This document shows, piece after piece, positions 1-46,143 of a stretch of 46,143 nucleotides of DNA (the stretch's first letter is position 1; every line of letters begins with the position of its first letter). Source of the stretch: Chloroflexota bacterium (GTDB lineage: Bacteria > Chloroflexota > Anaerolineae > Anaerolineales > UBA11858). The stretch spans positions 1 to 46,143 of the forward strand of contig JABGRQ010000128.1 in NCBI GenBank assembly GCA_018648225.1. Direction: 5' to 3'. The position numbers were made by a program, and so were the translations under genes. The notes beneath the pieces were generated by a model. That model saw only the letters and a program-made list of their open reading frames with translations, was not told the origin of the DNA and ran no database searches.

Positions 1-27
1 GCCATTCTACTTCACCCCCACATCTGG

Positions 28-42
28 GTATACCCCCTCAGT
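28..42. repeat. fragment related to the 3055-3175 element
   Basis: The stretch GGTATACCCCCTCAG is, apart from one extra C, the reverse complement of bases 3074-3087 in the inverted-repeat element at 3055-3175. It may be the end of another copy cut by the window edge. The match is short, so confidence is low. Confidence 0.3.
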
Positions 43-77
43 TCCCATAGAACCATAATTGTTATAACAAATCGCAG

Positions 78-131
78 ATAAACACAGATGCACGCGGATG
101 AAGAAAAAAATCAGCGTTTATCTGTGTTTAT
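78..131. repeat. inverted repeat just downstream of the ybaK-like gene
   Basis: ATAAACACAGAT (78-89) is repeated perfectly in inverted orientation at 120-131, separated by 30 bp. The sequence has the look of the short dispersed cgcagataaacacagatg palindromes of environmental bacteria. Because it begins right after the stop codon of the minus-strand deacylase gene, it could also act as that gene's 3' stem-loop. Confidence 0.6.
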
Positions 132-133
132 TT

Positions 134-616
134 TTATGCAGGGATGTCGTGCAGATTCAGAATTTCTGCACCGCTGACGCGTACAATGTCCTGTGAATTT
201 TCCAGGCGCAGCATGGCGTTGTGTTCGCCGCCCCCGGCGTAGATTTGTGCGTGTTCCAGCACGCGCGGGTCGATGATTGTTCTGAGAGATTGGGGATGCC
301 CAAATGGGGGTACTGTCCCAACGGGGTAGCCTGTCATTTGTAGCACCGTCTCCGGGTCAGCCAATTTTACTTTTTTGCGTCCCACCCCAAAAGTTGACGC
401 GAGCGCCCGTTGCTCAATCAACAGAGTCCCACAGGTGATGGCTAAAACAACCCTATCTGGAAGAATGAACAGCACAGATTTTGCAATCTGGCCGGGTTCT
501 GTGTTTAATGCCATCGCCGCAGCCTCCACTGTAGGGGTAGGTGCATCCAGGAAGAGAATCTCCCCGGCGATCGCGTTTTGCTCCATAAACTGAAGCAGGT
601 CATTCGGTGTTAACAT
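134..616 (-). CDS. YbaK/EbsC-type aminoacyl-tRNA deacylase
   Basis: A 160-aa protein of the YbaK/ProRS-INS family, which hydrolyses mischarged aminoacyl-tRNA (typically Cys- or Ala-tRNAPro) in the cytoplasm. Visible family features are the IAKSVLF strand carrying the conserved lysine and the GYPVGTVPPFGH loop in the second half. The reading frame runs upstream to 676, but the start chosen at 616 has an AAGGA Shine-Dalgarno 8 nt upstream and gives the usual family length. It overlaps the end of the EthD-like gene by 17 nt, so the two are probably co-transcribed and translationally coupled. The exact tRNA substrate cannot be told from the sequence. Confidence 0.85.
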   Translation of the reverse strand: MLTPNDLLQFMEQNAIAGEILFLDAPTPTVEAAAMALNTEPGQIAKSVLFILPDRVVLAITCGTLLIEQRALASTFGVGRKKVKLADPETVLQMTGYPVGTVPPFGHPQSLRTIIDPRVLEHAQIYAGGGEHNAMLRLENSQDIVRVSGAEILNLHDIPA

Positions 617-956
617 GAGAAGTATCCTTGCGGTAGCTGCGTAAATTTTCGATACTATCTTCTTTATGCTCGGCAATGAGCAGATTCATCTGCCCGTGAG
701 TGATCTTTTGCAGCGTTTCCCCGGCGGCCTGGCCGTAGGGTGAAGCCAGCGCATGGTGTAGCGCTTCTGGAGTCTCAAAAAATAACTCGTGGATCATGGT
801 AATCTCTGAATCGCCATATAGTGGAGTTTGAATTCGTACCGTGGCTTCGCGAAGCAATCCTGGCATGGATTCAACATTGTGCAAGAATTGAGGCCATTCA
901 TCACCGAAAGTGGGCGAGTTGGCTACCGGACCGATGAGAATAATCAGTTTGTACAT
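600..956 (-). CDS. EthD-like ferredoxin-fold protein
   Basis: A 118-aa protein with the pattern of the EthD family (small dimeric alpha/beta-barrel proteins): an N-terminal YKLIILIG strand, a helix around WPQFLHNVESMPGL, an ITMIHELFF strand and a second helix around EALHHALASPYGQ. EthD proteins accompany ether-degrading P450s in some bacteria, but most family members have no known role and no P450 is nearby. A -10-like box (TATAAT on the minus strand, 976-981) lies 19 nt upstream, with AGAGG 7 nt before the ATG. It is the first gene of a pair with the YbaK-type deacylase. Confidence 0.7.
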   Translation of the reverse strand: MYKLIILIGPVANSPTFGDEWPQFLHNVESMPGLLREATVRIQTPLYGDSEITMIHELFFETPEALHHALASPYGQAAGETLQKITHGQMNLLIAEHKEDSIENLRSYRKDTSHVNTE

Positions 957-975
957 AGGCTACCTCTGGCCTGCT

Positions 976-981
976 ATTATA
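976..981 (-). promoter_or_regulatory. -10 box for the EthD-ybaK pair
   Basis: TATAAT on the minus strand, 19 nt upstream of the ATG at 956. No good -35 is visible at 16-18 bp, so this is a partial promoter call. Confidence 0.45.
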
Positions 982-1039
982 CCCGTTCGCCGCGTCAGGC
1001 GCGATTATGTTACTATTGCATGAGTGAATATCTAAAAAC

Positions 1040-1102
1040 AAATTGGTTCAATCTGAAGATACTTTAAGCAGCAACTTTATTTAGAGAAGATTGAACCAAT
1101 TT
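1040..1102. repeat. 15-bp perfect inverted repeat upstream of DUF6391 gene
   Basis: AAATTGGTTCAATCT (1040-1054) and its exact reverse complement (1088-1102) flank a 33-nt AT-rich loop. The right arm ends 21 nt before the ATG at 1124. It could be a transcription-factor site pair, an mRNA stem-loop in the leader or a small repeat element; the sequence alone does not decide. Confidence 0.7.
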
Positions 1103-1123
1103 TGGAACGAAACGGAGCCAAAA

Positions 1124-1657
1124 ATGTCTTTTCTTGAATCACCACTCGTTCAATCTATGCTTGAAACCCCCATGCTTTCGCGCATTCGCCGCAATCACGG
1201 CCTGGAGCACGCTACCCTGCACGTGCTGGCGAAAAAATATCCCCAGAAAGCAATGGGTGGGCACTCCAACCCCGCCGGATTTGTGTTAATAGGCGACTTA
1301 TCCCTTGAAGATATTCACGCAGCTGCCGAAGAAGCCCTGGCGCGCATGAAAGCCGGTGAGCATCATTTGGCGGTGCATCCGGGGTGCGGCACCAATTTTG
1401 CCACGGCTGGCGTTATGGCTGGCCTGGCGGGGATGCTGGGGATGTGGGGCGCTGGCCCGCGCAAGCGCGATAAATTTGAACGCTTGCCATTTGTAGCGAC
1501 CTTGGCAACACTGGCTCTTATGCTCGCCCAACCGCTGGGCATGCGCTTGCAAAAATATGTCACGACATCGGGCGTTCCTGATAATCTGGAAATTGTTGCC
1601 ATCGATTGTGTCAACCGCGGGCGACTGACGGCGCACCGCATCACTACCCGGGGATAA
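1124..1657 (+). CDS. DUF6391 family membrane-associated protein
   Basis: A 177-aa protein that I match to DUF6391 by its N-terminal RRNHGLEHATLHVL motif and the central HPGCGTN motif. The His/Glu/Cys-rich motifs could bind metal, but no activity is known to me. A Gly/Ala-rich stretch (GVMAGLAGMLGMWGAG) and the segment FVATLATLALMLAQPLG look like membrane-inserted helices. The ATG at 1124 has GGAG 8 nt upstream and is preferred over an in-frame TTG at 1091 that lies inside the inverted repeat. The gene is 4 nt upstream of holA, so they are probably one operon. Confidence 0.75.
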   Translation: MSFLESPLVQSMLETPMLSRIRRNHGLEHATLHVLAKKYPQKAMGGHSNPAGFVLIGDLSLEDIHAAAEEALARMKAGEHHLAVHPGCGTNFATAGVMAGLAGMLGMWGAGPRKRDKFERLPFVATLATLALMLAQPLGMRLQKYVTTSGVPDNLEIVAIDCVNRGRLTAHRITTRG

Positions 1658-1661
1658 AGGC

Positions 1662-2660
1662 ATGGCTGAAAAACCGGTGATTTATCTTCTACACGGCGAT
1701 GATGAATTTGCCATTGCCCAATTTGTCGCCGAAATGGAGCGCAAGCTGGGCGACCCAGCCACTGTGCAGATGAATACCATCCGGCTGGAGAAAGGTAAAC
1801 TGGCGCTGGACGAACTGATTATGGCTGTTCAGTCAATGCCTTTTCTGGCTGAGCGCCGCCTGGTGATCGTGTATGACCCCCTGGGCAATTTGAAGAGTGC
1901 GCTCATGCGCGAGCGTTTCCAGCAAATTCTGACAAATATTCCCCCAACAACAGCTTTGGCGTTGGTGATTTCCAGGCCATTGCAATCTTATCAGGATAAA
2001 AAGAAAAATAAGCTGCACTGGTTACAAAAGTGGGCTGCCGATCAAGAAGAGGGGCGTGTGTACGAAAAAGTATTTCTGACGGCACGCGGCCCGGAGTTGG
2101 TGCGTTGGCTACAAAAATATACCAAATCCGAGGGGGGGGAACTTACTCCCGAGGGAGCTGCGGTACTCGCCAGCCTGGTTGGCGAAGACCCGCGTATTGC
2201 TGTTCAGGAGCTCAACAAGCTGTTGGCCTATGTCAATTACAACCGCCCTATCGAACCCGACGATGTGGAGTATTTGGTGGCTTCGGTGGGCAGTAGCGAT
2301 GTTTTTGCCATGGTGGATGCACTTGGCAATCGTCAGGGGCGGCAAGCTCTGCGGATGCTGCATCAGTTGTTGGAGGAAGATGATCCCTTACGCTTGATGG
2401 GCATGGTCGTGCGCCAGTTTCGGCTGCTCCTTCAAACGCGCGAATTACTTGATGCAGGTTATCGGCAAGATGATATTGCCCGCGAGTTAAAAACTCACCG
2501 TTTTGTAATTGGCAAAATTATCAATCAGGTACGTAATTTTTCCCAGTCAACGTTGGAGACGATTTATCGGGAATTGCTGGAAATTGATCAGACGATAAAA
2601 ACCGGCCAGATGGATGGCGATATTGCCCTGGATACATTTATTGTCCGGTTATCTGTTTAG
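1662..2660 (+). CDS. holA: DNA polymerase III subunit delta
   Basis: A 332-aa protein of the HolA family, the clamp-loader subunit that opens the beta sliding clamp. The N-terminus (VIYLLHGDDEFAIAQFV) is the typical family opening, followed by the AAA+-like domain without a functional P-loop. The middle has the helical lid region (LASLVGEDPRIAVQELNKL) and the C-terminal third the collar domain (FAMVDALGNRQGRQALRML onward). Length is normal. It follows the DUF6391 gene by 4 nt and is followed by a strong terminator. The delta-prime partner is encoded at 14188-15183. Confidence 0.92.
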   Translation: MAEKPVIYLLHGDDEFAIAQFVAEMERKLGDPATVQMNTIRLEKGKLALDELIMAVQSMPFLAERRLVIVYDPLGNLKSALMRERFQQILTNIPPTTALALVISRPLQSYQDKKKNKLHWLQKWAADQEEGRVYEKVFLTARGPELVRWLQKYTKSEGGELTPEGAAVLASLVGEDPRIAVQELNKLLAYVNYNRPIEPDDVEYLVASVGSSDVFAMVDALGNRQGRQALRMLHQLLEEDDPLRLMGMVVRQFRLLLQTRELLDAGYRQDDIARELKTHRFVIGKIINQVRNFSQSTLETIYRELLEIDQTIKTGQMDGDIALDTFIVRLSV

Positions 2661-2676
2661 TGTTGGTTGGTATTAC

Positions 2677-2720
2677 AAAACAGGGTATATGGAAATGTTG
2701 TTTCCATATACCCTGTTTTT
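2677..2720 (+). terminator. strong intrinsic terminator after holA
   Basis: A near-perfect 19-bp inverted repeat: AAAACAGGGTATATGGAAA (2677-2695), a TGTTG loop, and its complement ending in CTGTTTTTG. The outer A/T pairs give a U-tract in both directions. Confidence 0.9.
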
Positions 2721-2804
2721 GTTAATCAAAAACCCTGCCGGATATGAGAGCCTGTGAGGAGGAAACCCGGCTGGGCTTTTGTCAAAATGGTGGGCTTGGG
2801 CAAA

Positions 2805-3038
2805 TTATTGTGAGTAGATACCCAGCCAAAAATGATTCGGCAGCAGCGATTGGGATGTGCGCAATTCGATTGCAGCGGCTTTGCGCTGTTTTTCGCTGAC
2901 CGAAATCATCGAGGGGTGTACAAAACAAATATTGGGAGATTGCCCGTATTTTCTTTGATAATACGCGGCTGCCCGCTCTACTTTTGTATTCAGTTCAGAA
3001 TTCTTGTCGTTATCAAACCAGAGCATTCCAATGTCCAT
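2805..3038 (-). CDS. small conserved-looking hypothetical protein
   Basis: A 77-aa soluble protein starting MDIGMLWFDND. It has a helical middle rich in Lys/Arg/Tyr (KVERAAAYYQRKYGQ), then NICFVHPSM and a hydrophobic C-terminus. I do not recognise a named family, although the sequence has the composition of a real protein. The start at 3038 is preferred because GGAGG, inside an upstream in-frame ATG (3050), sits 5 nt before it. Function unknown. It is flanked by the holA terminator and by the inverted-repeat element at 3055-3175. Confidence 0.6.
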   Translation of the reverse strand: MDIGMLWFDNDKNSELNTKVERAAAYYQRKYGQSPNICFVHPSMISVSEKQRKAAAIELRTSQSLLPNHFWLGIYSQ

Positions 3039-3054
3039 TTCAGCCTCCATTAGA

Positions 3055-3175
3055 TAAGTTCTTTAGTTCAACCCTGAGGGGTATACCATCCCGATTTTTA
3101 TGAGAATTGTTTTCGTATGTCGAGGCGATACGCCGTAATTACGATTGGGGGCAACCCTCAGGGTTATTGAACTTA
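3055..3175. repeat. 121-bp imperfect inverted-repeat element
   Basis: The outer arms TAAGTTC (3055-3061) and GAACTTA (3169-3175) enclose the longer arms AACCCTGAGGG (3070-3080) and CCCTCAGGGTT (3155-3165). The interior is non-coding. The layout resembles a small non-autonomous mobile element or a large hairpin. It fills the 183-bp gap between the small hypothetical gene and the methyltransferase gene. Confidence 0.55.
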
Positions 3176-3221
3176 TGTTCTAATTATAGCTCGAATGTTC
3201 TGGTTTTGCAAGAGCAGTTTC

Positions 3222-4466
3222 TTAAATTTTTCCCCAGAAACTGATGCTTTCGATATGGTAGGTCTGTGGAGAGCGGTCAAAGGGAGTGATTTGTTGAAGC
3301 TGGTATCCCCCGGTAGTGAGACGTTTGGCGTCACGCGCCAGTGTGGCCGGGTCGGATGAGATATAGGCCAGCACATCTGGCCCCAGGGCCAGGATCGCAT
3401 CCAGGGTTTGGCGCGCCAACCCCGAGCGGGGCGGGTCTACCACGATAATCTCCGGGTTTGGATCAAGCTCCGGGAGTACGTCCTCCACCGGGGCTTCGTA
3501 TAATGCCACGTGGTCGTATTCATCCAGATTAATTTCGAAATCTTCACAGGCGCTGGAAGAACTATCGATGCCGATTAGCCTGCCAACGTGCGGAGCGAGA
3601 AAGGCGCTAAACAGGCCAGTGCCGCAGTAGGCATCGATGAGCGTGGTTTGGGGCGTGAGCGGTAAATTCTCGATCAGGTGTACGGCCATTTTTTCAGTTA
3701 TGTGGGTATTGGTATGGCAGTATGACTCCGCAGAAACGCGAAACAGGCGCTGTTGAACTTCGATGATAATATGATCGTCTCCAGCCAGCACTAGCAGGCC
3801 CCCTGGCCCGATGTGTACCACGGAGAGTGGCAAGTCGAGTTCGAGCTCAACAGGTTGCGGATCGCTGCTTTGAAGGATCAACAGGTCGTCGTTGAGCCCG
3901 CTGCGCAAGGTGATGCGATCCAGCCCGGGGATGGATTCCATATCGAGCAAAGGCCAGATTTCGTTGATGGTCTCTGTGGGCAGGTGGCACTCATGGATGG
4001 GGAACACAGCGCTTGATCCGCTGACCAGATAGCCGGGTTGCCCCTCGGGGGAGAGATGAAACTGAACCTGGTTGCGGTAATTCCAGGGCGGTGAAGCTAC
4101 AATGGGGTGGATTGGCGGGTCGCTGAGTTTTCCGATGCGCTCGAGTTGGTCGCGCAAAACATCGGTTTTGATCTGCAATTGGGTTTGGTAGGGAATATGC
4201 TGGTAATGGCAGCCACCACAGACCCCATCTTTCGTTTCGGTAGGTGAGTGCGCATGTGGGCAGCGCGGTTGGATGCGCTCCGGCGCTGAATGGATGACTT
4301 TGATAAGTTCGCCGCGGGCATAACGGGGTTTGTCTTCTGTCAGACGGATGTTGACGGTTTCGCCGGGTAAAGTATAGGGTACGAAGACGGCGCGCTTATC
4401 CGATAAGCGCCCCAAACATTCGCCGCCGTAGATGTGTTTTTCGAGCGTAACAGTTTCAGTGGGCAT
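3222..4466 (-). CDS. RlmD/TrmA-family RNA (uracil-C5) methyltransferase homologue lacking the catalytic Cys
   Basis: A 414-aa protein with the full layout of the RlmD/TrmA m5U RNA methyltransferases. There is an N-terminal TRAM domain (about 1-60), four iron-sulfur cysteines (C69, C83, C86 in CGGCHYQH, and C160), the SAM-binding DAYCGTGLF (278-286) and the DPPRSGL motif (344-350). The usual YVSCNPATLARD motif reads YISSDPATLARD here: the nucleophilic cysteine position is Ser371. The reverse-complemented codons are TCA TCC, so this is not a translation slip. The central substrate motif is also altered (HTN instead of the usual QVN). The fold assignment is firm, but m5U formation is doubtful. 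Only 23 nt separate the start from the upstream terminator. Confidence 0.85.
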   Translation of the reverse strand: MPTETVTLEKHIYGGECLGRLSDKRAVFVPYTLPGETVNIRLTEDKPRYARGELIKVIHSAPERIQPRCPHAHSPTETKDGVCGGCHYQHIPYQTQLQIKTDVLRDQLERIGKLSDPPIHPIVASPPWNYRNQVQFHLSPEGQPGYLVSGSSAVFPIHECHLPTETINEIWPLLDMESIPGLDRITLRSGLNDDLLILQSSDPQPVELELDLPLSVVHIGPGGLLVLAGDDHIIIEVQQRLFRVSAESYCHTNTHITEKMAVHLIENLPLTPQTTLIDAYCGTGLFSAFLAPHVGRLIGIDSSSSACEDFEINLDEYDHVALYEAPVEDVLPELDPNPEIIVVDPPRSGLARQTLDAILALGPDVLAYISSDPATLARDAKRLTTGGYQLQQITPFDRSPQTYHIESISFWGKI

Positions 4467-4489
4467 GTTTTATGTTGATGAGACCTCGA

Positions 4490-4540
4490 AAAAAATAAGG
4501 GTGGCTGAGGTACAAAGCACCTCAGCCACCCTTATTTTTT
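4490..4540 (-). terminator. strong bidirectional-type terminator
   Basis: A perfect 22-bp inverted repeat (4490-4511 and 4519-4540) with a 7-nt loop. The G/C core is GGGTGGCTGAGGT and the ends are runs of A and T, giving a U-tract on either strand. It should terminate the histidine kinase transcript that ends at 4548. Confidence 0.92.
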
Positions 4541-4547
4541 CGTTATT

Positions 4548-6350
4548 CTATGCCTGAGTGGGGAGCGTAAACCAGAAGGTGCTGCCTGCCCCAAGTTGAC
4601 TATAAAAGCCAATTTTCCCGTGCATAATTTCCACCAGACGTTGGGTTACACTTAGCCCCAACCCCCAGCCGATTTGTTCGCGCACTTCTGGCGATTCTGA
4701 GCGAAAGAATTGCGTAAAAAGTTTTTCCTGATCTTCTTCGCTGATACCTAAACCCGTATCGTGAATTTCTACGCGTACCCGTTCGTCCTGCGCTTTTGCG
4801 TTGATGGTGATTTCCCCGCCCTCGGGCGTGTATTTCCAGGCGTTGCTGACTAAATTGGTAAGAATCTGTATCACGCGGCTGGGGTCGGCGTAAACCTGTG
4901 GCAGATCGTCGGGAATATGGGTGTGTAGTTTGTGTCTCTTTTCGGCCAGTTTATGGCTCAGGCTGGTCAACGTTTCTGCCATGCGCTCGCGCAGTTCAAA
5001 TTGTGAGAAATCCAGATGAATTTTGCCGCGCTCAATGCGCGAAATATCGGAAAGATCCGAAATCAGCGTAGACATGCGCTCAACGTTATTGCTGATGATA
5101 TTCAAAAAACTTAATTGCTGCTCATTGATTTCGCCCACAACACCCTGCCGCACCAGATCGTTATAGCCTTTGATCGAAGTCAGCGGAATGCGCAGTTCGT
5201 GCGTCACAATGGAGATAAATTGCGATTTGGCTTCGTTGGCATATTCCACAGCCTGATACAGGCGCGCATTTTCCACGGCAACAGCCGCGCGGCCCGCCAG
5301 ACGCTGGATAAATTCCTGTGAAGATTGGCTAAATCCCTGGGGATGGAGGACGGCTAGCGCGCCGATGATTTTTTCGGCGTGGATTAGCGGGACGATATAT
5401 TGAGCGGGTTGCCCGTCTTGGGGGGAAATCTGTATGGGGGCAGGATTCTCCCTCAGTGTGGCTAACAACTGCTGGTCTTTTGTGATGTGCGTCTCCCCTG
5501 GAGGGGCAGAAATCAGGCTCAGGGTTTCAGTATCATCTCCACACAAGGCTGCCCATCCGCTTTGCGCGCTGCTTTCCTCCACGGCCCAATGACGAGCGAT
5601 TTCCAACACGCGTTCAACATCTAAACGGGCATTGAGTTGCTGGTCAATATGGCTGAGGGTTTCAAGTTCAGCCACGCGGGCAGTCAGCGCCTGATCGGTT
5701 TGGGTGTAGAGTTGGGCGTTTTCGATGGCAACAGCCGCTTGCCCGGCGAAGGTGCTGAGCAAGTCGAGATCATCCGGGCCAAAGATGCCTGATTGAGCGC
5801 GATTATCGACATAGATCACACCGATAACGCGGTTGCGGGCGCGTAGCGGCGCACAGAGAATGGAACGCAGCGCATAGAAGATGACCGAATTTTGCTGTGC
5901 AAAACGCGGATCATCCTGCGCGTCGGTGGTGATAATACCTTCGCCGCTATCGATAACCGATTGGATGACGGTGCGGCTGGCTTGCAGTTTTTCTTTTTCC
6001 AGGGTTTCTTGTTGAATATTGCGAGCGGCACGGATGTCGAGTTCGCCGTTTTCGGGGTTCACCAATGTGATAAAGCCGCGTTCTGCTCCGGTGAGCTGGA
6101 TAACTGCATCCATCACCTGAGTGAGGACTTCATCGAGATTGAGGGAGACTCCCAAACTCTGTGAGACGCGATACAACGCCGCCAGCCGCCCCTGATCGGA
6201 TTCAATCTGGCGAGATTGGGTGAATTGCCCCAACTGTTTTTTTGCATTGTGCAATGCAGAACGAGTTTGAATCGGCAGGGTTTGTTTTTCGAGATGATCC
6301 AATGCATCCTGAAGTTCTTTGAGCGTGCCAGCCTGAAGGTCTTTTTTCAT
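4548..6350 (-). CDS. sensor histidine kinase with two GAF domains
   Basis: A 600-aa soluble histidine kinase. There is an N-terminal coiled coil (about 1-50), GAF1 (about 70-215), GAF2 (about 240-370), a HisKA domain with phospho-acceptor His384 in VTHELRIPLTS, and a C-terminal HATPase_c domain with N-box LTNLVSNAWKYTPEGG, G1 box HDTGLGIS and G2 box GWGLGLS. No transmembrane segment is evident, so it should sense a cytoplasmic ligand or redox/light signal through the GAF domains; no cofactor-binding cysteine is obvious. No response regulator lies beside it (orphan kinase). A 14-bp tandem repeat lies directly upstream. Confidence 0.92.
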   Translation of the reverse strand: MKKDLQAGTLKELQDALDHLEKQTLPIQTRSALHNAKKQLGQFTQSRQIESDQGRLAALYRVSQSLGVSLNLDEVLTQVMDAVIQLTGAERGFITLVNPENGELDIRAARNIQQETLEKEKLQASRTVIQSVIDSGEGIITTDAQDDPRFAQQNSVIFYALRSILCAPLRARNRVIGVIYVDNRAQSGIFGPDDLDLLSTFAGQAAVAIENAQLYTQTDQALTARVAELETLSHIDQQLNARLDVERVLEIARHWAVEESSAQSGWAALCGDDTETLSLISAPPGETHITKDQQLLATLRENPAPIQISPQDGQPAQYIVPLIHAEKIIGALAVLHPQGFSQSSQEFIQRLAGRAAVAVENARLYQAVEYANEAKSQFISIVTHELRIPLTSIKGYNDLVRQGVVGEINEQQLSFLNIISNNVERMSTLISDLSDISRIERGKIHLDFSQFELRERMAETLTSLSHKLAEKRHKLHTHIPDDLPQVYADPSRVIQILTNLVSNAWKYTPEGGEITINAKAQDERVRVEIHDTGLGISEEDQEKLFTQFFRSESPEVREQIGWGLGLSVTQRLVEIMHGKIGFYSQLGAGSTFWFTLPTQA

Positions 6351-6368
6351 AGTTGATCCGGTTTCATT

Positions 6369-6424
6369 GCGAGCGCGGTTTAGCGGGCGCGGTTTAACGA
6401 GCGCGGTTTAGCGAGCGCGGTTTA
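6369..6424. repeat. four 14-bp tandem repeats
   Basis: Four head-to-tail copies of GCGAGCGCGGTTTA occupy 6369-6382, 6383-6396, 6397-6410 and 6411-6424, with only first-base or fourth-base changes between copies. They lie 18 nt upstream of the minus-strand kinase start, in the gap after the SCP2-like gene. Confidence 0.9.
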
Positions 6425-6448
6425 ACGGAGGGCCATTATACAGTATTT

Positions 6449-6862
6449 TTAAAGATAATCGCTGTCCAGCTCTTGGGCGCAGCGCACAAAATCGAGCACT
6501 ACGGGGACATTGCGCATCATATAGCTCATACTGCCCTGCACGCGCAATTTACGGGTAATCATAGCTTGCATGGGGTCAAGCTGGTTGTCCAGAATACGGG
6601 TGAAGTTGTCATACGGGGCGCTAAGGACATAAGCCGGGTTGAGTTCGGTGTCTTTGGCAGGATCAACGACAAAGACTGCGCGGCAAGTTCCATGCCAGAG
6701 ATCAATATAAAGTTGCAGCGATTCTTCGAATCCGCCCCCGGGTTCAATATTGAACATAATATCGCCTTCCCAATTTTGAGCGACGCGGGCGTATTTTTCA
6801 TCGCTGTTTAGTTTATCTTTGAGTGCTTCCAGCCATTCGGCGCTGGGGAAGATGTAGGTCAT
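6449..6862 (-). CDS. SCP2 sterol-carrier-like domain protein
   Basis: A 137-aa protein made of a single SCP2-like domain. It opens with YIFPSAEWLEALKDKLN, continues with a beta-strand GDIMFNIEPGGG and has a C-terminal helix-rich QAMITRKLRVQGSMSYMM, which matches the usual 'G.l.v.G.......' lipid-binding end. Such proteins bind lipids or serve as small hydrophobic-ligand carriers; the ligand is unknown. AGG lies close to the ATG at 6862. It is on the same strand as the kinase downstream, but 98 nt and the tandem repeat separate them. Confidence 0.75.
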   Translation of the reverse strand: MTYIFPSAEWLEALKDKLNSDEKYARVAQNWEGDIMFNIEPGGGFEESLQLYIDLWHGTCRAVFVVDPAKDTELNPAYVLSAPYDNFTRILDNQLDPMQAMITRKLRVQGSMSYMMRNVPVVLDFVRCAQELDSDYL

Positions 6863-6892
6863 TTGGATACCTCGTTATTTACAGTGCAGTCT

Positions 6893-8404
6893 TTAATAGA
6901 ATTCTTGCGGTGCAGAATTGGTTGTCGAAACTTCTCGATAAAATGTTTCACCAACCACTAGCGGCAACAGTGGAATCACCCAGGCCATATAGTGGCGGAA
7001 TAATACCGAGTGAAAGTCTACAAAAATTAGCATGATGAGCAAGCCAGCCGCAAAGGGGCGTGGTTTTCTTTTCCAGGTCAATACATAAATGAGCAGCACC
7101 ATCGTCAGCAGAGGGATTTTTGCAGGCAAGCCCACCCACCCCATCAACGCATCCAACGAGAGTACGCCCATGTGGGTTTCGGGGAAGCGTGTGAGCGAAA
7201 TCAGCAGCGATTTTATAAAACCAAGCGGGCTGGGTGCGAATAATGGCAGCGATGCCAGGAAGGGGACACTGGCAATCGCCAAACCGGCGATAACGACATT
7301 TTTTATGCGCTGTTCGGATGCTTCATGCCAGGCCCAGATCAGGAAAATGGGCAAAAAGAAAATGGCATTGTGTTTTACGCCCAGGGATATGCCAAAGAGA
7401 ATATAGGCCGCAATTTTATGCCGCGGATACAGGATCAACGCCAGCAGGAAGAAGAAAATCGGGATGAAATTGAAATGATAAATCATTGTGACGTGCAATG
7501 TCCAACGATTGAAAAGCCAAAACAAAGCCCCGAAAACGGCCAGCGTGGTGCTGTTGAAACGATGATGTCCCAAGTGAAAGAGAGTATACGCAATTAGCAG
7601 GTTGACTCCCAGGAAAATTCCTCGCCAAATATTGAGCCATTGATCTAGCTCTTGCAACCCGGCGCGGTGCGTCAGCCATGAGCCGTAATAGATGATGGGC
7701 AAATATGTGGGCAGTTCGCTGTTCCAGCGGGTCTGGGTCAGGTCTTCGGCGCGTGCATAGGGATTATTCCCTTGCAGCAGGTTTAAACCCTCTTTATAGA
7801 CCAAAAAAATATCCTGCTCTTCAATGTCAAATTCGAGATTATCTACGGGAGAGTAGTAGGCGCTTGCCGGACGCTCAGGATTGCCCAAGTTGTTGTGGAC
7901 GACAAAACCGACGCTCAGAATAGCGAGCAACAGAATGATCGCCAATCCATGTTTTTTGCGGTATGCAATCCAGGCGGTTGGCTCTTGCTGACGCAAGAAA
8001 ACCAGAATTTGTAGCGAGAAACTTCCCAACCAAAATATCAGCGGTGCAAGTCGCAGCAGATACCCTTGTGTGTGCAAATTGGTTGTGGCGAGCGCAGTAT
8101 AGATTATGTAGCCGCTGCCGAGGGTTCCGATGAGTGATAAAAAGAAGATATTCGTGCAATTGCCATCTTCACGGAGCAGCGCAGCCATCTTTTGGGTGGA
8201 TTGCTGGTTCCATCCGGGGTTTTTATTCGCCTTCACGGTGAATAATGCGGTGACAGCCAGGGGGAGGAACACGGCAGCAATCAGCATTAGTCGTGTTCCC
8301 GTCATCCCGCCCTCGCTGGGGATCAGTAATAGCCAGATGAACGCCACGATCCCTTCGATGAGCGCCGCATGCAAAAATGTACGTATCGTAAAGTGATTTT
8401 TCAT
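6893..8404 (-). CDS. polytopic membrane glycosyltransferase-like protein
   Basis: A 503-aa membrane protein with roughly a dozen hydrophobic segments. It resembles polyprenol-phosphate-mannose-dependent (GT87/GT39-like) glycosyltransferases. Features are an extracytoplasmic loop rich in acidic residues (EFDIEEQDIFLVYKEGLNLL), an ENPYARAEDL-like stretch after it, and FGISLGVKHNAIFFLP in a late transmembrane region. The start at 8404 overlaps the stop of the endonuclease III gene as ATGA, so translation is coupled to nth. The open frame extends 18 codons further upstream into nth, which I reject. Substrate unknown. Confidence 0.7.
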   Translation of the reverse strand: MKNHFTIRTFLHAALIEGIVAFIWLLLIPSEGGMTGTRLMLIAAVFLPLAVTALFTVKANKNPGWNQQSTQKMAALLREDGNCTNIFFLSLIGTLGSGYIIYTALATTNLHTQGYLLRLAPLIFWLGSFSLQILVFLRQQEPTAWIAYRKKHGLAIILLLAILSVGFVVHNNLGNPERPASAYYSPVDNLEFDIEEQDIFLVYKEGLNLLQGNNPYARAEDLTQTRWNSELPTYLPIIYYGSWLTHRAGLQELDQWLNIWRGIFLGVNLLIAYTLFHLGHHRFNSTTLAVFGALFWLFNRWTLHVTMIYHFNFIPIFFFLLALILYPRHKIAAYILFGISLGVKHNAIFFLPIFLIWAWHEASEQRIKNVVIAGLAIASVPFLASLPLFAPSPLGFIKSLLISLTRFPETHMGVLSLDALMGWVGLPAKIPLLTMVLLIYVLTWKRKPRPFAAGLLIMLIFVDFHSVLFRHYMAWVIPLLPLVVGETFYREVSTTNSAPQEFY

Positions 8405-9057
8405 AACACGTTTTCTGCGTAATACGGACATAAATCTTGCAAAGGGCATTCTGCGCACAAGGGTTTACGCGCTTTGCAGATTTCGCGTCCTAAACGGATG
8501 ATATTAAGATGCACCGTGTAATACGTTTCCGGGGGGAATTGTGCCGCGAGATGATCGTGGGCCTTATCGGCGTTCATTTTTTCGGGGCGCAATCCCAGGC
8601 GGCCCGAAAGCCGGTAGACATGCGTATCCACCGGGAAGGCTGGCTTGCCGAGTGAAAACAGTAATACTATCGAGGCTGTTTTTGGGCCAACGCCCTTGAA
8701 CTGTACCAGCCAATCCAGCGCTTTTTCCGGAGAATAGTCTTTAAGAAAATCCAAACTTAGTTCGCCGCGCATTTGGGTGATTTTGCGGAGTACATTCTGG
8801 ATGCGCGGCCCCTTTTGATTGGCTAATCCAGCCGGGCGGATGGCTTCAATAACTTCGCTTTCCTCGGCGTCGCGCACAACTTCCCAGGTGGGAAAGCGCG
8901 CGCACAGCGCATCGAAGGCTTTGTCGCGGTTGTTATCATTGGTACTTTGCGAGAGTATCGTCGAGATGAGTTCATCCAGCGGCGGCAGCGGGTTGCGCCA
9001 GATGGGTTGACCGTATTTTTTGAGCAAGCGTTCGTGAATTTGAAGGGCTTTGTTCAT
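8401..9057 (-). CDS. nth: endonuclease III
   Basis: A 218-aa DNA glycosylase/AP lyase for oxidised pyrimidines in base-excision repair. The helix-hairpin-helix FKGVGPKTA contains the catalytic Lys126, the second catalytic residue is Asp144 in PVDTHVYRL, and the C-terminal [4Fe-4S] loop has C194, C201, C204 and C210 with the standard C-x6-C-x2-C-x5-C spacing. Length is typical. It is the upstream gene of a pair with the membrane glycosyltransferase, joined by an ATGA overlap. Confidence 0.95.
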   Translation of the reverse strand: MNKALQIHERLLKKYGQPIWRNPLPPLDELISTILSQSTNDNNRDKAFDALCARFPTWEVVRDAEESEVIEAIRPAGLANQKGPRIQNVLRKITQMRGELSLDFLKDYSPEKALDWLVQFKGVGPKTASIVLLFSLGKPAFPVDTHVYRLSGRLGLRPEKMNADKAHDHLAAQFPPETYYTVHLNIIRLGREICKARKPLCAECPLQDLCPYYAENVL

Positions 9058-9123
9058 AATAGTACTTTAGCATTTGATAGAAGAGAATCTGGTCATCTAG
9101 TGCAAGTGTACAGAAACGCTGAC

Positions 9124-9151
9124 AGTCACCCTGAGCGATAGCGAAGGGTCT
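9124..9151. repeat. dispersed 'caccctgagcg...cgaaggg' repeat
   Basis: The palindrome-like motif CACCCTGAGCG followed by CGAAGGGTCT is a small dispersed repeat. Variant copies lie at 20148-20170 and 31928-31960, always between genes. Confidence 0.6.
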
Positions 9152-9201
9152 AGCATAGCGTCTGCGCCTGACAGTTCACATTTTGCACGTTTTTTTACAT
9201 T

Positions 9202-10254
9202 TTAAGGCTTGTTAATTATAAAAACCGGGCGCGCCGCGCCAACATGAATCTTGCGCCAGTTATATAGATCAAAGTTGGGGCCAAATTTGGTCAGTTCTGC
9301 CAATTCGTCGACAGAAATTGCTCCAAGCTGGCGCAGGATTTCCAGCGATACCGCCGGACGGGCGCGCCCCTTCAGGTCGCCATCGCTGATTTTCAGGGCA
9401 ATTCCTATACCCGGCGAGCCGGGCCGGATAGCGCCGGGCATGAGGCCAATACATTGATAGCCCTCCGCACCTCCCTTTACGACCAGTTTACCGCCGGTGA
9501 CTTCCATCAGGCGCGTATCAAAACGCCCTGGGCCGGAGATCATTTCTGGGTAGTGGGTCATGGCCTGGGTGATGGTTTGGCAGGCTTCTGCTCGTTTTTC
9601 GGGGAGATCATGTGGATCGCAGAGCCGCGCAAACCCCAGGGCAGCGTTCTTCAAGGGGATGGCAAAATTCGGGGCGGAACAACCATCGGTGCCCAGAATC
9701 ACCTGCGAGGGGGTCACGTCACACATCTCACTGAAGGTTTGGAAAATCTGCTTCTGGATGGGATGATCGCGGTCGAGATAATTTTCCAGCGGCAAATCCC
9801 AAAAACGCGCCTGTGCCAACATGCCGGTGTGCTTGCCCGAACAATTGTGTCGATTGGCGGTTGGGTTTTCATCTCTGCGGATGAGCGTGCGGCGGGTTTC
9901 CCCATCCATAGGGGGATGTGTGCCACACAGGAGATTGGCTTCGCTGGCGTTGATTTTAGCCAGGATGCTTTGCACGGTGGTTGCATGCGCGTCGGTTCCG
10001 GCGTGAGAGGCGCAGGTGATGGCGATTTCTTGTTCGGTAAGTTTCCAGTGAATATGGGCCTGGTTCTCGATGAGGGGCAGCGTTTGAAAAGGTTTGGCTG
10101 AAGAACGCAGAAACGTGATTGTGTTGGGATCGCCTTGGGCAGCAAGCAAATTGCCACGGCTATCTACAACCGCAAACGCGCCGAAGTGCAATGACTCGGC
10201 GATTGGCCCGCGAACGAGTTCCAAGAGTGGCTGGTAGTTTTGAGAAACCGTCAT
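9202..10254 (-). CDS. asparaginase (asparaginase II / COG4448 family)
   Basis: A 350-aa protein of the thermolabile asparaginase family, which is unrelated to E. coli AnsB and is expected to hydrolyse L-asparagine to aspartate and ammonia. Conserved stretches are RSSAKPFQTLP near the N-terminus, CASHAGTDAH, NCSGKHTGML and GTDGCSAPNFA; the serine/cysteine/histidine residues in these motifs are the family signature. No signal peptide is seen, so it is cytoplasmic. It follows the metallo-beta-lactamase-fold gene by 7 nt in an operon that begins with a histidine kinase, a link whose meaning is unclear. Confidence 0.88.
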   Translation of the reverse strand: MTVSQNYQPLLELVRGPIAESLHFGAFAVVDSRGNLLAAQGDPNTITFLRSSAKPFQTLPLIENQAHIHWKLTEQEIAITCASHAGTDAHATTVQSILAKINASEANLLCGTHPPMDGETRRTLIRRDENPTANRHNCSGKHTGMLAQARFWDLPLENYLDRDHPIQKQIFQTFSEMCDVTPSQVILGTDGCSAPNFAIPLKNAALGFARLCDPHDLPEKRAEACQTITQAMTHYPEMISGPGRFDTRLMEVTGGKLVVKGGAEGYQCIGLMPGAIRPGSPGIGIALKISDGDLKGRARPAVSLEILRQLGAISVDELAELTKFGPNFDLYNWRKIHVGAARPVFIINKP

Positions 10255-10261
10255 GGCAGGA

Positions 10262-11125
10262 TTATTCTTCGTCTTCGAAAAGGGTGTTGTCGTGAAGGTA
10301 ATTGCGGGTGAAGTATTCTTGCAGACCGTGGAGAAGCCGCTGGCTATAGAATTCGTCCAATTTGGCAGGGTAGTTTATTTTTTCAAGCAGGGCTGGCACC
10401 ATTTTTTCAATTTCTTCGGCGGGATTCTTGCGCTTGTTGGCAGTATCCAAACGTCCGCTAATAGATTTTAGAAATTTGCGCTGTTCTCGGACATCTTCCA
10501 CGCTTACAAAGCCGCTGCGCCCGCTGATAATGGTATAGTCCGCAAAGGTGCGGGAAGCCAGTAAATTGAGTGTTTCATGCCAGGCATCCAGATCGGCATT
10601 GGCGATAAAAGGCGGCTGATCGTTGCAAACGGCATCGCCAATAAATACAATTTTATGGTCCGGAATATGTACCCAGGTTGCCCCGGGGGTAGGCCCTTGA
10701 TGTGATTCTATGCAGATTTCAGGCCCACCCCAGTGTAAAGAGAGTGCTGTACTAAAAGTAATGTTGGGCCGCTCCCAACGTGTGCCGCTAACTTCGGGGT
10801 GATGCTCCCATTCTGCGCCGGTTTTTATATTCTGCCCTTTAAAAATGGTTGTTCTTTGGCCGAAAGCTTTTGCAGTATTTGCATGTGCGATAATCGGGTA
10901 TTCAATAGCCCGGTTGCCCAAAGTGCGATCAGCATGAATATCTAATATGACAATCATACGATGTGTGCCGCGGCTTTGGGTGAGCAGGGCAGCTTTCCAG
11001 GTGCGGGCATCATCTGCGCGTAACGGCGTATCGATCAGTAGTGTGCCGCCGGGGAATAAAATAGCCCCAAGTACCACGCCAGAATAAGAATCTTCGTAGT
11101 AGATATTCTCTGCGAGAGCTTTCAT
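10262..11125 (-). CDS. metallo-beta-lactamase-fold protein with degenerate metal site
   Basis: A 287-aa protein with the MBL-fold order of strands: GTLLIDTPLRADDA, the loop LDIHADRTLGN (61-71), GPTPGATWVHIPDHK and IVFIGDAVCND. The canonical HxHxDH metal motif reads D62-I-H64-A-D66-R67, the usual HTPG histidine is proline (PTPG), and the late GHG loop reads GRSG. Only H64, D66 and D164 of the normal ligand set remain, so hydrolase activity with a dinuclear site is unlikely, or the site is atypical. The gene lies between the histidine kinase (9-nt gap) and asparaginase (7-nt gap). Confidence 0.75.
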   Translation of the reverse strand: MKALAENIYYEDSYSGVVLGAILFPGGTLLIDTPLRADDARTWKAALLTQSRGTHRMIVILDIHADRTLGNRAIEYPIIAHANTAKAFGQRTTIFKGQNIKTGAEWEHHPEVSGTRWERPNITFSTALSLHWGGPEICIESHQGPTPGATWVHIPDHKIVFIGDAVCNDQPPFIANADLDAWHETLNLLASRTFADYTIISGRSGFVSVEDVREQRKFLKSISGRLDTANKRKNPAEEIEKMVPALLEKINYPAKLDEFYSQRLLHGLQEYFTRNYLHDNTLFEDEE

Positions 11126-11134
11126 AGCAGTTCC

Positions 11135-13225
11135 TTATGTTTCGTCGGCGATGGGGAGTGTAAATGCAAAACGCGCCCCACCTTGATTGGTTACATCTAC
11201 CCAGATGCGCCCACCGTGGCCTTCAACGGCCAATTTACAATAGGCCAACCCCAAACCAATGCCTTTTGGGCCGCCTTTGCCATGCAGACGGGTATATTTA
11301 TCAAATATGGTGGCTCTTTTTTCACTTGGAATGCCCGGGCCGGTATCTTCAACCCAGAAGTAGAGTTCGTGCCCGGCTTTGGCAGCGCCAACAGTGATAT
11401 GGCTTTCTGGGGGAGTATATTTTACAGCATTTTCCATCAGGTTAATCAATACCCGCTGGATCATATTTTCGTCAACTTCTGCCAAAGGGATGTTTTCTTG
11501 AATCCGGACGAAAATTTGCTGCTCTTTATTATGCGCAATGGGTTCAACCGCCTCAACCGCAGCCTGAATGATGCTGCTGGGATGTGTCGGATTTGTATTG
11601 GTTACCGCTTGCCCGGATTCGAGACGGTTGAAATCCAGCAGGGAGTTAGTGAGGCGTTCAATCCGTTTTGTAGAGCGTACAGCGATGTTAAATAATGAAT
11701 GAATAGTAGGGTCTTCATCGAAAGACTGGATGCTGTCTAATACGTCCAGGCTGGAAACGACATTGGCCAAAGGGGAGCGCAAATCGTGGTAGACCATCGA
11801 GATGAGATCATCGCGCAATTGGTCGAGTTCTTTGCGTTCGGTAATATCGCGGAAAGTCCATTGCAGGTGTTTTTCTCCCGCAATGTGGACAACATGCACA
11901 TGTACCTGAATGGGAACGACGCGTTCGTCGCTGGTTTGAAGTTCGGATTCGTACGAAAATGTTTCTTCTGGGGTGATTTTTTCGAGATTCTTGCCTACAA
12001 TTTCGGGTTCAATCGTATGACAGCCCTGAATCATCCCTTGCAATAGTTCTTTTTGGACATACCCAGTATATTCTATGGCTTGCTCATTGACCTCGGTGAT
12101 ATATCCCGCTTGATTTGTGATAAATATCGCATCAATGCTACTGTTGTAAAGGTCACGATAGCGACGATGCGCGGATTGAAGTTCTTCAAAGAGTTGCGCG
12201 TGGCGGATGGCTGTCCCGGCGAGGCTGCCGATACCGCTAATGAAGGTCAGGGCTTCTGGGGGGAAACTTCCCTCGAGAGGGTTGGCAGCCTGGAGCACGC
12301 CGATCAACTCAACTTCGGAGATGATCGGGGCACAGATCACTGCCCGGAGTGTGGATTCGGCTTCTTCATCAACTAAGTGCGCAAAGCGAGGGTCTGCTGC
12401 AACATCGGAGACAATGATTCCCTGTTGGCTTTGAGCCACCCACCCGGCAATTTCTTCTCCAAATTTTATTTTCTTGCCAATAATTTTGGTATTCAGTTGA
12501 GTGGTTGCCCGAAATACCAATGTATTACCCTCGGGGCCTACCAGCGCCAGCGAGACAACTTCGACCTTGAGCGCCTGATGGATTTGATTGAGAATATCAT
12601 GCAGTACACTGTCGAGGTTGAGCGAAGCGGTGATGCTTGCCGCACTATTGGCAAGCGCGCCCATAACTACTACTTGTTGCTGGCTGGATGCGTACAGGCG
12701 GGCGTTCAGAATAGCGATTGCTGTCTGATCGGCGATAGCTTGTACCAAGTTGAGGTGATCGCTGGTGAAGAAAAACGGCACAGGATGTGAGAGCGTGATC
12801 ACGCCAACGAGTTGATCGCGGGCAATGATAGGCACGCTGACAACCGATTTAGCTTTGCTGTTTTTCTGGGCGGGGTGGCTGCTTTTGATCCAGCGTTCAT
12901 CTTTTTTTGTGTTTAAAATCAGGGCTGGCTGCCGATTCTTTACGACCCAACCGGCTAACCCCTGTGTGAGCAACGCTTTAATGCTGGTTGGCGTGTGTTC
13001 TAATAGTTCATCTGCGTAGATGATAGCCGCGTTGAGTGGTTGTTCGTCTTCATCAATGACGATGATGCTGCTGCTGACTGCCCCGATTGTGCGCATGGAT
13101 AGCCCCAATACGCGTTGCAATACCGTCGAAAGATCAAGCGTTGATGCGATCTCGCGGCTGATGTGGTATAGCAGTTCCAGCGACTCTTGCGTGGATGAGA
13201 AATCGTTTTTCTGGGATATTGTCAT
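11135..13225 (-). CDS. sensor histidine kinase with two GAF domains and a PAS domain
   Basis: A 696-aa soluble kinase. GAF1 covers about residues 15-180 and GAF2 about 195-345. A PAS domain (about 350-460, RYRDLYNSSIDAIFITN) follows, then HisKA with phospho-acceptor His480 (MVYHDLRSPLANV) and HATPase_c (NLMENAVKYTPPES, EDTGPGIP, GIGLGLAYCK). The frame is open to 13327, but a promoter-like TTGCGG-18-TATACT lies at 13249-13278, inside that extension, so the start at 13225 is chosen; its Shine-Dalgarno is weak. It heads an operon with the MBL-fold and asparaginase genes. No response regulator is adjacent. Confidence 0.9.
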   Translation of the reverse strand: MTISQKNDFSSTQESLELLYHISREIASTLDLSTVLQRVLGLSMRTIGAVSSSIIVIDEDEQPLNAAIIYADELLEHTPTSIKALLTQGLAGWVVKNRQPALILNTKKDERWIKSSHPAQKNSKAKSVVSVPIIARDQLVGVITLSHPVPFFFTSDHLNLVQAIADQTAIAILNARLYASSQQQVVVMGALANSAASITASLNLDSVLHDILNQIHQALKVEVVSLALVGPEGNTLVFRATTQLNTKIIGKKIKFGEEIAGWVAQSQQGIIVSDVAADPRFAHLVDEEAESTLRAVICAPIISEVELIGVLQAANPLEGSFPPEALTFISGIGSLAGTAIRHAQLFEELQSAHRRYRDLYNSSIDAIFITNQAGYITEVNEQAIEYTGYVQKELLQGMIQGCHTIEPEIVGKNLEKITPEETFSYESELQTSDERVVPIQVHVHVVHIAGEKHLQWTFRDITERKELDQLRDDLISMVYHDLRSPLANVVSSLDVLDSIQSFDEDPTIHSLFNIAVRSTKRIERLTNSLLDFNRLESGQAVTNTNPTHPSSIIQAAVEAVEPIAHNKEQQIFVRIQENIPLAEVDENMIQRVLINLMENAVKYTPPESHITVGAAKAGHELYFWVEDTGPGIPSEKRATIFDKYTRLHGKGGPKGIGLGLAYCKLAVEGHGGRIWVDVTNQGGARFAFTLPIADET

Positions 13226-13248
13226 GGGGCAAATTACTTTCTGAGCCA

Positions 13249-13278
13249 AGTATAGCATAGCGCAGTATCTCGCCGCAA
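13249..13278 (-). promoter_or_regulatory. extended -10 promoter for the kinase-MBL-asparaginase operon
   Basis: On the minus strand TTGCGG (13278-13273) is followed by an 18-bp spacer and TATACT (13254-13249), preceded by TGC, an extended -10. The predicted leader is about 17-20 nt. Confidence 0.6.
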
Positions 13279-13369
13279 TTTTAATGAGGACTTTCGCTGC
13301 CGCACCAATCTCCCTGTTTTGCGACATTTTCTCACTTTCCGGAAAGCTCTTTCGGGAAGAATTATATAA

Positions 13370-13407
13370 AAAAGTGCGCCGCGATAAAATGCTTGCGGCA
13401 CACTTTT
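13370..13407 (-). terminator. intrinsic terminator after the lipoprotein gene
   Basis: The stem AAAAGTGCGCCGC (13370-13382) pairs with GCGGCACACTTTT (13395-13407) with one mismatch. On the minus strand it is followed by a T/A-rich run, matching the end of the lipoprotein gene at 13444. Confidence 0.8.
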
Positions 13408-13443
13408 GAGTTTTTCGTTGCGTAGCGTGTGGATGCTTCTAAT

Positions 13444-13965
13444 TTACAGGTCTTCAGGATCGAGAATATAGACCTGGACATTACGCGAAATATCTGAAAG
13501 CCGTCCGATTTTCACACGGATTGCTTTGCCATTGGGATAACCGCCATAGATCAACGTCGCGCCGAAATCGGTCTGTTTGCCAAGTTCTTCGATTTCGATC
13601 AATCCCAGCGCCGGGAAGGTATCTCGATAAAACTGAGCGCATTCTTCAATACTTAAGGATGTGACAAAATCCATTCGGCTGTTATCTTCCATCGAAACCG
13701 TGCCGTCCTCAGGAACAGGAATCCCATCGAGGAAGGTCTTTACATCCGTTGTTACACCAGCCATGGCGGCCTGGAAAATGCCGCCAGGTGTATCAGCATC
13801 AAGTTGGGCTGCGGGAGCGGCTTCTGCTGCGGGTGCTTCGGCGGGAGCGGCTTCTTCGGCCGTAGATTGCTCGGCAGTGGTTTCTTCTGTGGCAGGTGAA
13901 CCACAGGCGGTCAGGACCAATGCCAGACTAACGACAAGCAAGGTAATCCAATAGATTTTTTTCAT
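13444..13965 (-). CDS. predicted lipoprotein of unknown function
   Basis: A 173-aa secreted protein. The signal peptide MKKIYWITLLVVSLALVLTA ends in a lipobox (LTAC, Cys21), followed by a low-complexity Ala/Glu/Thr linker (about 25-60) and a globular domain (about 62-173) with FVTSLSIEECAQFYRDTF and LIEIEELGKQTDFG. I do not recognise the globular domain. The start at 13965 is firm because GGAGG lies 5 nt upstream; 19 extra upstream codons are rejected. It is monocistronic, with its own terminator. It should be anchored on the outer face of the membrane. Confidence 0.8.
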   Translation of the reverse strand: MKKIYWITLLVVSLALVLTACGSPATEETTAEQSTAEEAAPAEAPAAEAAPAAQLDADTPGGIFQAAMAGVTTDVKTFLDGIPVPEDGTVSMEDNSRMDFVTSLSIEECAQFYRDTFPALGLIEIEELGKQTDFGATLIYGGYPNGKAIRVKIGRLSDISRNVQVYILDPEDL

Positions 13966-14187
13966 ACGTTCCTCCGGGAAAAATGGGATGGGCGGCTTTG
14001 GGATATAATGCTTGCCGCACAAGACTATGACTCAACCCGTAATGTCGGCCATCAAGAAGATGGCTGTTTAGAATGCACTTATGAAAAAGTGGTGAACGCT
14101 ATAAAAATGGCGTTGTGTTGGTGGGGGAAGAGTTTTCAAAAACCAATTTTCACATTATAACCGCTAAAAATCAGTTCCGATGCGATT

Positions 14188-15183
14188 TTATGCAATTTTT
14201 GGCAAATCGAGCATAAATACTTCGATCGTCAGACGGGTATTGGTATTTTGTTCCAGTCTCAAAAAAGTCTGGTTGAAGAGTTTCAGCATAAATTGTGCCG
14301 TTTCTGGTTGAATATTGGCGGCGATATGCGCGATCTCGCTTTCCCGGTCGATATTGGTGTGTGGCGCACTGGCCCCGTTAGCGTGCAGGAGAATATCGCG
14401 CCACAACGACATCCAGATGGTGAGGGTTTCTTTGAGAATGGTTTTATCCTGAGCCAGTTGCTCGGCATAGCGGAAACGCTCCACGCGTGAGGCTGAGAGC
14501 AAGCGTTGGTGATCGTCCAACCATTGTTGGCGATTTGCCAGGGCATCGGGGTTGTTGTGCAGGTTCAGGGCATGGCCTGGCCGTCCATTGGAAATATGTG
14601 CCAGCAGGCGCGCCTGTTCGATGGGCAGTTCCCATTTTTGATGTAACCCCTCGCTGACCACATCCAGCGCCAGAGGGCGCAGGCGAATGGTCTCGCAGCG
14701 TGAGACAATGGTAGGCAGCAGCGCTTCGGTATCTTGCGCGGTGACGAAAAGGATCACCTGGCGCGGCGGTTCTTCCAACGTCTTGAGTAGGGCGTTGGCG
14801 GCGTTAGGGTTGGCTTCTTCGAAGCGTAGCAGTAACGCAATTTTGTAGGGCGCTTCGTAGGGAGCCAGAGCCAGACCGCTCTGCAGGGCGCGAATTTGGT
14901 CAACCTTGAGAGTAGTACTGCCCTCATCGGCCTGCACCACCACCAGATCGGGGTGCTGCATACGCTCGATGCGCTGGCAGGTATGGCAACTTCCGCAGGG
15001 AAAGCCAGGGGCAGTGGGTTGAGGACAGTTTAATCCCTGGGCCACGCGCAACGCCAGGGTGCGCCGCCCCACTCCCTGAGGTCCGGTGAGCAGGTAGGCA
15101 TGGCGCATCCGCCCATTTGCCAGATGGCCTTTGAGCAGATCAACCGCCCATTCGTGGCCGAGCATATTCCAGTTTTCATTCAT
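14188..15183 (-). CDS. holB: DNA polymerase III subunit delta'
   Basis: A 331-aa clamp-loader subunit of the HolB/DnaX AAA+ family. It has a Walker A-like GPQGVGRRT in which the P-loop lysine is Arg (delta' need not bind ATP), a zinc-binding cluster of four cysteines in the order C-x8-C-x2-C-x2-C, the sensor-like LLKTLEEPP, and the SRC arginine-finger motif in IVSRCETIRL. The frame extends 63 codons upstream, but that part overlaps the helicase promoter and first codons. ATGs at 15189 and 15183 are the real candidates; 15189 coincides with the predicted +1 (leaderless). Confidence 0.88.
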   Translation of the reverse strand: MNENWNMLGHEWAVDLLKGHLANGRMRHAYLLTGPQGVGRRTLALRVAQGLNCPQPTAPGFPCGSCHTCQRIERMQHPDLVVVQADEGSTTLKVDQIRALQSGLALAPYEAPYKIALLLRFEEANPNAANALLKTLEEPPRQVILFVTAQDTEALLPTIVSRCETIRLRPLALDVVSEGLHQKWELPIEQARLLAHISNGRPGHALNLHNNPDALANRQQWLDDHQRLLSASRVERFRYAEQLAQDKTILKETLTIWMSLWRDILLHANGASAPHTNIDRESEIAHIAANIQPETAQFMLKLFNQTFLRLEQNTNTRLTIEVFMLDLPKIA

Positions 15184-15195
15184 CGGCATGCGTAG

Positions 15196-15246
15196 ATTGT
15201 AGCGCAGGGACGTGGCTTTGACAACGATCAGACACGGCGATACAAT
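15196..15246. promoter_or_regulatory. divergent holB/helicase promoters sharing one -35 box
   Basis: Plus strand: TTGACA (15218-15223), 17-bp spacer, TACAAT (15241-15246), then 7 nt to the helicase ATG at 15254. Minus strand: TTGTCA (15224-15219), 17-bp spacer, TACAAT (15201-15196), then 6 nt to the ATG at 15189. The two -35 boxes are the same seven bases, TTGACAA. Both start codons fall at or next to the predicted transcription start. Confidence 0.75.
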
Positions 15247-15253
15247 CCCCCAC

Positions 15254-17413
15254 ATGGATATGCTTCGTGAGCTAAACCCACAACAACAACAGGCCGTGAC
15301 GGCGGGAACCGGTGCAATTTTAGTGCTGGCTGGCCCTGGTTCGGGAAAAACGCGTGTGCTTACGCAACGCATTGCTTATCTAATCGGGTATCTGGGCGTG
15401 CGCCCATACCATATTTTAGCTGTGACTTTTACGAATAAAGCCGCCCGCGAAATGGACGAACGCATCGGTAATTTGCTGGGCGAGCGCAATCGCGGGCTAA
15501 CTCTGGGAACCTTTCACTCCATCTGTGGGCGAATTTTACGGCGTGAGGCGCAGTACCTGCCCTTTGACCAGAATTATGTCATTTTCGATGCTGACGATCA
15601 GATCCGCGTTGTCAAACAAATCGTAAAAGACCTGAACCTGAACGACAAACTTTATCGTCCGCACGGTATTCACGGCTCGATTTCGCGCGCGAAAAACGAA
15701 TTGCTTTTCCCCGATGATTTTCCCGTGCAGACGTATCGTGATGAAGTTGTTAAACGAGTTTACGAGCGTTACCAAAAGGTATTGCTTGCTAGCAACGCCC
15801 TTGATTTTGACGATATGCTCCTGTGGACAGCATACCTGCTCGACCAGATGCCCGCGGTGCGCGAGCGTTACGCCCGCCGTTATGAGCATATTTTGGTGGA
15901 TGAGTTTCAAGATACGAATATGGTGCAATATACCCTATTGAAACAGCTGGCCTCCTTTCATCAGAATATTTTTGTCGTTGGCGATGCTGACCAATCCATA
16001 TATCGCTGGCGCGGCGCCGATTATCGCAACGTGCTGCGCTTTGAAGAAGATTACCCCGACTCGCAAGTCATTTTGCTGGAGCAAAATTACCGCTCGACAC
16101 AGACCATCCTCGACACAGCGATGGCGGTGATTGACCAGAATCCAAAACGCACGCCGAAGAAATTATTTACCGAGCGTGGCGACGGGCGCAAGATCACCCT
16201 GCGCGAACTTTATGATGACCGCGAGATGGCTGCATTTCTTGTAGGGCAAATTGCCAAAGATGTTGCCGCCCAGAAAAATCAGCCCGGCGATTTCGCGGTG
16301 ATGTACCGTACCAACGCTCAATCGCGTATTCTTGAAGAAGCCTTTCTAGCGGCTGCCCTTCCTTATAAATTGGTCGGCGCGCAGCGTTTCTACGGACGCC
16401 GCGAAGTTAAGGATGTGATTGCTTACCTGCGCCTGGTTTACAACCCGCGCGATGAGATCGGCCTGATGCGCGTTATCAATACGCCGCGCCGCGGTATTGG
16501 GGATAAAAGCATCCTTACACTGCGCACCTACGCTGGGCAGCAGAATCTCTCGCCGGGGGAAATTGTCTTGCAGATGGGGTTGCATCCTGACTCCGGGCAT
16601 AGTGAGGCGCTCCCCAACCGGGTGGCAACTTCCCTGGCCGGGTTTGGCAGACTCTTTTCGAGTTGGCACACGCAAAAGGATGATTTAACCCCGATGGGGT
16701 TGATGGACCTGATCCTCGGCGATATTGACTATCGCACCTACCTCGAAGATGGCACCGAAGAAGGCAAAGAACGCTGGGAAAATGTGATGGAATTGCGCCG
16801 TCTGGCCTCGGAGTACGAGAATCGCAGCCTGGAAGCGTTTCTTGAAAATATTGCCCTGGTGTCCGATCAGGATACCCTTGATGACAATAGCAATGTGCCC
16901 ACTTTATTGACTCTGCACGCCGCCAAAGGGCTGGAATTTCCGGTGGTTTTCATCGTTGGTCTGAATGATGGCACGTTGCCGCACATCCGCTCTTTTGAAG
17001 ACCCCGAAGCGATGCATGAGGAACGCCGTTTGTTGTATGTGGGTATCACTCGCGCCGAAGACCAATTGTATTTGCTCTACGCCCTCAACCGTTTTAACTA
17101 CGGCTATATGGAATCAGCCGACCCTTCCCGTTATCTGGAAGATATTCCTCTGGAGCTGGTCAGCGGCGCCCCCTCCCGTCAGAACTCAAACTATGGCGCG
17201 ATATTTCGACCGGAGCGATGGGACGATACCGAAGAGATGGAAAGCGTTGAGCAACAATATCATCCAGGCATGAACGTGAATCATGCCGCCTGGGGTGATG
17301 GCATGGTGCTCAACAGCAAGATCGAAGATCATGAAGAAATTGTAGATATTTTCTTCGAGAATGTTGGTCTGAAACGCGTGGTCGCGTCGCTGGCAAAGTT
17401 GGACATTAAATAA
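15254..17413 (+). CDS. pcrA: UvrD/PcrA/Rep-family superfamily 1 DNA helicase
   Basis: A 719-aa 3'-5' ATP-dependent helicase that acts in repair and replication restart. Motifs run in order: Q-motif LNPQQQQAV, motif I AGPGSGKT, motif Ia VTFTNKAAREM, motif II VDEFQDTN, motif III GDADQSIYRWRGAD, motif IV QNYRST, motif V TLHAAKGLEFPVVF, motif VI RRLLYVGITRAEDQLYLL. The C-terminal tail (HPGMNVNHAAWGDGMVL) resembles the PcrA Tudor-like RNA polymerase-binding tail. The start at 15254 (or 15260) is preferred over 15212, since the latter would lie upstream of the promoter. PcrA is the closest named family member, but the symbol is by similarity only. Confidence 0.92.
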   Translation: MDMLRELNPQQQQAVTAGTGAILVLAGPGSGKTRVLTQRIAYLIGYLGVRPYHILAVTFTNKAAREMDERIGNLLGERNRGLTLGTFHSICGRILRREAQYLPFDQNYVIFDADDQIRVVKQIVKDLNLNDKLYRPHGIHGSISRAKNELLFPDDFPVQTYRDEVVKRVYERYQKVLLASNALDFDDMLLWTAYLLDQMPAVRERYARRYEHILVDEFQDTNMVQYTLLKQLASFHQNIFVVGDADQSIYRWRGADYRNVLRFEEDYPDSQVILLEQNYRSTQTILDTAMAVIDQNPKRTPKKLFTERGDGRKITLRELYDDREMAAFLVGQIAKDVAAQKNQPGDFAVMYRTNAQSRILEEAFLAAALPYKLVGAQRFYGRREVKDVIAYLRLVYNPRDEIGLMRVINTPRRGIGDKSILTLRTYAGQQNLSPGEIVLQMGLHPDSGHSEALPNRVATSLAGFGRLFSSWHTQKDDLTPMGLMDLILGDIDYRTYLEDGTEEGKERWENVMELRRLASEYENRSLEAFLENIALVSDQDTLDDNSNVPTLLTLHAAKGLEFPVVFIVGLNDGTLPHIRSFEDPEAMHEERRLLYVGITRAEDQLYLLYALNRFNYGYMESADPSRYLEDIPLELVSGAPSRQNSNYGAIFRPERWDDTEEMESVEQQYHPGMNVNHAAWGDGMVLNSKIEDHEEIVDIFFENVGLKRVVASLAKLDIK

Positions 17414-17421
17414 CGTTTGAC

Positions 17422-17455
17422 CGTCAGGACGTTTAGACGTCTTGACGTCCTGACG
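17422..17455. repeat. palindromic repeat after the helicase gene
   Basis: CGTCAGGACGT (17422-17432) and ACGTCCTGACG (17445-17455) are perfect inverted arms around TTAGACGTCTTG, itself containing the palindrome AGACGTCT. Its right end supplies the -35 (CTGACG, 17450-17455) of the tsaE promoter. There is no T-run, so it is a weak terminator at best. Confidence 0.75.
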
Positions 17456-17478
17456 CAATCTCGAAATCCGTTTATAAT
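17450..17478 (+). promoter_or_regulatory. promoter of tsaE-tsaB
   Basis: CTGACG, 17-bp spacer, TATAAT (17473-17478). The start codon at 17488 is only 9 nt after the -10, giving a leader of about 1-4 nt and no room for a Shine-Dalgarno. Confidence 0.7.
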
Positions 17479-17487
17479 CAAAACGCC

Positions 17488-17988
17488 ATGCCCCCTGTCT
17501 TTTCTCCACACTCTTTTGAACTCATCAGCCGCAGCCCCGAGCAGACGCGGCGCGTAGGTATGCGTTTGGGCGCATTATTGCAGCCCGGCGACGTTGTTGG
17601 ACTGGTCGGCGACTTGGGTGCCGGGAAAACCACCATGATGCAGGGCATCGCCTCCGGGTGGGGTTCATCAGACCCGGTTTCCAGCCCGACTTTTGTATTG
17701 GTAAATATGTACCGCCGCCCGGATGAGCTGCGCTTCTACCATCTTGATGCTTATCGGCTGCGCGGCGCGTCGGATGCGGTTGACCTGGATTTAGAGAGTA
17801 TGTTCGAAGAAGGTCCGCTGGTGATTGAATGGGCCGACCGTATCGAAGCAGTGCTGCCTGAAGAGCGTATTTGGGTAGAGCTTGAGTGGCTGGATGAAAC
17901 TCGACGGCAATTGGTCTTTTCGGCGCACGGTGAGCATTGCCAGAAATTGCTGCGCCGTTTTCGCAATCAAGTTTTTGGAGTGGCCTGA
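17488..17988 (+). CDS. tsaE: tRNA threonylcarbamoyladenosine biosynthesis ATPase TsaE
   Basis: A 166-aa P-loop ATPase. It works with TsaB and TsaD to transfer the threonylcarbamoyl group to A37 of ANN-decoding tRNAs. GDLGAGKTT is the Walker A motif (about 43-51), SSPTFVLVN follows, and LYHLDAYRL-type RFYHLDAYRL and VIEWADRIE are standard family motifs. The gene ends in TGATG, overlapping the tsaB start. The near-leaderless promoter leaves no Shine-Dalgarno. TsaD is not in this window. Confidence 0.92.
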   Translation: MPPVFSPHSFELISRSPEQTRRVGMRLGALLQPGDVVGLVGDLGAGKTTMMQGIASGWGSSDPVSSPTFVLVNMYRRPDELRFYHLDAYRLRGASDAVDLDLESMFEEGPLVIEWADRIEAVLPEERIWVELEWLDETRRQLVFSAHGEHCQKLLRRFRNQVFGVA

Positions 17989-18656
17989 TGTTATTGGCAA
18001 TCGATACTTCTACGCGCATGGTGGGAATTGCGCTTTATGATGGCGCCAGCGTAATCGGCGAAATAGCCTGGGTCAGCCGAAGTTATCACACGGTAGAACT
18101 TGCTCCCGCAGTGCTGGATTTGCTCTCGAAGACCAAAACAAACCGCCAGGATTTGCAAGCCGTAGGTGTGGCGCTGGGGCCAGGGTCTTTTACTGCCTTG
18201 CGTATTGGTCTGGCTTTTGCCAAAGGGCTGGCACTCAGCCTGCATATCCCGGTGACTGGTGTGCCTTCTTTCGACGTTATGGCTGCCGCTCAGCCAGTGG
18301 TAGAGTCGGAGTTTGCCGCTGTGATCGAAGCTGGACGCAAGCGCATGGCTGTGGGTTGGTATCAGGCCGAGGCTGGGAAGTATCAACCTACAGGCCGGCT
18401 GGAGAATTTGACCATTGATGAGTTTGTGGCGATATTTGACCAGCCCACGCGCGTGGCCGGTGAGTTAAGCGCCGATTTACGGGGGCGTTTCCCCCTCGAG
18501 AATGAGAATGCCCGGTTGGCCTCCCCCGCGCAATCTATGCGCCGACCGGCTGTATTAGCAGAACTTGCCTGGGGGCGCTTGCAATCCGCCGCAGCGGACG
18601 ATCTCGCCATGCTATCCCCCATCTATCTCCATCACGGCGAACCGCTCCCCGGATGA
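17988..18656 (+). CDS. tsaB: tRNA threonylcarbamoyladenosine biosynthesis protein TsaB
   Basis: A 222-aa inactive ASKHA-fold paralogue of TsaD that scaffolds the TsaBDE complex. The N-terminus MLLAIDTSTRMVGIALYDG, then LAPAVLDLL and VALGPGSFTALRIGLAFAKG, are diagnostic. The start at 17988 shares one base with the tsaE stop (TGATG), so translation is coupled; a longer in-frame start at 17937 lies inside tsaE and is rejected. Confidence 0.92.
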   Translation: MLLAIDTSTRMVGIALYDGASVIGEIAWVSRSYHTVELAPAVLDLLSKTKTNRQDLQAVGVALGPGSFTALRIGLAFAKGLALSLHIPVTGVPSFDVMAAAQPVVESEFAAVIEAGRKRMAVGWYQAEAGKYQPTGRLENLTIDEFVAIFDQPTRVAGELSADLRGRFPLENENARLASPAQSMRRPAVLAELAWGRLQSAAADDLAMLSPIYLHHGEPLPG

Positions 18657-18694
18657 TGCACTGTGTGGTTTAATTGGGCTTCAAAAAAATCTAA

Positions 18695-18754
18695 ACCACG
18701 AAGGACACTAAGATGCGCGAAGATTTATGTGTGTCTTAGTGTTCTTCGTGGTAA
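18695..18754. repeat. long inverted repeat ('accacgaaggacac' type)
   Basis: ACCACGAAGGACACTAAGA and its near-complement TCTTAGTGTTCTTCGTGGT (one mismatch) flank a short loop in the tsaB-dehydrogenase gap. It is of the class of short repeats common in environmental genomes. It could form a stable RNA hairpin, but a T-run is missing. Confidence 0.75.
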
Positions 18755-18793
18755 AAAACGTTTGTTCCGGCATTGCCGGGCTAGGAAAGACAA

Positions 18794-20110
18794 ATGGATA
18801 CCAAAAACCAACTGATTGAAAAACTTGAGAACAAAACCGCAAAAATTGCTGTATTAGGTTTGGGCTATGTTGGCCTGCCTTTTGCCACCGTGTTTGCGGA
18901 AGCCGGATTCAATGTGATTGGTATTGATCCCGATGAGCGCAAAATTGAGAAGCTCAAACAAGGCGAGAGCTATATTCAAGATGTGCCCACTGAATTGGTT
19001 GCTCAACTCGTAAAAATGGGCAGGCTTGAAGCCACCACCGATTTCGCCGCGCTCACCGAAGCCGATGCCGTCAGCATATGTGTGCCCACGCCATTGCGCA
19101 AAACCGGTGACCCTGATCTCTCGTTTATTCTCTCCGTGACTACGGAGCTTGCCAAATACATGCACCCTGGCATGGTTGTGGTACTCGAATCGACCACCTA
19201 CCCTGGCACCACGCGTGAAATTCTGTTGCCACAGTTGGGAGATGATACCGATTTGGTCGTTGGGGAAGACTTCTTCCTGGCATTTTCGCCCGAACGAGTG
19301 GACCCTGGTCGAGAAGACTGGACGACCATCAACACCCCTAAGGTGATCGGTGGTATCACCGAGGCTTGTTCCGAAGTTTCGGCCACCTGGTACCGCGGCG
19401 CGCTGGAGACCGTTGTCTCCGTCACATCCTCCGAAGTTGCCGAGATGGCGAAGCTGCTCGAAAACACCTTCCGCATGATTAACATCGGCCTGGTCAACGA
19501 AATGGCCGTGATGTGTGATCGTCTTGGCATTGATGTCTGGGAAGTGATTGACGCTGCGGCGACCAAGCCCTTTGGTTTTATGAAATTCACCCCCGGGCCG
19601 GGTCTGGGCGGCCACTGCATTCCCATTGATCCACTCTATCTCTCTTGGAAGTTGCGCTCATTGAACTACACTGCCCGTTTCATCGAACTGGCCTCCGAGA
19701 TCAACCTGGGGATGCCGCGTTATGTGACACGCAAGGTTCAAGATGCCCTCAACGAGCAGAGAAAATCGTTAAATGGCAGCAAAATCCTGGTTCTGGGTGT
19801 GGCCTACAAGCCCGATATTGACGATCTGCGTGAATCTCCGGCGCTGGATGTGATCGGCCTGTTAGAGCAGAGCGGCGCTGAAGTCAGTTTCCACGATCCA
19901 TATATCCCGTCCATCAAAGAAGAAGAGTTTGAACTTCAAAGTGTCCCCGATTTGATGTCCGCAGTGAAAGCGGCCGATTGTGTCGTGATTATCACCAATC
20001 ACAGCGACTACGTATATGCTGAGATTTTGGAAACCGCCAAATGTATTGTCGATACTCGCAACGCTCTGGGCAGTGCGGCGCGTGGTAATCCTAAAGTTTT
20101 TCGTTTGTAG
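18794..20110 (+). CDS. nucleotide-sugar (UDP-hexose) 6-dehydrogenase
   Basis: A 438-aa NAD-dependent enzyme of the UDP-glucose/GDP-mannose dehydrogenase family, oxidising a nucleotide sugar to its uronic acid for cell-surface polysaccharide. It has the Rossmann motif GLGYVGLP (22-29), ESTTYPGTT (132-140), the helical middle domain NTFRMINIGLVNEMAVM, the catalytic Cys275 in GLGGHCIPIDP, and a C-terminal domain with VLGVAYKPDIDDLRESPA. The sequence resembles the WbpA/WecC-type UDP-HexNAc dehydrogenases more than UDP-glucose dehydrogenases, but the substrate cannot be settled. It opens the polysaccharide cluster. Confidence 0.88.
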   Translation: MDTKNQLIEKLENKTAKIAVLGLGYVGLPFATVFAEAGFNVIGIDPDERKIEKLKQGESYIQDVPTELVAQLVKMGRLEATTDFAALTEADAVSICVPTPLRKTGDPDLSFILSVTTELAKYMHPGMVVVLESTTYPGTTREILLPQLGDDTDLVVGEDFFLAFSPERVDPGREDWTTINTPKVIGGITEACSEVSATWYRGALETVVSVTSSEVAEMAKLLENTFRMINIGLVNEMAVMCDRLGIDVWEVIDAAATKPFGFMKFTPGPGLGGHCIPIDPLYLSWKLRSLNYTARFIELASEINLGMPRYVTRKVQDALNEQRKSLNGSKILVLGVAYKPDIDDLRESPALDVIGLLEQSGAEVSFHDPYIPSIKEEEFELQSVPDLMSAVKAADCVVIITNHSDYVYAEILETAKCIVDTRNALGSAARGNPKVFRL

Positions 20111-20119
20111 ATTATATAG

Positions 20120-20204
20120 ACGGATGACGGGGACGGAAGACTGCCTCTATCCTGAGCGTGTCGAAGGATGCCCGGTTTTCTGTCTCCCGTCCTTTGTCTT
20201 AACA
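20120..20204. repeat. composite intergenic repeat
   Basis: The stretch contains an imperfect inverted repeat with GACGGATGACGGGGACGG on the left and TCTGTCTCCCGTCCTTTGTC on the right. Embedded in it is the dispersed CCTGAGCG...CGAAGGATG motif (20148-20170). It occupies most of the dehydrogenase-epimerase gap. Confidence 0.6.
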
Positions 20205-20215
20205 TAGGAACCTGT

Positions 20216-21199
20216 ATGCCAAATAACTATCTCATCACCGGAGTTGCCGGTTTTATTGCCTCCCGCGTTGCCGAAATGCTGCTCGATGCCGGGCATACCG
20301 TCGTCGGTGTGGACAATTTGAACGACGCCTACGATGTGCGTATGAAGGATTATCGACTAGAGTGTCTTCAGGGCAAAAAAAGTTTTCAGTTTATTCATCT
20401 TGATATTTCCGACAAGCAAATTCTGGAAACGCTCACTCGTCCCAATATTCCAACGTTTGATGCGGTGATTAACCTGGCTGCCCGCGCCGGTGTGCGCGCT
20501 AGCGTCGAAGATCCCTGGGTGTATGTTGATACGAATATGACCGGCACGCTCAACTTGCTGGAATTGTGCAATCGCACCGGAGTGCCCAAATTTATTTTGG
20601 CATCTACATCCAGTATCTATGGCGGTGAAGCACCCCTGCCCACCCCGGAAACCGCTTCTAGCGACCTCCCCTTACAGGCCTATGCCGCCAGTAAAAAAGG
20701 CGCCGAAGCGATGGCACACGCCTACCATTACCTCAATGGGTTGGATGTCTCCATCGTGCGCTATTTCACCGTCTATGGTCCGGCAGGCCGCCCGGATATG
20801 TCTATGTTTCGTTTTGCCAAGTGGATCAGCGAGGGCATTCCTTTGCGCGTCAACGGCGATGGCGAACAATCGCGCGGTTTCACTTATGTAGATGATATCG
20901 CCCGCGGCACGATCCAGGCGCTCAAACCGGTGGGCTACGAGATTATCAACCTGGGCGGACATGAGAATATCACTATCAACGCCCTGATTGCCATTATGGA
21001 AGAAATGATTGGCCGCGAAGCGCAGATTACTTATCACCCCCTGCACCCCGCCGATGCGCTGGCGAATCGGGCAGATGTCAGCAAGGCCGGTCAATTGCTC
21101 GGTTGGGAGCCGCAGGTTTCATTGCGCGAGGGCATTGCTCGCCTGATCGAATGGTACAACGAAAATCGCGAGTGGGCGCGCGAAATCGATACTGATTGA
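20216..21199 (+). CDS. NAD-dependent nucleotide-sugar epimerase/dehydratase
   Basis: A 327-aa extended short-chain dehydrogenase of the UDP-glucuronate/UDP-glucose 4-epimerase type. The dinucleotide motif reads GVAGFIAS (the third Gly is replaced by Ala), and the active site has STSSIYG (S132/S133) with Y156 and K160 in YAASKKG. RAGVRASVEDPWVYVDTN resembles the GalE/Gla family substrate region. The start at 20216 has AGGA upstream; the longer frame starting at 20168 runs through the repeat and is rejected. With the uronic-acid-forming dehydrogenase next door, UDP-uronate 4-epimerisation is the natural guess, but it is inference. Confidence 0.85.
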   Translation: MPNNYLITGVAGFIASRVAEMLLDAGHTVVGVDNLNDAYDVRMKDYRLECLQGKKSFQFIHLDISDKQILETLTRPNIPTFDAVINLAARAGVRASVEDPWVYVDTNMTGTLNLLELCNRTGVPKFILASTSSIYGGEAPLPTPETASSDLPLQAYAASKKGAEAMAHAYHYLNGLDVSIVRYFTVYGPAGRPDMSMFRFAKWISEGIPLRVNGDGEQSRGFTYVDDIARGTIQALKPVGYEIINLGGHENITINALIAIMEEMIGREAQITYHPLHPADALANRADVSKAGQLLGWEPQVSLREGIARLIEWYNENREWAREIDTD

Positions 21200-21258
21200 C
21201 GGAAGACGGACGACGGGTGACCGAGTTTTAACTCGCCCAGTCTTCCGTCCTTCGTCTT
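21198..21258. repeat. imperfect palindrome before the flippase gene
   Basis: GACGGAAGACGGACGACGGG on the left pairs with the right half ending CAGTCTTCCGTCCTTCGTC, with mismatches. The loop region is CGAGTTTTAACTCG. It ends 7 nt before the flippase start codon. Confidence 0.6.
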
Positions 21259-21265
21259 TATTCCC

Positions 21266-22612
21266 ATGCCCACCAAAATCTCCAACATCACCTCCCGTTT
21301 GCTCGAAAACGAACTTCTCAGCCGGATTATTAAAAATGCCGGCTATTTGCTCAGTGCTACCGGACTTTCTGCCGGAATGAGCGTTTTTCAGAGCATCTTT
21401 GCCGCCCGCTTGCTGGGTCCGGCGAATTTCGGTATTCTGGGGGCTATCACGCAATTTACCAGTGTAGCCAACCGCTTTGCGTCCTTCCGTATGAACGAGT
21501 TGGTTGTGCGCTATGTGGGGAAGTATCAGGAAGATGGCGACCTCCCTCGGGCGGCGGCAGTCTTCAAAATGGCAACCCTCCTCGAGATCAGCGGTTCGCT
21601 GATTGCGCTGGCGCTCATCTGGGGGTTGGCACCCCTCGGGGCGCAGTATTTCGCCCAGGATGCCAATCTGGCGCGCTGGTTTCAACTCTATGGCCTAATC
21701 ATCTTTGCCAATTTTATCTTCGAGACCGCCAGCGGGTTACTGCAAATCTTCGATCGTTTTCGTATCATTGCCGCCGCTACCGTTGCCCAAAGCGCTATAA
21801 CGCTGGTTTTGATTCTTGGCATCTTCATTGCCAAAGGTGATCTTGCTGCGGTAATTATTGCCTATATGATCGGTAAGATCGCTTACTCGCTTTCTATCAG
21901 TACCGCCGCGTTGTTTGAAGCTAGCCGTAATTGGGGTTCGGCGTGGTGGCGCACGCCATTGGGTATACTTAAATCCGAGCGGCGTAGTTTACTGACCTTT
22001 GCCTTCAGCACCAATCTGAGCAGCACCGTCAGTCTGATCGCCAAAGATAGCGAAGTGCTGTGGGTTTCGGCCTTTTTAGGCCCGACGCAGGCAGGATTTT
22101 ATAAAACTGCTCTGGCAATCACCAATCTGCTCCAACTCCCCGTCAGTCCGTTACCCAAAGCCACTTACCCGGAACTGGCGCGTGAGATTGCCCGTCGCAA
22201 TTGGGAAAATGTGCGCTACGTACTGCGCCAGGGATCGCGTCTGGCTGCGATTTACTCGATCCCGGTGACACTGGGTTTGATCGTTTTTGGTAAGTGGATT
22301 CTTGAAATTAGCTACGGCGCGCAATACCTGCCCGCCTATCCGGCGCTGGTGGTGCTGGCATTGGGCTTCACATTTGTTAATATTTTCTATTGGAACCGTG
22401 TCGCGCTGCTTTCGTTGTCTCGCCCGGTTTTTCCCACGGTGATTAATACTATTGGCATGATCTTAAAAGTGACCACCATTTTCTGGCTGGCTGAACGCTT
22501 TGGCGCCCTGGCCTTCGCCGGTTTGCTGATTGCCTACTATGTGTTCACCAACGGGGCGGCGGTGCTGCGCGTCTTCGCCGATTTGCGCACGCGCCCTCAA
22601 AGGGCGGCATGA
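21266..22612 (+). CDS. Wzx-type polysaccharide flippase
   Basis: A 448-aa membrane protein of the MATE-like/polysaccharide transporter group (oligosaccharide flippases). It has roughly 12 hydrophobic helices. The N-terminal region (NAGYLLSATGLSAGMSVFQS, then LLGPANFGILGAITQF) is typical of Wzx/RfbX, and TLGLIVFGKWILEISYG marks the second half. It should flip the undecaprenol-linked repeat unit to the outer face. The start at 21266 has no clear Shine-Dalgarno. Its 3' end abuts the composite repeat at 22626-22730. Confidence 0.85.
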   Translation: MPTKISNITSRLLENELLSRIIKNAGYLLSATGLSAGMSVFQSIFAARLLGPANFGILGAITQFTSVANRFASFRMNELVVRYVGKYQEDGDLPRAAAVFKMATLLEISGSLIALALIWGLAPLGAQYFAQDANLARWFQLYGLIIFANFIFETASGLLQIFDRFRIIAAATVAQSAITLVLILGIFIAKGDLAAVIIAYMIGKIAYSLSISTAALFEASRNWGSAWWRTPLGILKSERRSLLTFAFSTNLSSTVSLIAKDSEVLWVSAFLGPTQAGFYKTALAITNLLQLPVSPLPKATYPELAREIARRNWENVRYVLRQGSRLAAIYSIPVTLGLIVFGKWILEISYGAQYLPAYPALVVLALGFTFVNIFYWNRVALLSLSRPVFPTVINTIGMILKVTTIFWLAERFGALAFAGLLIAYYVFTNGAAVLRVFADLRTRPQRAA

Positions 22613-22625
22613 TGAGTTGTTGGCG

Positions 22626-22730
22626 GCCCTCACCCCCTCTCCCAATTTGGGGAGAGGGGAGCCGGTTATGTATGCAACGAGCATCCTCCCCCTCTCCTGT
22701 TTTTGGGAGAGGGGGCCAGGGGGTGAGGGC
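22626..22730. repeat. composite palindromic element with two hairpins
   Basis: The outer arms GCCCTCACCCCCT (22626-22638) and AGGGGGTGAGGGC (22718-22730) are a perfect 13-bp inverted repeat. Inside are two hairpins, CCCCTCTCCC paired to GGGGAGAGGGG and CCCCTCTCC paired to GGGAGAGGGG. The right arm lies just before the GT4 start codon and supplies a purine-rich GTGAGGG where a Shine-Dalgarno should be. It shares its CCCCTCACCCC core with the copy inside uvrA. Confidence 0.85.
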
Positions 22731-22733
22731 TTC

Positions 22734-23861
22734 ATGAAAATCGTACTCATCGCCCCCACCTATTTACCATCTCGTCGCGCCAATACCATTCAGACGATGA
22801 AAATGGCGCAAGCATTCACCGCCTTAGGGCATACCGTGCAGGTGGTTGTGCCGCAGAACCGTGCCGACCATCAACCTGCATCATGGGATGATCTGGCGCA
22901 GCACTACGGTTTGCAGCAGCGTTTCGCCGTGGATTGGTTGCCCGTCAATCCACGCTTTCGCAGCTATGATTACGGCTTCAAGGCTGTGCAGTACGCCCGA
23001 CGTCAGAAAGCTGATTTAATTTTCACGCGTTTGCCACAGGCCGCGGCTATCGCCAGTTCATTGGGGATGGATACCATCTTCGAGATTCACGATCTACCGC
23101 GTGGGACGCTTGCCCCGTGGCTTTTGCGCCGGTTCCTGAGCGGAAATGGCGCGCGCCGCCTGGTGGTGATCACTGAATCCCTGAGAGAAGCCATAACCCA
23201 GGCAATCGTAACGCTGCCCGAGGCTCCCTTCACGCTCATCGCTCCCGATGGCGTAGACCTGGCTCGTTACGCCGATCTGCTCGACCCCCCCGATGCTCGC
23301 GCTCAACTCTCACTTCCACAGCGCTTTACAGTGGGTTATACCGGGCATCTCTACGCCGGACGCGGCGGAGAGATGCTCCTCAAGCTGGCTAAACAACTGC
23401 CTGAGATTAATTTCCTGTTGGTTGGCGGCATTCAAGATGACGTGACTCGTCTGCGTGATGCTGCCGCTGAACTTGGCAATCTCACCCTGACCGGTTTCGT
23501 CCCCAACGCAGAATTGCCGCTTTATCAGGCGGCTTGTGATGCCCTGCTGATGCCCTATCAACGGCGTGTGGCGGCCTCTTCTGGCGGCGATATTGCTCGT
23601 TACCTTAGCCCGATGAAACTTTTCGAATATCTGGCCTGTGGACGCGTCATCCTTTCCAGCGATTTGCCAGTATTACGTGAAATTCTCAACGAGAACAACG
23701 CCCTGCTGCTCCCCCCGGATGATGTGAATGTCTGGGCTGAAGCCCTGCGCGCACTTGCTGCCGATCCTGCTCTCAGGGATAAATTGGCTACACAATCTCG
23801 CCGCGATGCCCAACAATATGACTGGAACATCCGCGCCGCCCTCATTCTGGCAAACCTTTAA
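22734..23861 (+). CDS. GT4-type glycosyltransferase
   Basis: A 375-aa cytoplasmic GT-B glycosyltransferase. The N-terminal domain begins MKIVLIAPTYLPSRRANTIQ, GYTGHLYAGRG marks the start of the second Rossmann domain, and LPLYQAACDALLMP and SPMKLFEYLACGRVIL form the donor-binding end. The ATG at 22734 is preferred because the preceding 68 in-frame codons translate the repeat element into low-complexity peptide. The sugar donor and acceptor are unknown. It belongs to the polysaccharide cluster. Confidence 0.85.
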   Translation: MKIVLIAPTYLPSRRANTIQTMKMAQAFTALGHTVQVVVPQNRADHQPASWDDLAQHYGLQQRFAVDWLPVNPRFRSYDYGFKAVQYARRQKADLIFTRLPQAAAIASSLGMDTIFEIHDLPRGTLAPWLLRRFLSGNGARRLVVITESLREAITQAIVTLPEAPFTLIAPDGVDLARYADLLDPPDARAQLSLPQRFTVGYTGHLYAGRGGEMLLKLAKQLPEINFLLVGGIQDDVTRLRDAAAELGNLTLTGFVPNAELPLYQAACDALLMPYQRRVAASSGGDIARYLSPMKLFEYLACGRVILSSDLPVLREILNENNALLLPPDDVNVWAEALRALAADPALRDKLATQSRRDAQQYDWNIRAALILANL

Positions 23862-23883
23862 CCTGCAAACCTGTCCACCCTGT

Positions 23884-25293
23884 ATGAAATTTTCCACCTT
23901 CCCCTCCTGGCTCATCCGTCTGACGATTCTTAGCATCCTCCTGCGCTTCGGGTTGGGTATTTTTTGGCAACAAGCATTACCTGCCTGGGGCTATGGCGGC
24001 GATTCGGAAGTCGCCGGTTATATCATGGCCGATGCCTACGAGCGCGATACCACTGCCTGGGAATTGGCCCAATCCGATGAGTCGTTGGGTGATGCTTTCA
24101 CAGAGCGTTATGACGCCGTAGACCAATACGGCGGCTTGCTTTTTTTGAGCGCGGTGGTGTATCGCTATCTGGGTGGGGATGCGCATCAGCCCTTGATGAT
24201 GGTGGCGCTGGCAGCGCTGGTGTCATCGCTCTCATTGATCTTCGTGTGGGCCTTTGCTCATCGCCTGTGGGGTGAGCGCGTGGCAAAGTGGGCCGCCTGG
24301 ATGCTGGCCTTCTACCCTGAAGCCATGCTCCTCGGCAGTTCGCAGATGCGCGAGGCCTTTACCATTACCCTCGCCGCCGCGACAATGTATAGTCTGACGC
24401 GCATGCGCCAGGAACACAATTGGCGCAATAGTTTATGGGTGGTCGGCGCGCTGCTGCTCAGTATTCCGCTGTCTCCGGCATTTACGATGATGTTGACACT
24501 TAGCTTGTTGCTGCTGGCGGTGGCTTTGTGGCGCGGCCAATGGCTGCGCGATCGGCGCTTGTGGATTGCGCTGGGGGCGCTGCTGATTTTGGGCGTTGCC
24601 GGAGTAGGGTTCTTTGGCGCGCGTCTGGCAGATGCCTCGTTTGAAAATCCGTTGGCCTATATACAATACTGGATTGAACGCACAAGCCTGTGGCAGAAAA
24701 TTGCCAGCACGCAGGTTTCGGGTTGGATGACGAAACTTTTTGAAAATGTGCCTTACGAGTTTTACACTTGGGTGATTTTGGTCTATGGGGTGGTGCAGCC
24801 CTTCTTGCCCGCCGCTCTGATTGCAGGTGGCAACCCTCTGTGGCGCGGGATTGCTATCTGGCGCGCCCTCGGCTGGACTCTGCTCTTGCCGCTGCTGATT
24901 TACGCCCCATTGCGTGCTCTGCGCCAGCCCCGCCGCTGGCTGATTCTATCCCTGAGTCTGGCCTCATGGATGGTGATTCTCTCGGCATCCTTTCGTAGCG
25001 GTGGCGACCAGTGGGATAATCCCCGTTACCGGGCTGCTTTCGCCGGAATGCAGATTGTTCTGGCGGCCTGGCTGCTGGTGGAGCAGCGCCAGAACCCTGA
25101 CCCCTGGTTTCGCCGTGTGCTGGTTGGCGTTGGATTGGTGCTGGCCTGGTTCCTGCCCTGGTATCTGCACCGCTATCTCCTCCTCGAATGGGTGGTACTC
25201 GATGTTTTTAAAACCTTTGGATTGGGAATTGCCAGTGCGGTCTTATACTGGATTTGGGATTGGGCGCGCTTGCATCGTTCAGTAGTACCTTGA
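23884..25293 (+). CDS. GT39-like or Wzy-like polytopic membrane protein
   Basis: A 469-aa membrane protein with about 11 hydrophobic segments. The first extracytoplasmic loop carries GGDSEVAGYIMADAYERDTTAW, an acidic region typical of lipid-linked-sugar glycosyltransferases, followed by QYGGLLFLSAVVYRYLGGDA. Late in the protein is GGDQWDNPRYRAAFAGMQ, a motif commonly found near the catalytic face of such enzymes. It could be a glycosyltransferase or the repeat-unit polymerase, as no other Wzy-like gene is visible. The start at 23884 is chosen because the upstream in-frame stretch overlaps the previous gene; a Shine-Dalgarno is not evident. Confidence 0.65.
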   Translation: MKFSTFPSWLIRLTILSILLRFGLGIFWQQALPAWGYGGDSEVAGYIMADAYERDTTAWELAQSDESLGDAFTERYDAVDQYGGLLFLSAVVYRYLGGDAHQPLMMVALAALVSSLSLIFVWAFAHRLWGERVAKWAAWMLAFYPEAMLLGSSQMREAFTITLAAATMYSLTRMRQEHNWRNSLWVVGALLLSIPLSPAFTMMLTLSLLLLAVALWRGQWLRDRRLWIALGALLILGVAGVGFFGARLADASFENPLAYIQYWIERTSLWQKIASTQVSGWMTKLFENVPYEFYTWVILVYGVVQPFLPAALIAGGNPLWRGIAIWRALGWTLLLPLLIYAPLRALRQPRRWLILSLSLASWMVILSASFRSGGDQWDNPRYRAAFAGMQIVLAAWLLVEQRQNPDPWFRRVLVGVGLVLAWFLPWYLHRYLLLEWVVLDVFKTFGLGIASAVLYWIWDWARLHRSVVP

Positions 25294-25318
25294 CCTTGTG
25301 TCTGACGCCATCTATAAT
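25290..25318 (+). promoter_or_regulatory. promoter of the gmd operon
   Basis: TTGACC (25290-25295), 17-bp spacer and a perfect TATAAT (25313-25318). The -35 overlaps the stop codon of the preceding gene. It implies that gmd and the following membrane gene are transcribed separately from the upstream polysaccharide genes. Confidence 0.75.
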
Positions 25319-25334
25319 TCAATGGTTGAATTAT
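25314..25334. promoter_or_regulatory. candidate operator over the gmd -10 and start site
   Basis: ATAATTCAA and TTGAATTAT are perfect 9-bp inverted arms with a TGG centre. They overlap the -10 and the expected transcription start (about 25325), where a repressor would block RNA polymerase. An RNA hairpin is also possible but no T-run follows. Confidence 0.5.
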
Positions 25335-25390
25335 AAAATAACGTTACTGCTCAGGTTCGCGCCTTCGCAGAATAATCGCCTTATTCTTGA

Positions 25391-26371
<981 letters not shown>

Positions 26372-26372
26372 G

Positions 26373-28271
26373 ATGAGTCTGTCAGCGCGCTTGAAGTATT
26401 TGGCATCCAGACCCAGGCTGGCTGAAACGCTGGCAGGGTTGGAGGCCGCGCTTTTCGCGCTGCAAATTTGGGTTTATGCCCATACCCAGGCATCGATTCT
26501 TGATGAAGGTGCGTATTTGCTTAAAGGCTATTTTTTCGCCATCGGACGCTATACGCCTTATCAGGATTACGGTTTTTGGACCAACCACATGCCGTTTTCG
26601 TTTCTCATTCCGGGAATCGTGCAGCATATTTTCGGGCCGGGCTTGCGTACTGGGCGTTATTTTGCTGTCGTTTTGGGCCTGTTGATGCTGCTAGGCGTGT
26701 GGCTATTGGCGCGGCGCATTGGCGGGCGCTGGTGGGCGGCGAGTGCAGTGGGGTTATTTGCGCTCAATGTGCAGTTGATTAAAGTTTACAGTGTGATGGC
26801 TTCGCAAGGTCTGGTGGCTTGTATGCTGGTTTGGGTGCTGGCGTTGACCTTGGGCAATGAGCGCCGTTTGTGGCAATTGCTTTTGGGGACAGCGTTGGCT
26901 GTGTTGGTGGTGCTGACACGCATCAATATGGCTCCGCTGTTGCCGCTGCTAACTCTCTATATTCTGTGGGAAAACGGTTGGCAGGTTGGCCTGTGGAGTT
27001 TTGTCGTCGGGATGCTGACCTTTGTGGGTGGACACGCCTTCTTTTGGCCGGGGATTCTACACATGTGGGCCTCCTGGCTACCTGTGGGGTTGTTCCCGTT
27101 TCTCGAACCGTGGGCGCGCCCCGAAGCGATTCCCAATTGGCAGCCTGAGACGAGTTTTAGCGATCGTATTTTGAGTTTCTCCCAAGCTATGCGACTGCAC
27201 TACTTTGCTACCGCAGGCGCATTGACTGCTTTGGTTTTGTGGCCGCGCAAGGGTCAGTGGAAATCTGAATGGCGGATGCGGGCGGCGGTTTTCCTCGCGA
27301 CGTTGTTTATGATCTTGTGGGCCTTCCATGTTTGGGCTTCGTTAGGTAAAAATTACTGCGTCTATTGCCTGGATGCCTATATGTCGTTTTTTGCCATTTT
27401 GGGCGTATTGCTGGTCATTGTGGCCGCATCTTCGTGGCGCGGCGCACGGATGCGCTGGCTCCCCGCGGGGTTGATCTTTTGCCTCTCGGCAGGGATCAGC
27501 TACGGGCTGCTCCCGATATTTGGCAGCAAATTGATCTCGAATCGCTTTGTCAATCGTCTCATGCATGTGGATGTGCCGCGCATCAAATCCTTCCGCATCC
27601 AGACCGGGACGACCGAATTGTGGAGCTATTTTGCCAACAAATTTGCTTTGAGCGAAACTCAGGTTGTGGAATATGCGACTGATATTTTGCGGGCGGCTGG
27701 CTTTGTCGCAATTGGATTGCTATTTGGCTGGCTGATTTTACGTTACAGTGAAAAATTGGGGCGAATGGTTTGGAAAAATGAAGTAGTTTCTCCGGCTGCG
27801 ACAAGCATGATAGCGTTTCTGTTTGTGGGCACACTTATAACTCTGTTGGTTGGCCTGACACCCTATGATCGTGATTGCGGTGGCGATGTGATTGCTTCTT
27901 ATGAAGCGGGTGGAGCACGCCTGGCCGAAGCTGTGCCTGCGGGTGCAAAAGTTTACTGGTGGGGTGGATTATCAGCGGTGCCATTGCTCTATATCCCTGA
28001 AGCGCAGATTTACCCCGCGCAGATCAACGATGGTTATTCCTACCGCTTGTCCGGCGATGCCGATGAGTTGGAACGTTTCGGCTGGTGGAGCGAGGAACTG
28101 GCTGAAACATGGCTCCAAGAAGCCGATGTGATCCTGATTGAAGCGCGGCAATATGGCGGCTTCGCAACAAGTTTCGCGGAAAGCGAAGCCTTTGATGAAA
28201 CTTCACCTACACCGCCGATGATTCCTTGCCGTGCAAATTCTCCCATACATATTTTTGTGCGCACAGAATGA
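26373..28271 (+). CDS. large GT39-like membrane glycosyltransferase
   Basis: A 632-aa membrane protein with many hydrophobic segments. The first periplasmic loop has the motif SILDEGAYLLKGYFFAIG, then RYTPYQDYGFWTNHMPFSF, matching the acidic-plus-aromatic first loop of ArnT/PMT-type (GT39) enzymes that use polyprenol-linked sugars. A soluble C-terminal part (about 530-632) contains VPAGAKVYWWGGLSAVPLLY. The start one base after the gmd stop is chosen on spacing. The substrate is unknown; decoration of the polymer with a sugar derived from GDP-mannose is plausible only by context. Confidence 0.75.
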   Translation: MSLSARLKYLASRPRLAETLAGLEAALFALQIWVYAHTQASILDEGAYLLKGYFFAIGRYTPYQDYGFWTNHMPFSFLIPGIVQHIFGPGLRTGRYFAVVLGLLMLLGVWLLARRIGGRWWAASAVGLFALNVQLIKVYSVMASQGLVACMLVWVLALTLGNERRLWQLLLGTALAVLVVLTRINMAPLLPLLTLYILWENGWQVGLWSFVVGMLTFVGGHAFFWPGILHMWASWLPVGLFPFLEPWARPEAIPNWQPETSFSDRILSFSQAMRLHYFATAGALTALVLWPRKGQWKSEWRMRAAVFLATLFMILWAFHVWASLGKNYCVYCLDAYMSFFAILGVLLVIVAASSWRGARMRWLPAGLIFCLSAGISYGLLPIFGSKLISNRFVNRLMHVDVPRIKSFRIQTGTTELWSYFANKFALSETQVVEYATDILRAAGFVAIGLLFGWLILRYSEKLGRMVWKNEVVSPAATSMIAFLFVGTLITLLVGLTPYDRDCGGDVIASYEAGGARLAEAVPAGAKVYWWGGLSAVPLLYIPEAQIYPAQINDGYSYRLSGDADELERFGWWSEELAETWLQEADVILIEARQYGGFATSFAESEAFDETSPTPPMIPCRANSPIHIFVRTE

Positions 28272-28303
28272 GTTGCAATTTCCGAGAGACGTCGAATGGA
28301 ATG

Positions 28304-28332
28304 TTGACGATTTACCGTTCTTTTGGTATGAT
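28304..28332 (+). promoter_or_regulatory. promoter of infC-rpmI-rplT
   Basis: TTGACG (28304-28309), 17-bp spacer, TATGAT (28327-28332). The leader to the infC start is about 54 nt. Confidence 0.8.
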
Positions 28333-28392
28333 GCAGCCCGTCTTATCACAGTTTACAATTCTCGAAATGCCGAGAAGAGGAGAAAGTAAGCA

Positions 28393-28917
28393 ATAAGCGA
28401 TCCAGATTATCGTGCCAATCATAGAATTCGCTCCCGCGAAGTCCGTTTGATCGGAGCAGATGGCGAGAACCATGGTGTAGTATCCCTGAGTGAGGCCCAG
28501 CGTTTGGCTGAGGAAGCGCAACTCGATTTGGTTGAGGTGGCGCCCAATGCCACACCGCCCGTGTGCCGAATTATGGACCTGGGTAAGTTCATCTATCAGC
28601 GAAAGAAAAAAGAGCGGGATGCACGCAAGGCTCAGGCAAAGATTGAAGTCAAAGAAATTCGCTTGCGCCCCAAGACAAGTGAGCATCACTTGCAATTTAA
28701 GGTTCGCGATGCTCGCCGCTGGTTAGAAAAAGGTAATAAAGTTAAGGTGCGCATACAGTTCCGAGGCCGTGAAATTCATTACCCCGAAATTGCAATGGAA
28801 TCCTTGAAAGAAGTTGCTGAAGAGTTATCGGACGTGAGCATCGTTGAGTACCAACCTTCGCGTGAAGGACGCTCGATGCTTATGATTTTGGCTCCTGAGA
28901 AGAGCGACAAGAAATAA
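28393..28917 (+). CDS. infC: translation initiation factor IF-3, ATA start
   Basis: A 174-aa protein that dissociates 70S ribosomes and proofreads initiation. With ATA at 28393 it begins (M)SDPDYRANHRIRSREVRLIG, which restores the conserved IF-3 N-terminus. An in-frame TAA lies two codons upstream (28387), and AGGAG sits 10 nt before the ATA. The first ordinary start, TTG at 28447, would delete the N-terminal segment and has no suitable Shine-Dalgarno. A rare codon fits autoregulation as known for E. coli AUU. Other motifs are KKKERDARKAQAKIEVKEI and VKVRIQFRGREI. It heads the ribosomal operon. Confidence 0.9.
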   Translation: MSDPDYRANHRIRSREVRLIGADGENHGVVSLSEAQRLAEEAQLDLVEVAPNATPPVCRIMDLGKFIYQRKKKERDARKAQAKIEVKEIRLRPKTSEHHLQFKVRDARRWLEKGNKVKVRIQFRGREIHYPEIAMESLKEVAEELSDVSIVEYQPSREGRSMLMILAPEKSDKK

Positions 28918-28963
28918 AACGATACGCAATAATTAGCAAGAACGAAATTATTTTACAAATTAT

Positions 28964-29014
28964 CCGCGGTTAACTGCCGGGTAGCTCGAAATTACCTTGC
29001 GCCGCGGTGTTTTT
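28964..29014 (+). promoter_or_regulatory. hairpin before rpmI, candidate attenuator or L20 operator
   Basis: CCGCGG (28964-28969) can pair with CCGCGG (29002-29007), and GGTA with TACC inside; a TGTTTTTGTG run follows. Its position between infC and rpmI resembles where E. coli L20 binds its own mRNA. Pairing is weak and it is only a candidate. Confidence 0.35.
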
Positions 29015-29031
29015 GTGAGAGGAGTGTAATT

Positions 29032-29304
29032 GTGGCTAGAAAACCCAAAAAAGGGAAATACAAGCTGAAGACCCATAAAGCAACCTCAAAACGCTTCCGG
29101 GTCACTGGTTCTGGTAAACTCGTGCGCACCAAAGGTGGCAAGAGCCATTTGCGTCGGCGAAAGTCGAAACGCACCAAAGCACAATTTACCCGCATGCAGC
29201 CTGTAAAAGGCAAAAAACTTGCACAGCGCGTTCGCCGCTTGGCCCCTTATCTGAGTAAATATAAGGCTAACCCGAATGCTCGCACCGGTCAAACCAATAA
29301 ATAA
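29032..29304 (+). CDS. rpmI: ribosomal protein L35, extended at both ends
   Basis: A 90-aa protein with the L35 core (KTHKATSKRFRVTGSGKLVR, then KSHLRRRKSKRTKAQF). The family is usually about 64 aa, so this has roughly 8 extra N-terminal residues (ARKPKKGKYK region) and about 18 extra C-terminal residues. It starts with GTG at 29032, with AGGAG upstream. Middle gene of the infC-rpmI-rplT operon. Confidence 0.93.
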   Translation: MARKPKKGKYKLKTHKATSKRFRVTGSGKLVRTKGGKSHLRRRKSKRTKAQFTRMQPVKGKKLAQRVRRLAPYLSKYKANPNARTGQTNK

Positions 29305-29335
29305 TCGATAAACGCGGCTGTTGAGTGTTATAACG

Positions 29336-29355
29336 GGCAGCAAGAAAAAGCTGCC
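29336..29355 (+). promoter_or_regulatory. small hairpin between rpmI and rplT
   Basis: GGCAGC and GCTGCC pair over the loop AAGAAAAA, 29 nt before the rplT start. It is a possible RNA-binding site for autogenous control; no T-run follows, so it is not a terminator. Confidence 0.35.
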
Positions 29356-29384
29356 GACGCTCTGGAGTACGCAGGAGAATTAAC

Positions 29385-29738
29385 ATGGCTCGTGTAAAAA
29401 CTGGATATACCCGTCGAAGACGACATAAAAAAGTCATCAAACAGACCAAAGGCCAATTTGGGACTCGCAGCCGCCTTTTCCGGCGCGCTAATGAAGCCCG
29501 GCTAAAAAGCCTTTGGTATTCTTACCGCGACCGCCGCAATCGCAAACGCGATCTACGCCGTCTGTGGATTGCGCGTATTAACGCCGCTTCGCGCCTGAAT
29601 GGCCTTTCGTACAGCCGTCTGATCCACGGTATGAAAAAAGCCAATATCACCATCAACCGTAAAATGTTGGCCGACCTCGCTGTGCGCGACCCCCAGGCTT
29701 TTGCCGCGGTTATCGAGCAGGTCAAAGCCGCACTATAG
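29385..29738 (+). CDS. rplT: ribosomal protein L20
   Basis: A 117-aa 23S-binding protein and early assembly factor of the large subunit. It opens [20 protein letters not shown], with [20 protein letters not shown] in the middle and [14 protein letters not shown] after it, all standard for L20. The ATG has AGGAG 7-8 nt upstream. It is the last gene before a strong terminator. Confidence 0.96.
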
Positions 29739-29758
29739 TCCCCCTTCACAGATATTTT

Positions 29759-29796
29759 GAACCCCGGTGTCTCCTTGAGCGCCGGGGTTCTTGTAT
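29759..29796 (+). terminator. intrinsic terminator after rplT
   Basis: GAACCCCGG (29759-29767) and CCGGGGTTC (29782-29790) form a 9-bp stem, followed by TTGTATT. The tail doubles as the -35 (TTGTAT) of the next promoter. Confidence 0.85.
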
Positions 29797-29819
29797 TAAC
29801 CGTTTCGGGATGCTACAAT
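29791..29819 (+). promoter_or_regulatory. promoter of the SpoU methyltransferase gene
   Basis: TTGTAT (29791-29796), 17-bp spacer, TACAAT (29814-29819) preceded by TGC (extended -10). The ATG is 7 nt after the -10, predicting a leaderless mRNA. Confidence 0.7.
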
Positions 29820-29826
29820 CTCCTCC

Positions 29827-30600
29827 ATGCTCACTTCAACCACGAATCCCAAAATCAAACAAATTCGAGCCTTACAAGCGCGGGCGCGCAGTCGCCGCGA
29901 AGCGGGCGCCTTCGTTATTGAAGGTGTGCGCCTCGTGGAAGAGGCAATTGCAGCAGAGTGGCAGACCCAATACGTACTCTATACTCCCGGATTAGATGAG
30001 CGCGGTGATGACATTATTACCACCTATCAGCAGCGCGGCGTGGAAATAATTCCGGTTAGCCCTGGAGTTATGCAGCACGCCAGCGATACACAGACTCCCC
30101 AGGGAATTTTGGCCGTTTTGTCGCTGAAATCTCTGCCTGCCCCTATCGATGCTGATTTTATTTTGATTCTGGATGGTGTGCGCGACCCTGGCAATATGGG
30201 AACCTTGCTGCGCACGGCGCTGGCAGCCGGAACCGATGCCGTGTGGCTGCACCCAGGGGTTGTGGACGCCTACTCGCCAAAAGTAGTACGCGCGGCAATG
30301 GGTGCACATTTTCGTCTGCCAATCGAAACCGTGTCCTGGGAAGATGTCCAAAAACGCGCTGCTTCGTTAGACCTCACCTTGTTTCTAGCCGACTCCGCGG
30401 AGGGACAGCCCTACACTGGGGCCGCGTTTGAGCGTCCACTGGGGCTGATTTTGGGAGGCGAGGCGCACGGGGCCAGCGATCAGGCCTGGGCGGTGAACCC
30501 GCAGCCGGTACACATCCCCATGCCGGGCCGCGTCGAGTCGCTCAATGCCGCCATCGCCGGAGCGATCCTGCTCTTCGAAGTTGCCCGTCAACGCGCTTGA
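29827..30600 (+). CDS. SpoU/TrmH-family RNA 2'-O-ribose methyltransferase
   Basis: A 257-aa SPOUT methyltransferase. Residues 1-100 form the RNA-binding substrate domain (TNPKIKQIRALQARARSRRE is the standard start of the RlmB/TsnR group), followed by motif 1 DGVRDPGNMGTLLRT (116-130), motif 2 LILGGEAHG (207-215) and motif 3 PMPGRVESLNAAIA (231-244), the knotted SAM site. The target is likely 23S rRNA or tRNA; RlmB versus TsnR-like subgroups cannot be told apart. No Shine-Dalgarno; a promoter abuts the start codon. It sits 15 nt before the DUF711 gene. Confidence 0.88.
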   Translation: MLTSTTNPKIKQIRALQARARSRREAGAFVIEGVRLVEEAIAAEWQTQYVLYTPGLDERGDDIITTYQQRGVEIIPVSPGVMQHASDTQTPQGILAVLSLKSLPAPIDADFILILDGVRDPGNMGTLLRTALAAGTDAVWLHPGVVDAYSPKVVRAAMGAHFRLPIETVSWEDVQKRAASLDLTLFLADSAEGQPYTGAAFERPLGLILGGEAHGASDQAWAVNPQPVHIPMPGRVESLNAAIAGAILLFEVARQRA

Positions 30601-30615
30601 CGAATCCCAGTCAAA

Positions 30616-31851
30616 ATGAAAATCCGCTCGATTACATTTTTTTGCAATCCCCACTGGCCGCTGGATGATAATTCAATAACTCAGGCAGGAAATTTTGTTG
30701 GCGCCGCGCGGCAGGCTTTCGCCAATGCCGGCTACGAAGTGCAAACCGCACGTCTGGCAACGGTACCCTTTCCCGAATTGGTGCCCTCACTGGTTGTGGA
30801 TAAAGTGGTTGAATTTGCACAGCAATTGGAGCGCGCCGCCGTGCTCCTGGGTTTTGACTATATCGCCATTGGCCCGGCGCAGCCTGATGATTTGCGTGCC
30901 TACGCCCTGATCCCTGAAGTGTTGGCAGCCACCGAGAATATTTTCGCGTCGGCGTTGATGAGTTCGCCGCAAGTTGGCGTTTCGCTGCCTGCTGTGCGCG
31001 CCTGCGCCGAGATTATCGAGCGCCTGGCTCCCCAAGACCCCAACGGATTTGCGAATTTGTACTTTGCCGCTCTGGCAAATGTGCCGCCCGGCGCGCCCTT
31101 CTTCCCGGCGGCCTATCATGTCGGTGACGCGCCTGCCTTCGCTCTGGCCCTCGAATCTGCCGATCTGGCTGTCGAAGCTTTCTCCCAGGCTGCCAATCTC
31201 GCCGATGCCCGCCAAAACCTGATCTCTGCTATTGAAATCCACGCTCAAAACCTCACACAAGTTGCTAAAAATCTGGCAATTTTCCAACCTGCCAACATTC
31301 CAACGCCAGTATTTGGCGGCATTGATTTTTCCCTTGCCCCTTACCCCGAAGAAGCCCTCTCCTTGGGGACAGCCTTCGAGCGTCTGGGGGTCCCGGCGGT
31401 AGGGTTGCATGGTTCACTGGCCGCCGCAGCGATTATTGCCGATACCATCGACAAAGCGAAGTTCGCGCGCGCCGGGTTCAGCGGCCTGATGCTGCCCGTG
31501 CTGGAAGACTTTACCCTGGCGGCCCGCGCCGAACAGGGCGTGCTGACGCTGAAAGATATGCTGCTTTACTCGGCAGTTTGCGGCACCGGCCTGGATACGA
31601 TCCCTTTGCCCGGCGACACCACAGCCGCTCAACTTGCCCCGGTGCTGCTCGATTTGGCGGCACTGGCCCAACGCCTGAACAAACCCCTCACCGCCCGCCT
31701 GATGCCCATTCCGGGGAAACACGCTGGCGATGTCACTAGTTTCGATTTTCCTTTCTTTGCCAATAGTCGCGTTATGGCGCTGGATGCTGCGCCGTTAGAA
31801 AGCCATTTAGCGGGGGACGATGCTTTTTTTCTGAACGCAAGGAAAGCATAA
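30616..31851 (+). CDS. DUF711 family protein
   Basis: A 411-aa cytoplasmic protein matching DUF711 (related to the PFL/glycyl-radical-like superfamily of uncharacterised enzymes). It starts MKIRSITFFCNPHWPLDD, with GGIDFSLAPYPEEALSLGTA in the middle and PLPGDTTAAQLAPVLLDLAAL and PIPGKHAGDVTSFDFPFF towards the end. The biochemical role is not known to me. It probably shares a transcript with the methyltransferase gene 15 nt upstream. Confidence 0.8.
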   Translation: MKIRSITFFCNPHWPLDDNSITQAGNFVGAARQAFANAGYEVQTARLATVPFPELVPSLVVDKVVEFAQQLERAAVLLGFDYIAIGPAQPDDLRAYALIPEVLAATENIFASALMSSPQVGVSLPAVRACAEIIERLAPQDPNGFANLYFAALANVPPGAPFFPAAYHVGDAPAFALALESADLAVEAFSQAANLADARQNLISAIEIHAQNLTQVAKNLAIFQPANIPTPVFGGIDFSLAPYPEEALSLGTAFERLGVPAVGLHGSLAAAAIIADTIDKAKFARAGFSGLMLPVLEDFTLAARAEQGVLTLKDMLLYSAVCGTGLDTIPLPGDTTAAQLAPVLLDLAALAQRLNKPLTARLMPIPGKHAGDVTSFDFPFFANSRVMALDAAPLESHLAGDDAFFLNARKA

Positions 31852-31927
31852 CTACGTAAGACCAGTTGGGGGCTTGTCGCTAAACGAATAGCTTTGTGTT
31901 GGTGAGCGCCTTGTTGAAAGCATCATC

Positions 31928-31960
31928 CGTCACCCTGAGGCGCAGCCGAGTGTGGCTCTT
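31928..31960. repeat. dispersed repeat, variant copy
   Basis: CACCCTGAGGCGCAGCCGAG is a diverged copy of the motif at 9124-9151, in the 169-bp gap before the MFS gene. The rest of the gap shows a GAGGAG Shine-Dalgarno and nothing else I can identify. Confidence 0.45.
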
Positions 31961-32020
31961 TGGGAATATCCCGTCAGTTCCTTAATGAACCCATAGTGTC
32001 TTGTTATTGAGGAGTTTGTA

Positions 32021-33448
32021 ATGAATCGCCCTATCCGTTGGCACGACTACATCACCATCAATATTTATTGGCTCGGCATTATGGCTGTATCCCAGGCCAA
32101 CGGTCTGATCCAGCCTTTGCTGGTGCAGCGCTTTATCAGCCAGGAGCAGCAGGGAACCTACTATGGCAATATGCGCCTTTATTCCCTGATGACAGCCTTA
32201 TTGGTGCAGGCTCTCGCCGGAATGCTCTCGGATCGCAATATGTCCAAATGGGGTCGGCGGCGACCCTATATTCTCGCTGGCGCATTGCTCAACGTGATTT
32301 TCCTCTTTGCTATGAGTGCCTCGCCAGGCTATTGGTTCCTGTTTACAGCAGTGGTGCTGGTGCAACTCGCTTCCAATCTCTCGCATGGCGCGCAACAGGG
32401 CCTTATCCCCGATCTGGTTCCCGAAGACCGTCGCGGCCGCTTTTCCGGGATCAAAGCCGTGCTGGAATTGCTGCCCGTGATTATCATTGCACTGACGATT
32501 GGCCCCATGATTGCCGTTGGCAATATGCTCGGCGGTATCGCAGTTGTGGTTCTAATTTTATTGCTCACCGCGGGCATCACCATGTTTGTGCGTGAACAAC
32601 CTTTGGCAGAAAAACCGGCACAGCTAGAGTGGAAATCCTTTGGACGGTTAGCTGCCATGACCCTGTTGTTTCTGGTCATAATCTTGTTGTCGGGTGAAAC
32701 TGTGCAGTATATTGGTAAACTGTTTGATCCCGCCGCCGCGCTTTCCACGCAAGTGTTTGTGATGGGGCTGGTTGGCCTGGTCGGGATGTTGATTGCGGTT
32801 TTTTTTGGCGTATACGGGAGCATCCAGGTCAGCATTGGGCGGCAAGCGGCGAGTACAAATCCGGCATTTACCTGGTGGGTTATTAATCGACTGGCGTTTT
32901 TGGTGGGCGCCAATAATCTGGCTGCATTTGCGGTTTATTTTCTTCAGGGACGCTTGGGTCTCGAGGGGGATGCTGCTGCCGGACCGGCCTCCACACTTAA
33001 ACTGGTGGTGGGGGTGCTGATATTGGTTTTCGCGCTCCCCAGCGGCTGGCTGGCCGATAAGGTCGGCAGAAAAAGATTGGTGGCCCTCAGTGGGATTCTG
33101 GCAACCGCAGGTACAGTGATTTTGCTGCTTTCCCCGACGCTGAACGTCATTATGATCGGTGGCAGCATTGTTGGCGCGGGCATTGGGATGTTCTTTGCAA
33201 CGAGTTGGGCATTGGGAACCGACATCGTCCCCAAGAGAGCTGCTGGCAAATTCCTGGGTATCTCCAATCTGGCCGGTGCGGGCGCAGGCGCAGTTGGCGC
33301 CTATATCGGCGGCCCCATCGCCGATTATTTCACCATCCATTTCCCCCAACTGCCAGGGCTTGGCTATATGGTGATTTTTGGAATCTACGCGGCTTTATTC
33401 TTGATTTCTACTATTGTGCTTATCAAAGTGCCTGAGCCGCGCATCTAG
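32021..33448 (+). CDS. MFS transporter (SLC45/GPH-like)
   Basis: A 475-aa 12-helix transporter. The loop SDRNMSKWGRRRPYILAG after helix 2 is the signature of MFS carriers, and this form with WGRRRPYI is characteristic of the SLC45/sucrose-like and GPH-type groups. LAGMLSDRN and ADKVGRKRLVALSG (the second-half version of the loop) complete the pattern. The substrate cannot be predicted. GAGGAG lies 7 nt before the ATG. It is separated from the PadR operon by about 100 nt. Confidence 0.85.
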   Translation: MNRPIRWHDYITINIYWLGIMAVSQANGLIQPLLVQRFISQEQQGTYYGNMRLYSLMTALLVQALAGMLSDRNMSKWGRRRPYILAGALLNVIFLFAMSASPGYWFLFTAVVLVQLASNLSHGAQQGLIPDLVPEDRRGRFSGIKAVLELLPVIIIALTIGPMIAVGNMLGGIAVVVLILLLTAGITMFVREQPLAEKPAQLEWKSFGRLAAMTLLFLVIILLSGETVQYIGKLFDPAAALSTQVFVMGLVGLVGMLIAVFFGVYGSIQVSIGRQAASTNPAFTWWVINRLAFLVGANNLAAFAVYFLQGRLGLEGDAAAGPASTLKLVVGVLILVFALPSGWLADKVGRKRLVALSGILATAGTVILLLSPTLNVIMIGGSIVGAGIGMFFATSWALGTDIVPKRAAGKFLGISNLAGAGAGAVGAYIGGPIADYFTIHFPQLPGLGYMVIFGIYAALFLISTIVLIKVPEPRI

Positions 33449-33497
33449 CGAACTTGTCTGCCGCGCAGCCAAATATTCGTTGATTGGGGTCTGGTAC

Positions 33498-33526
33498 TTG
33501 ACAATTTTCACCCATACTTATATACT
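33498..33526 (+). promoter_or_regulatory. promoter of the padR-ABC operon
   Basis: A consensus TTGACA (33498-33503), 17-bp spacer and TATACT (33521-33526). The -10 lies within the palindrome, as expected for autorepression. The leader is about 20 nt and lacks a clear Shine-Dalgarno. Confidence 0.85.
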
Positions 33527-33556
33527 CGTTATCTAGATAACGAGTATATAAGTATG
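33513..33556. promoter_or_regulatory. 44-bp perfect palindrome, candidate PadR operator
   Basis: The two halves are exact complements about the centre between 33534 and 33535, where the sequence is ATCTAGAT; the left half ends in TATACTCGTTATCT and the right half starts AGATAACGAGTATA. It covers the -10 box, the transcription start and the start codon ATG (33554-33556). Confidence 0.85.
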
Positions 33557-34072
33557 AAATATTTTTTTCTCTCTCTGCTTTCCCGCCAACCCACTCATGG
33601 CTATGATATTTTGCAAACCTACCATAATCTGTTTGCAGATGTTTTGCCGCCCCTGAATGCCGGGCAAATCTATACCACCCTCTCGCGCCTGGAGCGCGAT
33701 GGGTTGGTGGAAAAATTCTCCGTAGAACAAGATAATAAACCCAATAAACAGGTATACGAATTGACCGACGCGGGTCATCAGGTATTGCTGGCCTGGTTTG
33801 CCGAGCCGCTCAGCGGTCCGCGCCTCCGCGATAATTTCTATCTTAAGTTGGTTAGCGCCGGGATGACCGATTTCATGCCTACACACCAGCTAATCGCCGA
33901 CCAGCGCCGCCAATACCTTCAATCGTTGCACGATCTCAATCTGCTCGCGCTCCAGCCCGATATTTCTGCTGACGCGTCCAAGTTGCTGCTTATCCAGGGG
34001 GCGGTACTACACCTCAAGGCCGACCTGGAATGGCTGGATTTATGTGAAGATGTATATCTGAATCAGGAGTAG
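33554..34072 (+). CDS. PadR-family transcriptional regulator
   Basis: A 172-aa protein with an N-terminal winged helix (about 1-85: FFLSLLSRQPTHGYDIL, then LNAGQIYTTLSRLERDGLV) and a C-terminal helical dimerisation domain of the PadR_C type. PadR proteins typically repress their own operon and release DNA on binding an inducer. It is 4 nt upstream of the ABC gene. Its start codon forms the end of a 44-bp palindrome. The expected effector is a drug or peptide exported by the ABC genes. Confidence 0.9.
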   Translation: MKYFFLSLLSRQPTHGYDILQTYHNLFADVLPPLNAGQIYTTLSRLERDGLVEKFSVEQDNKPNKQVYELTDAGHQVLLAWFAEPLSGPRLRDNFYLKLVSAGMTDFMPTHQLIADQRRQYLQSLHDLNLLALQPDISADASKLLLIQGAVLHLKADLEWLDLCEDVYLNQE

Positions 34073-34076
34073 CCCG

Positions 34077-34817
34077 ATGTCAACGTTCTTCTTGCAAACC
34101 AAAAAAATTTCAAAAATCTATAAGCATAACGGCGGCGAAGTCCAGGCCCTGCGAGATGTCGATTTAGATATCCGCGTCGGGGAGTTGGTGGCGGTGATGG
34201 GGCCAAGTGGCAGCGGTAAATCCACCCTATTGCATATCCTGGGCGGCCTGGATAACCCGACCTCCGGGGAAGTCTGGGTGGCCGGGCAGCAAATTGACAA
34301 TATGAGCGAAGCCCGACGCGCCATTTTGCGCCGCAAGCAGATTGGCTTTGTCTTCCAGGCCTTTAACCTGATTGGCAATATGAGTGTGGGTGACAATATC
34401 GAACTACCTGCGATGGTGGCCGGATCACCGGCGAGTCAGGCACGCCAGCGCCGAGATGGACTTTTGCATGATTTGGGGATGAAAGACAGAGCGCGTCATA
34501 TCCCCGCGCAACTCTCCGGCGGTGAGCGTCAGCGGGTTGCACTGGCACGCGCCCTGGTCAATCAGCCCGCCGTGCTGCTGGCCGATGAACCCACTGGCAA
34601 CCTGGATAGCAGAACCGCCTTCGATGTACTGCGCCTGCTGCGCCAGACTCACCAGCAAGGGCAGACCATCCTCATCGTTACGCATGATCCCAATGTCGCC
34701 AGCATTGCCCAGCGGGTGATCTTTATGAAAGACGGGCAAATTACCAGCGAGACAATTCTCCGGGAGCAGCACGATGCCCGGGCTTTGCTCACCGAGATGC
34801 TCGATATGGAGGCCTGA
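34077..34817 (+). CDS. MacB/LolD-type ABC transporter ATP-binding protein
   Basis: A 246-aa ATPase. Walker A GPSGSGKST (42-50), Q-loop FQAFNLIG, signature LSGGERQR (146-153), Walker B LLADEPTG (167-174) and H-loop VTHD. The motif set and the partner are those of the MacB/FtsE-type type VII ABC systems that power mechanotransmission across the membrane. It ends 2 nt before the permease gene. Confidence 0.94.
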   Translation: MSTFFLQTKKISKIYKHNGGEVQALRDVDLDIRVGELVAVMGPSGSGKSTLLHILGGLDNPTSGEVWVAGQQIDNMSEARRAILRRKQIGFVFQAFNLIGNMSVGDNIELPAMVAGSPASQARQRRDGLLHDLGMKDRARHIPAQLSGGERQRVALARALVNQPAVLLADEPTGNLDSRTAFDVLRLLRQTHQQGQTILIVTHDPNVASIAQRVIFMKDGQITSETILREQHDARALLTEMLDMEA

Positions 34818-34819
34818 CC

Positions 34820-37150
34820 ATGTTTACTGCTATGTGGCGCAAACTGAGCGCTGACATCCGCACGAACAAGCTTCAATTCTTGCTTATCGGAGGCGTGCTG
34901 ACCCTCTCGGCGATGTTGTTGACCGTCTCCCTTTTGGTGATGGGCAGCGCCGATGAGCCGTGGGATCGTACCTTTGAAGCCACCAACGGCCCCCATGTAT
35001 GGGTGGTCAGCCACCAGAATGATTTGGATTTCAGCCCATTGACGCAAAACCCGGCAGTCAGCGAGACCAGTGGGGTGATTCTGGCACTGGCGGAAAACCC
35101 CCTGGTGTTGGGCGACGAGAAAGTTCCGCTTTTTCTGTATGCAATGAATGAACCGCCTCCTGTGGCGCATCCCCTGTTGGCTGATGGCCGCTGGCTGGAG
35201 CCTGCCAACCCCGACGAAATCGTGCTGGATTTCAGCCTGGCGAAGTTCCACGCTTTTCAAGTGGGCGATGTGGTCACGATTTTAGGTGCAGATGGCAATC
35301 GGGCGTTGAAGGTGGTTGGACTGGCGGTAACGGCTCACTGGTTCCCGTATAACGAGATTACCAAAGACACATCCCCAGGCGTTGGTTATACCAGCCAGTC
35401 CACGCTGGAAAATTTACAACCCGACTCGAATTCTTGGTATTCGGTGGTTGGCCTGCGTTTGAATGACCCCGAAGCCAGCAAAGAAATTGCTGATTTGGCC
35501 TTTGATGTGTTACCCGGCAAACTGCAATCAGTGATCGAATGGCAATATGTCAAAGAGAATGCTGCTTTGGCCAATACGCTCAACGCTATGTTTATGGGGT
35601 TGTTCAGCGTTTTGGGATTGGTCGCGGTGGGCATGATTATCTTCAACACCATCGGCGGGCAGGTACTCAGCCAGTACCGCGAGATCGGTCTGCTCAAGGC
35701 GGTAGGTTTTACCCCGCGGCAGGTTACGCTGCTCTTTTTGGGCGAGCATCTGACTCTTGGGTTGGCCGCTGCGCCTTTGGGAGTTGTTTTTGGTTTAGCC
35801 CTCGCACCGGGTTTGGTAGGCACGATGGCAGAAAATCTGAACACCACGCCGCCCGATATCTACACCCCCGGTCCGCTGATTGGTGTGCTGATCCTGGTGG
35901 AAGTGGCGGTTGCCCTGGCAACACTCTTGCCCGCCTTGCAAGGCGGACGCATCAACGCAGTGCAGGCGATTACGGTGGGGTACCGCAGCCGCCATCCGCG
36001 CGCTTCTTTGTTGGGGCGGTTAGCCGGATGGCTGCGTTTTCCGTCGGTGATTGTGCTGGGCGTCAAAGATACTTTTTCGCGACCTCTACGGGCAACGCTG
36101 GCGATTTCCAGTTTGCTGTTGACGGTGCTGATAGCCATTACAGCGGTTGGCGCGCAGGGCACTACGGATTCTTTGGCCGACAATCGCTACTACTTCAACG
36201 GGACCACCGCCGATATGAAGATCGCGCGCAACTTTGTGCCTCATGCCATCATTGCCGATGGAATTCTGTCCAACCCTGAAGTGGTCGATTTTTACGAAGA
36301 ATCATTTGTCTACGGACAGGTTCCAGGGCATGGCGATCAGCCTTTGGCGGTGCGCTTATTGCAGGGCAATTATCAGAATTTCGATTTCCCGATGAATGAA
36401 GGCCGTATGATCGCCGCTCCGGGCGAAGCTGTGGCGGGTTACGCGGTTATTGAATTGATGGGCGCTCAGATTGGAGATACTGTTGAGATTCTAGTAGATG
36501 GCGAACCGATTCAAGTGACTCTTGTAGGGCGGAATATGGAAAACTTCAACCTGAATAAAGTGATTATTACCAGTTTGGAGACGTATCGAGAGCAGGCGGT
36601 TTCCGATGCTCAACCCACGAATTACTACCTGCGTTTGAACGATATTACATTGGCGGAGGAACTTCGCCGAGAGTGGTTGGATGTTTCTCATGGATTGATC
36701 AATGTCAATGTCACGACCAGGGAACCCATGACATCTGTGGTTCAGTTGACGAATTTGATCGCCAGTTTAGCAGTGATTCTGATGGTTGTGGCGGCTGCCA
36801 ACTTGATGAGTACCAGTCTTTTGAGTATTCGCGAACGGGTGCGCGATTTTGGAATCCAGAAAACGATAGGACTGACCCCCGCCCAAATTGCGGGAAGTGT
36901 AGTGATTGGTGCTGTAACTATCGCGCTAATTGCCTTGCTGCTTGGTGTTACTCTAGGGATGATTGTGCTGGTCCGATTTATCGGGCAGGTGGGTATCGCC
37001 ATCGGCGCCGGGCCAGATTTATACGTGATTGATTGGGGTTGGATCAGCCTGTTGCTGCCCATCTTGGTGCTATTGGCAATCGTCAGTAGCTTGCTGCCCG
37101 CTTACCGCGCTGCCCGCCTGCAAGTTACCGAAGCGCTGCGCTACGAGTAA
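34820..37150 (+). CDS. MacB/FtsX-type ABC transporter permease
   Basis: A 776-aa membrane protein with two FtsX-like modules. Each has a large extracytoplasmic domain flanked by hydrophobic helices. The N-terminal helix (KLQFLLIGGVLTLSAMLL) is followed by an extracytoplasmic part (about 45-265) and three-helix block GLFSVLGLVAVGMIIFNTIG, with a second copy from about residue 420 onward ending ILVLLAIVSSLLPAYRAARL. With the ATPase it should form an export or mechanotransmission complex for peptides or lipophilic compounds. The final Y-E-stop is typical of the family, and a terminator follows. Confidence 0.9.
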   Translation: MFTAMWRKLSADIRTNKLQFLLIGGVLTLSAMLLTVSLLVMGSADEPWDRTFEATNGPHVWVVSHQNDLDFSPLTQNPAVSETSGVILALAENPLVLGDEKVPLFLYAMNEPPPVAHPLLADGRWLEPANPDEIVLDFSLAKFHAFQVGDVVTILGADGNRALKVVGLAVTAHWFPYNEITKDTSPGVGYTSQSTLENLQPDSNSWYSVVGLRLNDPEASKEIADLAFDVLPGKLQSVIEWQYVKENAALANTLNAMFMGLFSVLGLVAVGMIIFNTIGGQVLSQYREIGLLKAVGFTPRQVTLLFLGEHLTLGLAAAPLGVVFGLALAPGLVGTMAENLNTTPPDIYTPGPLIGVLILVEVAVALATLLPALQGGRINAVQAITVGYRSRHPRASLLGRLAGWLRFPSVIVLGVKDTFSRPLRATLAISSLLLTVLIAITAVGAQGTTDSLADNRYYFNGTTADMKIARNFVPHAIIADGILSNPEVVDFYEESFVYGQVPGHGDQPLAVRLLQGNYQNFDFPMNEGRMIAAPGEAVAGYAVIELMGAQIGDTVEILVDGEPIQVTLVGRNMENFNLNKVIITSLETYREQAVSDAQPTNYYLRLNDITLAEELRREWLDVSHGLINVNVTTREPMTSVVQLTNLIASLAVILMVVAAANLMSTSLLSIRERVRDFGIQKTIGLTPAQIAGSVVIGAVTIALIALLLGVTLGMIVLVRFIGQVGIAIGAGPDLYVIDWGWISLLLPILVLLAIVSSLLPAYRAARLQVTEALRYE

Positions 37151-37180
37151 AAATTCTACGCGATTGCAATAGAACTAGCT

Positions 37181-37229
37181 AAAAAAGAACAGTGGCCGGA
37201 GTATCGTTCTCCAGCCACTGTTCTTTTTT
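37181..37229 (+). terminator. intrinsic terminator after the ABC permease gene
   Basis: AAAAAAGAACAGTGGC (37181-37196) and GCCACTGTTCTTTTTT (37214-37229) form a 16-bp stem ending in a T-run. Confidence 0.92.
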
Positions 37230-37240
37230 GACAACCTCCC

Positions 37241-37269
37241 TTGACAGACAGATTCATGTAATATATAGT
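37241..37269 (+). promoter_or_regulatory. promoter of the mscS-like gene
   Basis: A consensus TTGACA (37241-37246), 17-bp spacer and TATAGT (37264-37269). The leader to the ATG at 37342 is about 65 nt and contains no obvious structured element. Confidence 0.75.
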
Positions 37270-37341
37270 AATGCGACCGTCTAAGTCATATTTGTAAGAA
37301 TATACTTACTTTTACGCTTCTCATTTGGAAAAAAGGTATCT

Positions 37342-38151
37342 ATGGAAACTACACTATCTTCAACTGTTTTTGAGTTTTTTCGCATGGCAGGTCTGGCAGT
37401 TGTGATCGCGGCTGCCGGTTATATAATTTCTGAATTAGCATTGATCCGCGTGGTACGAAATTTACTTGCACGCTTTATGAATGGCACCTGGGTAGATTTT
37501 ATCTCTGGGCTGGTACGCTTGAGTCTTTTCCTGCTGACGGGCAAGATCATCATAGAGATGACAGGCACAGCCGGAGCGCTGGTTGTAATCGTCACAGCCG
37601 TAACGGGCGCGTTTGCCATTGGCTCTGAACGTTTGGCTTCAGATATTGTTTCGGGCGTTAAGCTGATGTTTTTGCGTTATTATGATGTTGATGAATATGT
37701 CACATTGGGAAATTACTTTGGCAAAGTCATCGAAATTAATATGAGCGCAACCAGCCTGCTGACCATTGATAAAGACAAAATCATTATCCCAAACTCAGAA
37801 GCCGTCAATGGAACGCTGATCAATCATTCGCGAGTTTCCGGTTATCGGATTAAAATACGAATCCCCGTACGCGGTATACATGACCGTGTGGTTGTTTTGC
37901 GTGTGCTTGAAGAAACGGCTTCTCAATTTGAAGGTCGTTTGGATGGCGATAGTTACCGGCCAGTGGTGATTTTCGATGGTATCGGCGCGGATACAAATTT
38001 CTATGAAGTTTGGACCTATGTCGCTAAATGGCCTGATACAGTTTATAAAGCCAGCGATTTGCGTTTGAAACTGGTGCAAGCTTTGGAGGCTAAAGGTATT
38101 ACAGTTGGTTTGGCGCCGGTCTATGCTCTGAACCCGGGCACGAAGGTATAG
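37342..38151 (+). CDS. MscS-family mechanosensitive channel
   Basis: A 269-aa channel protein of the small-conductance mechanosensitive family. Three hydrophobic segments lie in the first 120 residues. The pore-lining helix and start of the beta domain are recognisable as AFAIGSERLASDIVSGVKLM, followed by YDVDEYVTLGNYFGKVIEIN, TLLTIDKDKIIIPNS-like LLTIDKDKIIIPNSEAVNG, and a C-terminal alpha-beta domain (RIKIRIPVRGIHD). It opens on hypo-osmotic shock. The M23-like gene starts 5 nt later, so the two probably share a transcript. Confidence 0.85.
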   Translation: METTLSSTVFEFFRMAGLAVVIAAAGYIISELALIRVVRNLLARFMNGTWVDFISGLVRLSLFLLTGKIIIEMTGTAGALVVIVTAVTGAFAIGSERLASDIVSGVKLMFLRYYDVDEYVTLGNYFGKVIEINMSATSLLTIDKDKIIIPNSEAVNGTLINHSRVSGYRIKIRIPVRGIHDRVVVLRVLEETASQFEGRLDGDSYRPVVIFDGIGADTNFYEVWTYVAKWPDTVYKASDLRLKLVQALEAKGITVGLAPVYALNPGTKV

Positions 38152-38156
38152 GCTCC

Positions 38157-39149
38157 GTGGAATACTCCAATCGCAAGAGAAAATCGAATTTGATTCGCTC
38201 GTTGGTCGTGGCCTCGGCGACAACCACGATTATTGCCACCGGGGGTTTTGGCACACTGCCCGAAAATAATCTCACGGCCGATTTTCAGCAGGTCGTGATG
38301 GATGTTATACCCTATGACCTTACGCAGTATTTAGAGCCATACCTGTATGTGACGCCAACGCCTCGGGCGCAGGAACCAGCATTGAGTGAGTCCGATTTTC
38401 CCATCTCCTTGCCGATTGGCCCCTCGGGGCGTGATACGATTGATCCAAATGAACGTTTTGGACAGCCGCAAAATCAACAACTGGCCCAAAATGGTGTCGA
38501 TTTTGTCAACTCGGCGGGTACGCCGGTTTTGGCTGCCGCATCGGGGCGCGTACTGCATGCCGGGGCAGATGCAGAAGGTCAGTTTAGCCCCTTCCCGGAG
38601 TTGTATGGGTTGGCTGTTGTGATGGAACATTCGTTGCCTGGGTACGCCCAGCCGGTGTATACGCTGTATGCCCATCTTTCGCAGGTTGATGTGGAGTCTG
38701 GGCAACAGCTTGATGTGGGCGAGACGCTGGGGCTGGTAGGATCAACCGGGCATACCACTGGCAGCGAATTACACTTTGAAGTCCGCTACGGTGAGAATAA
38801 GCATAGTAATGCTCGTAACCCGGAGTTATGGTTGATTCAGTTCGACGATGATGGGGAGACAGAGAACGGCGCACTGGCCGGACGCATTCTGGACGAAAAT
38901 GGTGATCTGGTAGATGTAAATGTGGTGGTTCAGCCCTTGGGGGAGGTGGATGTGAACCCGATGGATTTGCACACGTATGTGGATAAACGCTTGCGGTTAC
39001 AACCCCCGTGGGGAGAGGCTTTCGCGGTTGGCAACCTGCCCCCGGGAGAATACAAGCTCAGCTTCGTCCTGCCCGGTGTGGGCTATCAGAGCCATGTTGT
39101 AGAAATCGTTTCGGGCCGTGTGACGGAATGGGAGTGGGTGAAACCTTAA
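38157..39149 (+). CDS. degenerate LytM/M23-fold protein with C-terminal beta-sandwich
   Basis: A 330-aa protein. Residues 1-60 contain an N-terminal hydrophobic segment (LVVASATTTIIATGG), so it is secreted or membrane-anchored. Residues about 90-215 match the LytM core (GVDFVNSAGTPVLAAASGRV, YAHLSQVDVESGQQLDVGE, HFEVRYGE). Residues about 240-330 look like a carboxypeptidase-regulatory-like beta-sandwich (AGRILDENGDLVDVNV, PPGEYKLSFVLPGVGY). The first zinc His is Gln111 and the HxH first His is Glu204; D115, H173 and H206 remain. Peptidase activity is doubtful. It may bind peptidoglycan or regulate an amidase. It starts with GTG, 5 nt after the mscS stop. Confidence 0.7.
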   Translation: MEYSNRKRKSNLIRSLVVASATTTIIATGGFGTLPENNLTADFQQVVMDVIPYDLTQYLEPYLYVTPTPRAQEPALSESDFPISLPIGPSGRDTIDPNERFGQPQNQQLAQNGVDFVNSAGTPVLAAASGRVLHAGADAEGQFSPFPELYGLAVVMEHSLPGYAQPVYTLYAHLSQVDVESGQQLDVGETLGLVGSTGHTTGSELHFEVRYGENKHSNARNPELWLIQFDDDGETENGALAGRILDENGDLVDVNVVVQPLGEVDVNPMDLHTYVDKRLRLQPPWGEAFAVGNLPPGEYKLSFVLPGVGYQSHVVEIVSGRVTEWEWVKP

Positions 39150-39155
39150 GTCTGT

Positions 39156-39167
39156 GAACAAATGTTC
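39156..39167. promoter_or_regulatory. SOS-box-like GAAC-N4-GTTC site
   Basis: GAACAAATGTTC fits the core GAACRNRYGTTC of the Bacillus/Gram-positive LexA box. It lies where the -35 of the DUF488 promoter would be, so a repressor could occlude it. Chance occurrence of the eight fixed bases is about 0.7 per window. Confidence 0.35.
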
Positions 39168-39176
39168 TTTCTTGTT

Positions 39177-39185
39177 TGGTATAAT
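39177..39185 (+). promoter_or_regulatory. extended -10 promoter of the DUF488 module
   Basis: TGGTATAAT is a consensus extended -10 box. It is at the GC-to-AT transition, about 47 nt before the ATG at 39232. No consensus -35 is present; the GAAC-N4-GTTC site occupies that position. Confidence 0.7.
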
Positions 39186-39231
39186 ATCTGCTGAATGGAA
39201 ACTCCGAATTTTGTGAAAGTTGAGCAGATAT

Positions 39232-40116
39232 ATGTTTTATCGTCAGAAAGTGCTACTCTCTTTGCTTGAGGTGTTTGGTGGAACACTGCCTAATACAGAT
39301 TTCGAAAAACTGCTCTTTTTGTATTGTAAAAGAACAAAATCGACGCATTATGATTTTTTTCCATACAAATATGGAGGATTTAGTTTCATCTCTTATTATG
39401 ACAAAAGAAAACTTACTGAAAAAGGCTATCTTGTGGCCGTCGATAAATTTCAGATATCCCAACAGACGAAGTCGTGTCTTAGCCAATTAAAACCTTCAGA
39501 TAGACGTGCTATAAAAATATTTGCAGCCACAACGAGAAATTTGCGTGGAAAAGAACTTGTGCGAACGGCTTATCGAGAATATCCTGAATATACGCGGAAA
39601 AGCGAAATTGCTTCACAGATCCTCGATAACGAAGAATATGAACGTGTAACAGAAGTCTGGCAAATTGGAATTGAGCCAGTCTTAATGACAATAGGCTACG
39701 AGGGAATGTCTATTGATGCTTATCTTAATAAGCTAATTGAAAACAATGTAACTGCACTTGTTGATGTTCGTAAAAACCCAATTTCAAGAAAATTTGGTTT
39801 TTCAAAAAGAATTTTGAATAATTATGTTAATAAAGCAGGGTTGGAGTATTACCATTTGCCAGATTTAGGCATCGCATCTCATTTGCGAAAGGATTTGAAT
39901 GGGCCTGCATCCTACCAAACGCTTTTTGAGTTGTATGAGAAGCAAATACTGCCAGAGCAAAAAAGTGCTTTGAAGATGCTTAAAACTATTACCCAAGTGC
40001 AAAAAAGAATTGCTTTAACTTGTTTTGAAGCAGACCACACGATGTGTCATCGTCAAAAACTTGTTGAAGTTTTACAACAAGATTTAGTATCTTTTTATCC
40101 TATAAACCACTTATAA
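39232..40116 (+). CDS. DUF488 protein with N-terminal SocA/Panacea-like domain
   Basis: A 294-aa protein in two parts. Residues 1-70 (RQKVLLSLLEVFGG, DFEKLLFLYCKRTK, FFPYKYGGFSF, LTEKGYL) resemble the Panacea/DUF4065-type alpha-helical domain found in antitoxins and phage-associated proteins. Residues about 145-290 are DUF488: TIGYEGMSIDAYL, VDVRKNPISRKFGFSK, YYHLPDLGIASHLR and the end motif CFEADHTMCHRQKLVEVL with Cys and His residues. DUF488 has no firm activity to my knowledge. The ATG at 39232 is favoured over an in-frame TTG at 39220; neither has a good Shine-Dalgarno. The gene is visibly AT-rich (lines 39301 and 39721 have 16 and 18 G+C of 60), unlike its neighbours. Confidence 0.65.
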   Translation: MFYRQKVLLSLLEVFGGTLPNTDFEKLLFLYCKRTKSTHYDFFPYKYGGFSFISYYDKRKLTEKGYLVAVDKFQISQQTKSCLSQLKPSDRRAIKIFAATTRNLRGKELVRTAYREYPEYTRKSEIASQILDNEEYERVTEVWQIGIEPVLMTIGYEGMSIDAYLNKLIENNVTALVDVRKNPISRKFGFSKRILNNYVNKAGLEYYHLPDLGIASHLRKDLNGPASYQTLFELYEKQILPEQKSALKMLKTITQVQKRIALTCFEADHTMCHRQKLVEVLQQDLVSFYPINHL

Positions 40117-40138
40117 AGATATTTTTCAGGGAGGAAAT

Positions 40139-40981
40139 ATGTATCTTCCAGAGATATTACCTAATGTGCGTGTTTTGGTAGCTGTGAAAACGTATCCAGT
40201 TCCGTCCGCAAAATACGATGAGTTGGTATGTAATGCTGGTTTTCTCGAAAATGGTAACTGGATTCGAATTTACCCAATCCAGTTCCGCGCGCTTCCTTAT
40301 GCGCAGCAATATAAAAAATACGATTGGATTCAATTAGGTCTTGAACGTAACCGTTCTGATTTCCGACAAGAAAGTTACCGTCCCATAAAAGGGGTTGATG
40401 AACCAATTCAAACTCTGGGGAATATATCGACAGGGAAAAACAGGGATTGGGCTGAAAGAAAGAGATTTGCGCTCAATGAAGTATTTGTTTCCATGAACGA
40501 ACTGATAAATCTTGCAAAAACGTCAGGTGTCTGGAAATCGCTTGCAACAGTTAAACCTAAAGAAATAGTTGACTTTGTAATTGAACCGGATGATCGAGAG
40601 TGGAAAGCGAGTATGAGAAACAGTTTGCGGCAATTAAAGTTGTTTGAACAAACAACAGTTCAACGAGAAGCCCAAATAGTTCGCAAATTACCTTATCGTT
40701 ACTATTACCGTTTTTTGACAGAAGGTGATGATACACCCCGAAAAATGATGATAGAAGATTGGGAAATAGGTGCTCTTTATTGGAATTGTTTGGCTCAAAC
40801 AGAAGGTGATGAAGTTGTTGCAAACGAACTTGTTCAGAAGAAATATTGTGATGAATTCCTCAACAAGGACTTATATTTATTTGTTGGAACTACAAAAGCA
40901 AATCATATGCGCGGCCCAAATCCATTTGTGATTATTGGTGTTTTTTATCCTCCTAAGTCATTGCAGATGCCGTTATTATAA
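40139..40981 (+). CDS. uncharacterised partner of the DUF488 protein
   Basis: A 280-aa soluble protein, AT-rich like its neighbour. The N-terminus has VLVAVKTYPVPSAKYDELV, then CNAGFLENGNWIRIYPIQFR; a helical middle (LRQLKLFEQTTVQREAQIVR) follows, and the C-terminal third carries MMIEDWEIGALYWNCLAQTE, KKYCDEFLNKDLYLFVGTT and GPNPFVIIGVFYPP. I do not recognise a named family. AGGGAGG sits 5-6 nt before the ATG, a very good Shine-Dalgarno. It starts 22 nt after the DUF488 stop, so the two are one operon. Function unknown; a defence or toxin-antitoxin role is a guess from gene architecture. Confidence 0.6.
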   Translation: MYLPEILPNVRVLVAVKTYPVPSAKYDELVCNAGFLENGNWIRIYPIQFRALPYAQQYKKYDWIQLGLERNRSDFRQESYRPIKGVDEPIQTLGNISTGKNRDWAERKRFALNEVFVSMNELINLAKTSGVWKSLATVKPKEIVDFVIEPDDREWKASMRNSLRQLKLFEQTTVQREAQIVRKLPYRYYYRFLTEGDDTPRKMMIEDWEIGALYWNCLAQTEGDEVVANELVQKKYCDEFLNKDLYLFVGTTKANHMRGPNPFVIIGVFYPPKSLQMPLL

Positions 40982-41029
40982 CAGGGTGGGATAGGCCAGT
41001 AGTTAGTAAGCTCATCCCATACTTCCAAA

Positions 41030-43966
<2,937 letters not shown>

Positions 43967-44133
43967 AGTATTTGGGTTGGTAATGCGGGGTAGTTATTTC
44001 GGATTTTCAACGAGTTGTGCAGGTATATCTCGCCTGTGGTAGTAAAAAATGTTCTTGTTAAACACAAACGCGTCCATTTTAGCACAATCGAGCTAAAAAC
44101 AGGCGCGCAGTTTGAAAAATCCCTGAGAACTTT
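43967..44133. other. intergenic gap upstream of uvrA
   Basis: On the minus strand an extended -10-like TGCTAAAAT lies near 44080, about 110 nt before the uvrA ATG, giving a long leader. No GAAC-N4-GTTC SOS box is visible here. No terminator is obvious for the HTH gene ending at 44134. Confidence 0.3.
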
Positions 44134-44751
44134 TTAGCGGTCGAAGGCGGTAAAAGTCTCCATGATGGTGAGCATCACGCTGTCGGTAAAAGCCGTAATG
44201 CGGCGAAAGAGATTGCTCCACACAAGTGGAGACTGCACCGAGGCCGCTTCGTAGACACCGTACATAGCATCCAGTAATGTTGAACGAAAAAACAAGAAGG
44301 CTTGCGTAGCTTCCATAATATTGAGGTTGTAGCGGCGGGCGCGGATTGCGTATTCATAGCCCAGAGCGCGGGCTTCGGCATCGGCGCTGCTGCCACTCTC
44401 GGAGGAAAGATACGCATTCAGGGCTTGTAGTAGCGAACGCCCGCTCTGACGGTATTGCTGACGAGCGTCAATGTCGAGTTTTTTGTACCAGGATTGATTG
44501 GTAAGCGCGCCCTCACTGATCTGAAAACGAGTGCGTGTGAGCGCATTTTTAATCACCAATTGGGCTTCTGATGCCGTACTTGCCTGATCGGCCTGCTGCC
44601 AAAGCATCACTTCATCACGGCGAAAGCGGCGGTGTCCGCCAGGGGTGCGATGCACAGGGATGCGCCCATGATCAGCCCAATTGCGGATCGTACTGGGATG
44701 CACGCCTAATTCTTCGGCCATCTCACTTAAACTCAACCACTCAGATGACAT
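44134..44751 (-). CDS. HTH (MerR/excisionase-type) regulator with RsbRD-like tail
   Basis: A 205-aa protein. Residues 1-55 are a MerR/excisionase-like helix-turn-helix (SLSEMAEELGVHPSTIRNWA, RIPVHRTPGGHRRF). Residues about 80-205 are helical and resemble the N-terminal domain of RsbR/RsbRD-type co-antagonists (NLNIMEATQAFLFFRSTLLDAM). The tail may be a non-haem sensor or an oligomerisation domain. The start at 44751 has GGAGAAG 5-6 nt upstream; the frame's 88 upstream codons overlap the transporter gene and are rejected. It is 23 nt downstream of the PucC-like gene and probably regulates it. Confidence 0.75.
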   Translation of the reverse strand: MSSEWLSLSEMAEELGVHPSTIRNWADHGRIPVHRTPGGHRRFRRDEVMLWQQADQASTASEAQLVIKNALTRTRFQISEGALTNQSWYKKLDIDARQQYRQSGRSLLQALNAYLSSESGSSADAEARALGYEYAIRARRYNLNIMEATQAFLFFRSTLLDAMYGVYEAASVQSPLVWSNLFRRITAFTDSVMLTIMETFTAFDR

Positions 44752-44774
44752 AGTATCTTCTCCAAAACGAAACT

Positions 44775-46076
44775 TTATGCGTCCCCAGCCAAGACCGCTC
44801 TTTCGATAACAGGTAATGATTGAGCTTGTTTTTGAAAATCCGCTACATTGATGCGCGTGAGCATCATTAGCGTTACCAGCACCATCAGCGCCATCAGGCC
44901 AAAGACCAGCAAATACCCTAAAACAGGCTGGTTTGTGAGCAGGCGTGTTACATCCCGCAACGCCCCGCCCAATAGCGAGCCGGTCAGCCGCGAGATGGCA
45001 TTCGCCATACCCCATGCGCCAATAAATAATCCCACCTGTCCCTCCACGGTCATATCCAGCATCAGGGAAAGATTCGAAACCGTTGAAATGCCGGTCCCTG
45101 CGCCAAGCAATATTAATCCGATATAAAAAACACTACTCTGTAATAAAATCCCGCTGATTGTGATCAGAACGAACCCCGTCAGGATGATCCAGCCTCCGAA
45201 AGCGGCGATTGTTTTTTTTGGCAGGCGAGATTCCAGCCAGCCAGTGAGCAACAGGGCGATAAGTGCAAACACGCCCCAGATCGAAGTGATACGGGTGGTT
45301 TCCGTGACGCTCATTCCGAAAGCCTCCCCGGCGAAGGGTTCCAATAAAATATCTTGCCCGAGGATGGCTGTTAGCAAGAGGATGAGATACCAGAAAAAAC
45401 GGCTGGCCTGGGGATTGCTGAGGATCGTGCGTGTCATTAGACCCCAGGAATAACGTTCTTCATTCGATGCCCGGTAGTGATCCCGCTGCTCGAGGCGGAT
45501 CAACCCGACCAGGCCAATCAACAGGGCTACAAATCCCACCCAACGAAATGCGCGCACCAATGCCTGGGGGGTGTAAGGATCAACCATATTACTTAGAATG
45601 ATGGAGGTCAGGATAATGCTCACGATCATCATGAACCACATAATCGCAATGGTTTTTCCGCGGCCTTTCTCTCCGGAAAGTTCGGATGCCAAAGAAAGAT
45701 ACGAAACCGCGGCCAGATTGTAGCCCATCCCCCAGGCCCCGAAGGATAGAATCCCCATGAGAATGCCTTGGCCGAGATTTTCTGCCATTGAAAACGCGGT
45801 CGCTGGCGAGAGTACCACCCCCAGCACACATAATATTAGCCCCAGGAGGATGGCTGGAGTCCGGCGAAAGCCAAAGAGATGTTTTTTGTCAGAATACGCA
45901 CCAATATAAACTTGAATTGGGGAGATGATATAAGGTAACGATGCCAATATGGCTACCAAGGTTGCCGAAATAGCTAGTTCCTTAATCATAACCCGGTTTA
46001 GCGTACTGTTGATAGGCAACAATGTGATTGTAACGGCTACATGCAGCAGGCCAAGCTGGATTTGTTTTCGTAACAT
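44775..46076 (-). CDS. PucC-like BCD family MFS transporter
   Basis: A 433-aa, 12-helix transporter. The opening LGLLHVAVTITLLPINSTLN, then RVMIKELAISATLVAILASL and SPIQVYIGAYSDKKHLFGFR, match the BCD (bacteriochlorophyll delivery) family of PucC/LhaA proteins. Many Chloroflexota carry such proteins without photosynthesis genes, and none is visible here. The start at 46076 has AAGGAAAGG before it; 19 upstream codons are rejected. It is the first gene of a pair with the HTH regulator. Confidence 0.75.
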   Translation of the reverse strand: MLRKQIQLGLLHVAVTITLLPINSTLNRVMIKELAISATLVAILASLPYIISPIQVYIGAYSDKKHLFGFRRTPAILLGLILCVLGVVLSPATAFSMAENLGQGILMGILSFGAWGMGYNLAAVSYLSLASELSGEKGRGKTIAIMWFMMIVSIILTSIILSNMVDPYTPQALVRAFRWVGFVALLIGLVGLIRLEQRDHYRASNEERYSWGLMTRTILSNPQASRFFWYLILLLTAILGQDILLEPFAGEAFGMSVTETTRITSIWGVFALIALLLTGWLESRLPKKTIAAFGGWIILTGFVLITISGILLQSSVFYIGLILLGAGTGISTVSNLSLMLDMTVEGQVGLFIGAWGMANAISRLTGSLLGGALRDVTRLLTNQPVLGYLLVFGLMALMVLVTLMMLTRINVADFQKQAQSLPVIERAVLAGDA

Positions 46077-46143
46077 ACCTTTCCTTCTTGTGGAATAATT
46101 TCTCCGCGAAATCGTATTATCGAGGCACAACATATATTTGGTA

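Follow-up and report, generated by a model that had tools for sequence, protein, structure and literature searches.

How is a glycosyltransferase gene translated when a long repeat ends 3 nt ahead of its start codon? This question is raised by a stretch of 46,143 nucleotides (hereafter the window), one contig of a Chloroflexota MAG (G000) whose assembly measures 4.02 Mb in 226 contigs. A preliminary description of this DNA had proposed that the repeat, a 105-bp element between a flippase gene and a GT4 gene, carries the only plausible Shine-Dalgarno (SD) sequence of the latter and could regulate it through its hairpin. The closest named relatives of the window GT4 are found in MAGs of Anaerolineae and other Chloroflexota. 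The features concerned are:

21266 to 22612, plus strand: flippase gene (Polysacc_synt family, from Pfam and sequence), with its stop TGA 22610-22612 within ATGA 22609-22612.
22734 to 23861, plus strand: GT4 glycosyltransferase gene (from Pfam), its start set by homology with relatives.
22626 to 22730, no strand assigned: composite element, a tail-outward inverted pair of BoxC / triplex-motif (TM) repeats with a 28-nt core (from sequence, fold and the TM table of PMC4666352).
22626 to 22659, minus strand: left BoxC unit, with third-strand arm 22626-22638 and hairpin 22634-22659, the linker between arm and hairpin being collapsed (from sequence).
22688 to 22730, plus strand: right BoxC unit, with hairpin 22688-22715, linker and third-strand arm GGGGGTGAGGGC at 22719-22730 (from sequence and the consensus given in PMC4666352).

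The architecture given in the preliminary description can be read directly in the sequence. The outer arms (22626-22638, GCCCTCACCCCCT, and 22718-22730, AGGGGGTGAGGGC) are exact reverse complements over 13 bp, each of the two inner hairpins has perfect 10-bp arms, and TTC (22731-22733) separates the right arm from the GT4 ATG at 22734. The inner-hairpin pattern has two occurrences in the window, where 100 shuffles give an expectation of 0.00, and the predicted RNA fold of the element reaches -68.7 kcal/mol (z = -5.96), a stability equalled by 0 of 200 shuffles. Both inner hairpins have the pyrimidine-purine form CCCTCTCC/GGAGAGGG that marks BoxC, and the third strand GGGTGAGGG stands beside the hairpin after a short linker in the right unit (GGAGAGGGGGCCAGGGGGTGAGGG), that of the left unit having lost its linker. 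Judged by its sequence, the element is shown to be a pair of BoxC repeats (also PIT or TM repeats), a known family. According to the sections of PMC4666352 that we drew on, BoxC has been described since the 1990s and is known from E. coli, cyanobacteria and more than 260 genomes; Table 1 of that paper includes inverted pairs from E. coli. The 13-bp perfect arms also give the 105-bp element terminal inverted repeats of the MITE type. As a candidate target-site duplication, CATGA is found at 22608-22612 and at 22733-22737; the left copy lies 13 nt from the arm, and ATGA is expected at both places anyway. Membership of REP/BIME with RAYT was considered and rejected, since the genome has just two Y1_Tnp genes and neither 3.3-kb locus contains BoxC. 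A role as terminator or promoter was also dropped, as a consensus scan of 22400-22900 gave nothing of the kind and no sigma-70-like promoter.

The hairpin pattern was matched at 49 places in the genome of the window, and a pattern of hairpin half plus arm at 53, with a backwards control of 0 in both cases. When 21 genomes of the family were surveyed, the hairpin pattern was present in 10, at 2 to 49 copies each, and the backwards control gave 0 except in G003 (5), G017 (1) and G020 (1). Presence of BoxC differs between close relatives, judging from the one site at which G000 has the repeat and G014 has other DNA at the same junction. A blastn search of E. coli genomes with the 46-nt right half found no match though E. 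coli has BoxC, the query being probably too short or masked. The 75 arms from the window and the other G000 loci divide into 42 within predicted genes and 33 in intergenic DNA. Fifteen intergenic arms face a predicted gene start, at 4 (the window), 12, 13, 14, 18, 22, 23, 24 and 24 nt, and farther. These distances make the window a one-off, its arm standing where an SD should be. A general SD role for BoxC arms was rejected: only one of the 15, that of the window, lies less than 12 nt from its start, and at least four of the eight others at 12-24 nt have a separate GGAG (L137, L144, L156 and L160, at -8 to -10, between repeat and start). In the sections of PMC4666352 that we used, the E. coli copies are likewise reported to show no preference for a given spacing from ORFs.

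Several BoxC copies of this genome sit in frame within long ORFs, and Pfam confirmed as their hosts an aminotransferase, a valyl-tRNA synthetase, a GHMP kinase and a pterin-binding enzyme, with UvrA in the window. The UvrA case is a BoxC-like unit at 43182-43223, read in frame in uvrA (minus-strand ORF 41030-43966) as a 15-residue peptide between the UvrA interaction and DNA-binding domains. In-frame units in conserved-looking genes were noticed at L104, L105, L113, L119, L122, L129 and L132 (aminotransferase, GHMP kinase and pterin-binding enzyme by Pfam, the others named by eye).

A search of 400 genomes of the order with GT4 gave 134 matches at threshold. The junctions sampled were 88, made up of 8 from the window's own family and the best 80 by score of the other 126, with the exception of G203, whose match lacks the N-terminus. 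Nine of these had no flippase upstream (some stretches end at contig ends) and one had no start, which left 78 usable junctions. The gap between flippase and GT4 was 15 nt or less in 62 of the 78, and exactly -4 (ATGA) in 34; four gaps measured 26-63 nt and ten about 1,150-1,200 nt. Apart from these ten, gaps of more than 63 nt were observed just in the window (G000, 121 nt) and in its closest relative (G014/L024, 139 nt), so the window lacks the -4 overlap of an ATGA-coupled pair. The ten longest gaps have room for another gene, and in L182, L189, L192 and L211 the intervening ORF has ATGA at both ends. An SD core was found in 11 of the 40 overlapping or abutting junctions (gaps of -10 to 0), compared with 78 of 183 predicted genes from the window and G000 loci and 215 of 2,560 random 17-mers. 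A set of named genomes agrees with this, 26 of its rows being at -4, though it counts some genomes twice (L016/L024, L019/L025, L021/L026 and L022/L039). From this gap distribution and the scarcity of SD cores, comparison of the sequences shows the ancestral arrangement to be an overlap, usually ATGA and mostly without an SD. The repeat has thus not replaced an ancestral ribosome-binding site. The preliminary description had named a conserved SD at this spot in relatives lacking the repeat as the result that counts against it; such relatives have none, and here its proposal stands.

The closest relative, L024 (NIOZ-UU35, the same DNA as L016 of G014), is 94% identical to the window in the flippase and 87% in GT4. 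Their alignment is good as far as the flippase ATGA, becomes poor beyond it and recovers at the GT4 ATGA. The insert of L024 (139 nt) lies at the same point, is unrelated to BoxC and holds AACGCGAAT inverted repeats. These form a second repeat family at the junction (L024 4885-4950); among 7 genus genomes searched, 5 contain parts of it. Both inserts have ATGA at each end with an open frame between, of 48 codons in L024 and 42 in the window, the latter being:

22609 to 22737, plus strand: proposed relay ORF of 42 codons, its ATG overlapping the flippase stop (ATGA) and its stop TGA 22735-22737 overlapping the GT4 start (ATGA).

Given the flippase ATGA, shuffled gaps show such frame and openness with a chance of 0.114 for the window and 0.033 for L024; the product, about 0.004, is generous because the test was devised with the window already in view and one event may underlie both inserts. 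Relays were present in 2 of 75 co-directional gaps of 80-250 nt from 46 loci (the window and L024) against about 1.6 expected from a slid control, and in 6 of 71 such gaps of 30-79 nt against about 2.9. In the own genome, 20 co-directional gaps carry BoxC; one of them (the window) has the ATGA-to-ATGA form, and TTG-started frames occur in L144 and L149. In L031, from the named set, 17 codons span a gap of 42 nt, and the four junction gaps of 26-63 nt among the 78 hold no relay frame. These counts do not support relay frames as a feature common to BoxC-bearing or long gaps, and we regard the relay frame of the window as a suggestive, post hoc result. Termination-reinitiation was almost abolished in reporters by gaps of about 20 nt, as stated in the part of PMC10666635 that we draw on, and a gap of 121 nt thus needs either a bridge or independent initiation. 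Between the window and L024, GT4 shows dN 0.084 and dS 0.697 (dN/dS about 0.12) and the flippase dN 0.033 and dS 0.389; by this sequence measure GT4 is under purifying selection, though the selection may predate the insertion.

Comparison with relatives shows the BoxC pair to lie in a former flippase-GT4 overlap, and the insertion separated two genes which were presumably coupled in translation by that overlap, as is generally known of such pairs. We propose a relay: ribosomes ending at the flippase ATGA would restart on the 42-codon frame crossing the repeat, unfold the stem on their way and end at the GT4 ATGA, and the opened arm would offer to the start ATG 22734 the following motif:

22725 to 22728, plus strand: GAGG, candidate SD at -9 of the GT4 ATG, within the outer stem.

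Across the 183 predicted genes, the commonest position of GGAG is -10 (17 genes) and that of GAGG is -9 (7 genes), which places the GAGG of the window in register. The starts of these genes, GT4 excepted, come from our own caller, which ignores SDs; as the frame of TTG 22617 stays open through the repeat, the caller had put the GT4 start there, and we replaced this start by 22734 on homology. The longer stretch GGGGGTGA occupies -15 to -8 of the GT4 ATG. It can pair with the consensus anti-SD, with one G-U pair, the consensus being assumed as the 16S contig ends before the 3' end. The 16S rRNA itself (L013 1501-2197) is without an internal stretch, 697 nt matching model positions 9-873, which is probably an assembly fault. 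In all seven folds, some with upstream stretches covered, the right arm (22719-22730) has an unpaired probability of 0.27 or less at 11 of 12 positions (all but A22726). An arm so paired should work poorly as an SD by itself, free initiation should be weak, and a repeat-supplied SD should work mainly when ribosomes arrive from upstream. The earlier idea of the repeat as ribosome-binding site of GT4 hence survives as regards the register of its GAGG, and not as regards an arm sufficient on its own. Translation of GT4 from ATG 22734 through the relay, with the repeat supplying the SD, is to us the most likely reading, which we hold with moderate confidence; the frame and the registers are read off the DNA, and the relay is what we infer from them.

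It is possible, although we think it rather unlikely, that translation of GT4 is independent, with new 30S subunits initiating at the right arm as SD and the hairpin acting as putative regulator. The usual register of GAGG, the capacity of GGGGGTGA just upstream to pair with the presumed anti-SD, and the absence of an SD core from 29 of the 40 overlapping or abutting relatives are all in keeping with such initiation; it is opposed by the pairing of the arm at all three fold lengths, which persists when upstream stretches are covered, and by the separate GGAG motifs that accompany other BoxC arms. We consider it improbable that the repeat is a neutral insertion, with GT4 poorly or hardly expressed or served by an unseen promoter. 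The great stability of the fold would suit such an insertion, as would the free spacing of BoxC from ORFs in E. coli and the single copy at SD distance in the own genome, but the GT4 ORF is intact, its low dN/dS points to selection (with the reservation on timing given above), and the interval scanned holds no promoter-like site. The right arm is not, as had been claimed, the only plausible SD, since the element contains another candidate:

22658 to 22670, plus strand: rival start, with GGAG 22658-22661 and in-frame ATG 22668, which would add 22 residues to GT4.

Least probable, by a little, is that GT4 starts inside the element at this ATG with a partly repeat-coded N-terminal extension: its GGAG stands at -10, the commonest GGAG position in the gene set, no stop intervenes before GT4, of three folds the two longer leave most of the codon unpaired, and other BoxC copies of the genome are read in frame within proteins, but the GGAG is largely paired, and neither L024 nor the gapless relatives L017, L018, L020 and L026 have an upstream in-frame start.

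Locally, then, a known repeat stands in an unusual spot. The larger lead is a link between BoxC and DUF559 genes, whose proximity in the sequences suggests how the repeat spreads. In valS, a DUF559 domain (PF04480) stands between two BoxC units whose tails point outward, as they do in the window. This BoxC-DUF559-BoxC arrangement lies in frame in the valyl-tRNA synthetase of four genus genomes (L112 1501-1932, G000:C47; L246; L248; L249), and the insertion is seen in the translations from G014, G016 and G019. DUF559 matches occur at 19 places, spread over 9 of the 21 family genomes; DUF559 was present in 8 of the 10 genomes with a BoxC hairpin and in 1 of the 11 without (Fisher p 0.0019, ignoring kinship). 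An Anaerolineae set of 12 DUF559 genes remained after dropping the valS orthologues L246, L248 and L249 and the weak or partial matches L252, L257, L261 and L262. A pyrimidine-purine hairpin lies within 150 nt of the DUF559 domain in 9 of the 12 (the misses being L247, L250 and L260), and the opposite, purine-pyrimidine hairpin is near none of them. Other C/G-run palindromes were seen by eye around several DUF559 genes without typical BoxC (L244, L247, L250, L253, L256 and L260), perhaps representing sister repeat families.

The plasmid collection has 44 records that match DUF559, of which 22 were examined, chosen for diversity and not at random. The hairpin was within 150 nt of DUF559 in 18 of the 22 (misses: L263, L268, L276 and L282); L263, from E. 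coli, has an imperfect BoxC 12 nt from DUF559. The proximity criterion was set after viewing the first loci, and the query was taken from a BoxC-flanked copy; among plasmid loci opened after the BoxC-DUF559 idea arose, 10 of 12 had the hairpin. Hairpin density was 4.67 per kb within 150 nt of DUF559 against 0.23 beyond 600 nt, and a background of three 50-kb stretches of three of these plasmids gave 7 hairpins in 150 kb (0.047 per kb), an enrichment of about 100-fold. Specificity is weakened by the opposite hairpin type, which is likewise enriched around DUF559 genes of the plasmid set, if to a smaller degree (6 of 22 loci; 1.05 per kb nearby against 0.08 far away). BoxC-class hairpins adjoin DUF559 genes in Chloroflexota, Pseudomonadota, Cyanobacteriota and Deinococcota. 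The DUF559 gene of E. coli K-12 is ycjD (1,351,407-1,351,760), 168 nt from the BoxC at 1,351,205-1,351,239, which is entry 9 in Table 1 of PMC4666352. Of 5,426 E. coli genomes, 3,330 carry at least 80% of the 1.3-kb ycjD region. No clean empty site at ycjD turned up in E. coli; in 22 of 60 records among the matches listed, the homologous stretch ends at query base 364, 42 nt short of the BoxC. The fabI-ycjD-sapF region is variable in E. coli (L285 1406-1440; L286; L287), with a TetR regulator and an RND efflux gene after fabI in two other strains. In viral contigs, no DUF559 relative was present among 20 pattern matches.

A solved relative of DUF559 is 3hrl, an endonuclease-like protein (E 3.5e-23). 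A Vsr-like EDxHD homing endonuclease, I-Bth0305I, was reportedly described by Taylor in 2011. We know of no cleavage of BoxC. DUF559 is frequent in Vsr-like endonucleases, according to a portion of PMC12907096, and one DUF559 gene was placed in the EDxHD homing endonuclease family in the part of PMC9403480 that we cite. It would be reasonable to hypothesise, with a confidence that we put at middling, that BoxC-class repeats are the ends of DUF559 (Vsr-like PD-(D/E)XK) nucleases and are spread by them, the autonomous form being BoxC-DUF559-BoxC as in valS. A tblastn search of the window found no DUF559 match, so the 105-bp element would be a cargo-less derivative with the same tail-outward ends; such elements would be read in frame in coding DNA, and kept in an ATGA junction only if the relay frame is preserved and an SD offered. 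The BoxC-DUF559 link was found in no title or abstract among the literature matches listed and may be in print elsewhere; it is absent from the abstract, matched passages and section 15 of PMC4666352. No title or abstract among the matches was on point for repeats serving as ribosome-binding site or SD, and no mover of BoxC is named in the portions of the literature covered.

If the hypothesis is true, a DUF559 nuclease is the mover of a repeat known since the 1990s. The linkage already makes the spread of BoxC a bench question involving one small nuclease and one short DNA. The local case illustrates how two genes can stay intact with a repeat lodged in their tightly coupled operon junction, which offers a simple test case for ribosome relay across a stable stem. 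Compared with known systems, the element has the units of BoxC / PIT / TM as set out in PMC4666352 (CCCTCTCC-loop-GGAGAGGG, short linker and GGGTGAGGG third strand), and differs from the published copies in the sections consulted in that it offers an in-register SD at an operon junction; a further difference is the large share of arms within predicted genes in this genome (42 of 75). REP/BIME with RAYT (Y1 transposase) shares short palindromes and inverted pairs with BoxC, whereas the gene linked to BoxC here is DUF559. Rickettsia palindromic elements (RPE) are, we take it, a different repeat from BoxC. They are palindromic repeats placed in frame in genes (from a part of PMC10969869), and BoxC behaves likewise here. 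The Vsr-like EDxHD homing endonucleases include, as cited, one DUF559 gene, and what was seen here between DUF559 and BoxC is linkage. Finally, translational coupling at ATGA overlaps (as treated in part of PMC10666635) and minigenes (as treated in part of PMC8708949) are stop-start arrangements that pass ribosomes on, as the proposed relay would, but the relay frame would carry the coupling across an inserted repeat.
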